This document shows positions 1 through 64,000 of a stretch of 64,000 nt of DNA, one piece after another. Position numbers and translations under genes: made by a program. Position 1 is the first letter of the stretch; every line of letters begins with the position of its first letter. The stretch is from a virus: IMG/VR virus record IMGVR_UViG_3300046804_004458, positions 1 to 64,000 of that record. One strand, written 5' to 3'. The notes under the pieces were generated by a model. It had not been told where the DNA came from and made no database searches. It was given only the letters and a program-made list of their open reading frames with translations.

Positions 1-891
1 GCATTTGTTGCACCTGATGGTTTTGCACTACTTAATGCTGACTATAGTTCACAGGAATCCAGGGTACTGGCAGAAGTATCAGGTGATGAGGCTATGATTA
101 ATTTCTTTAATAATGGTCATCCTATACATGGTAGTGACTACCATTGTTTTACAGCTACTAAGATGTTCTCACTAATGAGGAATGATCCTAATCTTATAAT
201 TACCAAAAAGACACATCCTGATGAGAGAAATGCTGCTAAAAGTATATCCTTTAAAATAGCTTATGGTGGCAGTGCACATACTCTTAAAGATGATTTTGGT
301 GTAGAGGAAGATGTTGCTCAGGAGTTTATAGATAGTTACATGAAAGCTTTTCCGGCACTTGACAACTACTTTAAAGCAGGTAGAGAGAAAGCTGTTAAAT
401 GGGGATATGTAGACATTGTACCTGATAGAAGATACTGGGAACCAGACCACAAAAGAATGGAGGAAGTAAGGAAGCAATGCACCAAATACTACCCAAGAGA
501 TTACAAGGATCTACCTGAGGAAGAGAAAGTAAAATTCCGTAAGAAACTTACAGAAGATAATCCTGAACTAAAAGGTATGTGGAGTGAGTACTACCAGCTT
601 AAAGGCAGCATAGAGAGATGTTCACAAAACTATCCTATCCAGGGCTTGGCTGGTTCACAAACTAAGATGGCAGGTGTGCTGTTCAGAAGGTATCAAATAG
701 AGAATAACCTGAGGGACAAACTTTATCTGACTTCCCTGGTACATGATGAGTGTCTGTCTGAAGTAGTCAAAGAAATGGCAGAAGAAGGACTTAAAGTATT
801 AGAAGAAAAAATGATAGAAGGTGCCAACTTATTCTGCAAAAAAGTGAAGATGGGAGCAACGGGAAACATCTGTGAGTACTGGAGTCACTAA
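1..891 (+). CDS. DNA polymerase family A, C-terminal part (5' end outside window)
   Basis: Template-directed DNA synthesis, the replicative polymerase of this phage. The reading frame is open from the first base, so the gene is truncated by the window edge and only the palm and fingers are seen. Visible family A motifs are motif A (NADYSSQESRVLAEVSGD, near bases 46-99; the Asp of DYS binds metal), motif B (K-T-H-x-x-x-R-x-x-A-K-x-x-x-F-x-x-x-YGG, near bases 211-276) and motif C (LVHDE, near bases 736-750; the Asp of HDE is the second metal ligand). The 3'-5' exonuclease part would lie upstream. It is followed by a promoter-like region and the helicase operon. The family assignment is firm; the name of the orthologue is not. 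Confidence 0.93.
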   Translation, partial: AFVAPDGFALLNADYSSQESRVLAEVSGDEAMINFFNNGHPIHGSDYHCFTATKMFSLMRNDPNLIITKKTHPDERNAAKSISFKIAYGGSAHTLKDDFGVEEDVAQEFIDSYMKAFPALDNYFKAGREKAVKWGYVDIVPDRRYWEPDHKRMEEVRKQCTKYYPRDYKDLPEEEKVKFRKKLTEDNPELKGMWSEYYQLKGSIERCSQNYPIQGLAGSQTKMAGVLFRRYQIENNLRDKLYLTSLVHDECLSEVVKEMAEEGLKVLEEKMIEGANLFCKKVKMGATGNICEYWSH

Positions 892-926
892 GCCTCACAT
901 TGATTAAGAAATATGTATCAAAAAGC

Positions 927-957
927 TTGTAAAATCAAGGGTTTCAGTGTATATTGT
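927..957 (+). promoter_or_regulatory. Promoter, TTG-N20-TATATTGT
   Basis: TTG at 927-929, a 20-nt spacer, then TATATTGT at 950-957. The spacing fits the Bacteroidota primary-sigma pattern (TTTG, 19-21 nt, TAnnTTTG) and is shared with the other promoter-like sites in this window. It lies in the 89-bp gap after the polymerase gene, about 24 nt before the next ATG, and would drive the helicase/ATPase/SSB genes. Confidence 0.5.
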
Positions 958-980
958 GTACCCTTTCAAAAATTAATAAC

Positions 981-1484
981 ATGCCAGTTACACTGCAGCA
1001 ATACAACAATATCAAAGCATTTCTGAAAGGGAATCCTGAAGGTAGTTACGAAAACTGGTTTAATCAATACAAACCTAAGAAAGAAAAAGTTAACAAAGAA
1101 TATTCAGAAGAGTTTGAGGCTTGGTGGTCTATATATCCAACAACAGCAACATTTGATTTTAATGGTGTAAAGTTTAGAGCTACCAGAATATTAAGAGAAG
1201 ATAAGGCAACTACTTACAGGTGTTATGAAGAAGCTAAGAAAAAACACAATGTAACTGATAGCCAGTTATTACATGCACTAAAGGTAGAAGTACAGCAGAG
1301 GAAAGATGCTACTTGGAAAAGATACCAAAAAACCCACAGCCTTGATTATAGTGACTTTCAGTACATGAAAGCTTCTGCAGCTTATCTTAATTCAGGTAGA
1401 TTTAACTATTACATAGATGAGAAACTTGAAGAGAATACACAAGACACCACACCTGTACAAGCTTTTAATTCCATAGATATATGA
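981..1484 (+). CDS. Conserved replication-operon protein, possible helicase loader or replisome organiser
   Basis: 167 aa, not assigned to a named family. ATG at 981 is preferred over the in-frame TTG at 954, which overlaps the promoter-like -7 box. The central pattern EFEAWWSIYPT, followed by a basic helical segment (TRILREDKATTYRCYEEAKKK), resembles the F-x-x-W-W-x-x-YP-plus-Lys-helix C-terminal region of phage replisome organisers and helicase loaders. Its stop overlaps the helicase start (ATGA, 1481-1484), so the two are translationally coupled. That coupling is the main reason to suspect a helicase partner. The function is inference only. Confidence 0.55.
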   Translation: MPVTLQQYNNIKAFLKGNPEGSYENWFNQYKPKKEKVNKEYSEEFEAWWSIYPTTATFDFNGVKFRATRILREDKATTYRCYEEAKKKHNVTDSQLLHALKVEVQQRKDATWKRYQKTHSLDYSDFQYMKASAAYLNSGRFNYYIDEKLEENTQDTTPVQAFNSIDI

Positions 1485-2554
1485 GTACAGAGTTTAGCCA
1501 GATTTTACAGGAGATTGAAGCAGGTAAGGAGGGTAGGAATCATAGTATTTCTATGGGATTTACCAAGCTTAACAAGTACATGGGTATAAGAAAAAAGATC
1601 ATGACATTGGTTTTTGGTTCTACTGGCTCAGGTAAGTCAAGTCTTGTGCATGATGCATGGATACTTAATCCATTTGATTGGTATATGGCTAATAAGCACA
1701 GTACTAATCTAAAAATGAAGGTTATCCTGTTTTCATATGAGAGAAGTAAGATCTATACTAAAACCAAGTGGCTATCCAGGAAAATCTTTAAAGACCATGG
1801 TATACTAATACCTATAGGAAAAATGTTAGGTTGGTGGGCTAATAATAAGCTAAATCTTGATGAGCATGATTTGATAATGATGTATGAAGACTACATCAAT
1901 GAGCTATGTGAGTTTGTGATTATCAAGGAAGGAGCTGATAATCCTACGGGCTCTTATAAGTTTATGAAGAAGTTTGCTGAGGAGAGGGGTAAAATAGAGC
2001 AGGTGTCTGAGTACAATAAGGTGTATATCCCCAACAATCCTTATGAGCTGGTAATACCTATAGTGGATCACATTGGCCTAGTGAGAATGGAAAGAGGGTA
2101 TACTACCAAAAAAGAAGCTATTGACAAGCTCACAGAATATGCCCAGGAATGGAGGGACTTCTTTGGCTATACACCTGTGTTTGTAGCACAGATAACCAGA
2201 GAATTGGGCAGTGTACAGTACCAGAAAATGGATTCTTTTGAGCCTACAGTAGACCAGATAAAAGAATCAGGTGCACCGGGTGAAGCAGCAGATGTTATCC
2301 TTAGTCTTTTTGACCCACTAAGATACAATACTACTGTACCTGGGTATGATGCAAACAAATTTGTAAACAAAGATACAGGTGCTAAGCATTTTAGGAGTGT
2401 AAAAATCCTGAAGAATACCTATGGAGAAGATTCTATAAGAGTAGGTTGTGCTTTTCAGGGAGCTACAGGTATGTTTAAGGAGCTGCCTCACAAAGACAAA
2501 ATAACAGAAGATGTATATAATTCAGTATTAAGTGGAGCTTATTTTCTACAGTAA
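1481..2554 (+). CDS. Replicative DNA helicase, SF4 (DnaB-like)
   Basis: ATP-driven 5'-3' unwinding at the fork, expected as a hexamer. 357 aa, so it is mostly the C-terminal RecA-like ATPase domain without the long N-terminal domain of bacterial DnaB. The Walker A motif is FGSTGSGKSS (about residues 46-55). The Walker B strand is LVIPIVDHIGLV (about 190-201). The following helix and PVFVAQITREL segment correspond to SF4 motif 3, and the stretch IKESGAPGEAADVILSLFDP matches the DnaB motif 4 region with its small-residue and acidic pattern. It overlaps the preceding gene by 4 nt and is followed after 15 nt by the Sak4-like ATPase. Confidence 0.88.
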   Translation: MSTEFSQILQEIEAGKEGRNHSISMGFTKLNKYMGIRKKIMTLVFGSTGSGKSSLVHDAWILNPFDWYMANKHSTNLKMKVILFSYERSKIYTKTKWLSRKIFKDHGILIPIGKMLGWWANNKLNLDEHDLIMMYEDYINELCEFVIIKEGADNPTGSYKFMKKFAEERGKIEQVSEYNKVYIPNNPYELVIPIVDHIGLVRMERGYTTKKEAIDKLTEYAQEWRDFFGYTPVFVAQITRELGSVQYQKMDSFEPTVDQIKESGAPGEAADVILSLFDPLRYNTTVPGYDANKFVNKDTGAKHFRSVKILKNTYGEDSIRVGCAFQGATGMFKELPHKDKITEDVYNSVLSGAYFLQ

Positions 2555-2569
2555 AAAACAACACAACAT

Positions 2570-3370
2570 ATGAGTGAAACAAAAAGTGGTGCAGAGAAGA
2601 AAGGTATAATTCTCCCCACAACAGTACAGAAAGCAAAAACAGTAAATCCAAAAACTCTTGTCTTGTATGGCAAGCCTAAGACAGGTAAGACAACTGCTCT
2701 ATCAAAATTAAACAACTGTTTAATTATTGATGTAGAAAATGGTAGTGCATTTATTGATGGTATGATTATGCAGCCACCTGAGAATGCAGGCCCTGTGTCA
2801 AGATTTAAATGGTTAAAGGAGCTTGCAGCTACTATTAAAGAAGCAGGTAAGCCCTATGATTATGTAGCCATTGACACATTATCACAGCTTGATATGGATG
2901 CTGAGTGGGTTGGTACTTGGAATTATATGAACTCTATTACAGGTAAGAAATTTAACAGGGATGAGAATGGGCAAATAATAAAACCTTCTGATCCTAATTA
3001 TCAAAGTGTATTAACTCTTGGAAATGGTTATGGTTACAGGTATACCAGAGAAGCTATTATGGATATATATGAAAGTCTTAAAGATTTGGGTAGAGTATGT
3101 ACCATATTTGTTTGCCATGTAGCAGATAAAATGGTAGCAAGTAAGAATGGTGAAGAAGTAATGGTAAAGGATTTAGCATTAGTTGGTAAGACAAGAGATA
3201 TTATACCAAGGTTATGTGATGCAATAGCCAATGTATGGAATGAAGAAGGGGAACTGATGATTTCTTTTATAGGTGATAACCAAAAGATAGGTGGTGTAAG
3301 GGCTAGACACCTGTTAGGGTTTAGTGGTAAATTAAACTGGGACAGTATATTTATTAAAACAGAAGATTAA
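2570..3370 (+). CDS. RecA-fold P-loop ATPase, Sak4-like
   Basis: 266 aa. Walker A is LYGKPKTGKTT (about residues 32-42) and Walker B is YDYVAIDTLSQLD (about 97-109). The layout (short N-terminus, Walker A, acidic ENG segment after the second strand, Walker B ending in IDT) is that of phage AAA_24/Sak4 proteins, which assist single-strand annealing and are usually encoded next to an SSB. Here the SSB-like gene follows after 36 nt, which supports that role. It is distinct from the true RecA further downstream. The nucleotide-binding call is firm; the Sak4 role follows from family and context. Confidence 0.8.
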   Translation: MSETKSGAEKKGIILPTTVQKAKTVNPKTLVLYGKPKTGKTTALSKLNNCLIIDVENGSAFIDGMIMQPPENAGPVSRFKWLKELAATIKEAGKPYDYVAIDTLSQLDMDAEWVGTWNYMNSITGKKFNRDENGQIIKPSDPNYQSVLTLGNGYGYRYTREAIMDIYESLKDLGRVCTIFVCHVADKMVASKNGEEVMVKDLALVGKTRDIIPRLCDAIANVWNEEGELMISFIGDNQKIGGVRARHLLGFSGKLNWDSIFIKTED

Positions 3371-3406
3371 AATAACAAAAACTAGTAACAACTAAAAAAT
3401 AATTGT

Positions 3407-4351
3407 ATGATCTTAACTAAAAGTGAAGTAAAAAGCAGCAATAATTCTAAAATTGGCTTCTTTAAAGGCAAACCATTATGTGTTAATCCTACCAGACAAC
3501 AGCTATCTGAAATCTTAGGTTTTGAAAACAATGAAGAAAAAGGAGAGTTCTCTTATTCAGGTACAACAAAAACAGGAGATGATTATGTAAAGATTAAGTT
3601 CTGGCTTGAAGCTGACACAAAAGACAAGTTTCCTGTAGAGTTTATGCTTATCAACAAGCCTGCAGCAAATAAAGGTGGTGATAAAGTACAATATGTAAAT
3701 CAAACAGGTATAAACCAATATGCTGAGTCTGAAGATAAACTGTGGGAAAGTTTTAAGTTTTATACGGAGAAAGACAAAGATGATAAGACCAAATGGGTAA
3801 ATATAGCACCATGTGCATTTAGGCCAGCTATTCAGGGTGAGGCTTCTTTGTATACTTTCATGAGGGCTATGTTTGGATGTGAAGGTAATGACTGGAAACA
3901 ATCCAAAGTAAACTTTTACTATGACAAAAAGAAGAATGCAGATGAGCAGAATAGTATCTTTTTAGATATAAAAAAGCTGTTTGCAAACCCTGATAAGTAT
4001 ATAAATGACAATATTGGATCTTTAATTAGGGCCTCTAAAGAAGAGAGTATTATAGGTGATGTTGTATGTCTTGCTACTGTGAAAATGGATGATGACAATA
4101 AGAACTACCAGAAAATTTATGGTGGATTTATGTCCGGCTATATGATGAAGCAGGTAAACATAGGCATTACAACTGGTGCTTTTACAGGTAATACTTTCTT
4201 AAAGAAGTGGAAAGAAAGCTTTGATAAGTGGAATTACAAAGAAGCAACTGTTCTTGGTGCTCTTCAACCATTTGATCCAGATACATACAAGCCAGCAATT
4301 AATGAGCTTATACAAGTAGAAGATACACCTGTAGATGATACAGACTTTTAA
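3407..4351 (+). CDS. Single-stranded DNA-binding protein (probable)
   Basis: 314 aa. The protein is rich in Lys, aromatic and beta-forming residues and ends in the acidic tail EDTPVDDTDF, the hallmark of phage SSBs that recruit partners through an acidic C-terminus with a final Phe. The tail and the neighbours (polymerase, helicase, Sak4-like ATPase upstream; terminator downstream) are the reasons for the call. No OB-fold signature can be proven by eye. An alternative is another DNA-binding recombination accessory protein. A clear hairpin terminator follows within 20 nt of the stop. Confidence 0.62.
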   Translation: MILTKSEVKSSNNSKIGFFKGKPLCVNPTRQQLSEILGFENNEEKGEFSYSGTTKTGDDYVKIKFWLEADTKDKFPVEFMLINKPAANKGGDKVQYVNQTGINQYAESEDKLWESFKFYTEKDKDDKTKWVNIAPCAFRPAIQGEASLYTFMRAMFGCEGNDWKQSKVNFYYDKKKNADEQNSIFLDIKKLFANPDKYINDNIGSLIRASKEESIIGDVVCLATVKMDDDNKNYQKIYGGFMSGYMMKQVNIGITTGAFTGNTFLKKWKESFDKWNYKEATVLGALQPFDPDTYKPAINELIQVEDTPVDDTDF

Positions 4352-4369
4352 TTTTTTATTCACAACCTA

Positions 4370-4406
4370 GGGAGAGGTGTAACAGCCTCTCCCATTTTTA
4401 ATTTTT
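4370..4406 (+). terminator. Intrinsic terminator after the SSB gene
   Basis: GGGAGAGG (4370-4377) pairs perfectly with CCTCTCCC (4386-4393) around an 8-nt loop, followed by ATTTTTAATTTTT. It closes the helicase-ATPase-SSB operon. Confidence 0.88.
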
Positions 4407-4420
4407 AAATTTAAAAAACA

Positions 4421-4699
4421 ATGATAACAAAAGCTAATTTGGTAGCAGTAGAAAATGAAGGATTAATCATTTTGTTAAATGAGGAAGTTCTTATCATGTG
4501 TTTTAATTATTTCTATGCTGGAATATTGGTAGGGGTAAATGACAAATACATAAAATTAAAAAACTGCCATATTGTATATGAAACTGGTGAATGGTCGGCA
4601 AAGAACTATAAAGATGCTCAAAAGGTATCAGAAGAGCACTATATTCAACTCTCATCAATAGAAAGCTACACTAAAACATCAAAATTAAAATTAAAATAG
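4421..4699 (+). CDS. Small conserved phage protein
   Basis: 92 aa, no catalytic motif. It shows the pattern FYAGILVGVNDKYIKLKNCHIVYETGEW, followed by a short serine-containing C-terminal strand (YIQLSSIES). This is a small beta-rich family that I have seen in many unrelated phages without a known function. It sits just after the SSB terminator, and its stop is separated by one base from the start of the Ser-repeat ORF. Function unknown. Confidence 0.65.
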   Translation: MITKANLVAVENEGLIILLNEEVLIMCFNYFYAGILVGVNDKYIKLKNCHIVYETGEWSAKNYKDAQKVSEEHYIQLSSIESYTKTSKLKLK

Positions 4700-4700
4700 T

Positions 4701-4865
4701 ATGGTAAATCAACCACATAGCAGACTGGAAAGAGGGTCTGTGTCATGTTCAGGGTCAGGGTCGGTGTCATGTTCATGGTCAAAGTCATGGTCAGGGTCGG
4801 TGTCATGTTCATGGTCAAAGTCATGGTCAGGGTCAATGTCATGGTCATGGTCAATAGCACTATAA
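4701..4865 (+). CDS. Ser-X dipeptide-repeat peptide (54 aa), tentative gene
   Basis: An ATG one base after the preceding stop opens a 54-aa frame in which, from residue 13, almost every second residue is Ser (SVSCSGSGSVSCSWSKSW and so on). It is encoded by a tandem repeat. Strict alternation would place all Ser on one face of a beta strand and Gly, Trp, Cys, Lys or Val on the other. Translational coupling to the upstream gene and the intact frame argue for translation. The low-complexity DNA means it could instead be a non-coding repeat; the minus strand is also open here. No family recognised. Confidence 0.4.
   Translation: MVNQPHSRLERGSVSCSGSGSVSCSWSKSWSGSVSCSWSKSWSGSMSWSWSIAL
4735..4860. 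repeat. GGTCA-based tandem repeat, 36-nt unit
   Basis: Two identical 36-nt copies (4753-4788 and 4789-4824) are followed by a diverged third copy (4825-4860) and preceded by partial units. The underlying period is 6 nt (GGTCAN / TGTCAT). The 12-codon unit keeps the Ser-X frame open. The strand bias (GT-rich top strand) is unlike the surrounding A-rich sequence. Confidence 0.9.
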
Positions 4866-4899
4866 TATTATTTTTTAATCTTTAAACAAACAAAATAGA

Positions 4900-5244
4900 A
4901 TGAATACAGAATCAGTATTTCCAGCAAGTTTAGACACAGTTTCACCAGAAGAATTAGCAACCACAATAGCTAGTGTAATTATGGGTACAGAGAATGCACC
5001 TATTGAGAAGAAAACAAGGCAACGTAGGATGACAGATGGTAAGGCACCAGTAAAGCTTCAGAGCACTGAAGACTTTATTAAAAACATGCAGGAGAAGATA
5101 GACATGATCCGGATATTGGATGGTGTAACTATGGGGGAAATACCAAATAATATGAGCAAAGCAAACCGGGATATTATAGTAGAGTTCCAAAGGGAGCATG
5201 ATGCACTGGTAAAGAAGTTCATGGAACGTATCCAAAAAGCATAG
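4900..5244 (+). CDS. Hypothetical protein, 114 aa
   Basis: No recognised family. The N-terminal 30 residues are polar and Ala/Thr-rich. A basic patch (KKTRQRRMTDGK, about residues 32-43) precedes two predicted amphipathic helices ending in FMERIQKA. The basic patch could contact nucleic acid, but nothing shows this directly. One base separates its stop from the next start (5246). Confidence 0.55.
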   Translation: MNTESVFPASLDTVSPEELATTIASVIMGTENAPIEKKTRQRRMTDGKAPVKLQSTEDFIKNMQEKIDMIRILDGVTMGEIPNNMSKANRDIIVEFQREHDALVKKFMERIQKA

Positions 5245-5245
5245 T

Positions 5246-5425
5246 ATGACCAACCGATTAAGTAAGGAAGAATATGATCAGATGGCATCAGAGATTTCTG
5301 GTGCCTCTGTTTCTGTATGGGATGAAGGGTTGGAATGTACTGAAGATGGTATTATACTAGAAACTCTATGGCCAATATTGGATAAGTATTTAAAACCAAA
5401 AGAAAATGGCAAAATATCTGATTGA
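5246..5425 (+). CDS. Small acidic protein, 59 aa
   Basis: Starts one base after the previous stop and overlaps the following gene by 20 nt, as is typical of this operon. Net acidic (MTNRLSKEEYDQMASEISGA at the N-terminus, then VWDEGLECTEDG). No family recognised. The call rests on the tight spacing and the intact frame. Confidence 0.5.
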   Translation: MTNRLSKEEYDQMASEISGASVSVWDEGLECTEDGIILETLWPILDKYLKPKENGKISD

Positions 5426-5873
5426 AGTAGAAGTAAATGAAGATAAACTACGTAGATACAATGATATAGATGTAGGTGAAGAAAATGAGTATGAACAGAG
5501 TGTAGATTCTCTTATAATGCAAGAAATGGGTTGGACAGAAGAATCTGGTATTTACGTAACCTCTGTAAAAGAAGTAGAATCAGATGTTACTGGTAAATAC
5601 CAAGTACCAAAAGATGTATGGGAATTTGTGTCACAATACTATCCTGATTATTATCACTCTAATGAAATAGCACAGGAAGGTGATTTACATAAACTTGTAG
5701 AGAAAGACTACGAAGAAGGTGATTGTGCTGATAAATTGTTGAAGGATGAATATGGTGGAGATATTGATAATCCTCAAATATTTACTGATTGGGAAGCAGC
5801 TAATCGTGATATACTGGAAAAAGCAATTGAGGGATATATTGAATCACTAAAAGGAAAAAGTGAAAATGGTTAG
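5406..5873 (+). CDS. Hypothetical acidic protein, 155 aa
   Basis: Strongly acidic. It begins with a strand-forming MAKYLIEVEVNEDKLRR segment and then has the pattern QEMGWTEESGIYVTSVKEVE, which recurs in the 158-aa protein at 8117 (YMGWSYDPDYDHNILEVTGV). The two may be distant relatives. Function unknown. The start overlaps the preceding gene by 20 nt, and the end overlaps the next gene by 8 nt (ATGGTTAG). Confidence 0.55.
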   Translation: MAKYLIEVEVNEDKLRRYNDIDVGEENEYEQSVDSLIMQEMGWTEESGIYVTSVKEVESDVTGKYQVPKDVWEFVSQYYPDYYHSNEIAQEGDLHKLVEKDYEEGDCADKLLKDEYGGDIDNPQIFTDWEAANRDILEKAIEGYIESLKGKSENG

Positions 5874-6126
5874 TAGCAAGACAGAGTATAAGACAATAGA
5901 TGTTGAAGGCCTTGCAACAGCTTTAGCTGAGGAAGCCTGGAAAGAAGATACAAAAAATGTTCATGTGTCAGATCTTTATGATATTGAAAGTTATGTGGAT
6001 ACAGATGGACAAATAAGGGTAAAAAAAGAAGTAAAACCGTACTGGGCAAATAACTTTTTTGACATAAAAGAGAATTATTTTATGTTAATTTGTCAATTCA
6101 TTAAGAAAGAAGAAAAGGAAAAGTAA
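5866..6126 (+). CDS. Hypothetical protein, 86 aa
   Basis: ATG at 5866 is chosen because it overlaps the previous stop in the usual way; an in-frame GTG at 5860 is possible. It contains a helical Ala-rich stretch (EGLATALAEEAWKED) and a Lys-rich C-terminus. It directly precedes the primase gene by 10 nt. No recognised family. Confidence 0.5.
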   Translation: MVSSKTEYKTIDVEGLATALAEEAWKEDTKNVHVSDLYDIESYVDTDGQIRVKKEVKPYWANNFFDIKENYFMLICQFIKKEEKEK

Positions 6127-6136
6127 AAACCATCAT

Positions 6137-7123
6137 ATGCAACTGGAAAAAAGAAAGCCAGTAATACAAATTGAGGACATCTTTGCTAAAACAGATGACT
6201 ACTCCATATACAGGTATTACCTGGGAGAGTTTAAGGTCAATGGGAACATAAGTAGTCCATTTAGGAAAGATAATAATCCTTCTTTTGGTATTTACATGAA
6301 AGATGGCCGGTTATTTCATAATGATATGGGGGATGCTGCTTACCATGGTGATTGCATAGCATTAGTACAGCAGTTATTTAATATTAGTTACCTCGAAGCT
6401 ATCCAAAAAATAGCCAAAGACTTTGGTATTAGTAATACAGGTGTAGATTGCTGTAGTAGGATTGTAAAGTATACAAAACCTGTATTAGAACAAAAAAGAT
6501 ATACAGTTATCAGATGTACTGTCAAAAGTAAGTTTACAAAAGCAGAGATTGAGTATTGGGCTTCTTTTGGTATTACACCTGAAGAGTGTAAAAAAGAAGA
6601 TATCTATGCTATAAAAGAATGGACACTTAATGGGTATAAACAAGAGATTAAAAAGGGGGAACTATGCTTTGGTTATCTGTTTCCAGGTATAGGATGGAAG
6701 ATTTATAAGCCATTAGCAAGTAAAGAAGATAAGTGGAAAAGTAATATTGACATGACTCTGGTGGAGAATAAATGCTCTATACCTGGTGCCAGTAAAGTAT
6801 TAGTTACTAAAGCAAGGAAAGACAGAGTTATACTCAGTAAACTCTTACCTGAATGGGCAGTAGTTAATGTGCAGAATGAGTCAGAACTTTGTTATACTAA
6901 AGAGTTTGTAGAGATGTTGCAAGGCAAAGAGGTAGTGGTAAATTATGACTGTGACCCAGCAGGTAAGAAAGCAAGTTTATTAGTAACAAAAAAGTATGGA
7001 TTTAGGCACATTAATGTACCTGATAAATATTTAGAAGAAGGAATAAAGGATTTGGCAGATCTTTATAAAAAATATGGCCCAGATCCAATAATAACACATT
7101 TCAAAAACAAACAGTTAATATAA
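6137..7123 (+). CDS. DnaG-type primase (CHC2-like plus TOPRIM)
   Basis: Makes RNA primers for lagging-strand synthesis. 328 aa, short compared with bacterial DnaG. The N-terminal third (residues about 35-95) has the primase zinc-domain fold pattern SPFRKDNNPSFGIY, then LFHNDMGDAAYHGDCIALVQ, without the full Cys set, as in reduced phage versions. The TOPRIM domain follows: KVLVTKARKD where the canonical Glu strand lies, then VVVNYDCDPAGKKAS (about residues 265-279; the Asp pair binds metal) and a KDLADL segment. The canonical TOPRIM Glu appears replaced by Lys or shifted. The context between replication genes supports the call. Confidence 0.8.
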   Translation: MQLEKRKPVIQIEDIFAKTDDYSIYRYYLGEFKVNGNISSPFRKDNNPSFGIYMKDGRLFHNDMGDAAYHGDCIALVQQLFNISYLEAIQKIAKDFGISNTGVDCCSRIVKYTKPVLEQKRYTVIRCTVKSKFTKAEIEYWASFGITPEECKKEDIYAIKEWTLNGYKQEIKKGELCFGYLFPGIGWKIYKPLASKEDKWKSNIDMTLVENKCSIPGASKVLVTKARKDRVILSKLLPEWAVVNVQNESELCYTKEFVEMLQGKEVVVNYDCDPAGKKASLLVTKKYGFRHINVPDKYLEEGIKDLADLYKKYGPDPIITHFKNKQLI

Positions 7124-7125
7124 CA

Positions 7126-7308
7126 ATGGAAAAGAAAACTTACTACTTAGGTTACAACAGGTACAGCAATCAGGTTATTGTCTACAGCTTACCAGAACAT
7201 GCAGAGAGGTCTAATAGCTACTGGAAAACAATACAATCACATAGTTTAGAAGAGGCAAAAAAGCAGTTTTTAGAAGAGTATTTAGAAGCTAATACAGAAC
7301 ATGAGTAA
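7126..7308 (+). CDS. Small hypothetical protein, 60 aa
   Basis: Two bases after the primase stop. Begins KKTYYLGYNRYSNQVIVYS, which looks like a short beta hairpin, followed by a helix (LEEAKKQFLEEYLEANTE). No family recognised. Confidence 0.5.
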   Translation: MEKKTYYLGYNRYSNQVIVYSLPEHAERSNSYWKTIQSHSLEEAKKQFLEEYLEANTEHE

Positions 7309-7310
7309 CT

Positions 7311-7544
7311 ATGGCAACATATGATATAGTTTGGACTATTACAGAAGAAGTTGATGATGAAGATTTTTCTACTGAAGAACAGAAAATGATAGCAGCAGTA
7401 GAAAGTGCATTTAATAGATTACAAGCACATGGTAATGACTGGGTATGGAATGTAGTGAATAAGCAGACAAACAAGGTCTATGAAATAGACTATGAGTTTG
7501 CAAGTGAAGAGGAAGAACCGGTAATAAAAGAAATAGCATCCTGA
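7311..7544 (+). CDS. Small acidic protein, 77 aa
   Basis: Starts 2 nt after the preceding gene and overlaps the next by one base (TGATG). Acidic, with an amphipathic helix (EEQKMIAAVESAFNRLQAHG) and the segment DWVWNVVNKQTNKVYEIDYE. No family recognised. Confidence 0.5.
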   Translation: MATYDIVWTITEEVDDEDFSTEEQKMIAAVESAFNRLQAHGNDWVWNVVNKQTNKVYEIDYEFASEEEEPVIKEIAS

Positions 7545-7795
7545 TGAAAAAGTTTTTACCAATAACAGTAACCGTTAATGATGAGACGGAAGAAGATGTT
7601 AAAATACAAAACCAAAATGGAAATGTCTGGATAAGAGTGGGGAGTAAAGAAACAGGTGTGGATATCCAGATAAGACAATCTGAAGATGGTGTAGGTCTAA
7701 TTATTGATGTATGGGATGCTGCTACTTGTGAACAACATTTAGGAACATTACCTGTGTGGTTTGATGACATAAAAACTGAGCAAAATGTACAGTGA
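7544..7795 (+). CDS. Small beta-rich protein, 83 aa
   Basis: Predicted almost entirely beta (FLPITVTVNDETEEDVKIQ, NVWIRVGSKETGVDIQIRQ), ending in WDAATCEQHLGTLPVWFDDI. Overlaps both neighbours. Function unknown. Confidence 0.5.
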   Translation: MKKFLPITVTVNDETEEDVKIQNQNGNVWIRVGSKETGVDIQIRQSEDGVGLIIDVWDAATCEQHLGTLPVWFDDIKTEQNVQ

Positions 7796-8120
7796 TTTGA
7801 ATGAAAGGATAGAACAGATTTACATAAGGTTCACAGAGGAGCTACCTGATCCAACTTCAGTATGTCTTTTTATGAAAGAGATACAGCCCATCATAGATGA
7901 GTATGAGGAAAAGTTTAAAGGGTGTATTTGCTGGAGTAAGGAAGACTTTTTAGACAGGGCTTTAGAAGCACATGGATATGATCTATACACAGAAGATGAA
8001 GCACAGGAAGACCTTGAAGAAATGATTAACAGCCATGACTGCAATAATGGTATTACCTGGGACACCCTTGATTATTACATTTTACAAAGAATACCAAAAA
8101 ATAAAAGCAGTGAAAAATGA
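7785..8120 (+). CDS. Hypothetical acidic helical protein, 111 aa
   Basis: Helical and acidic, with a pair of Cys (GCICW, about residues 46-50) and a final basic tail. Overlaps the preceding gene by 11 nt and the next by 4 nt (ATGA). Nothing identifies its function. Confidence 0.5.
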   Translation: MYSDLNERIEQIYIRFTEELPDPTSVCLFMKEIQPIIDEYEEKFKGCICWSKEDFLDRALEAHGYDLYTEDEAQEDLEEMINSHDCNNGITWDTLDYYILQRIPKNKSSEK

Positions 8121-8593
8121 TTTATGATATCCTGTACCGGGATGCTGGAAACTATAAAAAGTTTTTCAGAGCAGAATTTCCGGATAACAAAGATCCAAGA
8201 GAAGAATCTGAATTAACAATGGAAGAATCAGGACTTACAGTAGGTGAGTTCTTTTCTTATATGGGTTGGTCTTATGATCCAGATTATGACCACAACATAC
8301 TTGAAGTGACAGGTGTGAGTGAAGATCAAATAGAAGAGCCACAAATAAGATTCACAGGTGAGCCACAACTACCTAAGTGGAATAAAGACAAAAAAGAAGG
8401 AGAGACAATTAAGCCAGATGAATATCTTCATTTTGCTGTAGATATTCCTAGCATTAACCACATACGACAGGGCAATGCTGAGGAATGGGTAAATGTGGAT
8501 TATTTTGCCACAAAAGAAGAGGCAATTAAATGGGCACAAGATAATCTTGGTGCTGATGAAGAAGGTCGTATATCAGTAATTAGTCAGTTTTAA
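8117..8593 (+). CDS. Hypothetical acidic protein, 158 aa
   Basis: Acidic two-part protein. The N-terminal half carries the YMGWSYDPDYDHNILEVTGV pattern seen also in the 155-aa protein at 5406. The C-terminal half (WVNVDYFATKEEAIKWAQDN) resembles a short beta-alpha unit in which a helix follows 'TKEEAIxWA', a pattern common in small phage proteins with a sequence-numbering-like fold. No known activity. Confidence 0.52.
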   Translation: MIYDILYRDAGNYKKFFRAEFPDNKDPREESELTMEESGLTVGEFFSYMGWSYDPDYDHNILEVTGVSEDQIEEPQIRFTGEPQLPKWNKDKKEGETIKPDEYLHFAVDIPSINHIRQGNAEEWVNVDYFATKEEAIKWAQDNLGADEEGRISVISQF

Positions 8594-8604
8594 ATTAATG
8601 TATT

Positions 8605-8763
8605 ATGCAACTACTATCAAAAATAAAAATATTTTATTTTAGAAATAAAAAAATTGTAGATCTTATAATAGCTCTACTGTGGATTTTTTTGATAGTAGTT
8701 GTAGTTGTAAAAGACTTAAAAGCAAAAACAAATTATGGAAACAATAGAGCAGAAAATATTTGA
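8605..8763 (+). CDS. Small single-span membrane protein, 52 aa
   Basis: A short basic N-terminus (SKIKIFYFRNKK) is followed by one strongly hydrophobic span (IVDLIIALLWIFLIVVVVV, about residues 17-35) and a short polar tail. The basic side facing the cytoplasm predicts N-in topology. It overlaps the start of the DUF932 gene by 29 nt. It is the only membrane protein seen in the replication arm; a role in host membrane interference or superinfection exclusion is possible but unsupported. Confidence 0.5.
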   Translation: MQLLSKIKIFYFRNKKIVDLIIALLWIFLIVVVVVKDLKAKTNYGNNRAENI

Positions 8764-9622
8764 CCTTCTTTATTCTGGTCAACTTTGTTGGACAGTTAAC
8801 AAAGAGCAATTGTATACACAAGATGGTAATATAGCAACAGGTGGGTTTGCTACAAGAAGAAGTGATAATGGGAATATTCTTGGCATTGTTGGCAGCAGGT
8901 ATGCACCATTACAAAATCAACAACTTGCCAAAGAATTTCTGGAATCTACAGAGCAGTTTGACTTTAAGAAGATAGAAGCTACACAAGTAAATGGTGGTAA
9001 GAAGGTAGTAATCAAAGCCTATATAGGTGATATACAAATAGGCAAAGATACAGTACACAGGTATATCACAGTATCTAATACCCATGATGGTAGTGCACCT
9101 ATAATGCTTGGTATTTTTAATAAGGTACTGGTGTGCTCCAATGGAATGATGAGGGAAGTAAACCATAAAGAACTTGCAAGGGTTAAACATACAACCAATG
9201 CAGGTGAGAAGATGAATTGGTATATCCGTAATATTCCTTTAATTCTTGCTGAGGAAGAGAAAATGATAAAGACATATCAATCCCTGGCACAGGTAAAAGT
9301 AACAGAGGAGCATATAAAAAGGCTCATCAAAACAGTCTACAAAGTAGATATGGATACACCTGAGGAAGAATTAGCAACAAGAACTGTAAACAGGGTAAAA
9401 GAGTTTGATGATGCACTTACAAAGAATGGCCTTAATGTACATGGCAGGACTTTATGGGGTGTCTTACAAAGTATGACATATTTAAACTCACATGATAAGA
9501 AGGGAACTGTTACTGATGATTATATGTCAGGTGCTAAATATGAGATGTCCAACATGACATATGATCTTTTAGTTAGGATGATGCATGAAGAAACATTGGA
9601 AACAGCAGAAATAGATTATTAG
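8735..9622 (+). CDS. DUF932 family protein
   Basis: 295 aa, matching the phage/plasmid DUF932 family in length and pattern: an N-terminal GIVGSRYAPLQNQQLAKEFLES segment (the usual 'VGxxYxxxQN' core), VSNTHDGSAPIMLGIFNKVLVCSNGMM in the middle, and a helical C-terminal half. Family members are found near phage recombination and replication genes and in plasmids; their biochemical role is unknown. It is flanked by a small membrane ORF and by a coiled-coil protein. Confidence 0.82.
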   Translation: METIEQKIFDLLYSGQLCWTVNKEQLYTQDGNIATGGFATRRSDNGNILGIVGSRYAPLQNQQLAKEFLESTEQFDFKKIEATQVNGGKKVVIKAYIGDIQIGKDTVHRYITVSNTHDGSAPIMLGIFNKVLVCSNGMMREVNHKELARVKHTTNAGEKMNWYIRNIPLILAEEEKMIKTYQSLAQVKVTEEHIKRLIKTVYKVDMDTPEEELATRTVNRVKEFDDALTKNGLNVHGRTLWGVLQSMTYLNSHDKKGTVTDDYMSGAKYEMSNMTYDLLVRMMHEETLETAEIDY

Positions 9623-9653
9623 TTTACAATTTGTAAATCATAAATACAATAAT

Positions 9654-10196
9654 ATGTCAAGAGTAACTATAGCAGGTGCAGAAGAAGCTGCAAATCAAAT
9701 ATGTAAAAAGTTGGATGCCCAAATAAAGAAGATAGAAGATGAAATAAAAGAAATGCTTATTCATTTACATGAAAAGAGCATACCACAAGCAGTAAAAGAT
9801 GTATACAAAAAATACCCTGAATACTTCAAAACTATTACAAGACTACATGCATCTGGAGTAGGTATAAGTGGCAAAAATAGAATAAGTGCAGATCTAACAG
9901 AGAGTTGTAGTTATAGCCATTACCTTGAACTTAAAGACAAAGATTTAGATAGGTATACAAAACTGATTAATAAAAGAGAGACACTGCAGGAAAAGAGAGA
10001 TAAAACTTTCTTAGAGATAAAAAACACTCTTCTTGGACTTGGTACTTATAAAAGAGTACAGGCAAGTTTTCCTGAAGCATTAAAGTATCTTCCACAGATA
10101 TCAGGTGGAGTAACACTTATGCATGTACCTGAGAAAATAAGGGAGACAGTAAGTTGCCTAATAAGCACAGATGAAAAATGCCTACAGGCTATTTAA
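9654..10196 (+). CDS. Coiled-coil hypothetical protein, 180 aa
   Basis: Two predicted coiled segments (about residues 10-48 and 92-125) flank a region with SGVGISGKNRISADLTES. The C-terminal YKRVQASFPEALKYLP motif and the overall layout resemble small phage proteins sometimes associated with nucleotide modification (Nmad5-like), but the match is too weak to assign. It ends its operon: a strong terminator starts 11 nt downstream. Confidence 0.5.
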   Translation: MSRVTIAGAEEAANQICKKLDAQIKKIEDEIKEMLIHLHEKSIPQAVKDVYKKYPEYFKTITRLHASGVGISGKNRISADLTESCSYSHYLELKDKDLDRYTKLINKRETLQEKRDKTFLEIKNTLLGLGTYKRVQASFPEALKYLPQISGGVTLMHVPEKIRETVSCLISTDEKCLQAI

Positions 10197-10206
10197 TAAA
10201 TCAGAG

Positions 10207-10240
10207 AACAGGGGAACTAACAATTCCCCTGTTTTTATTT
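10207..10240 (+). terminator. Intrinsic terminator
   Basis: AACAGGGGAA (10207-10216) pairs perfectly with TTCCCCTGTT (10224-10233) around a 7-nt loop and runs into TTTTATTT. Ends the operon that begins near 4421. Confidence 0.9.
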
Positions 10241-10251
10241 AAAAATAAACT

Positions 10252-10449
10252 ATGGAACATATATACACAATACCAATTAAGTATATTATAGAAGTAGAAG
10301 TAACTGTAAAAAGTACAGAGAGTGTACAAAAGGTCTATGAAGATGTTAAAGAAATAACTGCTACTGTTACTGATGCTACTTCTTTGAGTAATTGTGTAGT
10401 AGTAAGAAAAAAAAGATTTATAGCAAGATCCAAAATATTAAAATCGTAG
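10252..10449 (+). CDS. Small hypothetical protein, 65 aa
   Basis: Begins with strand-forming YTIPIKYIIEVEVTVKS and has a basic C-terminus (RKKRFIARSKILKS). The N-terminal pattern resembles that of the 80-aa protein at 11453 (VEVTIKVDLEI), so the two may share a small alpha/beta fold. One base precedes the UDG-like gene. Confidence 0.48.
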   Translation: MEHIYTIPIKYIIEVEVTVKSTESVQKVYEDVKEITATVTDATSLSNCVVVRKKRFIARSKILKS

Positions 10450-10450
10450 T

Positions 10451-11248
10451 ATGCAAATAACAGAAAAATTAAGTCAGCAGTTTGGCACCTGGCTGGAGCT
10501 GTTTAGGCCATTTATAGAATCAGAAGCATTTGATAAAATATTTGGTGTGCTTAAAGCTTCTACTAAAGCAGGTAAGGAGATATATCCTAAGTCTGCAGAA
10601 GTGTTTAAATCGTTTGAATTATGTGACAGACATAAGATGAAGGCTTTGATACTATTGCAGTCTCCTTATCCTACAAAAAGAAATGGAGTAGTTGTAGCTA
10701 ATGGTATTCCTATGGATTGTAGTAACATAGCACCATACCAACAGCCAACAATGTGGCAGTGGTATCAGGCTATGGAAGAACAATATGGGTTTGACCCATT
10801 TAATGACCTCAGGTGTGATCTATCATACCTGTTACAAGAAGAGCATGTAATGTTACTGAATAGTTCACTTACAATAGAGGCAGGTAAACCAGACAGTCAT
10901 GCACAGTTATGGGAGCCATTTATGAAGTATTTCTTTGAGGAGATAATAGACAAATACTACAAAGGACTTCCTATTGTACTTATTGGTAAACCAGCCCAGG
11001 TATATGAGAAGTATATTATGCCCATATCTCATTATATCAAAAAAGTTGAACACCCGGCAGCAGCATCCTATCAGAACAGAGCCTGGAAGCATGAGCAGCT
11101 TTTTACTTGGATAAATGATATACTAAAAAAGAACAATGGTGCTGAATACAAAGTAGAGTGGTTTAGAAAAAAAGGTGTAGAAGTAAATTTAGTAAAAGAT
11201 AAATCGTATTTTATAACACTTCTTTTATTGGCACCTCTTACTGTATAA
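10451..11248 (+). CDS. Uracil-DNA-glycosylase-fold protein with altered active site
   Basis: 265 aa. The order of motifs is that of family 1 UDG: LLQSPYPTKRNGVVVANGIPMD (canonical GQDPYH region), LLQEEHVMLLNSSLTIEAGKPDSHAQLWEPF (the LLLN-LTV region with the conserved His-x-x-Trp) and VEHPAAASY (the HPSPLS region, His retained). The catalytic Asp of GQDPY is Ser here, so the water-activating residue is missing unless it is supplied elsewhere. It may be a weak glycosylase or a uracil-DNA-binding protein. A second paralogue lies at 23271. The last 35 residues are basic, with a hydrophobic end. Confidence 0.8.
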   Translation: MQITEKLSQQFGTWLELFRPFIESEAFDKIFGVLKASTKAGKEIYPKSAEVFKSFELCDRHKMKALILLQSPYPTKRNGVVVANGIPMDCSNIAPYQQPTMWQWYQAMEEQYGFDPFNDLRCDLSYLLQEEHVMLLNSSLTIEAGKPDSHAQLWEPFMKYFFEEIIDKYYKGLPIVLIGKPAQVYEKYIMPISHYIKKVEHPAAASYQNRAWKHEQLFTWINDILKKNNGAEYKVEWFRKKGVEVNLVKDKSYFITLLLLAPLTV

Positions 11249-11313
11249 TTTTGATTCCTAAGTAAACAACCCTGCACCTGATTTAATAACAAATTCAGAC
11301 TGCCCATTTTAGT

Positions 11314-11490
11314 ATGCATACAGACAAAAAAATAAAGCATTTACCACAAAAACAAATAGACAAACTTATAAAAGAAGAGCCGGATATTACTATTAAAGAA
11401 TATCTGGCACTTCTTGATGAGTTATCTACAATTAAAAAAACAACTATTAAAAATGATAAAAACACAGGTAGAAGTTACAATAAAAGTTGA
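11314..11490 (+). CDS. Small helical protein, 58 aa
   Basis: Lys-rich at both ends (HTDKKIKHLPQKQIDKLIKE), with one helix (TIKEYLALLDELSTIKK) resembling a short helix-turn-helix-like element. It overlaps the next gene by 38 nt. The call rests on frame and position only. Confidence 0.4.
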   Translation: MHTDKKIKHLPQKQIDKLIKEEPDITIKEYLALLDELSTIKKTTIKNDKNTGRSYNKS

Positions 11491-11695
11491 TCTTGAAATA
11501 AACAAGAAAAAGTTCATAGAAGAAAACAGTGATTACTTTGAGAATGCTGTACCTGATGAAAATGAACAGTATAAAGATGAAGATATTATAGCTGAAGCAC
11601 AACAACTTTTTGTGCAAGAATTGAGTTATGAAATGAATTCTACAGTAGAAGGAGTAAATGTTAAAAGAACAGAAATAATTGAATACAATGAATAA
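11453..11695 (+). CDS. Small acidic hypothetical protein, 80 aa
   Basis: ATG at 11453 gives the N-terminus MIKTQVEVTIKVDLEINKKK, similar to other small proteins of this operon; ATG 11417 and TTG 11414 in the same frame are alternatives. Acidic middle (ENSDYFENAVPDENEQYKDED). No family recognised. Confidence 0.5.
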   Translation: MIKTQVEVTIKVDLEINKKKFIEENSDYFENAVPDENEQYKDEDIIAEAQQLFVQELSYEMNSTVEGVNVKRTEIIEYNE

Positions 11696-12158
11696 CAACA
11701 AACAGCTAACAATAGATGATTTTGAACAAAAATATCATCCTGTTAAAAATCCCTTTAGAGATACCTGGACATTTGATGGTTGTCAGTTTGAAACATATGG
11801 AGAGGATATTGAGTATGTAAGAAGTTTTGAAGATAAACAGAAAATCTGGACTGTTATTGACAACAATGATGGTTGGTTTGGTGTAGTAGCTGGTTATCAC
11901 TACATAAACAGGATTGGCTATTTAATAACTGAAGAGAAATGGGAAAGTGAATTTGAGGAGTATACAATATGTGATGAGGGACCAGTGAATGATTGGTTCT
12001 GGAGCCTTAGTGTTGAAGAAAAGAAAAGTTTGTTTCCTTCTTTAGAGTTGAAACCTAATTTACATGAAGAGGATCAACTTGAAGATGAGTGGCATGACAA
12101 CTGTGTAGATGAGAAGGAAGAAATCATGATGAACTTTAAAAACAAGAACAATGAGTAG
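11688..12158 (+). CDS. Hypothetical acidic protein, 156 aa
   Basis: ATG at 11688 overlaps the preceding stop (ATGAATAA). Rich in aromatic residues, with WTVIDNNDGWFGVVAGYHYINRIGYLITEEKWESEFEEY, a pattern found in widespread small phage proteins of unknown function. The C-terminus is highly charged. It overlaps the oxygenase-like gene by 8 nt. Confidence 0.52.
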   Translation: MNNNKQLTIDDFEQKYHPVKNPFRDTWTFDGCQFETYGEDIEYVRSFEDKQKIWTVIDNNDGWFGVVAGYHYINRIGYLITEEKWESEFEEYTICDEGPVNDWFWSLSVEEKKSLFPSLELKPNLHEEDQLEDEWHDNCVDEKEEIMMNFKNKNNE

Positions 12159-12855
12159 TGTAATAAAGAATAGAGGCAAGGAGATAATAAATCTTTCTTT
12201 TTACAATCAAGTTAATAAAGCAATTTGTATTACAGATAAGCTATTAAAATTACATCCACCTGCTGAGAAGCAGTATGTCTTACGCATTTTAATACGTGAT
12301 AATGTAGATCAATCTTTTATGTTGCCGGAGGAATTGATGTGGGTATTGCCAATGTTAATGTTAGCCGATGAATATCAGAATAATGTTTTGGGAATAAAGC
12401 ACTCATTTGTTTACATAACTGTTAGACATGGTTTTGTAGAATCAACTACTGATGACGAGTGGCACGTAGATGGGTTCTCTACTAAGGTTAGTCATATACC
12501 AGAGCAAAACTACATATGGTGTAATAATTATCCAACAGAAGTGCTTATTAATCCCATGAAGATACCATCAACTTTTGATCCGAGTAAGCACAATCTACAA
12601 TATTACATACAAGACAATGCACATGAGGGTAATATAATTACTACTGCTGCTGAAAATGTTTATTGTATTGATCCTTATGTAATTCATCGTAGACCAACTG
12701 TACCAATTGGAGCTAAGAGAACATTTGTTCGTATATCGTATGTACCAATAGCAATACGAGATAAAAATAATACTCCTAATAGCTTATTGCCTACAATAAA
12801 TTATTTAGAAGATGGTGTTGCAAAAAGAAATACATTATTACGATACCAAAATTAA
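12151..12855 (+). CDS. 2-oxoglutarate/Fe(II)-dependent oxygenase-like protein
   Basis: 234 aa. The double-stranded beta-helix iron triad can be read directly: EWHVDGF (H-x-D, about residues 103-109), a distal His in CIDPYVIHRRPT (about 171-182), and the Arg that would bind 2-oxoglutarate in RTFVRISYVP (about 190-199). Spacing and order fit Fe(II)/2OG hydroxylases. The substrate is unknown; modification of phage nucleic acid or of a virion protein are both possible. It overlaps its upstream neighbour and is followed after 11 nt by a small ORF. Confidence 0.62.
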   Translation: MSSVIKNRGKEIINLSFYNQVNKAICITDKLLKLHPPAEKQYVLRILIRDNVDQSFMLPEELMWVLPMLMLADEYQNNVLGIKHSFVYITVRHGFVESTTDDEWHVDGFSTKVSHIPEQNYIWCNNYPTEVLINPMKIPSTFDPSKHNLQYYIQDNAHEGNIITTAAENVYCIDPYVIHRRPTVPIGAKRTFVRISYVPIAIRDKNNTPNSLLPTINYLEDGVAKRNTLLRYQN

Positions 12856-12866
12856 AAACAAGAACA

Positions 12867-13028
12867 ATGAAACAACAAATAGAAAAGAAGCTTGATTACT
12901 ACAAGAAGCAGGTAGATGTGTTCACAGACAGACATCTGGAAACATGCAAGAGAACAGATAGAGATGCATTGATCAGGTGTAAGGAAAGGGTAAAAGTTTA
13001 TCAAGAGGTATTAAAACTGATACAATGA
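12867..13028 (+). CDS. Small helical protein, 53 aa
   Basis: One long charged helix (KKLDYYKKQVDVFTDRHLET, then ERVKVYQEVLKLIQ), likely coiled-coil. Its stop overlaps the next start (ATGA). No family recognised. Confidence 0.48.
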   Translation: MKQQIEKKLDYYKKQVDVFTDRHLETCKRTDRDALIRCKERVKVYQEVLKLIQ

Positions 13029-13726
13029 ACTACGATACAGAAGAATACAAAGGATACAGAATTATTATAGATTATTATCAAGACCCAATGAACCCACGTA
13101 CAGAATGGGATAATGCAGCTACTATGGTTTGTTGGCATAGAAACTATGATCTGGGAGATAGTGAAAGTTGGAAAGGAATAGATGGAAAAAGAAAAAGCCA
13201 AAACCTCAGTAAGAACTATAATGAACCTATTGATTTGCTATATGAGTTAGCAGGTATAGATAGGGATGACCTTGAGGAAGATATGAAGTATGATGATTTA
13301 ATTGAAGAAATAACAAAGAAAGGGCACCTGATAAGTGCTCTTTATCTTTATGACCATAGTGGGATTACTATTTCAATGAGCTCCTTTGGGTGCAGATGGG
13401 ATTCTGGTCAGGTAGGTTGGATATACATAAAGAAAGAAAAGATTGTTGAAGAATGGGGAGAAGGAGAAGATGCTTACGAAAAAGCAAAAAAGTGCATGGG
13501 AGGTGAAGTACAGGTATATGATAACTATCTTACTGGTGAAGTATATGGTTTTACAATAGAAGACCCAGATGGAGAGCATATTGACTCATGTTGGGGTTAC
13601 TATGGAGATGATGGTAAAGAAGATATGCTTTCAGAGTGTAAAAGTACGATAGACCGGCATATAAAGAATAAAGAAAAAAGAGCATTACTATTAGGAATTC
13701 AACTAAAACTAGAGTATGGCAACTAA
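13025..13726 (+). CDS. Conserved phage protein of unknown function, 233 aa
   Basis: Belongs to a recognisable family of phage proteins with the segments YKGYRIIIDYYQDPMNPR, TMVCWHRNYDLGD, LYLYDHSGITISMSSFGCRWDSGQVGWIYI and VYDNYLTGEVYGFTIEDPDG, ending in DSCWGYYGDDG. Members occur in many phages infecting Gram-positive and Bacteroidota hosts and have no demonstrated activity. The conserved His, Asp, Ser and Cys around DHSGIT suggest an enzymatic or metal-binding centre, but this is inference. Confidence 0.72.
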   Translation: MNYDTEEYKGYRIIIDYYQDPMNPRTEWDNAATMVCWHRNYDLGDSESWKGIDGKRKSQNLSKNYNEPIDLLYELAGIDRDDLEEDMKYDDLIEEITKKGHLISALYLYDHSGITISMSSFGCRWDSGQVGWIYIKKEKIVEEWGEGEDAYEKAKKCMGGEVQVYDNYLTGEVYGFTIEDPDGEHIDSCWGYYGDDGKEDMLSECKSTIDRHIKNKEKRALLLGIQLKLEYGN

Positions 13727-14033
13727 AAGAATTAACAAAACACCCAGAGTTTTACATAAATTCTGGGTGTTTTATGATCAATACAGTTTAATATGTTACA
13801 CTATAATATTCCCAAATGGTGATTTATGGGGATGTAGTAGAAAAATAAAAGAACCAGCTGGCTATGGTGGCAATGTTTTAGAAGTAGAAGGGTGGAAAAG
13901 TATTTATGAGTATATAAAAGACAAAAGAAGCCACAGTAGAAAGATAGGTATAGAGTTAAGAAAAGACAGTATACCTGAAGATGTAACAAAATGGATTGAG
14001 CAATTAATAAAAATACATGGTTATGGAAAGTAA
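13716..14033 (+). CDS. Hypothetical protein, 105 aa
   Basis: Overlaps the end of the preceding gene by 11 nt and the next by 17 nt. Contains FPNGDLWGCSRKIKEPAGYGG and a basic helix. A perfect 12-bp hairpin lies inside codons about 8-20, which would place a strong structure just after the start. No family recognised. Confidence 0.5.
   Translation: MATKRINKTPRVLHKFWVFYDQYSLICYTIIFPNGDLWGCSRKIKEPAGYGGNVLEVEGWKSIYEYIKDKRSHSRKIGIELRKDSIPEDVTKWIEQLIKIHGYGK
13737..13773. other. 12-bp hairpin inside the 5' end of a gene
   Basis: AAAACACCCAGA (13737-13748) pairs perfectly with TCTGGGTGTTTT (13762-13773) around a 13-nt loop. The T run at the end of the stem on either strand makes it terminator-like in both directions, although it sits within coding sequence. 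Confidence 0.7.
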
Positions 14034-15000
14034 TACAACAACAAAAAGACAAAAAAAGGTGTTTAGTTCAATGTCAGACATTGCACACATCTTTTCTAAT
14101 GAACCAGGTAGAGAAGCAAGGTTTCGTAATGGATTTATAGAAGGTGATGTTATATATAGTTATGGCAGACACTTTCCTATAGCAAGAAGACATGTAGATG
14201 GTGCAAAAACTACTATGTTTGTTACATTAAGAAGTTACAGTAACACTACCAGAAAACATATAGATGATGTAAAATATGCTATACGTCAGCATACTAGACT
14301 ATATATGTATTTTCTTCCTGCTTATGGTGAACCTAATCATACTGCAAACATAGATTATTGGACAAAAGAAATAGAAAATTTTATTAGTAAGTTTAAAAAA
14401 GCAAAGACTAATAAATATTATATTTTAACTAGAATACGTGATAATTCACATCGATTAAAAATGTACTTACAATTTTTCAAGATAAAGCCTGCAAAAGAAG
14501 TAGAGCAAATTCTTGAAGAAGTAGCAAGTGATAAATGGGAAAAAGAAATTGATGAGCATAACAAAAAAAGAAAAGAGAGGCTTCTTGATCCTAAACTTGA
14601 AGAAAAAAGAGAGAAAGCAAGGTTAGCAAGAGAAAGAGCAGAGATAAAAAAGAATGAGGAGCAGATACAGAAGTGGAGAAACTTTGAACCATATGTGTAT
14701 AGGCCCTACTCTTATAAACACTCACACAACTTACCTGACCTTCTCAGGTATAATGTAGAGAAGCAGAGGATACAAACCTCCCAGAAGGTAGAAATACCTG
14801 TAGAGGTAGCTCATAAGTTTTACCGGTATATCCAGGTAATGCTGAAGAAAGGTGGATGTACCAGTGAAGCATGTTGTGACTATAATCTTTTAGATAAGTA
14901 CCGGGTAAGAGAGATTACTAATGTGCATATTGTCGTAGGCTGCCACAGGATAAAACAGGAAGAGATAAACAATATGGCTAAACAGTTAAAATGGATATGA
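14017..15000 (+). CDS. Conserved phage protein, 327 aa, with charged coiled coil
   Basis: The N-terminal domain has the pattern HIFSNEPGREARFRNGFIEGDVIYSYGRHFPIARRH, known from phage proteins of unknown function ('YSYGxHFPxAR'). A long Lys/Glu/Arg coiled region follows (about residues 178-225), and then a basic C-terminal part with CTSEACCDYN. ATG at 14017 or 14023 can serve. The basic character suggests nucleic-acid contact, unproven. Confidence 0.6.
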   Translation: MVMESNTTTKRQKKVFSSMSDIAHIFSNEPGREARFRNGFIEGDVIYSYGRHFPIARRHVDGAKTTMFVTLRSYSNTTRKHIDDVKYAIRQHTRLYMYFLPAYGEPNHTANIDYWTKEIENFISKFKKAKTNKYYILTRIRDNSHRLKMYLQFFKIKPAKEVEQILEEVASDKWEKEIDEHNKKRKERLLDPKLEEKREKARLARERAEIKKNEEQIQKWRNFEPYVYRPYSYKHSHNLPDLLRYNVEKQRIQTSQKVEIPVEVAHKFYRYIQVMLKKGGCTSEACCDYNLLDKYRVREITNVHIVVGCHRIKQEEINNMAKQLKWI

Positions 15001-15266
15001 GCAACATAGCAAATACTAAAAAGAAACTTGCACTCTTAGAACTCCCTGGCATACAGGGGGTTCTATTTGATGCATTAGTAACCTACATAGGTGAAGCAAG
15101 AGGAGAAGAAGTAGATGTTAAACATCTCACAGAAATGTCTGAGGCTATTGCATTTTCACTAAAAAGGCAGTACCTTGGAGAACTTCCTAAGAAAGAGCCT
15201 AAAGTAGTGCAGACAGATCTTGAAGATCTTATAAAAGAGATTAAAAATGGTCAAGGTAAAAACTAA
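14991..15266 (+). CDS. Hypothetical helical protein, 91 aa
   Basis: Overlaps the previous gene by 10 nt and the next by 20 nt. The helical core is LPGIQGVLFDALVTYIGEARGE, followed by a charged C-terminus. No recognised family. Confidence 0.5.
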   Translation: MDMSNIANTKKKLALLELPGIQGVLFDALVTYIGEARGEEVDVKHLTEMSEAIAFSLKRQYLGELPKKEPKVVQTDLEDLIKEIKNGQGKN

Positions 15267-15474
15267 CTTCTACTCCCTGATTATAACCATAGATGGATCT
15301 ACTCACCTAAAGGTAAAGATGAAAGACATCTATGGTTATCAATCATGGAGTGACCGAGAAGACAATAACACAATACAATACTACTGCAGGAGTGGTAACA
15401 TTACTTGTGAGTATGAAGACAAAGAGTTGTGGAAAGAGATACTAAAACAATTGGAACCAATAGAATTTAACTAA
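15247..15474 (+). CDS. Small beta-rich protein, 75 aa
   Basis: Pattern NFYSLIITIDGSTHLKVKMKDIYGYQSW, then TIQYYCRSGNITCEYEDKELWKEILKQL: three or four strands and a final helix. This small fold recurs in phage accessory regions. Function unknown. Next gene begins 1 nt after its stop. Confidence 0.52.
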   Translation: MVKVKTNFYSLIITIDGSTHLKVKMKDIYGYQSWSDREDNNTIQYYCRSGNITCEYEDKELWKEILKQLEPIEFN

Positions 15475-15475
15475 G

Positions 15476-15736
15476 ATGGAACAACAGAGTAAAGGTATTT
15501 GGAACCAGTTACAACCAGGAATAGATGGAGAACAGTTTCAAATAGAACTTAATAAAGGTGAGTTTAGTACTGAACTTTTTAGAAAAGAAATGTTTGGATT
15601 CTTTTATAATAGAGCACCTGTTAAAAAGAGAATAGTACATATAATAACAGACCCTGCTGGTTATAAAAAAATCAGACAGATGATTAAGAATTTACAAATG
15701 ATAAAACGACTTCAGAAATATGGAACAACAGAGTAA
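15476..15736 (+). CDS. Hypothetical basic protein, 86 aa
   Basis: Begins MEQQSKGIWNQLQPGIDGEQ and ends in a Lys/Gln-rich helix (KKIRQMIKNLQMIKRLQKYG). The first 18 nt are identical to the start of the following gene, with which it overlaps by 17 nt. No family recognised. Confidence 0.48.
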   Translation: MEQQSKGIWNQLQPGIDGEQFQIELNKGEFSTELFRKEMFGFFYNRAPVKKRIVHIITDPAGYKKIRQMIKNLQMIKRLQKYGTTE

Positions 15737-16145
15737 ATATTATACCCCAGACATTTCAGAGCTACATATTGGATATGAATGTGAACATACTACCTGTAAA
15801 GGTGCATTTGATATAAACCTTGAAGATGATATAGTAAAAGATAAACTAACTGTAGATGATCTTAGAAAGTATCTTAGGTATTGTGGTATACATGGTGATA
15901 ATGTAGGAGACTACATAAGAACTCGCTACCTTGATCAAAGTGATATAGAATCATTAGGTTGGAAGTTTGATGCTTATAAAGCAGATGATTATAAATATTA
16001 TTTAAATTCCTATGCATTATATTTTCCATATGCTGATGAAGAACCATTACTTATTACACATAATAAAAGTGCAATCTTTTTCGGAGAATGTAAATCTATT
16101 AATGAGCTAAAAATAGTCATGAAACTTATTGGAATAACAGTATAA
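15720..16145 (+). CDS. Conserved phage protein, 141 aa
   Basis: Begins MEQQSKYYTPDISELHIGYECE and contains TRYLDQSDIESLGWKFDAYK, the 'YLDxxDIESLGWK' signature of a widely distributed small phage protein family of unknown function. The C-terminal strand-helix (SAIFFGECKSINELKIVMKLIG) also fits the family. It is the last gene before the structured gap and the GIY-YIG homing gene. Confidence 0.62.
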   Translation: MEQQSKYYTPDISELHIGYECEHTTCKGAFDINLEDDIVKDKLTVDDLRKYLRYCGIHGDNVGDYIRTRYLDQSDIESLGWKFDAYKADDYKYYLNSYALYFPYADEEPLLITHNKSAIFFGECKSINELKIVMKLIGITV

Positions 16146-16270
16146 TGTCGTAATATTGTACTGCAACAGTACCTGATAAACTCCAACAACTAGCCAACCA
16201 ATATAAAAAACACCAGACACAGGAAGTCCTCTCTCATCAGAGTACTGTTGCAACCTGTGTTCTGGTGTAA
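16145..16270 (+). pseudogene. Possible remnant ORF with stop at codon 3
   Basis: The same gap holds ATG-TCG-TAA followed by an open frame of 38 codons with ordinary composition (TVPDKLQQLANQYKKHQTQE in the middle), ending at TAA 16268-16270. It may be a broken small gene interrupted when the GIY-YIG gene arrived, or chance. It competes with the structured-element reading. Confidence 0.2.
16158..16268 (+). ncRNA. Structured intergenic element with crossing inverted repeats
   Basis: In the 136-bp gap between two genes, TGCAACAGTAC (16162-16172) pairs perfectly with GTACTGTTGCA (16242-16252), and ACACCAGACACAGG (16210-16223) pairs with the segment 16254-16268 with one bulged base. The order A-B-A'-B' means the two helices cross: either a pseudoknot or two mutually exclusive folds. 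A third local hairpin (GTACTG-CAA-CAGTAC, 16158-16172) competes with the first. Whether it is transcribed or acts as RNA is not known. Confidence 0.4.
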
Positions 16271-16281
16271 CTATATATGTT

Positions 16282-16956
16282 ATGAAATCAGGAATTTATA
16301 CAATAACAAATATTCTAAACGGAAAGATTTATGTAGGACTATCAAAAAATATTGAACAAAGGTGGGCAGTTCATAAAAGTCATTTAGATAAAAAGAAGCA
16401 TAGTTGTAAATATCTCCAGCATGCATGGGATGCACATGGAAAAGAGTCTTTTCTATTTGAAATATTAGAAGAATGTGAGGAACAGTATTTATGTAGTCAG
16501 GAGAATTGGTGGTGCAATATGTTAGATAGCCATAATCCAAATAGAGGATATAATGATAAACCTACATCTCCTAACTGTAAGTGTAAACAGTCAGATGCCA
16601 CAAAATATAAATTATCAGAGATAGGAAAAAGATATACTGGAAAAAATCATCCGTTTTATGGTAAAAAATTATCAAAAGAACATGTAGCAAAAAGAGTAAA
16701 AAAAGTAGAAAAACTTGTATATAAATACTCAATAGAAGGAGAATTACTTAACACGTATAAAAGTGTAAAAACTGCAGCAGAAGAAAATGGTGTATCAATT
16801 AATAATATATCCGCATGTTGTTCAGGAAAACAAAATACTAGTAAAGGATGTGTATTTTTATTTACAGAAATATTTGAAATAAGAAAAGATAAAAGAAATA
16901 GAAATCCAATAAGTGGAAAATATGAGAAAAACTCCGGAAGATCATGGAGTGGTTAA
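16282..16956 (+). CDS. GIY-YIG homing endonuclease with NUMOD motifs
   Basis: 224 aa free-standing homing endonuclease. The catalytic domain is at the N-terminus: SGIYTITNILNGKIYVGLS (GIY-x10-YVG), then the catalytic Arg in EQRWAVHKS and a Glu in CSQENWW (about residue 74). Next come a NUMOD3-like element (GKNHPFYGKKLSKEH, about 114-128) and a NUMOD1-like DNA-binding element (VYKYSIEGELLNTYKSVKTA, about 142-161, continuing to CCSGKQ). Such enzymes cut a cognate site lacking the insertion and spread by gene conversion. It follows the structured 136-bp gap and is followed after 12 nt by the next operon gene. A TATATATG box 3 nt before the ATG is too close to be its promoter. Confidence 0.9.
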   Translation: MKSGIYTITNILNGKIYVGLSKNIEQRWAVHKSHLDKKKHSCKYLQHAWDAHGKESFLFEILEECEEQYLCSQENWWCNMLDSHNPNRGYNDKPTSPNCKCKQSDATKYKLSEIGKRYTGKNHPFYGKKLSKEHVAKRVKKVEKLVYKYSIEGELLNTYKSVKTAAEENGVSINNISACCSGKQNTSKGCVFLFTEIFEIRKDKRNRNPISGKYEKNSGRSWSG

Positions 16957-16968
16957 ACATAAAATAAA

Positions 16969-17346
16969 ATGACAGTAGAGCAGTATAAAGAAAAGGTACC
17001 TGAACACAAAGATCTTGAAGGAGATGCTCTTTGGAATGCAATGGAAAACTATATGTTGCTGCATGGAGAAACTCATAATTATACAGATAGTGAGGGTAGA
17101 GAAAGAATAAGATTTCCTTGGACACCTGAAGATGGTGATGGAACTCCTATAGGAATATGGGATGTAGTAAAGAATGAAGCAGTAGACAGTAAACAGGAAT
17201 GGAAACCTCCTACTAAACAGTCTGCAATATTTATAGTATTTGACGTTTCAGGAAAAGAACCTATGAAGATTATAGGTGAGCCTATTCCTATTATAGAAAC
17301 AACAGAAGGTTTAAAAATTTATAAAGATGGAACAGAACAAAAATGA
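16969..17346 (+). CDS. Hypothetical protein, 125 aa
   Basis: Acidic N-terminus with MTVEQYKEKVPEHKDLEGDA, aromatic-rich middle (RIRFPWTPEDGDGTPIGIWD) and a C-terminal beta segment. Overlaps the next gene by 20 nt. It looks like a normal operon gene displaced by the GIY-YIG insertion. No family recognised. Confidence 0.5.
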   Translation: MTVEQYKEKVPEHKDLEGDALWNAMENYMLLHGETHNYTDSEGRERIRFPWTPEDGDGTPIGIWDVVKNEAVDSKQEWKPPTKQSAIFIVFDVSGKEPMKIIGEPIPIIETTEGLKIYKDGTEQK

Positions 17347-17740
17347 CATGTTTGAGGACATGAGAGCAGCCGGAAGTCAGCTACCTGATATAGTAGAAAC
17401 TCTCAAAAAAAGAGGCTGGAAAACTTATGAGCACCACGATAACTGGATACATCCTAATGTCTTAGGTCAATTCACTACACATCAGGCATATGAATACAAA
17501 GGAATGATAAATGTACCTGCATCAGAAGCAGTGAGGTTTCTTAGCAAGGCTTTGATAGAAGATCGAGCATATTGGGATGGATGGGTTGCAAATATTGCAA
17601 TGTCAATATACGATGAGTATATGGAGAAGCTCCCAAACACCAATACTGTAGTAAAAGGTGCATTGCTTGAGATATTTAATAATGGTGCAGACAGGTTTCT
17701 GAAACTTTTGACAGCAGAAAAAACAACAGACAATGAGTAA
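17327..17740 (+). CDS. Hypothetical helical protein, 137 aa
   Basis: Mostly helical; contains RGWKTYEHHDNWIHPNVLGQ and Ala-rich helices. Its stop TAA overlaps the ATG of the truncated nuclease copy (ATGAGTAA, 17733-17740), showing that the nuclease gene was originally coupled directly to this gene. Confidence 0.52.
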   Translation: MEQNKNDMFEDMRAAGSQLPDIVETLKKRGWKTYEHHDNWIHPNVLGQFTTHQAYEYKGMINVPASEAVRFLSKALIEDRAYWDGWVANIAMSIYDEYMEKLPNTNTVVKGALLEIFNNGADRFLKLLTAEKTTDNE

Positions 17741-17813
17741 AGAGAAAAAAGAACAGAAGTATTATAACGGCATTGCTGTTGATAGCCAGGAGGAGGTAAT
17801 GACAAAAAAATAG
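17733..17813 (+). pseudogene. Truncated 5' end of the PD-(D/E)XK nuclease gene left by HNH insertion
   Basis: 26-codon remnant whose first 24 residues match the start of the intact nuclease at 18589: MSKEKKEQKYYNGIAVDSQE against MSKEKNEKKYYNGIQIDSIE, with 18 of 24 residues identical but only 49 of 72 bases. Homology stops at the ACA/ACT Thr codon, after which three codons lead to TAG. It is coupled to the preceding gene as the native start would be. Confidence 0.8.
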
Positions 17814-17844
17814 TTGTTAAATTAAATCAACTGTTCTATTTTTG
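17814..17844 (+). promoter_or_regulatory. Promoter of the HNH element, TTG-N20-TATTTTTG
   Basis: TTG (17814-17816), 20-nt spacer, TATTTTTG (17837-17844), a full match to the Bacteroidota TAnnTTTG box, 14 nt before the ATG. It lies entirely within the inserted segment, so the homing gene carries its own host-type promoter. Confidence 0.6.
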
Positions 17845-17858
17845 TATAAAATAATATT

Positions 17859-18623
17859 ATGCAAAAAATAGATAAAACAGGATTGAGATTTGGTAAATTA
17901 TTAGTTATTTCAAAGGAAAATAATGATACCTATTTATGTAAATGTGATTGTGGTGTAGAAAGACTATTTAGAGATAAAAATTTATGTAAAACAGGATCTA
18001 AAAGTTGTGGTTGCAATATGGGAAAATGGGGCAGAGGTATAAATTTTCTTGGAATGACCAGAAAACTACTTACCTGTACTGCTAAATTACCAGATGATAA
18101 ATGGGAGTGGACATGCAAATGTGGTAATAAAATTATTCTTAGTGGATGGAGAAAATATAATATTAAATGTTGTAGTTTATCTTGCCCTGAATTAAATAAA
18201 GAAAGAGGTGCTTCTCATAGAAAACCAAAAAATAGAACTATAAATGAGCAGTACAATAGTCATAGATATAATGCAAAAATTAGAAATCTAAATTCTTTAC
18301 AAAAAGAAGATTGGTTAAAAATTGTTTTTTTGCCCTGTTATTATTGTGGTGAAACTGACACAAGAAATTATGCCAAATATCCAGCTTATAGAAAAAAACT
18401 GAAGAATACTTTAACAGAAGATATTATTGCAGAGTTTGAGGTAAAAATGAACGGAGTTGATAGATTAGATTCAACTAAAGGTTATGATATAGAAAATTGT
18501 GTTCCTTGTTGCGGTACTTGTAATTTTATAAAAAGTGATTGTACAGAAGAAAAATTTATTATTCATATAACTAAAATATATAAACATTATGTCAAAGGAG
18601 AAAAACGAGAAAAAATATTATAA
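17859..18623 (+). CDS. HNH homing endonuclease with N-terminal zinc-ribbon DNA-binding repeats
   Basis: 254 aa. Two N-terminal Cys-rich units (TYLCKCDCGVERLFRDKNLC then SKSCGC; and WEWTCKCGNKIILSGWRK) are zinc-ribbon-like DNA-binding elements typical of phage HNH homing proteins. The HNH nuclease follows: CYYCG (about residue 162), NGVDRLDSTKGYDIENCVPC (about 200-219) and CGTCNFIKSD; in this subclass the first His position is taken by the VDR-Asp form. The last 35 nt overlap the start of the nuclease gene at 18589, so the element supplies the new start of its target. Its codons are A/T-richer than those of its neighbours. Confidence 0.88.
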   Translation: MQKIDKTGLRFGKLLVISKENNDTYLCKCDCGVERLFRDKNLCKTGSKSCGCNMGKWGRGINFLGMTRKLLTCTAKLPDDKWEWTCKCGNKIILSGWRKYNIKCCSLSCPELNKERGASHRKPKNRTINEQYNSHRYNAKIRNLNSLQKEDWLKIVFLPCYYCGETDTRNYAKYPAYRKKLKNTLTEDIIAEFEVKMNGVDRLDSTKGYDIENCVPCCGTCNFIKSDCTEEKFIIHITKIYKHYVKGEKREKIL

Positions 18624-19176
18624 CGGAATACAAATTGATAGTATTGAGGAACAAATGACTGTTATGTACTTTGAGGAACTTATAGAGGCCGGGTATGTAG
18701 AAAAACTTGAAAGAGCTCCTACCTATACTCTTTCTGAAAGGTTAGAGCATAGATATACCCAAGTAGTAGAAATGAAAACAAAGACAAAAGAAGTTGAAAA
18801 GAATCAGGTACTTCTTGAATCTCATGTTTACACTCCTGAGTTTCTTGTAAACTGGACACATGCAGGAGCTGCATTATTTGTAGACAGGATGAATAAAAAG
18901 AGCAAAATAGATGCACATTTTATCGGTGCTTATCGTACTCTTATTGAAGTAAAACCAAACTTTGATCAGAACAATATGACCCGGCTTTTTAAGATCAACC
19001 AGAAGTGGATGTGGGAAAAACATAAGCTATTTGTAAATCTTATACAACCTCATAAGTTGTTTGAGCAAACATTCACTCCAACTGCTTATTTAAAAACTGC
19101 AACAGGAAAGCAAAAAGTGATTCATTGGAAAGTACGTTCAATGGAAAATTATATTACATCCTTAAATAACAACTAA
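18589..19176 (+). CDS. PD-(D/E)XK endonuclease
   Basis: 195 aa. The catalytic core is visible as VYTPEFLVNW (Glu at about residue 82, the acidic position of PD) and TLIEVKPNFDQNNM (E-x-K at about 121-123). Downstream KINQKWMWEKHKLFVNLIQP supplies the aromatic helix and strand seen in TnsA/endonuclease I-like phage nucleases. Likely role: cleavage of branched or unprotected DNA during recombination or packaging. The first 12 codons lie inside the HNH ORF; see the truncated original 5' end at 17733. Overlaps nothing downstream; the next gene begins 5 nt later. Confidence 0.75.
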   Translation: MSKEKNEKKYYNGIQIDSIEEQMTVMYFEELIEAGYVEKLERAPTYTLSERLEHRYTQVVEMKTKTKEVEKNQVLLESHVYTPEFLVNWTHAGAALFVDRMNKKSKIDAHFIGAYRTLIEVKPNFDQNNMTRLFKINQKWMWEKHKLFVNLIQPHKLFEQTFTPTAYLKTATGKQKVIHWKVRSMENYITSLNNN

Positions 19177-19181
19177 TAATC

Positions 19182-19391
19182 ATGGCAAAGACAAAAAAAG
19201 CAACACCGGATACACCTGAAGTAAAAGTATTAAAAGAAATAAAAGATACTATCCTTAAACAATGGAAAGAAGCTAATGGGGCTATGGACCAAACACACAG
19301 GTTGGGCAATAATATATACAATACTGCCATAGCTGATTGTATTAGTGCAATAAATACAAAAATATTTAGGATAGAAAATAAAAAGAAATAA
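19182..19391 (+). CDS. Small hypothetical protein, 69 aa
   Basis: Lys-rich helical protein (TPEVKVLKEIKDTILKQWKE) between two nuclease genes, 1 nt before the next. It could be a nuclease partner on position alone. No family recognised. Confidence 0.48.
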   Translation: MAKTKKATPDTPEVKVLKEIKDTILKQWKEANGAMDQTHRLGNNIYNTAIADCISAINTKIFRIENKKK

Positions 19392-19392
19392 T

Positions 19393-20478
19393 ATGAATAT
19401 TACAAAGAAAGTAGAACAATCACGTATATCAGAGCAAACCTATAGAGGTTTAAAAGACAGGCTTTCATACAGCTCCATCAAAAAGTTTGATTCAGACAGA
19501 CAAGCTTTTTACAAAGAAATGGTTCTTGGTGAAGTAAAAGAAGATAAGATATCCATCCCCATCATTATGGGACACCTGGTACATACTTTATTATCAGGTA
19601 TGGACTTTGATGAGAAGTTTCACATAGCTGTAGCTAATGAGCCTAAAGGACAAATGGCTGATCTTGTAAATAACCTGTATAACAGAACTTTAAAAAGCAT
19701 AGACAAGGAAACAGGTATACAAACAGATAGTTTTGAGACAATCTTTATGGATGCAGTCACAACTACTAAGTATGACTTTAATATGCAGGAAGTAGCATTT
19801 AAAGGGAAAGATGCAACTAAGATCTTAAGTATGTTTACAGGTGATGCTGAAATATATTACAAAGAAAAGATGGCATCAGTAGGAAAAATAATTGTATCTG
19901 TACCAACAATACAACAAGCAGAAAGACTGGTAGAGAAAATAAAAGCACACAATTATACTCAGTATTATGCTACAGTACAAACAGGTGATGGAATAGAAGT
20001 GTTTAATGAGCTACCTATTTTGTTTGAAATAAATGAGGTACCATATAAAGCAATGGTTGATAAGGTAATAGTAGACCATGAGCATAAAACAATAACACCG
20101 GTAGATTGGAAAACAAGTTGGGATAATGAGAATCCTCAGCAAGCCTATACAAAGTTTGGCTATTACCTACAAGCAGCTATGTATGACTATGCATTACATG
20201 AGTGGGCCAAGGAGCACAAAATGGAAGATTATACTATCTTACCAATGAAGTTCATCTTTATAGATACTGCAGGGTTTGCTGATCCAGTTATTTTAGAACT
20301 AAAAAAGGATGACCTGGACAAGGCTGTAAGTGGATTTACCCTAAGAGGTTTTAAATACAAAGGTATCTCTGATCTGCACCATGAAATAGCATGGCATGTA
20401 GAGACAGGTATATGGTCTTCTGCTATGGATATTTCCAAGAATAATGGCAGGGTTATACTTGATTTAAAGTATGAATAA
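19393..20478 (+). CDS. PD-(D/E)XK exonuclease, RecE/RecB-like (DUF3799 type)
   Basis: 361 aa. Signature segments: RLSYSSIKKFDSDRQAFYKE at the N-terminus; IPIIMGHLVHTLLSGMDFDEKF (the G-x-x-x-H segment of RecE-type exonucleases, about residues 56-77); YKAMVDKVIVDHEHKTITPVDWKTS (D at about 219, D-x-K at about 233-235); and the QxxxY-like helix FGYYLQAAMYDYAL. Expected to resect double-stranded ends, working with the Sak4-like ATPase, SSB and RecA also encoded in this arm. A terminator-promoter element follows. Confidence 0.8.
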   Translation: MNITKKVEQSRISEQTYRGLKDRLSYSSIKKFDSDRQAFYKEMVLGEVKEDKISIPIIMGHLVHTLLSGMDFDEKFHIAVANEPKGQMADLVNNLYNRTLKSIDKETGIQTDSFETIFMDAVTTTKYDFNMQEVAFKGKDATKILSMFTGDAEIYYKEKMASVGKIIVSVPTIQQAERLVEKIKAHNYTQYYATVQTGDGIEVFNELPILFEINEVPYKAMVDKVIVDHEHKTITPVDWKTSWDNENPQQAYTKFGYYLQAAMYDYALHEWAKEHKMEDYTILPMKFIFIDTAGFADPVILELKKDDLDKAVSGFTLRGFKYKGISDLHHEIAWHVETGIWSSAMDISKNNGRVILDLKYE

Positions 20479-20503
20479 CAGTAAGAAATAGGTGTTAAAA
20501 TGC

Positions 20504-20534
20504 TTGCAAAAGGGCTGTAAATATTGTATATTTA
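20504..20534 (+). promoter_or_regulatory. Promoter of recA, TTG-N20-TATATTTA, overlapping a terminator
   Basis: TTG (20504-20506), 20-nt spacer, TATATTTA (20527-20534). The spacer and -7 box lie inside the terminator stem, so the hairpin that ends the upstream operon also contains the promoter for the recA operon. ATG follows about 36 nt later. Confidence 0.55.
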
Positions 20535-20551
20535 TAGCCCTTTTCTATTTT
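20508..20551 (+). terminator. Intrinsic terminator after the exonuclease gene
   Basis: AAAAGGGCTGTAAATA (20508-20523) pairs with TATTTATAGCCCTTTT (20529-20544) over 16 bp including one G-T, with a 5-nt loop, followed by CTATTTT. The A/T ends would let it act on both strands. Confidence 0.88.
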
Positions 20552-20570
20552 AAAAAATCAAACAAAACAT

Positions 20571-21563
20571 ATGGCAAAAGCAGCAACAACTGAGCAAGAA
20601 AAAGATATTCTTGCTGAAAAACTTAAGGCACTGGAAAAGAAATTTGGTGCAGGTACAATTATAATGGGTAGAGATACCAAAGAAGAGTTAGAAGTAGTAG
20701 ATAGTGGCTCATTGACACTTAATCTTGCTACTAACATTGGTGGTTTACCTGTAGGTAAATTAATAGAGCTATTGGGTATGGAATCCTCAGGTAAATCTAC
20801 TCTTACTCTGCATGCAATATCCAATTTTCAAAAGCTGGAAGGCAAATGTGTATTGGTAGACTATGAGCAATCATTTGACAGAACCTATGCAACTGCTCTG
20901 GGAGTAGACATGGATAAGCTAATTATCATTCAACCAGAGTGTATGGAAGATGGTTACAACATGACAGAGGAGTTAATTAAGACAGGTGATATAAGACTTG
21001 TAGTACATGACTCTCATACAGCAGCTATGCCAAGAAAAGTAGTAGATGGTGAAGTTGGTGATGTAACTATTGGCCTACAAGCAAGGTTAAACAGCCAAGG
21101 TCTTGGCAAAATTAAGCCACTTTTAAGGGATAATAGGTGCACTTTAATGGGCATATCCCAGATAAGACAGAATGTAGGTGGTTATGGTGACCCTAATCAG
21201 AGCACTGGTGGTCTGGCTTGGAAGTTCTACTCAGATATGAGGATGAAGGTAAACAAATCTGTTGATAAGGAGAATGAAGGTAATAAGACAACTGTAGAGA
21301 TAATCAAGAATAAATGTTCAGCACCATTTGGCAAAGCTGAGTTTGTCATTGATTGGGGAAAAGGCATAAGCCGGATGATGGAAATTATTAGCCTGGCACA
21401 GGATTTGAAATTCATAACAAGATCCGGGGCCTGGTATACTTTACCTAATGTAGAGAAGTCTGTACAGGGTGAGCAGGGGGTACTTCAGTTTTTATCTGAT
21501 AATCCTGAGTATGCCACGGAAATTGAAAGACAAGTATTGGAGAAGTTGAAAGAGTTGAAGTAA
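20571..21563 (+). CDS. recA: RecA recombinase
   Basis: Strand exchange and recombination-dependent repair. 330 aa, slightly shorter than bacterial RecA (about 350), lacking the acidic C-terminal tail. Visible: KALEKKFGAGTIIMG N-terminal helix; Walker A LLGMESSGKST (about residues 67-77); the VDYEQSFD segment with the catalytic Glu (about residue 98; bacterial RecA has DAEHALD); Walker B IRLVVHDSHTAAMP; L2 region VGGYGDPNQSTGGLAWKFYS (bacterial N-P-E-T-x-x-GG-x-A-L-K-F). RecA rather than UvsX on these motifs. It has its own promoter and terminator boundary upstream and overlaps the next gene by one base. Confidence 0.93.
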   Translation: MAKAATTEQEKDILAEKLKALEKKFGAGTIIMGRDTKEELEVVDSGSLTLNLATNIGGLPVGKLIELLGMESSGKSTLTLHAISNFQKLEGKCVLVDYEQSFDRTYATALGVDMDKLIIIQPECMEDGYNMTEELIKTGDIRLVVHDSHTAAMPRKVVDGEVGDVTIGLQARLNSQGLGKIKPLLRDNRCTLMGISQIRQNVGGYGDPNQSTGGLAWKFYSDMRMKVNKSVDKENEGNKTTVEIIKNKCSAPFGKAEFVIDWGKGISRMMEIISLAQDLKFITRSGAWYTLPNVEKSVQGEQGVLQFLSDNPEYATEIERQVLEKLKELK

Positions 21564-21964
21564 TGAAAGAGCAGAATAAAGAGAGAAAGGAGAGTAAGCT
21601 ATCCAGCTTGTATGCACAGAGGGGCAAGTTGCAGAGTAAGATAGAGCAGGTGAAAAAAGAAGAGAAGAGGCTGAAGAAAGAGCTGGAAGTATTACAAGAA
21701 AGATTGGCTGGTGTACAAAAAGGCATACAATACCTAGAGACAAGAGAGATTCTTATTACAACACACTGTATAGAAAGATTCCGGGAAAGAATAGGGCCAT
21801 TAGATGCAGATGAAGATACTGTAAGAAAAGTGCTTATAACCCCACAGGTAAAAGAAATGATAAGAGTTCTTGGATCTGGTACTTACCCGGTATATGGTAC
21901 TATACAAATAGCTGTTGAGGATAACAAGATAATAACAGTTATAGACACAAACAAACCAAAATAA
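21563..21964 (+). CDS. Coiled-coil protein with DUF4258-like C-terminal domain
   Basis: 133 aa. Residues 1-60 form a strongly charged coiled coil (KLQSKIEQVKKEEKRLKKEL). The C-terminal half reads ITTHCIERFRERIGPLDADE and ends DNKIITVIDTNKPK, the H-x-x-x-R-x-x-x-R and final I-x-TV pattern of small RelE/DUF4258 (BECR-fold) proteins. In RNases of this fold such residues can be catalytic, but here no activity is shown. Coupled to recA by TAATG overlap, so a recombination accessory role is also possible. Confidence 0.5.
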   Translation: MKEQNKERKESKLSSLYAQRGKLQSKIEQVKKEEKRLKKELEVLQERLAGVQKGIQYLETREILITTHCIERFRERIGPLDADEDTVRKVLITPQVKEMIRVLGSGTYPVYGTIQIAVEDNKIITVIDTNKPK

Positions 21965-21965
21965 T

Positions 21966-22202
21966 ATGCAAAAAGAACAACACAATTTTCATGGTGCTGA
22001 GTATGTTGAAGAGCATGAAAATAAAGACAAGCACACACTTGTACCTGCAGATATATATAGTTCTCTTGAGGAGATATTAGCAGATATTAATAACTCAAAA
22101 ATGTTTCCGTATAATTTGCTAAGAACTGTACCAGGTATAAAAGAAAAATTACAAAATACAATAAAATCTGGTGCCTATTTGCAAAAAGACGGTAAGAAAT
22201 AA
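21966..22202 (+). CDS. Hypothetical protein, 78 aa
   Basis: Acidic N-terminus (HGAEYVEEHENKDKHTLV), helical C-terminus (LRTVPGIKEKLQNTIKSG) that resembles a helix-hairpin-helix-like VPGIKEKL loop. That loop could bind DNA, but the match is short. Sits between the recA partner and the HNH gene. Confidence 0.45.
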   Translation: MQKEQHNFHGAEYVEEHENKDKHTLVPADIYSSLEEILADINNSKMFPYNLLRTVPGIKEKLQNTIKSGAYLQKDGKK

Positions 22203-22211
22203 TTGCTGACA

Positions 22212-22589
22212 ATGAAAAGAGGAGTATTAAAAAGAAATAACAGTTCTCTAAAAAGAGGTGGGCCTATTAAAAAACGGCCCATCTCTCAAGAGAAAACAGA
22301 GCAAAAAAAGCAGACAAGAGAGAAAGATATTGCTTTCTACACTGGCATATGGAACAAGAGGCCACATATCTGTGGTAACTGTGGAAAGCATCTGGGGAAA
22401 GAAATGAAGAGCTTTCACTTTGATCATCTGATTGAAAAGAGTACACATCCTCAGTTTAGATATGAGGAAGATAATATCTTATTAGTTTGCTTTGACTGTC
22501 ATGGTAACAAAACAAATGGATTTCCTGGTGTTGTACATAAAAAGTGTATAGATAAAGTATTTCAGAAGTTTTTTGAAAAAAAGAGCTAA
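22212..22589 (+). CDS. HNH endonuclease (NinG/EndoVII-like context)
   Basis: 125 aa. ATG at 22212 is preferred over TTG 22203. The basic N-terminus (KRGVLKRNNSSLKRGGPIKKR) is followed by the nuclease: CGNCGKHLG (first Cys pair), FHFDHLIEKSTHPQFRYEED (HFDH, the catalytic His), NILLVCFDCHGNKTNG (second Cys pair with final His and Asn). This is a short, classical H-N-H with zinc, not a homing-type protein, and it is part of the recA operon, which suggests a role in processing recombination intermediates. Confidence 0.8.
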   Translation: MKRGVLKRNNSSLKRGGPIKKRPISQEKTEQKKQTREKDIAFYTGIWNKRPHICGNCGKHLGKEMKSFHFDHLIEKSTHPQFRYEEDNILLVCFDCHGNKTNGFPGVVHKKCIDKVFQKFFEKKS

Positions 22590-22664
22590 GAGTGGATTTA
22601 ATTACCTAAAAAGCATACACATTTAAAGTGTAAAAAACTAACTTTGGTTATATACTTTTTGTGT

Positions 22665-22928
22665 ATGTTGTATAATTGTAATTGTGATCAGAGGGTAATA
22701 GATATTCCTGCCAAACTTTATTTTATAATCTCTGATGTAGAGCTTGAAAGGATGTGCATAGAGGGGTTTGGCTGCCAGATAAACAATGTATGGTATGCTT
22801 CATATGCAGAAACACATGGCATAGTCCTTACACCTGAGGAAGTTGAAGAATCAGAAGAAAAAGAATATGAGGAGGGGGATAGTCCTATTCAGGTTGATCT
22901 GAATTTGGAAGAGGACTATTGGGATTAA
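22665..22928 (+). CDS. Small hypothetical protein, 87 aa
   Basis: ATG at 22665 follows a TAACTTTG box (22639-22646) by only 18 nt and is preferred over TTG 22644. N-terminus MLYNCNCDQRVIDIPAKLYF, then VELERMCIEGFGCQINNVWY, then a Glu-rich tail. Four Cys could bind metal. Its last 44 nt overlap, on the other strand, the end of the gene at 22885. Confidence 0.48.
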   Translation: MLYNCNCDQRVIDIPAKLYFIISDVELERMCIEGFGCQINNVWYASYAETHGIVLTPEEVEESEEKEYEEGDSPIQVDLNLEEDYWD

Positions 22929-23223
22929 TCTCAGCCATAAGACTATCTGTTAAAGACCGATATTCTACTTGATCATTTTCCTTAGCTACTCTTAATATTT
23001 CTTGTAATAACATTGTTGTAGCTACTACAGCATTTTCCCAAGGAGAAAGTATTTCTTCTGTGCCTGCCTTTTTTTCAAGGGCTAATACCTCTTCATTATG
23101 CCCATCAACAAGATATTGCAGCATTACTTGTAACCTCTTAATAAATGCAGTGCCTATTTTTACTTCCACAATTGCATCTTGTTTGATGTGAGGCAGCATT
23201 AAATCTTGTTGATTTTCTGACAT
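22885..23223 (-). CDS. Conserved hypothetical protein, 112 aa, lone reverse gene
   Basis: The first - strand gene from the left, flanked on both sides by + genes. VEVKIGTAFIKRLQVMLQYL, then ALEKKAGTEEILSPWENAVV AT the middle, predict a helical bundle. Its position next to the strand switch and its own promoter suggest a regulatory or structural role tied to the late arm. No DNA-binding motif can be seen, so a repressor role is speculation. Confidence 0.62.
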   Translation of the reverse strand: MSENQQDLMLPHIKQDAIVEVKIGTAFIKRLQVMLQYLVDGHNEEVLALEKKAGTEEILSPWENAVVATTMLLQEILRVAKENDQVEYRSLTDSLMAEINPNSPLPNSDQPE

Positions 23224-23239
23224 ATAGTAGGTAATTTTG
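23209..23239 (+). promoter_or_regulatory. Rightward promoter, TTG-N20-TAATTTTG
   Basis: TTG (23209-23211), 20-nt spacer, TAATTTTG (23232-23239), a complete TAnnTTTG box. Its upstream element lies within the first codons of the leftward gene. Serves the UDG-like gene at 23271. Confidence 0.6.
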
Positions 23240-23246
23240 TTGAAAA

Positions 23247-23276
23247 CAAAGGTAGTAAAAAAGTATAAGGATGCAA
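23247..23276 (-). promoter_or_regulatory. Leftward promoter, TTG-N19-TACCTTTG
   Basis: On the minus strand, TTG (complement of 23274-23276), 19-nt spacer, TACCTTTG (complement of 23247-23254), 23 nt before the reverse gene's ATG. Its upstream element overlaps the first codons of the rightward gene, so the two promoters are interleaved. Confidence 0.58.
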
Positions 23277-23930
23277 GAGATTGTAAAAAAAATAAATGAA
23301 AAATTAAAAGAAAGTGGCTGGTATGATCAGTTAAGAATATTTTTAGAGTCTTTTGATTTTTTAAATATTATAAAAGAACTTAAAAGAAAAGTAGATGAAG
23401 ATAATCAAAGATTTTGTCCTGGTTTATCTAATGCCTTTGAATTTTTAGAAGCTGTTCCAGTTAGTAAGGTAAAAGCAGTAATGTTTACTGATTATCTGTG
23501 TAATAAGCTTGAGTATGTTACAGGAGTGCCTTTTTTATTGAATATGCCTGGAAACCCAGAGCTTAATGAACCGGGTGCCCTGTGTAAATCTGTAGACAAA
23601 AAAAGAAAGGGGGGCACTTACATTGTTAAGTCATGGTTAGATCAGGGAGTGCTTATAATCCCATTAGCCCTAACTACAAGAATAGATGGTAAGGCACATA
23701 GCAAATTGTGGGAACCTTTTATTATGAGAGTCATAGAGGTGATCAATAAAAAATACCCGGACATTCCATGGCTATTTGTAGGTGCCGGCACATGGAAGTA
23801 TGAAGAAGATATTGCATCTCCCCACGTAAGGAAGATGCAACTCAGGACAGTTTCTATTAGTGATACACAATGGTCACAATGGGCCAATGATGTTTTAGCA
23901 GCACAGGGCAAGCCAATTATAAATTGGTAA
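23271..23930 (+). CDS. Second uracil-DNA-glycosylase-fold protein, degenerate
   Basis: 219 aa paralogue of the gene at 10451. The shared order is W-x-x-x-L-x-x-FLES near the start, VKAVMFTDYLCNK (GQDPY region), TGVPFLLNMP, GVLIIPLALTTRIDGKAHSKLWEPF (second UDG region; LTTR, His and LWEPF retained) and YPDIPWLFVGA (Leu-Val-Gly strand). The first motif has become FTDYL, and the C-terminal HPS motif is hardly recognisable (SPHVRK). Catalysis is doubtful; it may bind uracil-containing DNA or act as an inhibitor-like decoy. Ends directly against the reverse lysis genes with no gap. Confidence 0.6.
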   Translation: MQEIVKKINEKLKESGWYDQLRIFLESFDFLNIIKELKRKVDEDNQRFCPGLSNAFEFLEAVPVSKVKAVMFTDYLCNKLEYVTGVPFLLNMPGNPELNEPGALCKSVDKKRKGGTYIVKSWLDQGVLIIPLALTTRIDGKAHSKLWEPFIMRVIEVINKKYPDIPWLFVGAGTWKYEEDIASPHVRKMQLRTVSISDTQWSQWANDVLAAQGKPIINW

Positions 23931-24365
23931 CTACTTTATGGCCCTGTTAGTAACCCAACCAAAAAAGAACTTTTTATTGGTTGGTCTTTTCTCACATATT
24001 TTTACATAGTACTTTACAGTATTTAACTGTTTGTTTGCCATGTAAGTCTTATGTTTTATTGTTTTTATTTCTTCTTTATAATAGGAACAACTATCAGGTT
24101 GATCATATGATAGCTGTACTGTACCTGCTACAGGTGTGTTAAGAATAGAGGTAATGGTTTCAAAAAAGACTTTCTTTTCAGCAGGTTTCTTTTTGCATAA
24201 AGCCACACAAGCTTTTATATTTTTTAGTGGGATTTCTGCTTTGTATAGTTTTTCCATTGCTTTAGCCAATTCCATCTTGTAAACAAGACAACTATCCATT
24301 GGGCTTTGGGCCTGACTATTAATTGAGCACCCTATTATAAACAGGAACAGTACTATCTTTTTCAT
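23931..24365 (-). CDS. Exported Cys-containing protein, end of lysis cassette
   Basis: 144 aa with a clear signal peptide (KKIVLFLFIIGCSINSQAQ, cut after AQA/Q; GCS could also form a lipobox-like site). Two similar halves each contain a Cys-x-Tyr pair and KACVALCKKKP / KICEKRPT segments (SCLVYKMELAKAMEKLYKAE; SCSYYKEEIKTIKHKTYMAN), so it looks like an internal duplication with paired Cys. It directly follows the endolysin. It may be a periplasmic lysis accessory; no family recognised. Confidence 0.6.
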   Translation of the reverse strand: MKKIVLFLFIIGCSINSQAQSPMDSCLVYKMELAKAMEKLYKAEIPLKNIKACVALCKKKPAEKKVFFETITSILNTPVAGTVQLSYDQPDSCSYYKEEIKTIKHKTYMANKQLNTVKYYVKICEKRPTNKKFFFGWVTNRAIK

Positions 24366-24797
24366 TTATGCCTCATTATTTTGGTTAAGAATATTTAAAG
24401 TACTGGTATCCATCTTACCTGTCTCAGGTATATCCAAAGACCTTTGGCATAAAACTACTGCCTGATGTACACCCATATTTACAGCAGAGTCAAAAAGATC
24501 TGCAGCCACTTCCTGGTTATGTATTTCATCTCCTTTTACTTTGTCCCAAAAGTGATGTTTATAAAAAGCATGACAGTCTGATTCCAAACCAGGTATCTCT
24601 GCTTCTGTAAAGATGTGCCCTGTTTTTGGTTGTCCATGTGCTGCTACCCAAGTTGCAATTTTTTCCCAACCAACCCATGTAGGAAAGTTCTTTTTAGTAA
24701 TTCCCCTATAAGTATATCCACCTGCATCAGCTGGATCATTTACAAAACCACCTTCTGCTTTAAGTGTATGCCCTATTGCTTTTTTAAAATCAGCCAT
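24366..24797 (-). CDS. Endolysin, glycosyl hydrolase family 108
   Basis: Degrades host peptidoglycan at the end of infection. 143 aa. The N-terminal AIGHTLKAEGGFVNDPADAGGYTYRGIT carries the EGG motif of GH108 with the catalytic Glu at about residue 15 and the NDPxDxGGxTxxGIT pattern. The rest of the domain, FYKHHFWDKVKGDEI and ADLFDSAVNMGVHQAVVLCQ, matches the family's second half. No signal peptide, so export depends on the holin in the same cassette. Confidence 0.93.
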   Translation of the reverse strand: MADFKKAIGHTLKAEGGFVNDPADAGGYTYRGITKKNFPTWVGWEKIATWVAAHGQPKTGHIFTEAEIPGLESDCHAFYKHHFWDKVKGDEIHNQEVAADLFDSAVNMGVHQAVVLCQRSLDIPETGKMDTSTLNILNQNNEA

Positions 24798-24811
24798 TAT
24801 TTATTGTTTTT

Positions 24812-25507
24812 TTATTTTTTAAAATAATAAGTATGTACCATATCAGCAGCTATTCCTAATACAGCTACTATAAGACCACCCTCTATAAAAGACCTTGTTG
24901 AAACATATTTAGTTCTTCTCTCTTCTCTGTCTAATTTATATTTATAGTCCTCTACTCTCATTTCCATAGTAGTTTTGTATAAATCAAATTTACCCTGAGT
25001 TTCTGCTTTTGTAAGATCAACTTTAATTCTTTCAAAGTTAAGCCGATCATTCATAGCTTTTATAGTATCTTCTAAACTTTTACTTTTTAAAATAAGTTTT
25101 TCACTTTTTTCAGAAAGTAGTTTTAAGCTGCCTTCATAATCTTTATTTTTTATGTAAATAGCATTGCTGTAATCTGTCAAAAAGGAATTAGCTTCCGTAA
25201 GAGTATCTATTTTTTTATTTGCAGCCTTTATGTCTTCTTTAAACATTAAAAACTTCTTGTTCATGTCCTTTCCCTGTTGCACAGTCATTACAACTACTGT
25301 ATCCCCATCCAATACTTTAACCAAAGGATATTGAGATGGAGGTGGTGGAGGAACAGGTACAAGCTGTTGATTAGTTACCTGTGGGCTTACAGCTACATTA
25401 TTCGTCTGAGGTACCTGGTTTACTGTTGTCTGACTGACTGACTGGCAATAAGTTAAATGGCTTATTAACACGAACAACAGTGTCCCCAAGCTTGGCTTTA
25501 AGTTCAT
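24812..25507 (-). CDS. Exported coiled-coil protein with C-terminal membrane anchor (spanin-like)
   Basis: 231 aa. Signal peptide (NLKPSLGTLLFVLISHLTYC, then QSVSQ), which may be a lipobox-type TYC/Q. Pro-rich linker (VPVPPPPPSQYP, about residues 51-62), long coiled coil (about 80-195) and a hydrophobic C-terminal span (GGLIVAVLGIAADMVHTYYF). Its start overlaps the preceding lipoprotein gene by 110 nt in another frame, as in overlapping spanin pairs. A role in outer-membrane disruption is inferred. Confidence 0.58.
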   Translation of the reverse strand: MNLKPSLGTLLFVLISHLTYCQSVSQTTVNQVPQTNNVAVSPQVTNQQLVPVPPPPPSQYPLVKVLDGDTVVVMTVQQGKDMNKKFLMFKEDIKAANKKIDTLTEANSFLTDYSNAIYIKNKDYEGSLKLLSEKSEKLILKSKSLEDTIKAMNDRLNFERIKVDLTKAETQGKFDLYKTTMEMRVEDYKYKLDREERRTKYVSTRSFIEGGLIVAVLGIAADMVHTYYFKK

Positions 25508-25766
25508 TATTTTCTTTTTTAAGTACTACTACCTCATTATGTAACACTTCAATCTTTTTAACAGTCTTTTCTACTTTTTTTGAAATTGCCGAATCACTTT
25601 GCTGATTTGCTTTTCCAATTGAAGTAACACTGTTTTTACTTTTAAAAAGAACTGAGTCAAGTTTTTCATATTTATCTTTTATTGATGATGAAGAAAAATC
25701 ACTTGGATTATTACAAGCAATCATAACTATTGTTGAGATGTATACTATTGTTTTTATTATTTTCAT
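25398..25766 (-). CDS. Outer-membrane lipoprotein, o-spanin-like
   Basis: 122 aa. The signal sequence KIIKTIVYISTIVMIACNNP has a lipobox (MIAC, Cys about residue 18) that would be acylated. A Ser/Lys-rich, coiled segment follows (VEKTVKKIEVLHNEVVVLKK). Overlaps the start of the 231-aa exported protein. Likely one of the spanin or lysis accessory pair; the two-protein spanin assignment is inference from overlap and topology. Confidence 0.6.
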   Translation of the reverse strand: MKIIKTIVYISTIVMIACNNPSDFSSSSIKDKYEKLDSVLFKSKNSVTSIGKANQQSDSAISKKVEKTVKKIEVLHNEVVVLKKENNELKAKLGDTVVRVNKPFNLLPVSQSDNSKPGTSDE

Positions 25767-25767
25767 A

Positions 25768-26106
25768 CTAGTTAATCTTGCCTAGTTGTTGTAATAATGC
25801 TATTTTAGACTCCGCAGCTGCAAGAGTACTATCAGACACTCTTAACTGGTTTACTACTCTGTCTACCTTATCTTCAAGAACTTGTATCTTTTTTCCTTGA
25901 TCTTCAATCTGTTTGGTGTAGTTCATTTTACCATCTACATATAAATAACCAATAGCCATAAGAACTATAAAAAGTAAACCTTTTACCGGATCTTTACTAA
26001 AATCTTTAAAACTTATGGGCATAACAGATGGAGCTTTGACTGCCACTGATTTACCAGTAGCAGCCTTCCCTCCTTGTTTAACCCCTGTGCTTTTAGCTGT
26101 TGCCAT
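25768..26106 (-). CDS. Single-span membrane coiled-coil protein, lysis cassette
   Basis: 112 aa. Basic, Ala/Lys-rich cytoplasmic N-terminus (TGVKQGGKAATGKSVAVKAP), one membrane span (GLLFIVLMAIGYLYV, about residues 43-57) and a periplasmic coiled coil (KIQVLEDKVDRVVNQLRVSD). Topology fits an inner-membrane (i-spanin-like) protein. Its start overlaps the holin stop. Confidence 0.6.
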   Translation of the reverse strand: MATAKSTGVKQGGKAATGKSVAVKAPSVMPISFKDFSKDPVKGLLFIVLMAIGYLYVDGKMNYTKQIEDQGKKIQVLEDKVDRVVNQLRVSDSTLAAAESKIALLQQLGKIN

Positions 26107-26366
26107 TAAGCTTCAGATTTAGTTTCTTTATTTGCAGATGGCTTTTTTGTAAATTTATCTATAGTATCTGCTCCCATACCAACTACAGTTATAACCATAA
26201 CTGCATTTACCAGCTCATTTGATGGCTTAATATCTCCATGTGAGTAACTATTAGCTAACATAGTTCCACTTAAAAATAAAGCACCTAGCAATGCTACAAC
26301 TGGTTTAATAGAGGTAACACCTCTTTCATCTTTAAAAAGGTCAATTAACCATGCTTTAAAGTTCAT
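26106..26366 (-). CDS. Holin
   Basis: 86 aa with two hydrophobic segments (KPVVALLGALFLSGTMLANS and ELVNAVMVITVVGMGADTI) and a charged C-terminus. The pattern DERGVTSIKPVVALLG is one that I associate with holins of Bacteroidota phages. It makes inner-membrane lesions that release the GH108 enzyme. It starts 10 nt after the 110-aa gene and precedes the other lysis genes. Confidence 0.75.
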   Translation of the reverse strand: MNFKAWLIDLFKDERGVTSIKPVVALLGALFLSGTMLANSYSHGDIKPSNELVNAVMVITVVGMGADTIDKFTKKPSANKETKSEA

Positions 26367-26376
26367 ATATATAATT

Positions 26377-26709
26377 TTAAGATTCTTTAAAAATTTTATA
26401 TTCTATGTATTGACAAGGCCGGCCTCCAGTCTGCTTAGGAACTCCTTTTACGGCCACCAAAGAGTTTGGAAGTATGTTACCCTTACTATCCAGCTGATAC
26501 CAGTATCTAAGGCCATTGGAAGGGAAGCATTGTACATACCCAGCAGGTGCCTCCATGACTGTACCTGTGAGCCTAGCCTCCCGGCACTTATATCCCTGAT
26601 CAATTTTATTGTTATTTGCTTTAGCATACATTGTACCAGGTATAGGATGTTGTGCTTCATCCAAGTGTACAAAATAATAAAGGCATGTTCTACTTGTTGT
26701 AGTACTCAT
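26377..26709 (-). CDS. Conserved phage protein, 110 aa, first gene of lysis cassette
   Basis: Pattern CLYYFVHLDEAQHPIPGTMY, then GYVQCFPSNGLRYWYQLDSK and a Cys near the end (GGRPCQYIEYK). Such small Tyr/Cys-rich domains occur as stand-alone proteins or at the end of structural proteins in Bacteroidota phages. Preceded by the promoter at 26735. Function unknown. Confidence 0.6.
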   Translation of the reverse strand: MSTTTSRTCLYYFVHLDEAQHPIPGTMYAKANNNKIDQGYKCREARLTGTVMEAPAGYVQCFPSNGLRYWYQLDSKGNILPNSLVAVKGVPKQTGGRPCQYIEYKIFKES

Positions 26710-26734
26710 AATTAATAGTTTTTATCTCTCACTA

Positions 26735-26766
26735 TTAATATACAAAAAAACCGGCAGGAAGCCAAA
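26735..26766 (-). promoter_or_regulatory. Leftward promoter of the lysis cassette, TTTG-N20-TATATTAA
   Basis: On the minus strand, TTTG (complement of 26763-26766), 20-nt spacer, TATATTAA (complement of 26735-26742), about 25 nt before the first lysis gene ATG. Same design as the sites at 20504 and 52729. Confidence 0.58.
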
Positions 26767-26845
26767 TTAAAATTAAATAAATGAATCAAAAAGAGTAAAC
26801 ATTTTATGTTTATGTTGTAAATTTGTAACTCTCCAAAGAAATATT

Positions 26846-27268
26846 ATGGTTATAAATAAAAAAATAACAAGAGGGGTTGTTCACGTTGTTCCTCATAAAT
26901 ACAACAGTGTATACAATGTATTAGAAAATGGGGATTTATGTATTAATATAGAACAAGTTGAAATACATAGACTAAAAGAAAAAATTGGAATGACTACAGT
27001 TAAAAAAACAGCTTCTATATCAGGTGAGTTTGAGTTTATGTTTAATATGGAATATAAAAGTAATCAAGGCCTACCTGGAAATATACATATAATAGAACAA
27101 TTAACACCTGTAGTAGAGGACTCTCCTGAGGAATATTTGTACTGGGATGAAAATAAAACTATGGTTCACCGTGACAACAGTGGTAATGTTATTTACAGAT
27201 ACCAACTATATTGCCCAAATGAACCATATAATACATCCGGTCAAATAGATACACTTTTAGTTATTTGA
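26846..27268 (+). CDS. Lone forward gene in the late arm, conserved small phage protein
   Basis: 140 aa. Segments TVKKTASISGEFEFMFNMEY, GLPGNIHIIEQLTPVVEDSP and VHRDNSGNVIYRYQLYCPNE resemble, in order, a small protein family found in crAss-like and small Bacteroidota phages (pattern 'LPGxIxxxExLTP ... IYRxT'). Its role is unknown, perhaps DNA-binding or late regulation. It is the only + gene between 23930 and the right end; a TAAATTTG box (26818-26825) 20 nt before the ATG could be its promoter, but the -33 element is not clear. Its end overlaps the end of the 1951-aa gene by 8 nt. Confidence 0.6.
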   Translation: MVINKKITRGVVHVVPHKYNSVYNVLENGDLCINIEQVEIHRLKEKIGMTTVKKTASISGEFEFMFNMEYKSNQGLPGNIHIIEQLTPVVEDSPEEYLYWDENKTMVHRDNSGNVIYRYQLYCPNEPYNTSGQIDTLLVI

Positions 27269-30200
27269 CATAAAAGCTATTAGTTGTTATAAGAGATTGT
27301 ATTCTGTTATATTCTTTTAGTATAGGAAATACATCTCTTGCCTGTTTTGTCAGGTGTGATTGTCCCTCATATGGCCCTCTCTGATAGTATCTATGCTCGT
27401 CATCAAGGAATGGGTATTGGTAACTTGCCTGTAAAAGTTCTGCAAATTCTTTTATACTACCTGCACCTGCTATGGGGTTTTTAAACAGTTTATATGCCTC
27501 TACTACACCTATAGGAGGCACAAATAAACCAAACTCTGCAATAGACCTATCATTTTGTGTTTGAAGCCAGTGTATCCATCTTTTAAGGTTGGGGTCATCT
27601 GCCGGTATTCCATCTGCAAGAGACTTTATAATATGAGCAGTTACAAATAATGTTGCTAAAATTATTGCATCTCCCAAGTCTTTTTTCATGTTATTCTTTT
27701 GATGTGGGGTAAGTCTACTCCAAGCATCTCCAGATGTAAGATCTGCAAGACTATGCATTTTGGTTATAAAGCCCCACAAAGTTCTATACCTGCCTTCTAT
27801 GTCCATTCCTCCACCAAGATTTTCATCATACTTACCTGCTTGGAATCTTTGTTTAAAGTTAGGCCATACCCATTTATGGAACTGCATTATTAACTGGCCC
27901 CACCATTCCCTTTCAAACATTGTTTTGTTAATAGGACTGTAGTTACCATGTATACGGTCTATAGTTTCTCTAATACGATTTGTGATAGCATGTTTTTCTT
28001 TATCGGTTAACTCAAATCCATCTTTAAGTTTTCCATGCCCTGTTTTCTCATCAAATTCATAGGCATCATAAAGCATTACTTCTTCACCTGTTTTTGAGTT
28101 TTTTACAGGTATAGATGCAAGGATAGCATTTGCTACTTTTGATTGCATCATGTACTCACCTGCTTCCATACCTGAGTAGCCACCAGCTTTTGCTAACCAG
28201 TTAACCTGCCCTCTTACAGCAGCTTCATAATGTTCTATGGCATGAAAATGGTCACAAAGCCACTCGTACTTAGAACCTGCTTTTTTGTGCTCATAAGTAG
28301 ATCCTTTTACTTTATGTTCCATCGTTGCCCTCATATATCCTGTCATGGCTTTTGGAAACTCTACAGCAGTCATTCTTCTCATAGCAGAGGCCTGGAAGAA
28401 ATCACTACCTAAACTATCCAAGAAGTTATTTACAGAACCTGTAATAGCATTATTTACCCACCCAAATACGTTAAAGGATACTCCAAGTGCAGATGTTGCT
28501 CCCATTAATTTTTTAACTACAGCATCTGCAGTACTTCTGTTCATAAGAGGATCATGATAAAAGCACATATCTAGCCAAGCATTAAACCTTTTATAGGCAT
28601 TTGATTTTATACCAGCAACTTTTTCCCTTCCTACTACTACACCAAACTTTCTTACCTCTTGGTCAAACTCCATATTTAATAACTGGCTATTTACTGCTTG
28701 TAGATCATCTTCTATATCAGATTTAGCTTGAAACTGAGTAGCTGCTTTAAGCATCTCAGTAAGACCTATAGAAAGATCAGGATGAAGGTCAGTAGCTTTC
28801 ATCTTATTTTTTTCCTTTTTAAGAAGGTTATTTAATCTATCTTTTTCTACGGCATAGTCATGTTCTGATATAGAAGACTTTTTCTTTTCAAGTTCTTCCA
28901 GTGCACTATTTATTTTGTTTATCTGCAGTTGTGACTGTAGTGGGGTTACATACAACAATGGAATAGTTTGTTTTACAGATCCTGCATTTGCAGAAACATC
29001 TTTATCCATTGCTACAGGTGTCTCAAACTGAGCCTTTACAGCATTTGCTATAAGTACTCCTAAGTTTATGTTTCCATCTGCTAATTTTTGCACCCAGTTT
29101 GCACCAAGTGTAGGAATAGCACCTCTTTTAAATATCTCAGCAGCATTGGTAGGTAACATATCTTGAATCTTACCCATTGTATCCACATACATCATGTAAA
29201 ACTCTTTTTGAGCTCTACCTAATTCTGTAGTAGGATTCATTAATTTATAATAGTTTTCATCTGCTATTACTTCACCTGTAGACTTAACAGTGTTTCTTAC
29301 TTCTACATATTCTCTTTTAGGGAACCATGCACTATATTTTTCTGTTACTTTACCTGTAGGTTTACCATCCTTACCTACTTCAGCACTCATATAGTGAGGC
29401 ACCTCTCTAAAATACTTTCTTTTAAAAGCTATAATTTCAGCTTCCTCCTCAGGTGTAGCTCCTCTGTAAAACTCCCATCTGTATGATGCCCCAACTTTTT
29501 TCCAGGTCTTATTTACTCTTTTAAGAGCACCACCATACTCTTCTTTATACATGTACTTTTCACGTTTAGCTAAAAACTCATCTGAGTATTTGTGATATTC
29601 ACCAGAAGAAACATTTCCTTCTTCATCAAACTCTTCAGCACTTTCAAACTTTCTTTGTGCTTCTTTTTTATAATAAAGCATAATATTATGCTCTATATCT
29701 TCCTTACTTGCTGTTTTTACATCAGGTACCTCTTTGTATGTAAGAACATTGCCTTGAAGATCTGTTAATTCACTATACACTTTATCCTGCATCTCCCTAT
29801 ATGTTCTTCCTATTTGAGAAATGATCTGGCCCATTTTTTTACCATTTCTATCCTTTCTCATCATAAAGTCATACATGTTTGCAGTAATCTTACCACCATT
29901 AGCAGCTCTTAACTTTTCTGCTACAGGTAGTACTAACTCATTTATCATTTGTTCAGCAAGTTCTTTTGCTGCCAGGTATCTTGCCTTTACTCTTTTGTCT
30001 GCATTCTCAAGAATAACAACACCACTATTACCAAGTGTACCAAAGTTCAGCTCATTATTACTTATGTCTTTATCTTCTTTTACCCAGTTAGTGAGCATAT
30101 CAAGAGTTACATTTTTTCTGCTTGTAGTCTCTTTAATACCTTGTATATTGTATTGTTCAACAGCATATGCAACATCTTGGCTAACATCATTAAGCTTTTG

Positions 30201-33116
30201 AACTACTTTTGAAAGTGTTATTGCTTGTTTGGCATCACCAAAAACATTAAGGTTCATTATACCCTCAAATGTTTTTATAAACTTTTGTGCAAGTAATGCA
30301 GTTTTCAGATAATCTATTCTTCCTATGTTTTTAGGAAATTCTGCACCTTTATCTTTATCTGTTAAATATTTACTGATATTGGTTAATTGTTCATCCATAA
30401 ATTTTAAAAACTCACCATATGCAGCAGTTCTTGAGCCATGACTTATACTGGTAGAAAGTATTTGATATAACTTATCTACTCTGTCAACAGTTTCATCCCT
30501 TACTTTAAACTGGGCTACCTGTGTCAGTTTACCTGCAACATCTTTAACCCATCTTGTACCAGAAATATGTCTAAGGTCTTCAAGTATGTTAGAGAACTTA
30601 TCTATACCTTCATTTATCTCAGCAAGTTTATGGTCTAATAATTCTTCTATATTAGGAGGTACTATATTTTCTGCAGGTTTTTGTAACTCAGCATCTTTTA
30701 TAGGATTGCCTACTTTAAACTCATCATTTATTTCTTTTAACCGGTCTTTGTTACTAAGTGGTGTAGGTACAAGTGCTTCTATAAGAGTATAATTATCAGA
30801 TGGTCTACGTGTATGCTCCCCATCATCTTCTGCTCCAATGATTTCTGTTACCTTATTACCCTGTGCATCTGTAATAGTTTTACGTTTAAGATAAACATGT
30901 TTAGTAGCAAGTCCGTCATTTGGGTCTACAAACCACCCTTGCAATTTAAGCATCTTGGCATAAGACCCTATTTGTGCACCATGCTGTTGTGTTTTAGTTA
31001 TTGCAGTTATGGGTTTTTGGGAATTAACAGTATTTTGTAATATTCTACTTGTAGCCTTAAGACCATATGGTGCCCTGTATGATGCAATTCCTCTTTTATT
31101 CCAAGAAGATTTAATGTCTACTACTTTCATGTTACCATAAGGATCTATAACAAGAAGGTCTATTGCACCTGCTACCAATGACTGGTCATCTGCTACAATT
31201 ACCTGTGGTAATACTATTGAACCATCTGCAGTAAGTGCACCGTAATATTGAAGTAAGATTGAGTATACATCTGCTTTTACATCTTCAGATAGTGTTTTAG
31301 TTTCTATATCTTTATACTTTTTGCCCAGACAAATATCTTGCATTATCTGGTCTACATCATTGCCCCAGTCCCTGTTTGCTTCAAACTCGTCCTTAAGATC
31401 CTCTGGAAAATCAACACCTATAGCAGTTGTTAGTGATGTATATGTTGTTTTACCATCACTACTTTTATAAACGTGAGTTTTTTTATCAAGAGTATATCTT
31501 TTATGTGGTTTAAAATATACTTCTTCAATTATCTTAGCTTGCATAGGAGTTGCTTTTTTAAAAGCATTCCTTGCTATTTCTTCCTCATCTTCATCTAACT
31601 GATAGTAAATACCTTTACCACCTAAAGAAGGTTGTAATTTGCTTATATTAGCATCTAGTATTGATTTAGCTATTTCCTGGTAGGGAGTAAGTTCTTCTTT
31701 ACCTTTAAACAACTGTTTAATAAAATCCCATAACCTTTGCCATAGAGACTTTGCCTTTTTATCTTCAAACATTCCAACTACAGCATCTGCTACAAGTTTA
31801 CCTGCAGCTTCTCTTGCTATTTTATCTTCATCAATAGAACCATCTTCTTTTTTATACTCATCAAGTTTGCCATATTGTTTCATGGTCTCCTGATAAACAT
31901 CTCTTTCTTTTACATCTTTGAGTAGGTCTCTAAGCAAAGTAGAGTTAGCCGGTAGCATATCTATAAACAGGTGTGCAGCTTCTTCTGATAATGTTTCTAT
32001 GCCTGCTTTGCCGTTGGCAACCCTGATAATTTTATTAAGGGTATCTGTCATTGCAGCAGCACTAATACCTTTAGAAGTCATTATTTCCTGTACTTTTTCT
32101 ACAGATATACCTAGTTTATTTAAGAAGTTTGTAACCTGTTCATCCAACTTTGTATCTACCTCCCTACCGGAAGATGTAAGTTGATATAGAAAAGAGCCTA
32201 GTTCTGTATCTTTCTTCCATCTCCAGGTAGTCTCACTCATCTTTTGTACAGTATACCCCTGAGATTCTTTTTCTCTCATAGCTTTACTCATTTCTGCTCT
32301 TCTTGCCATGAAGTCCTTTGCAGTAACTGTTTCTTCATTCCATCCCTTTTCCATACCATACCTCTGCCCACCTGCAGTTTCTCTGGCACCACTCCAAGTA
32401 GCTCTGTCTACAGTTATTTTTGGTTGTTGCTGCAGTATAAGCTTTGTGGTATGTACAGCCCTTGGTAAAGGGGATACAAATACTTGAGATATTGTAGTAC
32501 CTTTTAGTTGATTGCCTACTTTGTTTGCTTGTGCAGTACCTTTATCAGTAAGCATGGTATCATCTGTCCGGAGGTTACCATCTGCATTGTCATCTGTCTC
32601 TCCATGTCTGATGAAGAAGATGTCTCCATTGGCTCCTTTTACTTTCTCCATTTCACCTGGTTTTGTACTTACATCCAGGTACATCTCAGGTGTGAGTTTT
32701 GATAGGTCCTCTGGTCTACCCATTTTATCCCATAGAAGCAAGAATTTGAGGACAGTAGAGTGAGTTACTACTGCACTGTTCCCAGGTGCAGAGTCCAGTA
32801 TCCTTTTGCCTTCTTCTATGGTCCTGGTCTTTACATCATTGAATGACTCCCCACCACCGACTTTGGCATTAGGATCAGACAATATCAACTTATCTATCAC
32901 CGGTTCAAACTGTTTTTGGTTTTTACCTGAGAAAGTACCAGTATTCCAAGCTCTAAGACTGTCAGATATCTCAACCTTACCTGGATACCACATAGACAAA
33001 GCTTTGCCAAAATCAGGTGTCTTTTCATTATTCTGTTGCCAAATAGATAATGCTTTACCTACACCAAATATGTCTTCAAGTTGTATATACTCTTTAGTTT
33101 TTACCGGACAACCCAT
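27261..33116 (-). CDS. Giant virion-associated protein (1951 aa) with histidine-phosphatase and PD-(D/E)XK modules
   Basis: ATG at 33116 is chosen; a GTG at 33143 overlaps the upstream stop. Residues 40-125 look like the C-terminal half of a histidine phosphatase (GGGES at 87, VVTHST at 116), followed by its N-terminal half (IFFIRHGETDDN, RHG at 170-172, and SPLPRAVHTTKLI), that is, a permuted order. EEAAHLFIDM (378) resembles a zincin helix lacking the first His. A RecB/Cas4-like PD-(D/E)XK domain covers about 530-760: SLTTAIG, AGAIDLLVIDPYGNMKVVDIKSS (Asp 667, Lys 669) and QHGAQIGSYAKML (Q-x-x-x-Y). The remaining 1150 residues are long helices without motif. Probably virion cargo or ejected protein that processes DNA on entry. 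Confidence 0.75.
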   Translation of the reverse strand: MGCPVKTKEYIQLEDIFGVGKALSIWQQNNEKTPDFGKALSMWYPGKVEISDSLRAWNTGTFSGKNQKQFEPVIDKLILSDPNAKVGGGESFNDVKTRTIEEGKRILDSAPGNSAVVTHSTVLKFLLLWDKMGRPEDLSKLTPEMYLDVSTKPGEMEKVKGANGDIFFIRHGETDDNADGNLRTDDTMLTDKGTAQANKVGNQLKGTTISQVFVSPLPRAVHTTKLILQQQPKITVDRATWSGARETAGGQRYGMEKGWNEETVTAKDFMARRAEMSKAMREKESQGYTVQKMSETTWRWKKDTELGSFLYQLTSSGREVDTKLDEQVTNFLNKLGISVEKVQEIMTSKGISAAAMTDTLNKIIRVANGKAGIETLSEEAAHLFIDMLPANSTLLRDLLKDVKERDVYQETMKQYGKLDEYKKEDGSIDEDKIAREAAGKLVADAVVGMFEDKKAKSLWQRLWDFIKQLFKGKEELTPYQEIAKSILDANISKLQPSLGGKGIYYQLDEDEEEIARNAFKKATPMQAKIIEEVYFKPHKRYTLDKKTHVYKSSDGKTTYTSLTTAIGVDFPEDLKDEFEANRDWGNDVDQIMQDICLGKKYKDIETKTLSEDVKADVYSILLQYYGALTADGSIVLPQVIVADDQSLVAGAIDLLVIDPYGNMKVVDIKSSWNKRGIASYRAPYGLKATSRILQNTVNSQKPITAITKTQQHGAQIGSYAKMLKLQGWFVDPNDGLATKHVYLKRKTITDAQGNKVTEIIGAEDDGEHTRRPSDNYTLIEALVPTPLSNKDRLKEINDEFKVGNPIKDAELQKPAENIVPPNIEELLDHKLAEINEGIDKFSNILEDLRHISGTRWVKDVAGKLTQVAQFKVRDETVDRVDKLYQILSTSISHGSRTAAYGEFLKFMDEQLTNISKYLTDKDKGAEFPKNIGRIDYLKTALLAQKFIKTFEGIMNLNVFGDAKQAITLSKVVQKLNDVSQDVAYAVEQYNIQGIKETTSRKNVTLDMLTNWVKEDKDISNNELNFGTLGNSGVVILENADKRVKARYLAAKELAEQMINELVLPVAEKLRAANGGKITANMYDFMMRKDRNGKKMGQIISQIGRTYREMQDKVYSELTDLQGNVLTYKEVPDVKTASKEDIEHNIMLYYKKEAQRKFESAEEFDEEGNVSSGEYHKYSDEFLAKREKYMYKEEYGGALKRVNKTWKKVGASYRWEFYRGATPEEEAEIIAFKRKYFREVPHYMSAEVGKDGKPTGKVTEKYSAWFPKREYVEVRNTVKSTGEVIADENYYKLMNPTTELGRAQKEFYMMYVDTMGKIQDMLPTNAAEIFKRGAIPTLGANWVQKLADGNINLGVLIANAVKAQFETPVAMDKDVSANAGSVKQTIPLLYVTPLQSQLQINKINSALEELEKKKSSISEHDYAVEKDRLNNLLKKEKNKMKATDLHPDLSIGLTEMLKAATQFQAKSDIEDDLQAVNSQLLNMEFDQEVRKFGVVVGREKVAGIKSNAYKRFNAWLDMCFYHDPLMNRSTADAVVKKLMGATSALGVSFNVFGWVNNAITGSVNNFLDSLGSDFFQASAMRRMTAVEFPKAMTGYMRATMEHKVKGSTYEHKKAGSKYEWLCDHFHAIEHYEAAVRGQVNWLAKAGGYSGMEAGEYMMQSKVANAILASIPVKNSKTGEEVMLYDAYEFDEKTGHGKLKDGFELTDKEKHAITNRIRETIDRIHGNYSPINKTMFEREWWGQLIMQFHKWVWPNFKQRFQAGKYDENLGGGMDIEGRYRTLWGFITKMHSLADLTSGDAWSRLTPHQKNNMKKDLGDAIILATLFVTAHIIKSLADGIPADDPNLKRWIHWLQTQNDRSIAEFGLFVPPIGVVEAYKLFKNPIAGAGSIKEFAELLQASYQYPFLDDEHRYYQRGPYEGQSHLTKQARDVFPILKEYNRIQSLITTNSFYVK

Positions 33117-33133
33117 TGTAAAATTTTTTATTT

Positions 33134-36100
33134 TTATAAACACTTAATATTGTTTGTAATCTCTTCTATCTCTTTAGGAGTTTTTACATCATTATACCAA
33201 GGTGCACTGGTATAATCAATTACAGCTTGTTTAAACTCTGCTGAAGTTAATGCTTTATCTTTTTTAAGACTTTTATGTTCAAGATAGAAATTATTTAATT
33301 CATTAGCTGTAAATGCACCACCTATTAGTTCCTCTTTTCCTTGTAAAGATACAACTACTGGTTCTGTAGGTTTTACTACAGCTTTTTCTTCTATAGTCTG
33401 TACTGACTTACTAATTAATCCTGTTTTAGTAGCATTAAGCTCTGTAACTAACCCAAAATTATCCAACAATGATTTTTGTAACCATTCTGCAAACCTTTTT
33501 GGCATTGTTGCTTTATCTGTAGCAAAGCCTTGAGGAAATACAATTTTTGACTTACCTGAGTTTTTAAGATCTTGTATAAGTTTTGTATTTATTTCTACAA
33601 ACTCTTTAAAGTTTTCAGGGGTGTCAGTATAATCTACATTTTCTTTAGTATTGTAGTCGTATTTCTTTTTAGTTACAACTGCAAAAGCATTAGGTTCTGG
33701 TCTGATAATAGCAGAACCACCACCTTGTTTGTTGGGGAACGCTGTTATACTATGTGTATTTTCTGTAAATACATATGCACTATTAGGATTATTTTGAACT
33801 TCTTGTCTTGTATAGTTACCTTTAGTAATTTCTACACTGGTTTTTGTAGGTACAGGTTTTTGTATGCTAGGTATTGTAACAGGTGCTTGAGCAGGTGTAG
33901 TTTGTTGTTTAACAAGGGCTTCTAACATTTGTTGAGGAGTTACTCCTTCACGTGTAAAAGTTTGCCCTTTCTCATTTGTTATACCATACTTGCCTTTAGT
34001 TCCTATCATAAAGACAGTTAAACCAAACTGATCACGTAAGGTATCAATAGCATCTTTATCATTCATGCTATCTATATCAAGCTCAGGACCTTTAGAAGTA
34101 GAGACAAGCTTGAACTCCATTTGCTGATAGTTTGCACCTGGTTTTTTTAAGAGCTTAGTATAAAGAGATGGTGCCCAACCTTCAAGCTCACTCCATGTAT
34201 CCTTATCTATTTCCTTAATACTGTACCATGGACTTACTACCTGTACCAGTGCTTTTCTACCTGACTTATCTGCAAACTCTACATAATTACCTTCTTTAAG
34301 AGGTACATTATTGTATTTTTCAGTCATGTCTCTTGATGTAGCAGTTCTATCCCCTGAAAGAATAAGATCCATAGTAGACTTACCTTTGAACTCAGGCCTC
34401 ATTTCTCTACCACCATCACCATCCTTAAGGTTCATAGCTATTGTATAGGGGTTCCTTTTTGACCCTAATGGTGTAGTAGAATCATAACCTTCTTCTTTAC
34501 CTGTATCAACAACAGTTTCTGTTTTTGTTTTTACTTCTTTACCACCAGGTGCATCAGATGAATATGGTGGGTTAGTAATGTTTTGTTTAGGTTGCTCAAC
34601 TATTTCACCTCTAATAGGCATTTTACCAAACACACCTGAACCTCCCCATCCTTCTGAACTACCTCTAAGTTGACCCTTTACATATTGTGCTCTTTCTCCC
34701 TGTGCCATAGAATCTCCTACCTGTATAAGAGAAGATGGATTTTGCTCTCCGGCACTTTTCTCTCTGTCTACAGATTTCAATATGTAGAACTGTCCATTAA
34801 TAATCATGGAGTAAGGAAAGTTCATCTTAAACCTAGATACCTTCTTACCTTTCTTATCTGTAGTTTCTACCCATTCACCCTCAAAACCATTTAGGGCCAT
34901 GTAGAAAAGCCTGTCTTTTCTTTTCTCAGAAATAGCTTCTTCTTCCTCCTCAGTATATTCTTTACCTTTTTCTTTAAAAGGAAGTCCCTTTTTATAGTCT
35001 ACATATACTGTACCAGTTTCTTTATCTCTGTATATAGGAGAGTTTTGATTATTAATATCTGCACTGATAGAGCACTCTTTCAGGAATTTCTTATTACCTA
35101 TAAAGGTAGCATATGACTTTAAGAAACCATCTAATAGCTCTTCAGAAGTAGCACCAAATACTTTTCTATACTCCTCTTCATTCTTCTTACCTGTAGAAAG
35201 CAAGTCATTTACCTTACCTGCCTGATCAAGTAGATTTTTAAAGATACCATTGTGTATATACCTTACAAAGCTACCTGATTTGAATTGTCCACCATCTTTT
35301 ACAAGCAGGTAATGGAACAGCCCTACAGCATCTAAGTGTGTTTCCTTATTGCTATACAATGATATAAACCCATCCATAACTTTCTCCTGTTGGTATTCAG
35401 AAAGTTTTGCCCATGTATTAGCTTCTACTTTATTAAGACCTGCAGAATTCTTATCAGCATCTACACAATTAAGGAAGTAGTTAATAAAGTAGTTAGGTGT
35501 ATTTTCTTTGTCAAACTTAGCCTTCAGATTTTGTACAATATAAATAGCATCTTCATAATCTGTCTTAGCAGCAAGTGCCTCAGGGTAGATCATTGCATGG
35601 TCAAGAGAAGTAAGATATGTAGTAAGTCCTTCTTCTTTAAGATATTGCTTATATGCCATAATAGTCATATAAGACAATAGATCATTTTTTATGGTCTTAT
35701 TAAAGTTATTCTTTTCTGCAAGAGGCACATTGAAGTTACCAACAGTAACATCCATCAGTCTGTTAAACTCATCAGTTCTTTCTACAAATATTGATTTAGA
35801 TAAGTTGTCTATGTCTTTAAACACCTGTATGTACTGAGCCATAAATTTATGGTCATTGTTCATCATGTGCTTTACATCAATAGTAAGATCTTTTTCTTCT
35901 GTAGCAGAATCAAGTATACCAAACTTATCCATAGCTTTTTTGATATCATCAAACTCTTCCCATGATGTAGGCAAACCTTGTGTTATCTTTAGTATCTTAG
36001 AGAAGTCCATAAGATCAATAGACTGCTTGTCTATAACCTTTAGTATATCTAACATTTCAGACGACATAATATTATTTTTGATATTATGAAGCATCCGTTC

Positions 36101-39100
36101 TCTTGATGTTGCAGCACCTAGTAACTCTTCTGTACCTTCAGCTTTTTTAAGTCTTTTAGTTGTTTGAATATCTATATCAGCCTCAAGTTCTGCTAAAATC
36201 TTTGCTTTAGTAAGATCCTCTTCTTGTTCAGTTTTAATACTTGACTTAATATTAGCTACTCTTTTGAAATACTCTTGTACAGTTGGCTGTACAATAAATA
36301 ACATAGCTGTTTCAAAAGGTATACCCTGGGAAACCATATTAGAAAGATAACCTACTGCACCTATGCTAAGGCCATACTTACCTGAGTAAGAGTACTTAGC
36401 ATTATCAGTCATGGCATTTTCAATAGCAGAAAGTGCAGCAAATACCCTTTCTCCATTAAATTCCTTACCATCCCATGCTTTAAGGTTACCATAGTTATTA
36501 TACTGTTTACCATCAATAATTATGTGGTTTCCTTTTATAGGTACCTTAAATGTACTATTAACAGAGTAGTTGATAACAGCATTTGCAGCAGCACCAATAT
36601 TCTCTCTACCCTGAGCATTGGTATCACGTGATATCTCCTTGCCCAACATAGAGTTGGTATCTTCTTTTGTATCTTCAATCCTATCCAAGAAATCTTTAGC
36701 ATATTGACTCTCAGCATCAATAAGTTCTCTCTTTAACATCTTGCCAAAGTTATCAAGCATATCTACACTTGTTGGCTGATTTAAGATAGGATTTTCCCCA
36801 CCTGCAATTGCCTCAGAGCTTAATAAAGATTGGCTAGACTGAAGTACTTTATTGTTTATTACACCATTATTTACATTTTCACTACCTGCAGCAATAAACT
36901 CTTTTAGTGTAACAGGTAAGCCAAATTTTTTAAGACCTTCTTTTATATAAAAAGCTTTAGCTTCCAAAAGTTCTTTTTCTATAAAAATTTGAAGTTCTTC
37001 TGCTTTTTTGGCCCCTTCTGTAAATTGTTTAAGAAGATCCTTTCTACGTTGATATAATAAACCTATATCTGTAGAAATTTTCTTTTCTTCACCTTCTTTG
37101 GTTGTAAGCAGATAACTATCAAACTTCTTATTCTGAGCATCAAATAAAGCAGCTACGTTACCTGTTATTCTTTCTATTAAATGTGATTGTTGTTCTTCTG
37201 TAAATTTAAGTTCTGCAATAGTATCCTGTACTGCATCAGATAACATTTCCTTCTTTACATAAGCCTTAAGACTTTTGTTATTTTCAAGTTGCCATGCAAC
37301 ATATTCCTTAAATTTATCTTCATCTGTAATAGCAGTTCCATATGCAACTCTTTTATCACCTATTACATAAGTATCAGGTATAGAGACATATACTTTATCA
37401 AGGTCAAAGTCAGTACCACTCTTTTCCATTATTTCTTGTGGGAACATGCCTGTAGACCCCATCCATATAGGGAAGGTATCTACTCTTCTTGAGTTCGTAT
37501 AAGAGTGCTTATCATCAGAAGGTATACGTACACTAAAGCTTGATTCTACAGCACTATCATCTGCTTGCTCATAATGAGAAGCTGTAATGTACTCACTATA
37601 TGTTTCAACACGTTCACCTTTTTCATTATATACACCAACATTATCTCTAAGATCATCCAAATAGTATACAGGCTTACCTGTGGCTAATTTATCTGCAAGA
37701 CCTGTAAACTTCCTTTTAAGAATTGTACCATCTTCATCAGGTGTGTACCTAATAAGAGACTTTGTGTACTTTTCAGGGTCAGCATCAAACATTTCTGTTG
37801 TTATAACTTCCCATTCTTTAGGCTGACCTTCTTCATCTACAGATATAAGTCTTTTAACAACTTTATGGTGTGCATTTGAAGTAAGGGTCAGTGTAAGCCC
37901 TGGTATCTTTGCAGATAATGCACCATTACTAAAGTATGCAAGAAACAGTTGTGTATATTTTTGAAGGGTAGCCGGAAAGTTAAGGTTATACTGTATTTCA
38001 TCATCCTTTGTACGGAAAAACTCCAATGTCTGGCTGTCTGCACCTGTAGCAAGCAAGTTGTCATAGCAAAGATCATAGAACTCTGTTAGCTTAGGTGTTA
38101 TCTGACCTTTTTCATAAGACTTACCTATTTCATTAAATGCATCTTTTAAGTCAAAGATTGCATTTCTTTTCATCTTATAGCTGTTGGCTAATCTCTTAGC
38201 TATCAAGTCAAGATAATTATTTACAGCTTCTTTACCTGAAATTTCTTTACCATTAAGAAATACTTTACTATCAGCAGGTATCTCAGCAAATATCTGTTGA
38301 AGCTTTTGAGTAGGATCTGTCATACTGGTCTTACCTGATGGGTTCTCCAGTTGCTGCCTCATGTATCTTGCAGGTAGAGCATTAAAGTGTCTATCTTCAA
38401 TATTTTCTATTGCACTTTTACCGTTACCTTCCTTAACTACATTTTTCTGCATACCCTTTGACACACTCTGAGGATGTGCAAAAGTTATGGTTTGATTAGC
38501 TTTTTCAAACTTTTCTAGTTTGTTTCTCAAAAGATGAAGTTTTTCCTTACCAGGTCTTGCTTGCCAGTTACCATCTTTATCTTTATATGATGTATACTCT
38601 TTAGCAAGTACATGAACAGAACATTTCAGGTAGGTATTGCCATCAAAGTATACCATCTTCATAGGATTGAAAGCAGCTTTCATATCCTGTATACCACCTG
38701 CCTTAAAGAACTCTTCTTTAGTAACTTTATCTCCATTCTTAATTTTATTAAGAATATCAACCTGTACCTGTTTAAGAGTACCCATGCCAAAAAGCATATA
38801 CCTTAAACCTTTCTCAGTGCAGTACATTTGACCGTCATCTTGGTCACCTGTCTTACCTGTTCTTTTACGGAAAAGTGTATCTTGATAGGTAATATGGTGT
38901 ATTGTTTGAAGTTTATGTTCAATACCCCATTCTGGTTTAGTAACACTACTCTCTATAGAAGGACCTGCAGCATTGGCACCTGCAGCTCTTTTAACCTGGT
39001 CAACAAACAATTTAAAGCTTCTTGCCTCATCTCCATGTAACAACCTGTTTACAGCAGATGTATTCAAAAAGTCATTCATAAACACTTGAGCAATGTTGTG

Positions 39101-42100
39101 TTTAAAATTGCCTGGTATCAGATACATCTTCTCATTTTTTTCTTTTACCCCCCTACCTGTAAAACCTTTAAACAGGTAAGCAGGTGCAAGTGCTCTTTTA
39201 TTATCTCCTGTAACAAGTTTTTCCTGTTTCATCATATCAATGAAACGGTCAACTTGCCCCATCCAGTAGTCATTAATTTGCTCCTTAATTGCTTTCTCAT
39301 CAAGTTTATACTCAGAATCTATTGCATTCTTTTCTATTTCTGCAGCAAGATCACCAAGCATCTTTTTTGTTTCATATAACTTAAGACCACGTAATTGGTC
39401 TACTTTATTAGGATCACCTGTATGATAGCCTTCTAAGATAGCTACAGGTTTACCATTTTCATCTTTGCCTGTTTCTATCTCTTTATTTACTTTAGCTATT
39501 CTATTTACTTCATCCAGTACTCTTTGATAAAGAATATTAAGAGCCTCCTCAGAGAGAGATGTTTTACCTTCTTTAGTTGAAACTGCCTGTACTACAGGTA
39601 GGTCTATAACATATCCTGCTTTTTTGGCCTCTACTGTTCTAATAAGATGTCCTACTTTATAAAAGAACTCATTAGGATCTGCCCCCATTACAACCTTAGC
39701 ATCTCTTCTTCTACTTATATCATACATTGCAAGCATGTATACAAGATTCTCTCTCCTAATAAAATCACCATAAACTACACCTTTTTCCTTCTTATCTCCG
39801 GTTACAGCCTTTTTAATACCTTCTACCATGTTAAGCTTAACACTCTTGTTCTTAACAAGGTGCATAAACTCATCACTGTCTAATAGATGTACAGTATTCT
39901 TTTCAACGTCATCCTGTATCTGAGCTATAACTTTAGGATCATTTAACTCTGTAACTGCTACATGATAAAAATTAGGATGTGTATGTGCGTATCTCAGTTC
40001 ACCATCTGAAGTAGTAAATGATATAGAGCCAATAGTTTCATCAAATATGCTATTGTTATCTGCAAGTTGTTTCAATAGGTTATATGCAGTATTATCTACA
40101 ACTTCTTCTTCCTGACCTTCTTCTACTATTTGTCCTTTCTCAAAAGGTGAAACACCATTAGAAAGAGGATTTTCAATAGATACACTAAGTATCTTTTCAT
40201 CAATTGGTACTATATCTCCAAATACAGCAATGAAGTTCTTCTGTTCTTTTGTAAGAGCATCTTCATTCTTTGCTTTGAGTATAGAGTATTTAATATAGTT
40301 AGGATGAAGATTTACACCAAAATTTTCTTTAAAAGCAGCACTTATGTTATTTGCTATACCACTAATTACCTTATTGTTTTGCTTCTTAGCAATTGCAGTT
40401 GTATTAGTTGCATTTCTAAATAAAGTAATTGCTTTGTTTTTTTGAACATACAGTTTATTAAATCCATCTTTTGTGCTTTCTCTTCTCATAAGATCTTCAT
40501 ATACTCTTGAGAAAGCATTTGACCAGTTTTGCACCTGTACAACAGAGCTATCTTTTGTATTTGCAAAAGTAGTTATTGCATTACCTGTAGCAGGATTAAG
40601 TTGTGTAAACAGGTAATTAGCAGCATATGAACTAAACCCTTTTAAGAACAGGTTTACTAACTCTTGGTTTTGAGTAAACTCTTTTGTTTCAGTATTATAA
40701 CCTGTAAGTTGTAGAAATCTGTTTATAACAGCTACTGAATGTTTGTTACCAGTTATCTTTTCTTCACCTGTTTTATCATCTACATCAGTATTCATGTCTT
40801 TGAACTGAAGTAGTTTCTCAACCTGTGCATCTGTACTACTGGTATTAGCAAGAAGCTTTAATACCCCATTATAAACATCAGCAGCATTTACTGCCTCTTT
40901 TATAGGTGTACCATCTGCATAATGTGTATTACCAAACTCATCTACTGCTACAGTAGTTGTACCAGCAATAAATCTACGTAGTTCCTGTGCTTTACCTTCA
41001 GGACCTGCTGATGCACCTGGGTCTTTTTTATCAAATTTATCAGAAGACCTTGGTCCATATGTATCTGTTAACTTATCATCTTGAATAGTATCAAGAGTTA
41101 CCTGGTATCCAAGTATTTTTAATGAAGAAGCAACTGCATCTTTAATAGCATTTCTTGTTTCTGTTTTAGAAAAAATGTTATGCATATTAAACACCCTTCT
41201 TATATAATCTTTTGCTTCTGCAGGATTATTTATCTTAGATTGAACTTCAAAATACCTTGGTCTACGTGGGTTATAAGTGTCCTTGTATTTATCAAGAATA
41301 CCATTTAGTATAGCTTTACTGTTGTACTCTTTAAGATCCTTATTCCTTATTTCTTGGTCAAACAGTGCTGTAATAGTAGAAACTAATCTATCTGCTTCTT
41401 TTTGTGGCAGGTGCCTATCAACTTCTATTGTTTTACCATTAGGAAGTACAACCTCATCTGTGCCTATTTTAATTACTTTACAGGCAGGTATAGTAAAACC
41501 AAGAGGATTATTTCTTACATCTTCTGTATAGCTATTACTTTGAACAGTACTATTTTTATACTTGCCTTCATCTATATCTCTAAAAAGAGTTTGAAGATCA
41601 GAAGGAGTAAACTTCTTAAAGAAGTTTTTAACAAACCTGATAAGGGTTTCAAAGAAACCTTTAATACCAGGAGAAACAGGAGCATTTTTATTCATCATAT
41701 AGGTATCAAACCTATCTGCCATTTTTTCTTCCAGGTAAAGTTCTTCAAGTTGTTTTCTTGACAACTCCATATTTTCAGGAGTAAGAGAACGTAATTCCTT
41801 AAGTGCTTTTTCTGTTATAGGGAACATTGTTCTTGCCTCTGCAAGAAGTGCATCTATCTGAGTTTGTGTAAGCAATAAACGGAATACACTATGGAAAGCT
41901 TCATGGTATTTAAAAGGACTTTCTTTTGCAACTCTTATAACACCTTCTATTTGACGAAGTTTATTAAGCTTTGCAATAAACTCACCTACTGTAACTTTAT
42001 TCTCCTGTAAATTGGTTACAAGAGTATTCATTTCCTCTGTAGTTATAATATCCTGAGGAAGTTTTTCCTTAACCCATTTAACAAATGTGTCTATATTTTC

Positions 42101-45100
42101 TACAGACTTTGCACTGAATACAGGTGAGCCTTTAATTATTTTATATGCTTTTTTACCAGTTTCATCTTGTTTTTCTAATTCATCTAAAAATGCATTGTAA
42201 CCTTCTAGTGTATTTGTATTAATATCTTCTAACTTTGTAGTTACAGGTTCAGCATTAGGGTTAACAACTTGCTGAGATGTAGGTGTATTTGGCTCAACTA
42301 CAGATCCTGCCCCTTTAGTAGTTTTATTTTGTTTAACATTTCTTTTTATGGTATTGGCTTGATCATCAACACCGGGCATCTCATTGACAATATTGATACC
42401 CAACTGCACATTACTTACCACCTGTGGTATCTTGATATCGGTTGTCATTGCCATTAATGCAGGAAGCAACTTAGGATCATTTGGGGCTAAAGGCACCTGC
42501 TCCTTCATATTTTTCTGCTCAATATGAGGTATTTCAGGCATTGTCTTTTTTGCATTGATAGTGTCCAATGCAACATTTACTCTAGATATAAAATCCTGTA
42601 TGTTTTCAAAATGAACAGCTTTACCATCAGGTTGCCTAATTTCTGCAAACTCTACTTTCTTACCTGTAGTTTGATGCACTACTGTAATACCAAGTTTTTT
42701 ACCGGCAGGTATTCCTTGTGCAGGGTTACCTGGGTCCAAAGTAAGATATACCTTTAAACCTTTCTTATCTGCATTTTCTTCAAACACATTGTATGCAGGA
42801 AATATCTCACGTAGTTTAGCATTTACGGCTTTAATATCATCCTTAGTAGCCTTATCACTATAAGCTTTAGCAGCTTGTTCATTTATAAGATTAAGTGTAT
42901 TTGCTACCTCTGCATCACTTAATGTTCTATGGTTAAGCTGTATCCAATAAGAATGCCCACTAGGGAATTTGATAAGTGCACTATATGCCCCTTCATAAGA
43001 ACTTTTTGATAAAGCATTTGCAGGTACATCTTCTTCACTACCAAATACAAATGAGGAACCTGTATCAGTATTTCTTTTAATAATAGGTGTACCACCTTCA
43101 CCTTCTCTGTTATAAAGAAGTTCACTAAGTGCTATACCTTTAGGGTAAACATTATTAACTGGTTCTACAAATGCAAGTTCACCTGCACCAACTGTAAACT
43201 TCATTAAACTTTCAAGATCTGTACCTGTAAGCTTAATGCTAGTTTTACCACTTCTTTGTAGTCTACCATTAAGAGCAGTAATTAATCTGTTTGTTTCAGG
43301 TGAGTATGCAGGGCTTTTTACATCACTAGTAATAAATCCTACTTTAACACCATCTATGTAAAAATATATGTTGTATGGATTTTTAGGTTTACCTGTAGGG
43401 GTAAACTCTAATGTAATCTTATCATAAACATTTTCAGGAGTAAGTGTAACATACAACTTGGTTCTTTCTTGTTTTGCTTTTTCTTCATAGACATCTTTTA
43501 TTTGTTTAGGAAGATAAGATCTACCATCTTTAGGATTAGTGTTTGCATCCTGTCTTTGTTTTGGTGTTTTTCCACCATCATTCCAAATAGCATCATCTGC
43601 CCAAGCAGCATCAAAATCAATAAATGGAACAAGAGTAAGTTGAGTTGAAGAGTAAGTACGTGGAGTAGGTACAACTTCATCTATATCAGAATCCTCTGGC
43701 TCAAACTCTTCTTCTTTTTCCTCTTCTTCTGTTTGTTCAGGAGAAAGATATTTATCATATTCCCCTTTCAGATACTTTTCTGCTACTCTATCTTCACTAC
43801 CCTGGTCTTTACCTGTTCTGCTTAAGACATAACCTTTACCATCTTCAGGTAATTCAAGGCCTATCATGGTGGATAAACTATCTGTTATTTTCTTAGCAAG
43901 TTCAGAAACCTGTTTTACATCTACTTTTGGTGTAACAGGAGCAGTACCCATTACATAAGGAATAAGAGCCTTCTCTTGTTCTGAAAGTATCAGACCTATC
44001 TTTTCAAGTCTTTCTACTATCTCAGGTGTAACTTCAAAAGTTACCCCTTCTTCTGTACCTGTAGTTACTTCTTCTGGTTCTGCACCTTCTTCTATATGTT
44101 CAGAAATATCAGCACCTTCTATTTTAGCTAATTCTTTATTAATATAGTCATTAACAAGTTGTTCTGCTTGTTCTTTAGTATCTGTTATTAAATGCCTTGT
44201 GCTACGCATTATAACAAATTTGTTACCAAGAATAGAAGTACGTTTTGTTACAGGATTATAAAACTCTTTTTGTGGAAAATATTTTATACTTTTAAATAAC
44301 CTATCCTGTTCCATTTTAATAAGCTGCTCTGCTCTTTCTTCAGGTGTAAGAGTTTTAAGGTCTAAAAGCTTTTCGTCATGTGCTTTATCAATTTTATTAA
44401 GACCTTCTACATGGGCAGCAAGTGCCTTTTTGTACTCTTCTTCGGTAATGAGTTCTTTCCAATTGGTAAGAAATTTATTTTCATTTTCATTTGTAACACG
44501 TTCCCCCTGTTTATTGACATAGTAACTAAGATGATTAGGTATTTTATTATACTTTGTAGCAAATATACTTCTTACAAAATGCTCATAAGTAGATGTATTA
44601 TCTAAGACATAAGCAAAGTCATCATTTGACAGTTGGGAAAGATCAGGATTTGCAAAAAATTGCTTTAAGCCAAAAGTTTTATTAAACTTTTTAATAGCTT
44701 CCTGTCTTGCTACAAATATTCTTCTCTCTGCAGGTGTCATCTCCTTAGTACCTGGATAGTTTTTTTCTACCCATGCTCTAAGTGCAGCATTTGCTTCTTC
44801 TACTGTTTTGTAAGGATAGTATTTATCAATTACATCTATTCTGAAGTCACTATCTGATAGTTTACTTACATGAGGATTATTAGGAAGATTAGGAAATGAA
44901 ACCATCTCATCTATTGTTACTGCCCTTGGTTTAGGTTTTATTTCAGCAACAACAGTTCCCATTTCATCTGCTGCTTCTTCCGGGGTCATAGTTTCAGCCT
45001 CTAAATCTGACCTTAAGCTTTCTAACTTCTCCTTTACCTCAGGATGTGCATTGAGATACTCCTGTGCTTCAGGACTAAGAGATGTAGGAGCAGGTGCAGT

Positions 45101-48100
45101 AGTAATGGTAGAACTAGGAGCTGTAGGTTCTGTAGTTGTAGTACCAGTAGTAGATAAGGATATTCCTTCATCTTCAGCATACCCTTCTATTTCTTCTATT
45201 ATCTGTTCTTTTGAGCCTCTTATATCCAAAGGATTATAGGAAGTAAGTGCACCTGTAGCAAGTACCTCATCCATCATTTTTTGAAGGTCAACAGGTTTTC
45301 CATTAATTCTAACCACTATTGATTTACCTGCTACAGGTGCAGCGGTACTTTGTGGTAAAGGTTCTGTAGGCACAGGCTTACCTGTTGCACTATAGAAGGC
45401 AAGTATTTCACTCTTTATCTTATCTTCGTCAGCAGGTGTACCAACACTTTCCTCCTCTTCAGGACTACGTGATCCTGCTTCAGGAGTTTGGTGTTTTTCT
45501 TCTTCTTCAAGACCACTTTCTTCAAGTGCTCTTAGTGCTGTTTGTAAATACTTAATGTGTTCTTTTAGCTTTGATATATTCTCTTCCTGCTGTTTACGTA
45601 TATCTCCTGTAAACAGTCCTCTTGCAAACTTGTCTCTTTGTTCAGTAAGGTCTTTAATAGCTAAATTAGTATCACCTATTTTTTTCTCAAGCCTTTCAAG
45701 TTCTGCCTTATAATTATCTTGAAGTTCTTCCGGTAATTCTGCCCCTTCAGTAAACTGATATATAAATACATTTAACTCATCAATCAGCCTTTGAGTAGAA
45801 GCTACTATACCATAATGGTATTTAAGATTTTCATCTATAGCTTTAAGTTGTTCTTGTCCATAGGCTATTTGTGCATCTAAATTAGAAATACTTAAATCAG
45901 GACGTAAAATGTCACCAACTAACCCCTTGAGCAATTTCTTTTTTTCCTTGCTTATCTCTTCAAATGAAGCAGTAGATTGTTCAAGTTCAGTTATAGCAGC
46001 ACCATATGCAGCTTTGAGATACTCAAGCCTTTTCAGTGACTTCTTAATAGCTGTTTTTTCTTTTTCAAGAGACTTGATATTTTGTTTAATAGACTTTACT
46101 TCCTGTGTAAGGTTTCTTACAAGTTCCTGTGCAGCTTTTCTTGTTTCTTTTTGACTTTTATCAGTAGTAGCTAGTATCTCTTTATGCCTAACCAACTCTT
46201 CCTGTATCTTAATAATACTATCTTTTGCAGAAGTAAGTTCTGCTTCATTAGCAGTTACCCTGTCCAAAAGGTCAGTTATCTCCTGTTCTGTTTTACCAAG
46301 AAGATTACGAAGTGTTTTTTGTTGTTTGAGGTTACCTGTCCTTTCTCTTTCTTTCTGCTCCTCAGCAGTAAGGATATCTTCAACAGGTACACCTGTTACT
46401 GCAGATATTCTGTTTTTAATTTCTTTCATATGCTTATCATGCAAATCTGCACTTGTAGCATACATGGCATCTTTTGCTTTATTGTAGAGAAGATTAAAAC
46501 CTCTAGGATCAGAAATAACATTCAGAGCACTTACATAGTTACCATGATCCCTATTAAGTTTATCATAGTCCATAAGAAGGTCAAATGCTTTTCTCATTTC
46601 CCTCTTATCTGCTATAGGTGCACCTTTAGTAAACTGTGCATTGATAGCTTGCATATAACCATTATGTGCATCCATCATTTTCTGCATAGCATTATACATA
46701 CCGGTATCACCTTGTATAAAAGGTGTGGTCTTTCTAAATGCTTCTTCTGCCCCTCTGGCTTTGTAATCCTGAAGTATCTTATAATTACGTACCCACTGCT
46801 CAAGGTGTTTTATCTGCTCTTGTGTACTGGTAATTTGAGCTGATACATCTTTATCTTTTTCAAGGCCTTTATAGTTCTCAAGCTGCTCTTGAAGTTGACC
46901 CAACTCATATTCAGCATTTGCAATATTTCCTAGTATCTCAAATGTCTTATTTGCAGAAGAACCTAAAGAAGGTAATGCTGCTGCCTGAGATCTTAACTCT
47001 ACAGCTCTTTCTATAGTCTTATCTGCATGATAAGAAGTAGTAGCAAGTAACTGTATTGCCTCATCAAGTGACCTTTTAGCCATTCTTGCTTTTACATACT
47101 CTTTAGGATCATGTGCATATAGTTCTGATTGTACAAGATGTCCAAACTCATCCATTAATCTTTCATGAGTATCATGGTATTTTTCTATCTCTCTTACAAT
47201 TGATTCAGTATATGCCTTTGCAGATATTTTATTTTCCCCGGTAGCTTTTAAACCAAAAGCTTGTTCAAACTGTTCATCTGTAAGTCTTTCACCAAATTCT
47301 TTAATACTATCCCTAAAAGATTCATAGTTGCCTGTTTTAATAGCAACTGCTACTGCATTAGTAAATGCATCATCTTTTGCATTATTAAATTCATACTTAT
47401 CACCATCAGTTAAAGCACTTGCTATATTCTGATCAGCTTTACCCTGTACCTTTATACCTGCAATATGTTCAGATAATGATTTTTTAGGGTCATTGTACCA
47501 GGTATTAAGAATGTTTTGACTATCCTGAAGCATCTTTTTATGGGCATCTACTTCTCCTTTATATTGAGAGTTAATACCGGCATTTGCTTTTCTGAAACTT
47601 TGCATAACCCCGGCCTGCATAGGATTTATAAACAACCCAGTAGCAGCTCCCATAAGGAATGTCTGCCAGCCTTCCATGCTTAATTGAGATTGTAAACCTT
47701 TACCCCAATCAGCAGCAGTAATATCTTTTAATAAATTACCACCTTGTATGTCTTTGCCCCCATCATAAAGATTTTTATAGTAGTCCCTAAATGTGTTGTC
47801 GGAAGTATTTTGAAGGATTTCCTGCAGACCTTCCATTACCTCTAATTTACCAGACCTTTTTCCTACCTGCCACAAAGCAGTACCAAGGCCAAAATCTTTT
47901 CTTATCTGGTTAAAATTAGAAAGAGCACCAAAGGTACCTTTTACATAAGCCTGTGTTGCTTTTTGCCCTTCTTTTAAACCACCACCTTCAACTGCACCTG
48001 TAATGTCTCTTCTTAACTTGCCTGTAATACTATATACTTCCCCCTCACCTTTTTCAAGTGCTTCTCTCATAAGTCTGGAAGAGGAACCAAACTTATTCAT

Positions 48101-49312
48101 GATATTACCAAACTCTAACTGGTTGAATGCCATTAACAAACCAGTATTGGCACCAAAGTTATCAGTAGCTGCTGCATATGAGGTCTTTCTAATTCTTTCT
48201 AAATCCTTACCAGCAGGTAATTCACCATTATGTTTTTCCTGCCAATCATTTATAAAATCTCCATACATCTGCCCGTAAGTATTGGCAGCTTCAAACCTTG
48301 CTTCAGTTGTAGCAGTATTAAGTGCAGCAAGAGTTCTTGTTACCCCACCTACCCCCATAGCAGCTAACTGGTAGGCAGATGCACCTGCCTCTTTTGCTTG
48401 TAAAAGCCCTTTTAATCCTGTAACATCTTTAAATTGGTCTGCACTCCACGATGCAGCATCTTTTGTATAATCCCATAAGTTTTTAGACAGCCCCTTTATT
48501 GAAGTGGGATCAGTCATTTTTCTCATAGCATTTATCTTTTCTCCGGTAGTAGCTATTTGGTTACTTTTTTCAGCAACGGACATCATGTTTTTTACATCTT
48601 CTGCACCTTCTACCCCCTTAGCTAACCATCCTGCACCTTTAGCAACAGCACCAAGTCCTTCTCCTATACCCCAGGTAAGTGCCATCTCACTAAGAAACTG
48701 GGCACCTGCTCCAACAGAAAAACCTGCTTGTTGGATCATGTCACCTATAAATTCTCTATTAAATATACCAAATCCAGTTTCTTTTTCAGGTCCTTTAAAA
48801 ATAGCATATTTATTGGATATTGCTTTTTGTTCTTCATCTTTTTGCATTAACTCTTCAGGTGAACCTGCAAGTCTTTGCATAAAAGATTGGTCACTTGTCC
48901 AGTTAAATAAAGCATTACCTATGTTAGCCCATCCTTTCCATCCTTCTACAAAAGTACTTTTAGCAAGACCAAATCCACCACCAACAGCCCTATCTAATAC
49001 ATCTCCCCAGGTTTGTACCCTTTCATATTTTAGCTCATTGTCTGCATATGGGTCAAATCCTTCAGTTACAAAGTGTCTACTTTGTGTGTATCTGTCTGCC
49101 TGGGTTTTCTCCCAATCAAAAGGTATAGGAGCCATTTTTGTTTCTAGTGATTCTCCTTGACCTAAGTAGTCATCAAACCCACTGCTATTTACATCTCTGG
49201 ATTGACTTTCCATTGATGGGTATGGAATATTAGGAGTATTAGGAACAACATTAGTGTTGTCAATATTAGACTCATTAGATGGTAATGAGAGATAATCTGC
49301 GAAACCTGACAT
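33134..49312 (-). CDS. Giant multidomain protein (5392 aa) with two-barrel RNA polymerase motif
   Basis: One uninterrupted frame of 16 kb. Residues 1-350 are Gly/Ala-rich hydrophobic helices (AGFSVGAGAQFLSEMALTW), fit for membrane or channel insertion. About 990-1280 is coiled coil, followed by acidic Pro/Thr linkers. HEAFHSVFRLL at 2470 is an HExxH zincin motif with a later Glu (LEEKMADRF). KSGTDFDLDKVYVSIP at 3965-3980 carries the D-x-D-x-D magnesium site of two-double-psi-barrel RNA polymerases; phi14:2-type crAss-like virion RNAPs have the same layout in a single chain, and TGDQDDGQMYC (about 3490) lies in the expected upstream part. Near the C-terminus are an ASCH-like domain (about 4960-5080, MDLILSGDRTATSR) and a domain of unknown function (about 5165-5290, TRQEVQNNPNSAYVF). 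Proteolytic maturation is likely, not shown. Confidence 0.78.
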   Translation of the reverse strand: MSGFADYLSLPSNESNIDNTNVVPNTPNIPYPSMESQSRDVNSSGFDDYLGQGESLETKMAPIPFDWEKTQADRYTQSRHFVTEGFDPYADNELKYERVQTWGDVLDRAVGGGFGLAKSTFVEGWKGWANIGNALFNWTSDQSFMQRLAGSPEELMQKDEEQKAISNKYAIFKGPEKETGFGIFNREFIGDMIQQAGFSVGAGAQFLSEMALTWGIGEGLGAVAKGAGWLAKGVEGAEDVKNMMSVAEKSNQIATTGEKINAMRKMTDPTSIKGLSKNLWDYTKDAASWSADQFKDVTGLKGLLQAKEAGASAYQLAAMGVGGVTRTLAALNTATTEARFEAANTYGQMYGDFINDWQEKHNGELPAGKDLERIRKTSYAAATDNFGANTGLLMAFNQLEFGNIMNKFGSSSRLMREALEKGEGEVYSITGKLRRDITGAVEGGGLKEGQKATQAYVKGTFGALSNFNQIRKDFGLGTALWQVGKRSGKLEVMEGLQEILQNTSDNTFRDYYKNLYDGGKDIQGGNLLKDITAADWGKGLQSQLSMEGWQTFLMGAATGLFINPMQAGVMQSFRKANAGINSQYKGEVDAHKKMLQDSQNILNTWYNDPKKSLSEHIAGIKVQGKADQNIASALTDGDKYEFNNAKDDAFTNAVAVAIKTGNYESFRDSIKEFGERLTDEQFEQAFGLKATGENKISAKAYTESIVREIEKYHDTHERLMDEFGHLVQSELYAHDPKEYVKARMAKRSLDEAIQLLATTSYHADKTIERAVELRSQAAALPSLGSSANKTFEILGNIANAEYELGQLQEQLENYKGLEKDKDVSAQITSTQEQIKHLEQWVRNYKILQDYKARGAEEAFRKTTPFIQGDTGMYNAMQKMMDAHNGYMQAINAQFTKGAPIADKREMRKAFDLLMDYDKLNRDHGNYVSALNVISDPRGFNLLYNKAKDAMYATSADLHDKHMKEIKNRISAVTGVPVEDILTAEEQKERERTGNLKQQKTLRNLLGKTEQEITDLLDRVTANEAELTSAKDSIIKIQEELVRHKEILATTDKSQKETRKAAQELVRNLTQEVKSIKQNIKSLEKEKTAIKKSLKRLEYLKAAYGAAITELEQSTASFEEISKEKKKLLKGLVGDILRPDLSISNLDAQIAYGQEQLKAIDENLKYHYGIVASTQRLIDELNVFIYQFTEGAELPEELQDNYKAELERLEKKIGDTNLAIKDLTEQRDKFARGLFTGDIRKQQEENISKLKEHIKYLQTALRALEESGLEEEEKHQTPEAGSRSPEEEESVGTPADEDKIKSEILAFYSATGKPVPTEPLPQSTAAPVAGKSIVVRINGKPVDLQKMMDEVLATGALTSYNPLDIRGSKEQIIEEIEGYAEDEGISLSTTGTTTTEPTAPSSTITTAPAPTSLSPEAQEYLNAHPEVKEKLESLRSDLEAETMTPEEAADEMGTVVAEIKPKPRAVTIDEMVSFPNLPNNPHVSKLSDSDFRIDVIDKYYPYKTVEEANAALRAWVEKNYPGTKEMTPAERRIFVARQEAIKKFNKTFGLKQFFANPDLSQLSNDDFAYVLDNTSTYEHFVRSIFATKYNKIPNHLSYYVNKQGERVTNENENKFLTNWKELITEEEYKKALAAHVEGLNKIDKAHDEKLLDLKTLTPEERAEQLIKMEQDRLFKSIKYFPQKEFYNPVTKRTSILGNKFVIMRSTRHLITDTKEQAEQLVNDYINKELAKIEGADISEHIEEGAEPEEVTTGTEEGVTFEVTPEIVERLEKIGLILSEQEKALIPYVMGTAPVTPKVDVKQVSELAKKITDSLSTMIGLELPEDGKGYVLSRTGKDQGSEDRVAEKYLKGEYDKYLSPEQTEEEEKEEEFEPEDSDIDEVVPTPRTYSSTQLTLVPFIDFDAAWADDAIWNDGGKTPKQRQDANTNPKDGRSYLPKQIKDVYEEKAKQERTKLYVTLTPENVYDKITLEFTPTGKPKNPYNIYFYIDGVKVGFITSDVKSPAYSPETNRLITALNGRLQRSGKTSIKLTGTDLESLMKFTVGAGELAFVEPVNNVYPKGIALSELLYNREGEGGTPIIKRNTDTGSSFVFGSEEDVPANALSKSSYEGAYSALIKFPSGHSYWIQLNHRTLSDAEVANTLNLINEQAAKAYSDKATKDDIKAVNAKLREIFPAYNVFEENADKKGLKVYLTLDPGNPAQGIPAGKKLGITVVHQTTGKKVEFAEIRQPDGKAVHFENIQDFISRVNVALDTINAKKTMPEIPHIEQKNMKEQVPLAPNDPKLLPALMAMTTDIKIPQVVSNVQLGINIVNEMPGVDDQANTIKRNVKQNKTTKGAGSVVEPNTPTSQQVVNPNAEPVTTKLEDINTNTLEGYNAFLDELEKQDETGKKAYKIIKGSPVFSAKSVENIDTFVKWVKEKLPQDIITTEEMNTLVTNLQENKVTVGEFIAKLNKLRQIEGVIRVAKESPFKYHEAFHSVFRLLLTQTQIDALLAEARTMFPITEKALKELRSLTPENMELSRKQLEELYLEEKMADRFDTYMMNKNAPVSPGIKGFFETLIRFVKNFFKKFTPSDLQTLFRDIDEGKYKNSTVQSNSYTEDVRNNPLGFTIPACKVIKIGTDEVVLPNGKTIEVDRHLPQKEADRLVSTITALFDQEIRNKDLKEYNSKAILNGILDKYKDTYNPRRPRYFEVQSKINNPAEAKDYIRRVFNMHNIFSKTETRNAIKDAVASSLKILGYQVTLDTIQDDKLTDTYGPRSSDKFDKKDPGASAGPEGKAQELRRFIAGTTTVAVDEFGNTHYADGTPIKEAVNAADVYNGVLKLLANTSSTDAQVEKLLQFKDMNTDVDDKTGEEKITGNKHSVAVINRFLQLTGYNTETKEFTQNQELVNLFLKGFSSYAANYLFTQLNPATGNAITTFANTKDSSVVQVQNWSNAFSRVYEDLMRRESTKDGFNKLYVQKNKAITLFRNATNTTAIAKKQNNKVISGIANNISAAFKENFGVNLHPNYIKYSILKAKNEDALTKEQKNFIAVFGDIVPIDEKILSVSIENPLSNGVSPFEKGQIVEEGQEEEVVDNTAYNLLKQLADNNSIFDETIGSISFTTSDGELRYAHTHPNFYHVAVTELNDPKVIAQIQDDVEKNTVHLLDSDEFMHLVKNKSVKLNMVEGIKKAVTGDKKEKGVVYGDFIRRENLVYMLAMYDISRRRDAKVVMGADPNEFFYKVGHLIRTVEAKKAGYVIDLPVVQAVSTKEGKTSLSEEALNILYQRVLDEVNRIAKVNKEIETGKDENGKPVAILEGYHTGDPNKVDQLRGLKLYETKKMLGDLAAEIEKNAIDSEYKLDEKAIKEQINDYWMGQVDRFIDMMKQEKLVTGDNKRALAPAYLFKGFTGRGVKEKNEKMYLIPGNFKHNIAQVFMNDFLNTSAVNRLLHGDEARSFKLFVDQVKRAAGANAAGPSIESSVTKPEWGIEHKLQTIHHITYQDTLFRKRTGKTGDQDDGQMYCTEKGLRYMLFGMGTLKQVQVDILNKIKNGDKVTKEEFFKAGGIQDMKAAFNPMKMVYFDGNTYLKCSVHVLAKEYTSYKDKDGNWQARPGKEKLHLLRNKLEKFEKANQTITFAHPQSVSKGMQKNVVKEGNGKSAIENIEDRHFNALPARYMRQQLENPSGKTSMTDPTQKLQQIFAEIPADSKVFLNGKEISGKEAVNNYLDLIAKRLANSYKMKRNAIFDLKDAFNEIGKSYEKGQITPKLTEFYDLCYDNLLATGADSQTLEFFRTKDDEIQYNLNFPATLQKYTQLFLAYFSNGALSAKIPGLTLTLTSNAHHKVVKRLISVDEEGQPKEWEVITTEMFDADPEKYTKSLIRYTPDEDGTILKRKFTGLADKLATGKPVYYLDDLRDNVGVYNEKGERVETYSEYITASHYEQADDSAVESSFSVRIPSDDKHSYTNSRRVDTFPIWMGSTGMFPQEIMEKSGTDFDLDKVYVSIPDTYVIGDKRVAYGTAITDEDKFKEYVAWQLENNKSLKAYVKKEMLSDAVQDTIAELKFTEEQQSHLIERITGNVAALFDAQNKKFDSYLLTTKEGEEKKISTDIGLLYQRRKDLLKQFTEGAKKAEELQIFIEKELLEAKAFYIKEGLKKFGLPVTLKEFIAAGSENVNNGVINNKVLQSSQSLLSSEAIAGGENPILNQPTSVDMLDNFGKMLKRELIDAESQYAKDFLDRIEDTKEDTNSMLGKEISRDTNAQGRENIGAAANAVINYSVNSTFKVPIKGNHIIIDGKQYNNYGNLKAWDGKEFNGERVFAALSAIENAMTDNAKYSYSGKYGLSIGAVGYLSNMVSQGIPFETAMLFIVQPTVQEYFKRVANIKSSIKTEQEEDLTKAKILAELEADIDIQTTKRLKKAEGTEELLGAATSRERMLHNIKNNIMSSEMLDILKVIDKQSIDLMDFSKILKITQGLPTSWEEFDDIKKAMDKFGILDSATEEKDLTIDVKHMMNNDHKFMAQYIQVFKDIDNLSKSIFVERTDEFNRLMDVTVGNFNVPLAEKNNFNKTIKNDLLSYMTIMAYKQYLKEEGLTTYLTSLDHAMIYPEALAAKTDYEDAIYIVQNLKAKFDKENTPNYFINYFLNCVDADKNSAGLNKVEANTWAKLSEYQQEKVMDGFISLYSNKETHLDAVGLFHYLLVKDGGQFKSGSFVRYIHNGIFKNLLDQAGKVNDLLSTGKKNEEEYRKVFGATSEELLDGFLKSYATFIGNKKFLKECSISADINNQNSPIYRDKETGTVYVDYKKGLPFKEKGKEYTEEEEEAISEKRKDRLFYMALNGFEGEWVETTDKKGKKVSRFKMNFPYSMIINGQFYILKSVDREKSAGEQNPSSLIQVGDSMAQGERAQYVKGQLRGSSEGWGGSGVFGKMPIRGEIVEQPKQNITNPPYSSDAPGGKEVKTKTETVVDTGKEEGYDSTTPLGSKRNPYTIAMNLKDGDGGREMRPEFKGKSTMDLILSGDRTATSRDMTEKYNNVPLKEGNYVEFADKSGRKALVQVVSPWYSIKEIDKDTWSELEGWAPSLYTKLLKKPGANYQQMEFKLVSTSKGPELDIDSMNDKDAIDTLRDQFGLTVFMIGTKGKYGITNEKGQTFTREGVTPQQMLEALVKQQTTPAQAPVTIPSIQKPVPTKTSVEITKGNYTRQEVQNNPNSAYVFTENTHSITAFPNKQGGGSAIIRPEPNAFAVVTKKKYDYNTKENVDYTDTPENFKEFVEINTKLIQDLKNSGKSKIVFPQGFATDKATMPKRFAEWLQKSLLDNFGLVTELNATKTGLISKSVQTIEEKAVVKPTEPVVVSLQGKEELIGGAFTANELNNFYLEHKSLKKDKALTSAEFKQAVIDYTSAPWYNDVKTPKEIEEITNNIKCL

Positions 49313-49321
49313 GTGTATTAT

Positions 49322-52300
49322 TTATTTGAATTGTTTTTCAATATCTGCTACTGTCCTTCCACCTGCTACAGATGGTTTACTTTGATGATTTTTTTGAAGA
49401 ATTGCTCTTTTAGTAATTTCTCCATTAATCCAATTATCTTTTACTTGATAAACCTCATCTGGATTTTTAGGTCTATCACCTACCATAAGATTAATAGGTG
49501 TAACTGTCCAGTTTTTTTCAAACTTAGGTGCACCATTTTCCATTTTAATGCTACCATCATCATTTAATTCCCACTGCATGGTATACATATTCATTCTTGT
49601 AAATCTACCTGTAACAGGATCTTTACTTGACTGATCTGGTAACATTTTATATAGAAATCCTGCATTCTTTTCAAAATCACTTTGCTCTAAACCATTAGGG
49701 TCATAAAGTAGTTGACCATACCTATAACTTGTCTGAGCTTGTGGAAGTTGTGTAATATATGAACCTTTAGCTGTAGAGCTAATATCTAACCATACTTTTT
49801 TAAGGTCTTTAATACTTGCATAAGACATTCCACCTACTTTCTTTTTATCATCTCCACTTTCTTCGTCTTGAAAAACAAGTTCCACAGCCGGTTTACCGTT
49901 AGGACCATATTGGTGAAAAGATGTACCTTTAATAAGTTTAGTTATTGTGCCAGTAAATGCATTGTCTTCTAATGCTTTTTTTACTTCTGTAGAGACTACA
50001 TCTTCCATTTTATTGTCATCATCTACAGTATACACTTTATCATGGTTAACAGGTATAAGTGCTTCCTTTGTAAGGACAATACCAGTTGCTTTTTGTATAG
50101 GATTAATATCTTTACCTGTATCTGACATATCATATGTAATAGCTGAACCTGATACCCCTGTTTTATAATCAGACATTTGTCCAACTACTTTTGAACTTGC
50201 ATTTTCTATCATTTTTTGAAAATCACCAGATTTGCCAAATCTATTTGACATTCTATCAATAAACATGTTAAGTTGATGATCTAATAATTCTTTAGGTTCA
50301 AAACCTAAAAATTTATTGGCATTTTTGGCAAAAGGTTGATTTGCATATTTATTGTAATCAACATCATTTAAACTAATTTTTTTATCATTTACTGTAATAC
50401 TTTTCAAATTATAATCAGTAAGTGCACTAATAGAATAATCAAATTGACCTCTACTATATGCATCTACAAGATCTTTAAGACTTATTATATCTCCATTTTT
50501 TAATGGTATGTTATCAAGAGATTTTGAAGCAACAGTTAATAAATCATTTGATTTAACTATATCAGTTTTGTTATCATTAAGTACTTTTTTATAAGCTTCT
50601 TTATTTTGTACAGTTAAAAAGTCTTTTAGCTTTTCTTTATATTCAGTGTTTCTTTTAGTATAATTAGCCATCTCTTGTTCCATAGCTTGATTTTGCTGTG
50701 CTATTTTGGCAATCATAGCAGTCTTTTCAGGATCAACTGTTTGAAAAAAAGAAGATGTACTGTCTTGATGAATAAGAGCAGATAATCCTTGTCTTAGTGT
50801 ATTAGGACCTGTTTGTGCCCCATCTGTAGTATACTGTTCTAGCCCATTATCATTAAGTATTTTAACAACCTGCTCTCTCCTTTTAATTGCTTCAGGTGAC
50901 ATATCATATTTACCTGTAGTAAGAGAGTTTTGTAGATCCTGGCTTAATAACTGCAAATCAGGTGCAGACAACCCTCCTACAACTACATTGTCACCAACCA
51001 TTTGCAATATTCCATTTATGCCAAAAGCTGTTTTATTTACAGTATACATAGACATAGCTTGAGTAGCCCTATGCATATCTAATGTAGGAATTTTTACAAC
51101 ATCCGTACCAGGTATAGTGACTGTGCCTGATGTAATTGAAGGCATAATAGGGCCTTTTACTCCCCCTACTCCAGTACCATCACCTGTACCACCAAAACCA
51201 GTAGTAGGACTAAACATACCTGCACCAATACCTTCTTCAGAAAAATCAGAAATGTATTGATCCAGTAATTCTTTAGTTATTGTTACACCTGCTTTTCTAA
51301 GTGTTTCTATTGCTTTTAGACCATAACCAGCTTCTTTTTGTTGTGCCCCTAGCTGAAGCTGTACTATTTTAAGTTGTTGTTCAAACTGTTTATTAGCTTG
51401 TTCATTAAAAGCCTTTGCAATAGGATTTTCTTTAAACTCAACACTTGATATAGATGCCCTGCCTACTGCCCATCTATCTGCATCATGAGCAGTAGAAATA
51501 TTTTTAACATAGTCCCTTGGATTAGCAATTATATCCTCTACTTTCTTTTTATAGTCAGGTGAATTAACATCTATAAGCTTTAAAAAATCAGATGTGTTTG
51601 AGGAGTATCTAATATTATCTCCTATAGTAACACCATAGGATTTTTCAAAGTCATCTTGTGTTTGTCTTGCAAGATTAGCATACTCTTTTGCTCTTTTAAG
51701 ATTATATTCATATTCCTGTTCTTTTTCAGGAGACAGTTTAATATTAGCAGGATTTATTGCCCAGCCATTAGGATCAAGTGGTACAAGAGAATTGTTTTTT
51801 TGTCTCCACTCTAAAGCAGTTTTATTATAGTCAGCTATTGTGCCGGCATAATATTTAGTAACATCTTCTACTACATTTTCACCAAACATTCTTGTTGCCT
51901 GCTCTTCTGTTACACCCGGATTTTTATCCTTTATATCTTTTATTGATTGCCCCATTTGAGCAATTGCTATTGCCCTTTGTTGAGGAGCATACTTTTCTCT
52001 TGAGGCAACAGATTTATAAAAAGCTTTATAAGCATTTACAGATCTAGGTCCATTTGTAAAAATGGTCATCAAATTACCATTTGTATCAACAGTAGTTATT
52101 CCCCCACCTTTTCCTTGAGTCTCAGACCATTCTTTAGCAGCATCTGTATCTATGTTATAGACAGGCATTGCTTCTCTTCTTTCTAATTTGCTATAAGCAT
52201 CCTTAGTCATTGGAGCTACAGCAAGCTGCTCTAAACCTTGATTAAGATATATACTCATCCAAGAATTATAAAGTTCTCTTTCTTTTTCATCTTTACTAGT

Positions 52301-52681
52301 CCTCATTGATTCCAGTTTTTGAAACTGAGTATTATAATGAGAAGTAAGTGCCTGGTTCTGCAATAGCAACTGATCCTCATGAAAAGGAGCCATTATGTTC
52401 TCAGCAGCTAGCACATTTTTTGGATCAGAAAGATCAGTAGCAGCAATAGACTTCATCTGCTCCAATGCACTATTTTTGTAATCCTGTTGTCTTTTCTTTG
52501 CCTCTTCTCCAGTAACTGGCTGATTAAAAATAGTATCGTATTTGCCTTTTACTTCTTTAAAACCTTTCTCATACTGCTGGTTAGCCTTCATCTGCATTGA
52601 AGCAAGAAAACTAAAATCAGGCTGATATACAGGAATTGGGGTTACGGATGAGGGGACATTTTCAAGCCAATTATAATCCAT
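49322..52681 (-). CDS. Virion-associated large protein, 1119 aa
   Basis: No catalytic motif recognised. The N-terminal 160 residues are helical (ANQQYEKGFKEVKGKYDTIF and so on), the middle holds a Gly-rich linker (about residues 475-510), and several Gln/Lys-rich coiled segments follow. Its size, position between the RNA polymerase gene and Gly-Gly-rich virion proteins, and preceding promoter and terminator fit a crAss-like internal cargo or ejection protein. No signal peptide. Function is inferred from place only. Confidence 0.62.
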   Translation of the reverse strand: MDYNWLENVPSSVTPIPVYQPDFSFLASMQMKANQQYEKGFKEVKGKYDTIFNQPVTGEEAKKRQQDYKNSALEQMKSIAATDLSDPKNVLAAENIMAPFHEDQLLLQNQALTSHYNTQFQKLESMRTSKDEKERELYNSWMSIYLNQGLEQLAVAPMTKDAYSKLERREAMPVYNIDTDAAKEWSETQGKGGGITTVDTNGNLMTIFTNGPRSVNAYKAFYKSVASREKYAPQQRAIAIAQMGQSIKDIKDKNPGVTEEQATRMFGENVVEDVTKYYAGTIADYNKTALEWRQKNNSLVPLDPNGWAINPANIKLSPEKEQEYEYNLKRAKEYANLARQTQDDFEKSYGVTIGDNIRYSSNTSDFLKLIDVNSPDYKKKVEDIIANPRDYVKNISTAHDADRWAVGRASISSVEFKENPIAKAFNEQANKQFEQQLKIVQLQLGAQQKEAGYGLKAIETLRKAGVTITKELLDQYISDFSEEGIGAGMFSPTTGFGGTGDGTGVGGVKGPIMPSITSGTVTIPGTDVVKIPTLDMHRATQAMSMYTVNKTAFGINGILQMVGDNVVVGGLSAPDLQLLSQDLQNSLTTGKYDMSPEAIKRREQVVKILNDNGLEQYTTDGAQTGPNTLRQGLSALIHQDSTSSFFQTVDPEKTAMIAKIAQQNQAMEQEMANYTKRNTEYKEKLKDFLTVQNKEAYKKVLNDNKTDIVKSNDLLTVASKSLDNIPLKNGDIISLKDLVDAYSRGQFDYSISALTDYNLKSITVNDKKISLNDVDYNKYANQPFAKNANKFLGFEPKELLDHQLNMFIDRMSNRFGKSGDFQKMIENASSKVVGQMSDYKTGVSGSAITYDMSDTGKDINPIQKATGIVLTKEALIPVNHDKVYTVDDDNKMEDVVSTEVKKALEDNAFTGTITKLIKGTSFHQYGPNGKPAVELVFQDEESGDDKKKVGGMSYASIKDLKKVWLDISSTAKGSYITQLPQAQTSYRYGQLLYDPNGLEQSDFEKNAGFLYKMLPDQSSKDPVTGRFTRMNMYTMQWELNDDGSIKMENGAPKFEKNWTVTPINLMVGDRPKNPDEVYQVKDNWINGEITKRAILQKNHQSKPSVAGGRTVADIEKQFK

Positions 52682-52728
52682 TTTTATAATATTTTGTAAG
52701 TAACTAATTAAATACTGCTACTACAATA

Positions 52729-52760
52729 TAAATATACGTAGTAAACAAATAAGGTGCAAA
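52729..52760 (-). promoter_or_regulatory. Leftward promoter, TTTG-N20-TATATTTA, inside a terminator
   Basis: On the minus strand, TTTG (complement of 52757-52760), 20-nt spacer, TATATTTA (complement of 52729-52736), about 48 nt before the 1119-aa gene. Its upstream element lies in the terminator stem. It would drive the 1119-aa, RNA polymerase and 1951-aa genes as a unit. Confidence 0.58.
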
Positions 52761-52791
52761 TTAATGTCCGGAAAAACATTTAATGTGCACC
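52742..52791 (-). terminator. Intrinsic terminator between late operons
   Basis: On the minus strand, GGTGCACATTAAATGT pairs with ACATTAATTTGCACC (stem 52753-52791 with one mismatch and one bulge) around a short loop, followed by TTATTTGTTTA. Ends the operon of Gly-Gly-rich virion proteins. Confidence 0.75.
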
Positions 52792-52818
52792 CCTTGCAAA
52801 CCTTTTATGTTTATTGTA

Positions 52819-55800
52819 CTATTTCATAAATTTTTGTAATGCTTTACCACCATATTTAAACACTCCTCTTTGCTCAAGCAGCCTATACATATCACCTGAT
52901 TCATGTTTAAATTGTCTTTTGGCCAGCTCTCTTCTTTCTGCCTTAGTTAGCTGTCCAAGAGTTTTGTTTTTTATTTCAGGATATATTTCACTACCATATC
53001 CTTCATTGCTCCATTTTTTAAGAGCTTTATCTACTGGTGTGTCTGCCTTATAATAACGGGATGGCATAATACCATCTGTGTCACCAAACAGTTGGGTTTG
53101 GTATGCTTTTATACCTGTATCAAGATCGGGAAAAGCTGCAAAAGTACCACCATCTTTTTTCTTTATACCAGAGTCTACTGCACCAAATAGTTTACTAAAT
53201 AGTGGTATATATTGTATATTACCTGGGTTATTTGTTGCAGTAGCTATATCTGTTTTAGACATTCTCTTTGTTTCTACTCCGGATAATGGCTTCTTCTTTG
53301 AAAAACTCATTTCTTCTTGAGTGTACTGGGAAGATAGGGGTTGTTGGTAATATGTGTTATCAACAGCAGGTAATTGTACATCTGGCATAGAAGGGAGTCC
53401 TATAAACTCACCTCCTATTTGGTAATGGGGTAGTCTCTCTGCATTATGTTGATAAGCAGGTGCCATGCTTGGTAGGGCCATATGAGAGCCACCATACCTC
53501 ATTACATTACCACCATACATACTTGTTGTAGCCTCGTCACTTGCCTTAGGTGAAATGCCTTTTGCTAAATTAATAAGATCTCCAAGTTTTGCATCAGGAA
53601 ATTCTTTTTTATATTCTTTTACTCTAGCTAATAGAGTTGGATCTTGTTTTTGTAAATCGGCAAAATATTTACTTTCCATACCTGTCTTAAACCTAGGAAA
53701 ACCATATGGGTCTATATCAAAGTAAGGAGATGTCTTATTAAGCCATGCTGTTTTAACTGCTGTATCATGATGTTTTTGCATCCTGTCAACATACTCAGCT
53801 TGTAACCTACCCATCTCTCTTTGGTAATCTCTGTCTGATAAGAAATTAGCTTTGTTTAGTTCAGCAAGCCTATTGGCCTGTTTAGCCATAAGTTCATTAG
53901 TTATCTGGGCAGCCTGTGCATTAGCTGCATTAGCTATAGCAACATTTTGAGCATTATATTGTGCTATTACATCAGCAGCTTGTTTTCCGGCCTCTCCTTG
54001 TATACCTAATGCAGTTGCTCTTGCTGCTCTTTGGTTTCCCTGAGCAGCCATTTCCATAGCTGTTCTAGCTGATTCCTGCTGTGCAGCAATAGCTCTTGTA
54101 GGATCAGCAAATACTACCTGAGGTATTACTGCTTGTGGTACTGGTTCATATGGCTCAAATTTTTTAACTTGTCCCATTTGCATAAGATTAAAGATATCTC
54201 CTAATACATTTGGGTCTACTTGAAAATTACCAAAATTCCAGTTTCTTTTTTTCCTGTCCCCCTTTTTATCTTTACTAATAGTAGAAGTAACCAAATCTGT
54301 AGAAACAGAAGAAGGTGTAATAGTACCCGGAGAAGCAGGCATTAAATTAGGGCCAGAAGTTGGTAAAGGCTGTACCTGCTTATCAACAGCAAGATCCTGT
54401 TCCATTCCCATTTTAATGTTTCTATAACCAGGTCCCCATAAATCTGCCCTGCCTTGACCAGGTAAACCAGCCCCTACTCTACCTTGTCCATATAATTGAG
54501 CATATTTAAGGGGGTCATGTAAAGCAGCTCTAGTAAAAAAGGCCACATCTTCTTGAGAAAGAGGTTCTCCTGTTTTATGTTCTTCCGCAGATTTGTACAT
54601 ACCATAAGGAGGAGGCACTGTTTGAGCAACTTGCATGTTTGCTTGTTGATTGTCTTGTTCTTGTGTATCTCCTACAAACCAGTCTCTTACACCATGTATA
54701 TTACCAGTACGTATACCATATTGAGCTTCTGGTAACTGCCCACCATACTCCGCTTCTTTAGGAGCATTAGGATCATGGTGGTCCATACCCATATGTTTTT
54801 TTATTCCTTCTTGTACCTGAGCTAGTTTATCTAACTTGGCCAGGTAGTTGTCAGTCATAAGTTGGGCTGTGGTCTTAGAACCTTGGTCAGCATTGGGATC
54901 ACTCAGTACTTTTTTAAATTTGTTGAGGTCATACTTCTTAGCTATTTCAGCAGGTGTATAGCCTCCTCTTTTTGGTTTCATACCAAACATAGCAAGTACC
55001 TTGGCATCTTTTATTTTAAGAGCTTTAGTATCAGAGTATACAAATGAATTAGAAGGAACATTGATATCTTTACCACCTTGAGTGTGTGGCTTTCCATTAA
55101 CATTCATTAATTCCATTGAACCATCCTGATCAAAGTCTCCAAGTACTTGTTCTTGTTTTTCAGCATTTATATCACCACCTTCTTTTGCTTCAGGTAGTGT
55201 TTTACCTGTAGTGTGATAAGGACTAACTTTTGCAGTACCACCCGGATATCCGGTAGGAGAAGACCAAAACCTGTCCAAAGCATACCCTTGGCCAACTTGT
55301 TGGTTACCATAACCATGTGATGGGCCCTTAGATGCATATCCACCTGCCCACATCATAGGTGTTTCTCCTTCACCAGCACCCATACGGATATTGTCAACTA
55401 GTGTATTGGTAGGCATACTTTTTATACGTATTTTCTTTTTCATTCCTCCATATTTATAAGTTTCTTCACCTGTACTACGTATTTTACCTATAGGATCACC
55501 AGTTTGTTTTCTGGTTCCTGCAAAATAGTTAGATGGTAGTTCTTGTCCAGATGCTTTTCTTTCTTTGTATTTGCCAATAGCCTCTTCTCTTGTTGGAAAT
55601 CCTGTAGCAGCAAGACCTGTTAAAACAGGAGTTGTTTGTGTTGTTGTAGCAGGTACAGTAGTAGGGGTAGATGTTGTAGCTGTAGGATAAGCAGTTTTCC
55701 AATGTTCTTCCATCTGCTGTTGTGTCAAAGGTTCAGTACCAGTAGACATAAATCCTGCTGTACCAGGGTATCTTTTACCAGAAGGATCAAGATGTTCATA

Positions 55801-56172
55801 TTGGTAAGTCCTATATGCTTTTTGCTTTTCTCTTGTTCCTACCCAACTTGGTATACCACCCCATGGATCTTTACCAGTTATACCTGATACAGAGCTGGGC
55901 ATTGATTGTGACCTAGCCATCATATCTGCCTGTATAGCAGCAGCTCTGTTATAATCAAAACCAGTCTGTTGTGCAACTTGTCTTTGTACATCTTGATTTC
56001 TGTTCCAATCCCTCACATACTGACCAGGTACCTGAGATAAAGCAGCTTGGTATTTATTCCAACTTTCTCTTTCTGCAGGTGTAACTGGAGCATAGGGCAT
56101 AAATGTAGTTGGGGGATTAGAGTATCCCCCTCCCTGCATTTTTGGCACTGCTTTTATTTTTATCTTGGCCAT
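52819..56172 (-). CDS. Gly-rich virion protein with lysozyme/transglycosylase-like C-terminal domain
   Basis: 1117 aa. The N-terminus MAKIKIKAVPKMQGGGYSNP and repeated short YGG/GGY tags mark it as one of three adjacent Gly-Gly-rich proteins. About residues 330-390 contain DFDQDGSMELMNVNGKPHTQ followed by GGKDINVPSNSFVYSDTKALKIKD, a motif that recurs in crAss-like structural proteins. About 980-1105 read ATNNPGNIQY, GGTFAAFPDLDTGIKAYQTQ and ALKKWSNEGYGSEIYPEIKN, the pattern of phage transglycosylase/lysozyme-like domains that open peptidoglycan during DNA entry. Ends FKYGGKALQKFMK. Promoter region and terminator lie just downstream. Confidence 0.7.
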   Translation of the reverse strand: MAKIKIKAVPKMQGGGYSNPPTTFMPYAPVTPAERESWNKYQAALSQVPGQYVRDWNRNQDVQRQVAQQTGFDYNRAAAIQADMMARSQSMPSSVSGITGKDPWGGIPSWVGTREKQKAYRTYQYEHLDPSGKRYPGTAGFMSTGTEPLTQQQMEEHWKTAYPTATTSTPTTVPATTTQTTPVLTGLAATGFPTREEAIGKYKERKASGQELPSNYFAGTRKQTGDPIGKIRSTGEETYKYGGMKKKIRIKSMPTNTLVDNIRMGAGEGETPMMWAGGYASKGPSHGYGNQQVGQGYALDRFWSSPTGYPGGTAKVSPYHTTGKTLPEAKEGGDINAEKQEQVLGDFDQDGSMELMNVNGKPHTQGGKDINVPSNSFVYSDTKALKIKDAKVLAMFGMKPKRGGYTPAEIAKKYDLNKFKKVLSDPNADQGSKTTAQLMTDNYLAKLDKLAQVQEGIKKHMGMDHHDPNAPKEAEYGGQLPEAQYGIRTGNIHGVRDWFVGDTQEQDNQQANMQVAQTVPPPYGMYKSAEEHKTGEPLSQEDVAFFTRAALHDPLKYAQLYGQGRVGAGLPGQGRADLWGPGYRNIKMGMEQDLAVDKQVQPLPTSGPNLMPASPGTITPSSVSTDLVTSTISKDKKGDRKKRNWNFGNFQVDPNVLGDIFNLMQMGQVKKFEPYEPVPQAVIPQVVFADPTRAIAAQQESARTAMEMAAQGNQRAARATALGIQGEAGKQAADVIAQYNAQNVAIANAANAQAAQITNELMAKQANRLAELNKANFLSDRDYQREMGRLQAEYVDRMQKHHDTAVKTAWLNKTSPYFDIDPYGFPRFKTGMESKYFADLQKQDPTLLARVKEYKKEFPDAKLGDLINLAKGISPKASDEATTSMYGGNVMRYGGSHMALPSMAPAYQHNAERLPHYQIGGEFIGLPSMPDVQLPAVDNTYYQQPLSSQYTQEEMSFSKKKPLSGVETKRMSKTDIATATNNPGNIQYIPLFSKLFGAVDSGIKKKDGGTFAAFPDLDTGIKAYQTQLFGDTDGIMPSRYYKADTPVDKALKKWSNEGYGSEIYPEIKNKTLGQLTKAERRELAKRQFKHESGDMYRLLEQRGVFKYGGKALQKFMK

Positions 56173-56195
56173 TGTACTGGTTTGTCACTATTAAA

Positions 56196-58397
56196 TTACA
56201 TCATTTCTACCTCATATCCTAACTTTCGTAATCTTGCTATTTCAGCATCATCTACTTCATGCACACTACCAGGTACATACCCACCTGCAGCATAAGCAGT
56301 ATCCCTCATAGGCATACCACCCATCATAAAAGTGCCACCATATTTACCCATAGTAGAAGGAAAATAACCTGGTTTTGCAAAGCCATAACTATCTGGCCGA
56401 AATACACCTTGTTGTGTATAATCACCATGCCCACCCGGCTGATTAACTTTAGCAAATACATTTTCAGAAAGTCCTCTTTGTGTAGCTGCCTTTCTGTCTC
56501 TTTCTGCATCCTTAAAACTTTGTAAATAAGAAGCAGTACCTAAAGCACCCATACCTGCACCAAGTATAGCTTGTCCCCAGTTAAGCCCTTTTTGGAATCT
56601 ACCTTGTTTTTTAGCAAGTTCCTTTTGTCTCTCTACCTCATCATAGTGTGCCTGAGTAGTATCACCTGTAGTAGGATCATAAGCTTGAACAGACCCTTTT
56701 CCAAACTTAATATTTTCCTGAGCTTGTTTATCTGTCATTCCTTTTCTCCAGTCAACAACAGGCACATCTGGAGTGTCTAATACACCAGTTACATCTGTTT
56801 GTGGATTAGGAGTAAGATCATTGGGATCTTCTACAGGTGCAGTAACAGGGGCACTAACTGGAGTAGTAGGCATTATTGTAGGATCTTCTTCATAATCACC
56901 GGGACCAAACTTACCACCAGGTAAGTAGTAACCTCCATAAGCCATAAACTTAGCCAAAGGATGGTAAGGATTTACATATCCACCATATGCTTCAAAACTA
57001 GGAAATTGTCCTCCCTGCATCATATGTTGTTGTACCTCTGGGTTATGTTGTAAATAGTTCTCAACACTGTTAAGGTAATCATTAGCCAGAGTCATCTTAC
57101 TAGCTACCCATGGTTCTACATATGTATCTTGGCCTAATACCTTACTAAGCTCACCTATCTTATGCTGCATCTGATTCATCTGCCCAATAGCCATATTAGC
57201 ATATTCATTAGTCTGACCACCATCCTGCATCATAGCTGTACCACCATATTCCCTGTTCTTTGCCATAGCCCTAAAAGTCTTAGCAAGATTGTATCTCCTA
57301 GAACCGGGAGGGCATGATGAGCTACCAAATTTAGAACCTGTACAAACACCTTCTGTACCTCTTCTTTTTATAGAAGCAGTTACACTTTGGATCCATTTAC
57401 CACCTTTTTTCATTTCAGGTGTGTATTCCTCTGAATCAAAATCACCACCCTGCTCATACATTCCACCTGGCATATAGGTGTATCTATCAGGAGTTACCAT
57501 ACCACCTGTTTGCATGTTGCTCATTATCTTCTGCTGTACTGATGCAGGTAAAGCTCTAAAGCCTGGGTTGTCTGGCATAGCAGGTCCACCAAACTCATGC
57601 TTCCACTTAGCAGCATTCCTAGCAAAGTTAGCTTTCTTCACCATAGCAGGTGAGTAGTTCTCTTTGTGTGCAAGAACCTGGGAAGCAAATGCTTGGACAC
57701 TTTTACCGTGTTTTGAAGCTGCAGCAGTAAAGGTTCCTCTTTTTGAGGGCTTAATGTAGATGCCCCCTTTTTTCATTTCAACAGGTAAATCTTGTAACAT
57801 TCCACCCCCTGTGCCTGGGCCAGGATTCATTGCAAATGGATGCACAAGTTCTGCTCCAGGTATCTGGCCACCAAATTTTAAATGGGTAGGCAAGTCCTGA
57901 AGCATTCCTCCCCCCTTACCTGTACCTGGGTACATAGCAAAAGGATCAACTATCTCTGCACCTGGAGTTATACCACCAAATGCCATATGTGTAGGAAGAT
58001 CCTGAAGATAACCACTACCTCTACCTGTTCCAGGTGCCATAGCAAAGGGAGTAGGGTATTCATTGTTAGTCACATTAAAAGATGATGAAGGGTACCCTCC
58101 TCCTTTAAAAATAGGAGCAGAGCCACCTGGCATAAAAGTAGGGCCACCCATCTTGGAGTAGCTACCACCGTTAGCAAAATAAACACCATTAGCATAAGTA
58201 CCTGAGTCACCGGCAGTAGATACCCATTTTTCTCCATTCCAGTAAGAACCAGAATGACCAGAAGCAGCTCCTCCCATTTTCATTGTTTGATTACCTTTCA
58301 TATGAGGATACGCTGCAAAGAAATCCTTCTCAGAGGGGTACTTTTGGTAAAACTCCTCTTCGGTATTACAGCCGGCCATTTTCATGAACTTATGCAT
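56196..58397 (-). CDS. Gly-Gly-rich virion protein with three tandem repeats
   Basis: 733 aa. The N-terminus MHKFMKMAGCNTEEEFYQKY is followed by many GG-containing tags. Three copies of a roughly 35-residue unit (PFAMAPGTGRGSGYLQDLPT then HMAFGG) occupy about residues 116-210. Two conserved segments follow: IYIKPSKRGTFTAAASKHGK to NFARNAAKWKHEFGG, and WIQSVTASIKRRGTEGVCTG to RRYNLAKTFRAMAKNR; both recur in virion proteins of uncultured gut phages. The C-terminal third is Pro/Asp-rich with one weak hydrophobic stretch. Function unknown; a structural or DNA-packaging-associated protein. Confidence 0.65.
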   Translation of the reverse strand: MHKFMKMAGCNTEEEFYQKYPSEKDFFAAYPHMKGNQTMKMGGAASGHSGSYWNGEKWVSTAGDSGTYANGVYFANGGSYSKMGGPTFMPGGSAPIFKGGGYPSSSFNVTNNEYPTPFAMAPGTGRGSGYLQDLPTHMAFGGITPGAEIVDPFAMYPGTGKGGGMLQDLPTHLKFGGQIPGAELVHPFAMNPGPGTGGGMLQDLPVEMKKGGIYIKPSKRGTFTAAASKHGKSVQAFASQVLAHKENYSPAMVKKANFARNAAKWKHEFGGPAMPDNPGFRALPASVQQKIMSNMQTGGMVTPDRYTYMPGGMYEQGGDFDSEEYTPEMKKGGKWIQSVTASIKRRGTEGVCTGSKFGSSSCPPGSRRYNLAKTFRAMAKNREYGGTAMMQDGGQTNEYANMAIGQMNQMQHKIGELSKVLGQDTYVEPWVASKMTLANDYLNSVENYLQHNPEVQQHMMQGGQFPSFEAYGGYVNPYHPLAKFMAYGGYYLPGGKFGPGDYEEDPTIMPTTPVSAPVTAPVEDPNDLTPNPQTDVTGVLDTPDVPVVDWRKGMTDKQAQENIKFGKGSVQAYDPTTGDTTQAHYDEVERQKELAKKQGRFQKGLNWGQAILGAGMGALGTASYLQSFKDAERDRKAATQRGLSENVFAKVNQPGGHGDYTQQGVFRPDSYGFAKPGYFPSTMGKYGGTFMMGGMPMRDTAYAAGGYVPGSVHEVDDAEIARLRKLGYEVEMM
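57766..58050 (-). repeat. Three tandem coding repeats (about 35 aa each)
   Basis: Within the 733-aa gene, three units share PFAM-x-PG-x-G-x-G-x-G-x-LQDLP-x-x, then FGG-x-x-PGAE-x-V. The copies differ by several residues each, so the repeat is old. Confidence 0.85.
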
Positions 58398-58453
58398 TGT
58401 GTATTGTTTTAGTATTATCTATAATAAATTTACTCAATTTCCGTGACTTTTCC

Positions 58454-61400
58454 TTATTTATATTTGGACAACCAACCACCGTACTTTTTACTCTCTTTTT
58501 GAGATTTTGCAATTGCTGTAACAGTTGCACCTATTCCTATTTTGTTTAAAGATTTTAATAAATCTGACATGTTGTAATCATCAACTTTGGTACCACGAAG
58601 ATAATCATGTCCTCCATTTTGATATTGTTGTATTGATCCTCCGTATTTGTTCTCATTTAATGATGCTGCTCCTGCTGCTATTCCAACAGGTGTATACATC
58701 TTATTCATTACCTCTACCAACTTCTTCTTATCTACATTCTTTATTAGTTGTAGCATTGTGGGGTCTTCTCCGTTCATAAACTTGTTAGTGCCTAACATAC
58801 TTTGCAATTTATCTATATCAGTTTCTGATACTTTTGCATATGGATTCTTAGGGTTTAAAACAGACCTCATCTCATCTATTCGTGCCATCACCTCTGTAGG
58901 AGTTTTTATGTAGTTAGAGGCATTATTATTATCCTTGAACACAGAGCTTAGTAACTGCCTTTCTTTCTCCGTAAATGACCCTGCAGCATAGGTTTTACCA
59001 TGCCCCATTGCTTCATGGACTGTTACATTGTATAAGTCCCCGTAATTAGGCGCACCTACTGATATACTTTCCCCTGTTCCAGTTTCCATATTAGGTCCAT
59101 AATACATTCCCCGTTTACTATCTGCATTATAGTCTATACTGGCATCTTTTCTAAGATGTTGTACAGATGTTCTTTCAGGTACAGGGTTTATTCTATTAAC
59201 GAATGGTTTAAATTTATTAGATTGCCAATGAGGTACATCTGAGACATTATATTGATATATATCTTGAAAAGTATTCATTAATTGATTATCATCCATTGCC
59301 AATATTTCTTTCTGTGACCAGTCAGCAGGAACAATTCCTTTTTCTACATCACTTCTTATTTTCTTAGCAATATCTAATTTATCTGCTTCTATAGAAGGAG
59401 TCATACTTTTCATAGCAGCATACCTTTTCTTATATTCAGGAGAAGATAAAGCCCTATCTGCAAATTGAAATGCATCATCTACAGTTCTATCTGTTAGAAA
59501 TTTATGCCTGCTATCCTTATTCATGAATAACATCTTCACTTTCTCTTTATTGGTAACAGGCGGTTTATATCCAAAATTGATAGCTGCCCCCATTTCTGGA
59601 GTAGATTGGTACCCAGTTCTAGGATTAACACCAAAGCTCTGTAGTATCTGTTGCTCCTTATTCAGTTGTGGCACCTCTGTTATAGTAGGCATTGGTGTGT
59701 TACCTGGAGTATTGCCTATTATCCCCATTGGGAATCCTCCTCCTGAGCCACCGGGCACATCTACTTGCTGATAACCCTTTAGCCAATGAGGTTGACCTTT
59801 ATATACATTAACAGCTTCTATAGGTATTTCATTTATTACTTGTCCTTGTTCATTTATAGGTCTATGGGCAAAATGCCTACCTCTTTTTACTACTTTACCT
59901 GTTACAGGGTTTATCTCTCCCGGCCCCACCATAGGATGTTGACTCTCATATATATACCCATTACCTTCTTTAGGTAGATAGTCTTTATGAACTTTCCCTT
60001 TAGCAAATGAGGGAAACGCTGTTGGTCTCCTTACTTCCTTACCATTCAGAAATATTCCTACAGATGCTCCTTCTGGATTAGACCTTATCACTCTATTTTG
60101 TATAGCATCCAGATAGGCATTCTCATCTACAGCCCTATAATATGCATTTGGATTATTCAGCTTATTAGCCCATGGGTTTATCTTGTATGCATTTTTAGCA
60201 AGAGGTTTCAATGCCTTACCTGCCATACCTGCACCACTCATCAGCATCTCTGCATTCATGAACTTCTCTGCCAGTTCACTACCAGGTGCCATCTTCTGTG
60301 CGAATTCCCTGTTAGCCCTTTCCTCTGCCTCTTGTTGATACATTTTACTCCTCAGGTACTCATGGTCTCTCTGTTGTTGTGGTGTACTATACCCCTGTGC
60401 TGGCCCTATATACTGTTGTGGGTGTTCCATAGCCCATTGTTCACCTATAGAGTATTGTGGTATAGGTTGAGGCATTTGAGTAGTAGTTCTGGTAGCTGGT
60501 TTATTAGCTCCTTTTGTGTATCCTATTCCTCCACCTTCCTTATACTGAGGTATATTCATACTAGTCTTAGTACGAAATCCTGCTGGTGTATATTGTCCAC
60601 CTTGTACATCAGGACTATACCAGTCTGTACTCTCTGTTATGTATGGGTTGGGTATATCTCTTGGTGTATATTGTGTTCCTGTTGGTAGTTCTTGTAAGGT
60701 ATATGGAAGTTGTTGTATTTGCTCCCCATAGATATACGGTTGTACTGGTTTTTTATAAACAGGACTCCAAGCCACACCATCATAATAGGACTCCATAGGC
60801 TTTATAGTTCTGTGCCATAAATCTGGGCTCGAGTGTTTCCCTATCCTATAGTCACTATTTATTGGTAGACTTTTATAATAATTTATTATCTTGTTATCAT
60901 TGATAACAGGATCTATAGGGTCATATGTTTTATCTAATTCTATATGTGAAAAGGCATTATTGTCATTCTTCTTATCTCTGTTCCCTATATTCTTTTTCCA
61001 AGTTTCATACAAACCACGACTTTTCAAGTACTCTATATCATCTGGATTTTTTATGGTATTACGCCTTTGATAATCATAGGCATTGTAGAGATTCAGACTA
61101 TCCTGATATGCTCTGACTTTACTTTTATCAGATGTATAGATAGGTTTCCTACCTGCTTTACCACCATCTTGATACTGCCCTAACCACCCACCATATTCTT
61201 TTTTCTCAGCAGCTCTGATCTTTTTTTCTTGTTGCAGCATCTCCTTGGTAGGCTCTTTACCTGAACCAGCATTAGCCCTGATGTTATCCCACAATCCTCT
61301 TTGGGAGTAAGAACCATCTGCTCTTTTTATCATGCCACCATGTTCCATTTCTACCGGCCCACCATATTCCCAGGTGCCAAATTTCTTATGCCAGTACAAG

Positions 61401-61972
61401 GGGCTAAATGGGTCAGTTGCTTTTGCTGAATCCCTACCACCCATTCTGCTCCAGAAGTTCTTTCTTCTTTGTTCAGAGTGGTGTTGTTTAAAATCCTGCA
61501 TACCTCTGTAACCACCTTGTACTACTTTGTAACTGTCACCTTTTTTGGCAAGTACTTTCCATTTGTGCTGGCCATCACCTTGTTTCTTTTGCCCTACATG
61601 GGTAAAGCCCATGTTCTTGTATCTTTGAGGTATACCACCATTTTTCATTTCTTCTACATAACCACCCTCCTCAAATAAAGGCATAGAAAAGTTAGAATGT
61701 TCAGCAGGTGAGTACTTAGCAATACCGGTATAATCTACAGTCACCTGCTTAGGTAAATTTTGCAATGGAAACTCCATAACAACAGATCCTGGGAAGGTAT
61801 ACTCTCCACCAGGTAGCATAAGCTTTTTGTTGCCATAGTTATCAATGCCAAGCAAAGGATGATCAACCTCATTCATGGTTATATTACCAGATGGAATGAT
61901 GTTAAAAGAATTAAACCTATCAGGTGAATCAGCTTTGTACCCCTGAGTACTGTATTTTTTAAGCCAGCTCAT
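58454..61972 (-). CDS. Gly-Gly-rich virion protein, 1172 aa, with zincin-like and toxin-like regions
   Basis: Residues 118-201 (YKNMGFTHVGQKKQGDG; YKVVQGGYRGMQDFKQHHSE; DPFSPLYWHKKFGTWEYGG) match a small domain found in DUF5754-like viral proteins. About residues 640-760 (NAYYRAVDENAYLDAIQNRV, FPSFAKGK, YIYESQHPMVGPG, KGQPHWLKGYQQV) resemble an ART-like toxin/transferase fold, which is only a guess. VTVHEAMGHGKTYAAG (His 986 to His 991, HExxxH rather than HExxH) with a later TPTEVMARIDEMR suggests a degenerate metalloprotease. The C-terminus (KKYGGWLSKYK) matches the tag of the neighbour. Likely a large tail or capsid-internal protein. Confidence 0.62.
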   Translation of the reverse strand: MSWLKKYSTQGYKADSPDRFNSFNIIPSGNITMNEVDHPLLGIDNYGNKKLMLPGGEYTFPGSVVMEFPLQNLPKQVTVDYTGIAKYSPAEHSNFSMPLFEEGGYVEEMKNGGIPQRYKNMGFTHVGQKKQGDGQHKWKVLAKKGDSYKVVQGGYRGMQDFKQHHSEQRRKNFWSRMGGRDSAKATDPFSPLYWHKKFGTWEYGGPVEMEHGGMIKRADGSYSQRGLWDNIRANAGSGKEPTKEMLQQEKKIRAAEKKEYGGWLGQYQDGGKAGRKPIYTSDKSKVRAYQDSLNLYNAYDYQRRNTIKNPDDIEYLKSRGLYETWKKNIGNRDKKNDNNAFSHIELDKTYDPIDPVINDNKIINYYKSLPINSDYRIGKHSSPDLWHRTIKPMESYYDGVAWSPVYKKPVQPYIYGEQIQQLPYTLQELPTGTQYTPRDIPNPYITESTDWYSPDVQGGQYTPAGFRTKTSMNIPQYKEGGGIGYTKGANKPATRTTTQMPQPIPQYSIGEQWAMEHPQQYIGPAQGYSTPQQQRDHEYLRSKMYQQEAEERANREFAQKMAPGSELAEKFMNAEMLMSGAGMAGKALKPLAKNAYKINPWANKLNNPNAYYRAVDENAYLDAIQNRVIRSNPEGASVGIFLNGKEVRRPTAFPSFAKGKVHKDYLPKEGNGYIYESQHPMVGPGEINPVTGKVVKRGRHFAHRPINEQGQVINEIPIEAVNVYKGQPHWLKGYQQVDVPGGSGGGFPMGIIGNTPGNTPMPTITEVPQLNKEQQILQSFGVNPRTGYQSTPEMGAAINFGYKPPVTNKEKVKMLFMNKDSRHKFLTDRTVDDAFQFADRALSSPEYKKRYAAMKSMTPSIEADKLDIAKKIRSDVEKGIVPADWSQKEILAMDDNQLMNTFQDIYQYNVSDVPHWQSNKFKPFVNRINPVPERTSVQHLRKDASIDYNADSKRGMYYGPNMETGTGESISVGAPNYGDLYNVTVHEAMGHGKTYAAGSFTEKERQLLSSVFKDNNNASNYIKTPTEVMARIDEMRSVLNPKNPYAKVSETDIDKLQSMLGTNKFMNGEDPTMLQLIKNVDKKKLVEVMNKMYTPVGIAAGAASLNENKYGGSIQQYQNGGHDYLRGTKVDDYNMSDLLKSLNKIGIGATVTAIAKSQKESKKYGGWLSKYK

Positions 61973-61978
61973 TACTCA

Positions 61979-62416
61979 CTATTTAAACGTATTAAAGTAT
62001 TTTGCTTTTGCAAATGAGCCTTGTAGTTCAGAAGCCAAATTAGTCAGCTGCTCAAGATGCCTCTGTTGTCCATAATCACAAAGAGCTACTGTAAACTGAA
62101 AACCTTCTTCAAGAAATTTAGCAACTGCTTCTTCACTAAATGGTTCCACTGTCTCACTGGTAAGTCCACTAAATCTTTTAGGAGCTTGTATACCCAGCAG
62201 GTACTCAGAGATAGCATCTTTACTATCTACAAGATCCTTGTACAAAGTATCCAGCATATTGTGCTGTGCAAAACTGGTAGTTTGCAAATGATAAAAATGA
62301 GCTTTGCTGTGCATGTTGAACAGCTTGCTTATTATACTGTCAGGAGTCATTCCTGATGTCATGCCCATGCTCATTGGTATTGTGGACATTGGAGAAATTG
62401 GTTTTTTTAAGTTCAT
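61979..62416 (-). CDS. Ferritin-like small crAss-type protein (DUF5856-like)
   Basis: 145 aa. KLFNMHSKAHFYHLQTTSFA then QHNMLDTLYKDLVDSKDAIS, with spaced His in two helices, fits the ferritin/Dps-like pattern of the DUF5856 family described in Bacteroides phages. It is followed by EGFQFTVALCDYGQQRHLEQ. Function unknown; possibly a virion-associated helical bundle rather than an iron store. Starts 18 nt after the 36-aa ORF and ends 6 nt before the 1172-aa gene. Confidence 0.65.
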   Translation of the reverse strand: MNLKKPISPMSTIPMSMGMTSGMTPDSIISKLFNMHSKAHFYHLQTTSFAQHNMLDTLYKDLVDSKDAISEYLLGIQAPKRFSGLTSETVEPFSEEAVAKFLEEGFQFTVALCDYGQQRHLEQLTNLASELQGSFAKAKYFNTFK

Positions 62417-62434
62417 TTTGTATTTGTTTTATTT

Positions 62435-62545
62435 TTAGTTTTCTATTAGTTCTTCATCAGTTAATAATAAATTTGCCGTTATCAACACTACCTCCTCCAC
62501 AGTGATCATATCCGGCCTATATATATGCACACATATTTCTATCAT
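62435..62545 (-). CDS. Tiny protein, 36 aa
   Basis: ATG overlaps the stop of the muzzle-type gene (ATGA, 62542-62545). The sequence MIEICVHIYRPDMITVEEVV continues into LLLTDEELIEN, with ordinary amino-acid composition. It fills most of the only gap in this operon. Coupling to the upstream gene is the main support; the family is unknown. Confidence 0.45.
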   Translation of the reverse strand: MIEICVHIYRPDMITVEEVVLITANLLLTDEELIEN

Positions 62546-64000
62546 CTTGCTGAGTATTGATTTTTTGTGGAAGCATACCTGATTGTCAGGCTATTCTTAC
62601 CAAGTTTTGTCTTTCTCATAAAGATACGTGTTCCTGTATATCTTACTCTCTTTTGTTGGTTCCATGGTTTTAATAAATTAAAATAGGGGGTGTTTGTACT
62701 AAAAGTATAACCATTTGAATTAGTAGTCAACATCGGTGTATTGGCCAGTGAAAACTGCCCCCTATCTGCTGTATAGTCATAAAAGTCATTTACCCGGTAT
62801 TTATTCTCTACCTTCTGGTAAAGAATCTGTCTTGTTGGGCCTAACCAGTTAGGGTAGTTTAAAGCAGCATATGGATTATCCCATGGTTTAAGAAGCATAT
62901 TTTGCAAAGTGCTGTTTTGCTCTTTGTTATACACCATAAAATAATCAAAGGACTGATCATAGTTTAAAAACTTATCCACTCCATTAGGAGCATATTGATA
63001 ACTTTCTAACAACCATTCTATATTTTGTAGAATAGTTTCAGTTACTTGGGTATTAGTAAAATATTCTATCTCTACAGGGTAGTCTATTCCATAAAAATTA
63101 GCAAATGATTGTAAGCTTGTATTATGTCTCCACAACCTTCCAGACAAACCATTTGATGTAAAAAAGCCTAACTTTGATGGTACTACATGAGAAGGATGCC
63201 AATCATGCCAACTAATAAATCTTCTACTATTACAGTCATAAGAAAGAGTCCAACTTGCATTTTCAAAATAAGCCGGATCACCAATATTTAATTTTATAGA
63301 TACACCTGTTACTGTATCTCTATAAACAAATGTATTATTTACAAGAGTTACAAGAGATGGATTAATTACCTTATAATCTTTTTTACATATGTAAAGAATC
63401 TCATGAACAGGGTCATATACTAATTGGCAACCTACTCCTGCTACTGGATTATCTTTTAAAGAAAAAGATGGATATTGCTGAACCAGTTGTGATGGCAGGT
63501 AATTGATCAAGTGGTAGTTTATACCGCACTCTACACCAAGATCAGCTATTTGACCTCCTTTAAGATTAAATATTTTTCCAGTGTCTTGTGATACCCAAAA
63601 GGCACCATGTTTTGTATTTATTACCCCCTGCCTGCTTTGACAAGATGCATACTCATAAGCATCATCAATGTTATTGAGTGACTGCAAAGTTTGACTAAAC
63701 AACAATCCAGTTCCTACTGTATATTCTGTAGCACTTTTTGATGGTATAGTTTCTACCCCGGCAAACATTACTGGGGAGCTATTTTCCATAAGAAATAAAG
63801 CTCCTGTTTTATGCAGGTCCTTAATTACATAAACCCTGTCATTAAAATCCTTGTAGTTATTAGGTAAAAATATTCTCCAGTTATCCTGCATCTGCTCTTC
63901 TTCCTGTGGTAAAGAATATGCTACTCTACGTGGATAGTAAGAAAAACAGGTATATGCAAGAATAGGGTCATAGTCTCTTCTAAGACAACTGCCCCATGAA
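62542..64000 (-). CDS. crAss-like tail/stabilization (muzzle-type) protein, 5' end outside window
   Basis: The frame runs through the right edge: 36 codons upstream of the internal ATG at 63891 are open and protein-like (SWGSCLRRDYDPILAYTCFS), so the gene is partial. It contains YSLPQEEEQMQDNWRIFLPN, DLHKTGALFLMENSSPVMFAG, GCQLVYDPVHEILYICKKDY and FISWHDWHPSHVVPS. The WHDWHP motif and these segments are those I recognise from Crassvirales tail-hub 'stabilization' or muzzle proteins, which close the portal-tail channel. It ends in the basic, beta-rich part (RVRYTGTRIFMRKTKLGKNS). The naming is by memory of the family, not by search. Confidence 0.7.
   Translation of the reverse strand, partial: SWGSCLRRDYDPILAYTCFSYYPRRVAYSLPQEEEQMQDNWRIFLPNNYKDFNDRVYVIKDLHKTGALFLMENSSPVMFAGVETIPSKSATEYTVGTGLLFSQTLQSLNNIDDAYEYASCQSRQGVINTKHGAFWVSQDTGKIFNLKGGQIADLGVECGINYHLINYLPSQLVQQYPSFSLKDNPVAGVGCQLVYDPVHEILYICKKDYKVINPSLVTLVNNTFVYRDTVTGVSIKLNIGDPAYFENASWTLSYDCNSRRFISWHDWHPSHVVPSKLGFFTSNGLSGRLWRHNTSLQSFANFYGIDYPVEIEYFTNTQVTETILQNIEWLLESYQYAPNGVDKFLNYDQSFDYFMVYNKEQNSTLQNMLLKPWDNPYAALNYPNWLGPTRQILYQKVENKYRVNDFYDYTADRGQFSLANTPMLTTNSNGYTFSTNTPYFNLLKPWNQQKRVRYTGTRIFMRKTKLGKNSLTIRYASTKNQYSAR

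Follow-up and report, generated by a model that had tools for sequence, protein, structure and literature searches.

A predicted nuclease gene of a crAss-like phage has very probably been invaded by an intron-less homing cassette, in which an HNH endonuclease gene is accompanied by a recoded version of the target-gene segment that was severed by the insertion. The analysed window comprises 64,000 nucleotides (positions 1 to 64,000 of IMG/VR record IMGVR_UViG_3300046804_004458), and the element in it is known from one record. In support of its assignment to the crAss-like group, the phage encodes a 1960-aa protein that is 24% identical to the RNA polymerase subunit of crAss001. The inserted allele is both interrupted and recoded around the insertion point (Table 1). 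Its layout, the origins of its two gene ends and the footprints left by loss of such elements can be read from sequence comparisons.

Table 1. Features of the inserted allele (positions refer to the window)
Feature	Position	Strand	Remarks
Upstream gene, 137 aa	17327..17740	+	Stop overlaps native start of target gene
Stump: native codons 1-24 of target gene	17733..17804	+	Identical to uninserted L011, L001 and L003 at 64/72, 59/72 and 56/72 nt
Insert, 856 bp (junction, promoter-like motif, HNH gene, foreign codons 1-24)	17805..18660	+	BLAST breakpoints against L001, L003 and L011
Bacteroidetes-type promoter-like motif, TTG-N20-TATTTTTG	17814..17844	+	In the gap 5' of the HNH gene
HNH endonuclease gene, PacI-like, N-terminal zinc-ribbon repeats	17859..18623	+	254 aa; last 12 codons overlap target start
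Foreign (recoded) codons 1-24, now start of functional gene	18589..18660	+	Comparison with uninserted relatives
62-nt patch	18616..18677	+	61/62 with uninserted L007-L010 alleles; reaches 17 nt beyond insertion point
Target gene, PD-(D/E)XK-like with weak match to a TnsA-like fold, 195 aa	18589..19176	+	Frame restored by foreign end

The upstream gene ends in ATGAGTAA, and the ATG contained therein opens a short ORF (17733-17813), which encodes MSKEKKEQKYYNGIAVDSQEEVMTKK and starts inside the stop of the upstream gene. The same coupling between the upstream gene and the target start is present in L011 and L007, two relatives that lack the insert. The stump reads MSKEKKEQKYYNGIAVDSQEEVMT, followed by KK and a stop at 17813, and 45 bases separate this stop from the start of the HNH gene. 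The functional target gene starts inside the HNH ORF in another frame, with MSKEKNEKKYYNGIQIDSIEEQMTV; the N-terminus of its 195-aa product is given as MSKEKNEKKYYNGIQIDSIEEQMT. In the BLAST comparison the alignment of L003 to the window runs from 17738 to 17805 and resumes at 18662, with the step at codon 24, and the limits of the insert were placed on the basis of these breaks. A sequence-only reading of the window had described a 24-codon copy of the N-terminus left at 17733 and coupled to the upstream gene; the coordinates and the overlap were both confirmed.

The zinc-ribbon HNH gene that this reading placed in the insert was recovered by profile searches and Foldseek, with zinc-ribbon repeats at the N-terminus and a PacI-like core. 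The closest solved relative of the C-terminal core is the restriction enzyme PacI (structure 3ldy; profile match with E=2.8e-9, Foldseek probability 1.00), and the protein also matches PHROG endonuclease families. It has the HNH (beta-beta-alpha-metal) core with Cys-zinc sites by which we recognised PacI-like members, and the conserved HNH motifs are CxxCG, N-G-I/V-D-R-x-D and CxxCN. Single-sequence search found no close HNH relatives in viral contigs; members of the family were reached only with profiles. The insert had also been credited with its own host-type promoter. A motif of this type does stand before the HNH gene, but motifs of this class show no enrichment in the window, with 7 occurrences against an expectation of about 5.

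Motifs and a weak fold match suggest that the target gene encodes a PD-(D/E)XK nuclease of the TnsA type, the first structure comparison with TnsA yielding E=0.13 and a probability of 0.75. Conservation of the target protein extends to the cyanobacterial Leptolyngbya phage Lbo-JY46 (L004), at 41% identity; a Leptolyngbya record is also among the matches to the crAss-type RNA polymerase protein of the window. A second homing endonuclease gene (16282-16956), of the GIY-YIG type with NUMOD modules, lies 0.9 kb upstream. It showed no end duplication when tested for the same design, and blastn found no match to it in L011. In L003 a different HNH-type gene (2250-2984) lies upstream of the uninserted target gene, which indicates that this neighbourhood draws several homing genes.

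HNH genes are commonly carried in introns, and crAss-like phages with introns are known. The layout could on these grounds be thought to reflect a group I intron or an intein, in which splicing would unite the stump with the remainder of the gene. Such splicing is hardly credible: the window gave no Rfam match to a group I intron even at E values up to 1, the stump contains an in-frame stop three codons past the junction, and the downstream ORF already repeats codons 1-24, which splicing would duplicate. In six related loci no Rfam intron was found at the gathering threshold.

Nine viral contigs and one phage were found to carry the target gene uninserted, and no relatives of it were found in genome contigs or plasmids. 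It is uninterrupted in L001-L003 and L007-L011; the site is thus occupied in some relatives and empty in others. The uninserted relatives have 5' ends of two types: L001, L002, L003 and L011 carry the stump-like AVDSQEE[VI]M, and L007-L010 carry QIDSIEEQM, which resembles the second copy. Over 72 nt the stump matches relatives of the first type best (Table 1) and L007 at 52 positions; the second copy matches L007 at 58 positions and the other relatives at 47 at most. Over nt 28-72 the stump is identical to L011 at 39 and to L001 at 37 of the 45 positions. The first 27 nt of the second copy are not matched well by any relative. Since the stump is an allele of the first type and the second copy an allele of the other, the stump is, on these alignments, native, and the front end of the working gene is foreign. 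This is the outcome predicted by the sequence-only reading, which had derived the new 5' end from a related phage and proposed aligning both ends to uninserted relatives: the second copy groups with L007-L010, the stump with L011 and L001. The pair of copies was found in no relative that lacks the HNH gene, nor does the stump belong to some other intact gene. The residues that are invariant in codons 2-24 of all seven relatives (K3, Y11, G13, D17, S18 and E21) are kept in the second copy, and the insertion point lies just past D17, S18 and E21.

Recomputation returned the identities given earlier for the two copies, 18 of 24 residues and 49 of 72 bases, and the protein comparison of the two flanks of the HNH gene gave E = 3e-14. 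With the copies standing head to tail and sharing so many residues, the 5' end might have been duplicated locally in tandem and later split by the HNH gene, one copy diverging. We consider this very unlikely. The second copy is identical to the other lineage at 61 of 62 positions (nt 28-89) and to the stump at 31 of 45 (nt 28-72), and this closer likeness to the other lineage argues against divergence in place from the stump. Moreover, a native stump is combined with a foreign end in three cases within the HNH family. The earlier view that the copies do not stem from a recent tandem duplication is in accord with the match to L007-L010.

Along the target gene, the identity between the window and L007 is 14/27, then 61/62 (nt 28-89), then 113/151. 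At 75% identity the chance of 61/62 is 4e-7 for one given window. No exact match between the 79.7-kb record, taken as a whole, and the 108-kb L010 record is longer than the 42-nt core of the patch, and the patch is the top window of its size in 15,580 aligned columns of the two phage records. The first 27 nt of L007 resemble the native end, matching the stump at 22/27 positions and the copy of the element at 14/27, on the strength of which the L007-type gene looks, in alignment, like a native start followed by the element patch and a native body. It is as plausible to see recipients or post-loss footprints in the L007-type phages as to see donors in them. An L007-like phage may have been the donor; the L007 gene itself was rejected as a simple, whole donor, its first 27 nt being unlike those of the copy of the element. 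A second L007-like stretch, with a 34-nt exact match, is located near the 3' end of the target gene (19067-19130). The similarity there (57/62 at 19069) suggests repeated exchange within the target gene, away from the insertion.

Mosaicism of this kind, together with the description of homing endonuclease genes at exchange boundaries in phages (PMC10448857), speaks for an explanation in which the 5' end was acquired by ordinary recombination with an L007-type phage, the HNH gene being a passenger or a boundary marker. Ordinary recombination would, however, replace the native end and leave no stump. In addition, the stump and the HNH gene stand exactly at the junction, four further targets show this layout with members of the same HNH family, and the HNH gene was not detected in the L007 records. 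We therefore regard ordinary recombination as unlikely. More generally, a search of ten uninserted records detected the HNH gene in none of them, an empty answer that by itself proves little; some of these records are fragments.

For the cassette reading, the recurrence of the layout was assessed by screening 159 HNH-family loci for gene ends duplicated across the HNH gene. Nine loci passed, with L103 discarded, and represent five distinct target/element pairs. The targets are the nuclease gene of the window, the phi93 methylase, a second methylase (L029), an exonuclease-like gene (L031) and a small conserved gene (the L036 group), and both 5' and 3' ends are replaced among them. The distinct pairs correspond to about 3% of the loci, a minority mode; other family members lie between genes. 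L103 passed the flank test, but consists of tandem zinc-finger paralogues and was not counted, and L024 had appeared only through wrong coordinates. Displaced control windows were positive in 11 of 370 cases, which proved on inspection to be long paralogues, low-complexity sequence or repeats of other homing endonuclease genes; there was no short gene-end stump among the 11. For L029 and L031 the evidence is the 3'-end duplication by itself. In phage cr53_1 an HNH gene of the same family (L018, 2797-3417) stands between two parts annotated as DNA polymerase, with no duplicated ends, and no Rfam intron was matched there at the gathering threshold.

The L036 group comprises five contigs, in which the 5' stump MPKAKDPRLERIGVEGFNKPKRTPDHPTKSHVVVAKEGD is fused in frame to the HNH gene. 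Since uninserted phages carry KKDPRLERAGVAGFNKPKRTPDHPTKSHVVVAKEGDQVKTIRFGQQG, the stump is of a naturally occurring type. A different natural class, represented in the Roseobacter phages CRP-1 and CRP-9 and in a Vibrio phage, includes the second copy, MAIPAKVKNKMEKEGISGVNKPKKTPDHPTKSHVVMAKERDSYKLVRFGQQG; this class was found in CRP-9 and HMO-2011 relatives. An assembly artefact is unlikely in this group because the five assemblies are separate.

The phi93 methylase belongs to a series of Lactococcus phages. Skunavirus records with the native 3' end of this methylase number more than 20. In phi93 and PhiM1127 the gene is nearly identical to that of Phi155 for ~690 nt, the last ~150 nt are recoded, and the HNH gene follows; 3' of it the native end persists as a stump, identical to that of native phages at 119 of 119 positions. 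Four phages, Phi40, FB14, phi145 and Phi109, have the recoded methylase end without the HNH gene. In Phi40, FB14 and phi145 the tail of the native stump directly follows the recoded end, and in Phi40 and FB14 the stop codon is still followed by 16 nt of the element. Since a recoded end joined to a native tail requires an ancestor with both, these three phages are footprints of loss, and their sequences fit loss of the element by deletion. In Phi109 (L105, 781-1518) the switch from recoded to native occurs at the shared AATACTGAACGAAATT with a frameshift, which, as judged from the sequence, fits recombination between the two copies. The Phi109 methylase is truncated by this frameshift exactly at the join of the recoded and native 3' ends.

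How the cassette of the window would cut, home and escape its own enzyme we infer from the known behaviour of homing endonucleases. The HNH enzyme would cut the uninterrupted allele near codon 24. The downstream broken end would then pair with the gene copy of the cassette, and repair synthesis would copy the foreign 5' end and the HNH gene. The other end would be joined at native codon 24, either through homology or, at the initial insertion, through illegitimate joining, and the stump would be the scar of this join. The recoded end would keep the protein whole and would remove the cut site, rendering the cassette cheap and immune to itself. In the functional gene the foreign 5' end extends 17 nt beyond the insertion point; as the recoded end overlaps the presumed cut site, the gene is probably uncleavable. 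The cassette might later be lost, either when stump and copy recombine or through deletion, and a recoded patch without the HNH gene would remain. L007-L010 would fit the former route with a switch at the shared TATTATAACGG: recombination across this segment would yield the L007 layout exactly, with the HNH gene deleted. Gene conversion without the HNH gene would give the same L007-type product.

Homing endonucleases usually spare the host gene by residing in introns, inteins or intergenic sites, or else they split the gene. A recoded spare end would be a fourth solution, and the earlier descriptions we found of it concern fungal mitochondria. There is about an even chance for a broader reading, in which PacI-like HNH genes of phages would be recurrent end-replacing cassettes with cleavage-proof ends, cycles of insertion and loss would rewrite gene ends, and the footprint would be an inheritable immunity allele for phages without the element. 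With such cassettes, mosaic gene ends of phages would have a concrete origin, past insertions would be recognisable after the element is gone, and the immunity allele is testable. The Lactococcus phages are cultivable and show the native, inserted and post-loss states at one site, which makes the whole cycle amenable to laboratory testing.

The sequence-only reading had considered the design undescribed for HNH genes of crAss-like phages. We likewise found no report of replaced gene ends in phages in the open-licence literature, but the design is not specific to crAss-like phages and recurs elsewhere. A 2025 survey of HNH genes in Skunavirus found the PacI-like type to be rare (2 of 268, twice in 89 genomes) and confined to one location, H1 (PMC12724721). 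These genes are probably elements of the phi93/PhiM1127 type; in a word search, the main text of that survey yielded no reference to a methylase stump or to duplication of the methylase end. Among T4-type phages, free-standing HNH genes inside phage genes are represented by mobE in Aeh1 nrdA and by mobA in gene 60 (PMC2988022). There the target stays split into two polypeptides, whereas here the recoded part is supplied and the protein remains whole.

End replacement by phage HNH cassettes is real and recurrent, and has precedents in fungal mitochondria. In Tremella fuciformis mitochondrial introns are associated with host gene duplications, for which a fragment-exchange model of gain and loss was proposed (PMC7315562). 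As in the phages, insertion of an element and its later loss replace part of the host gene; the Tremella elements are predicted introns of fungi, whereas the phage genomes carry a free HNH gene and no intron. End replacement was also described for Phlebia atp6 and cox2 (PMC4019555). Closest in layout are Allomyces macrogynus atp6 and Glomus atp6, atp9, cox2 and nad3, which have foreign C-terminal ends (PMC3630166). In these cases, too, a free endonuclease gene lies in a conserved gene and brings a foreign end in frame, creating a hybrid gene; the native end remains beyond the endonuclease gene, the two ends are diverged, and the donor is another species. The window shares with these mobile ORFs the foreign end and the native remnant, but not the 3' location or the LAGLIDADG or GIY-YIG endonuclease of the described mitochondrial cases. 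Here the element resides in a phage, its endonuclease is a PacI-like HNH enzyme, the replaced end is the 5' end (the 3' end in phi93, L029 and L031), and post-loss stages are represented as well.
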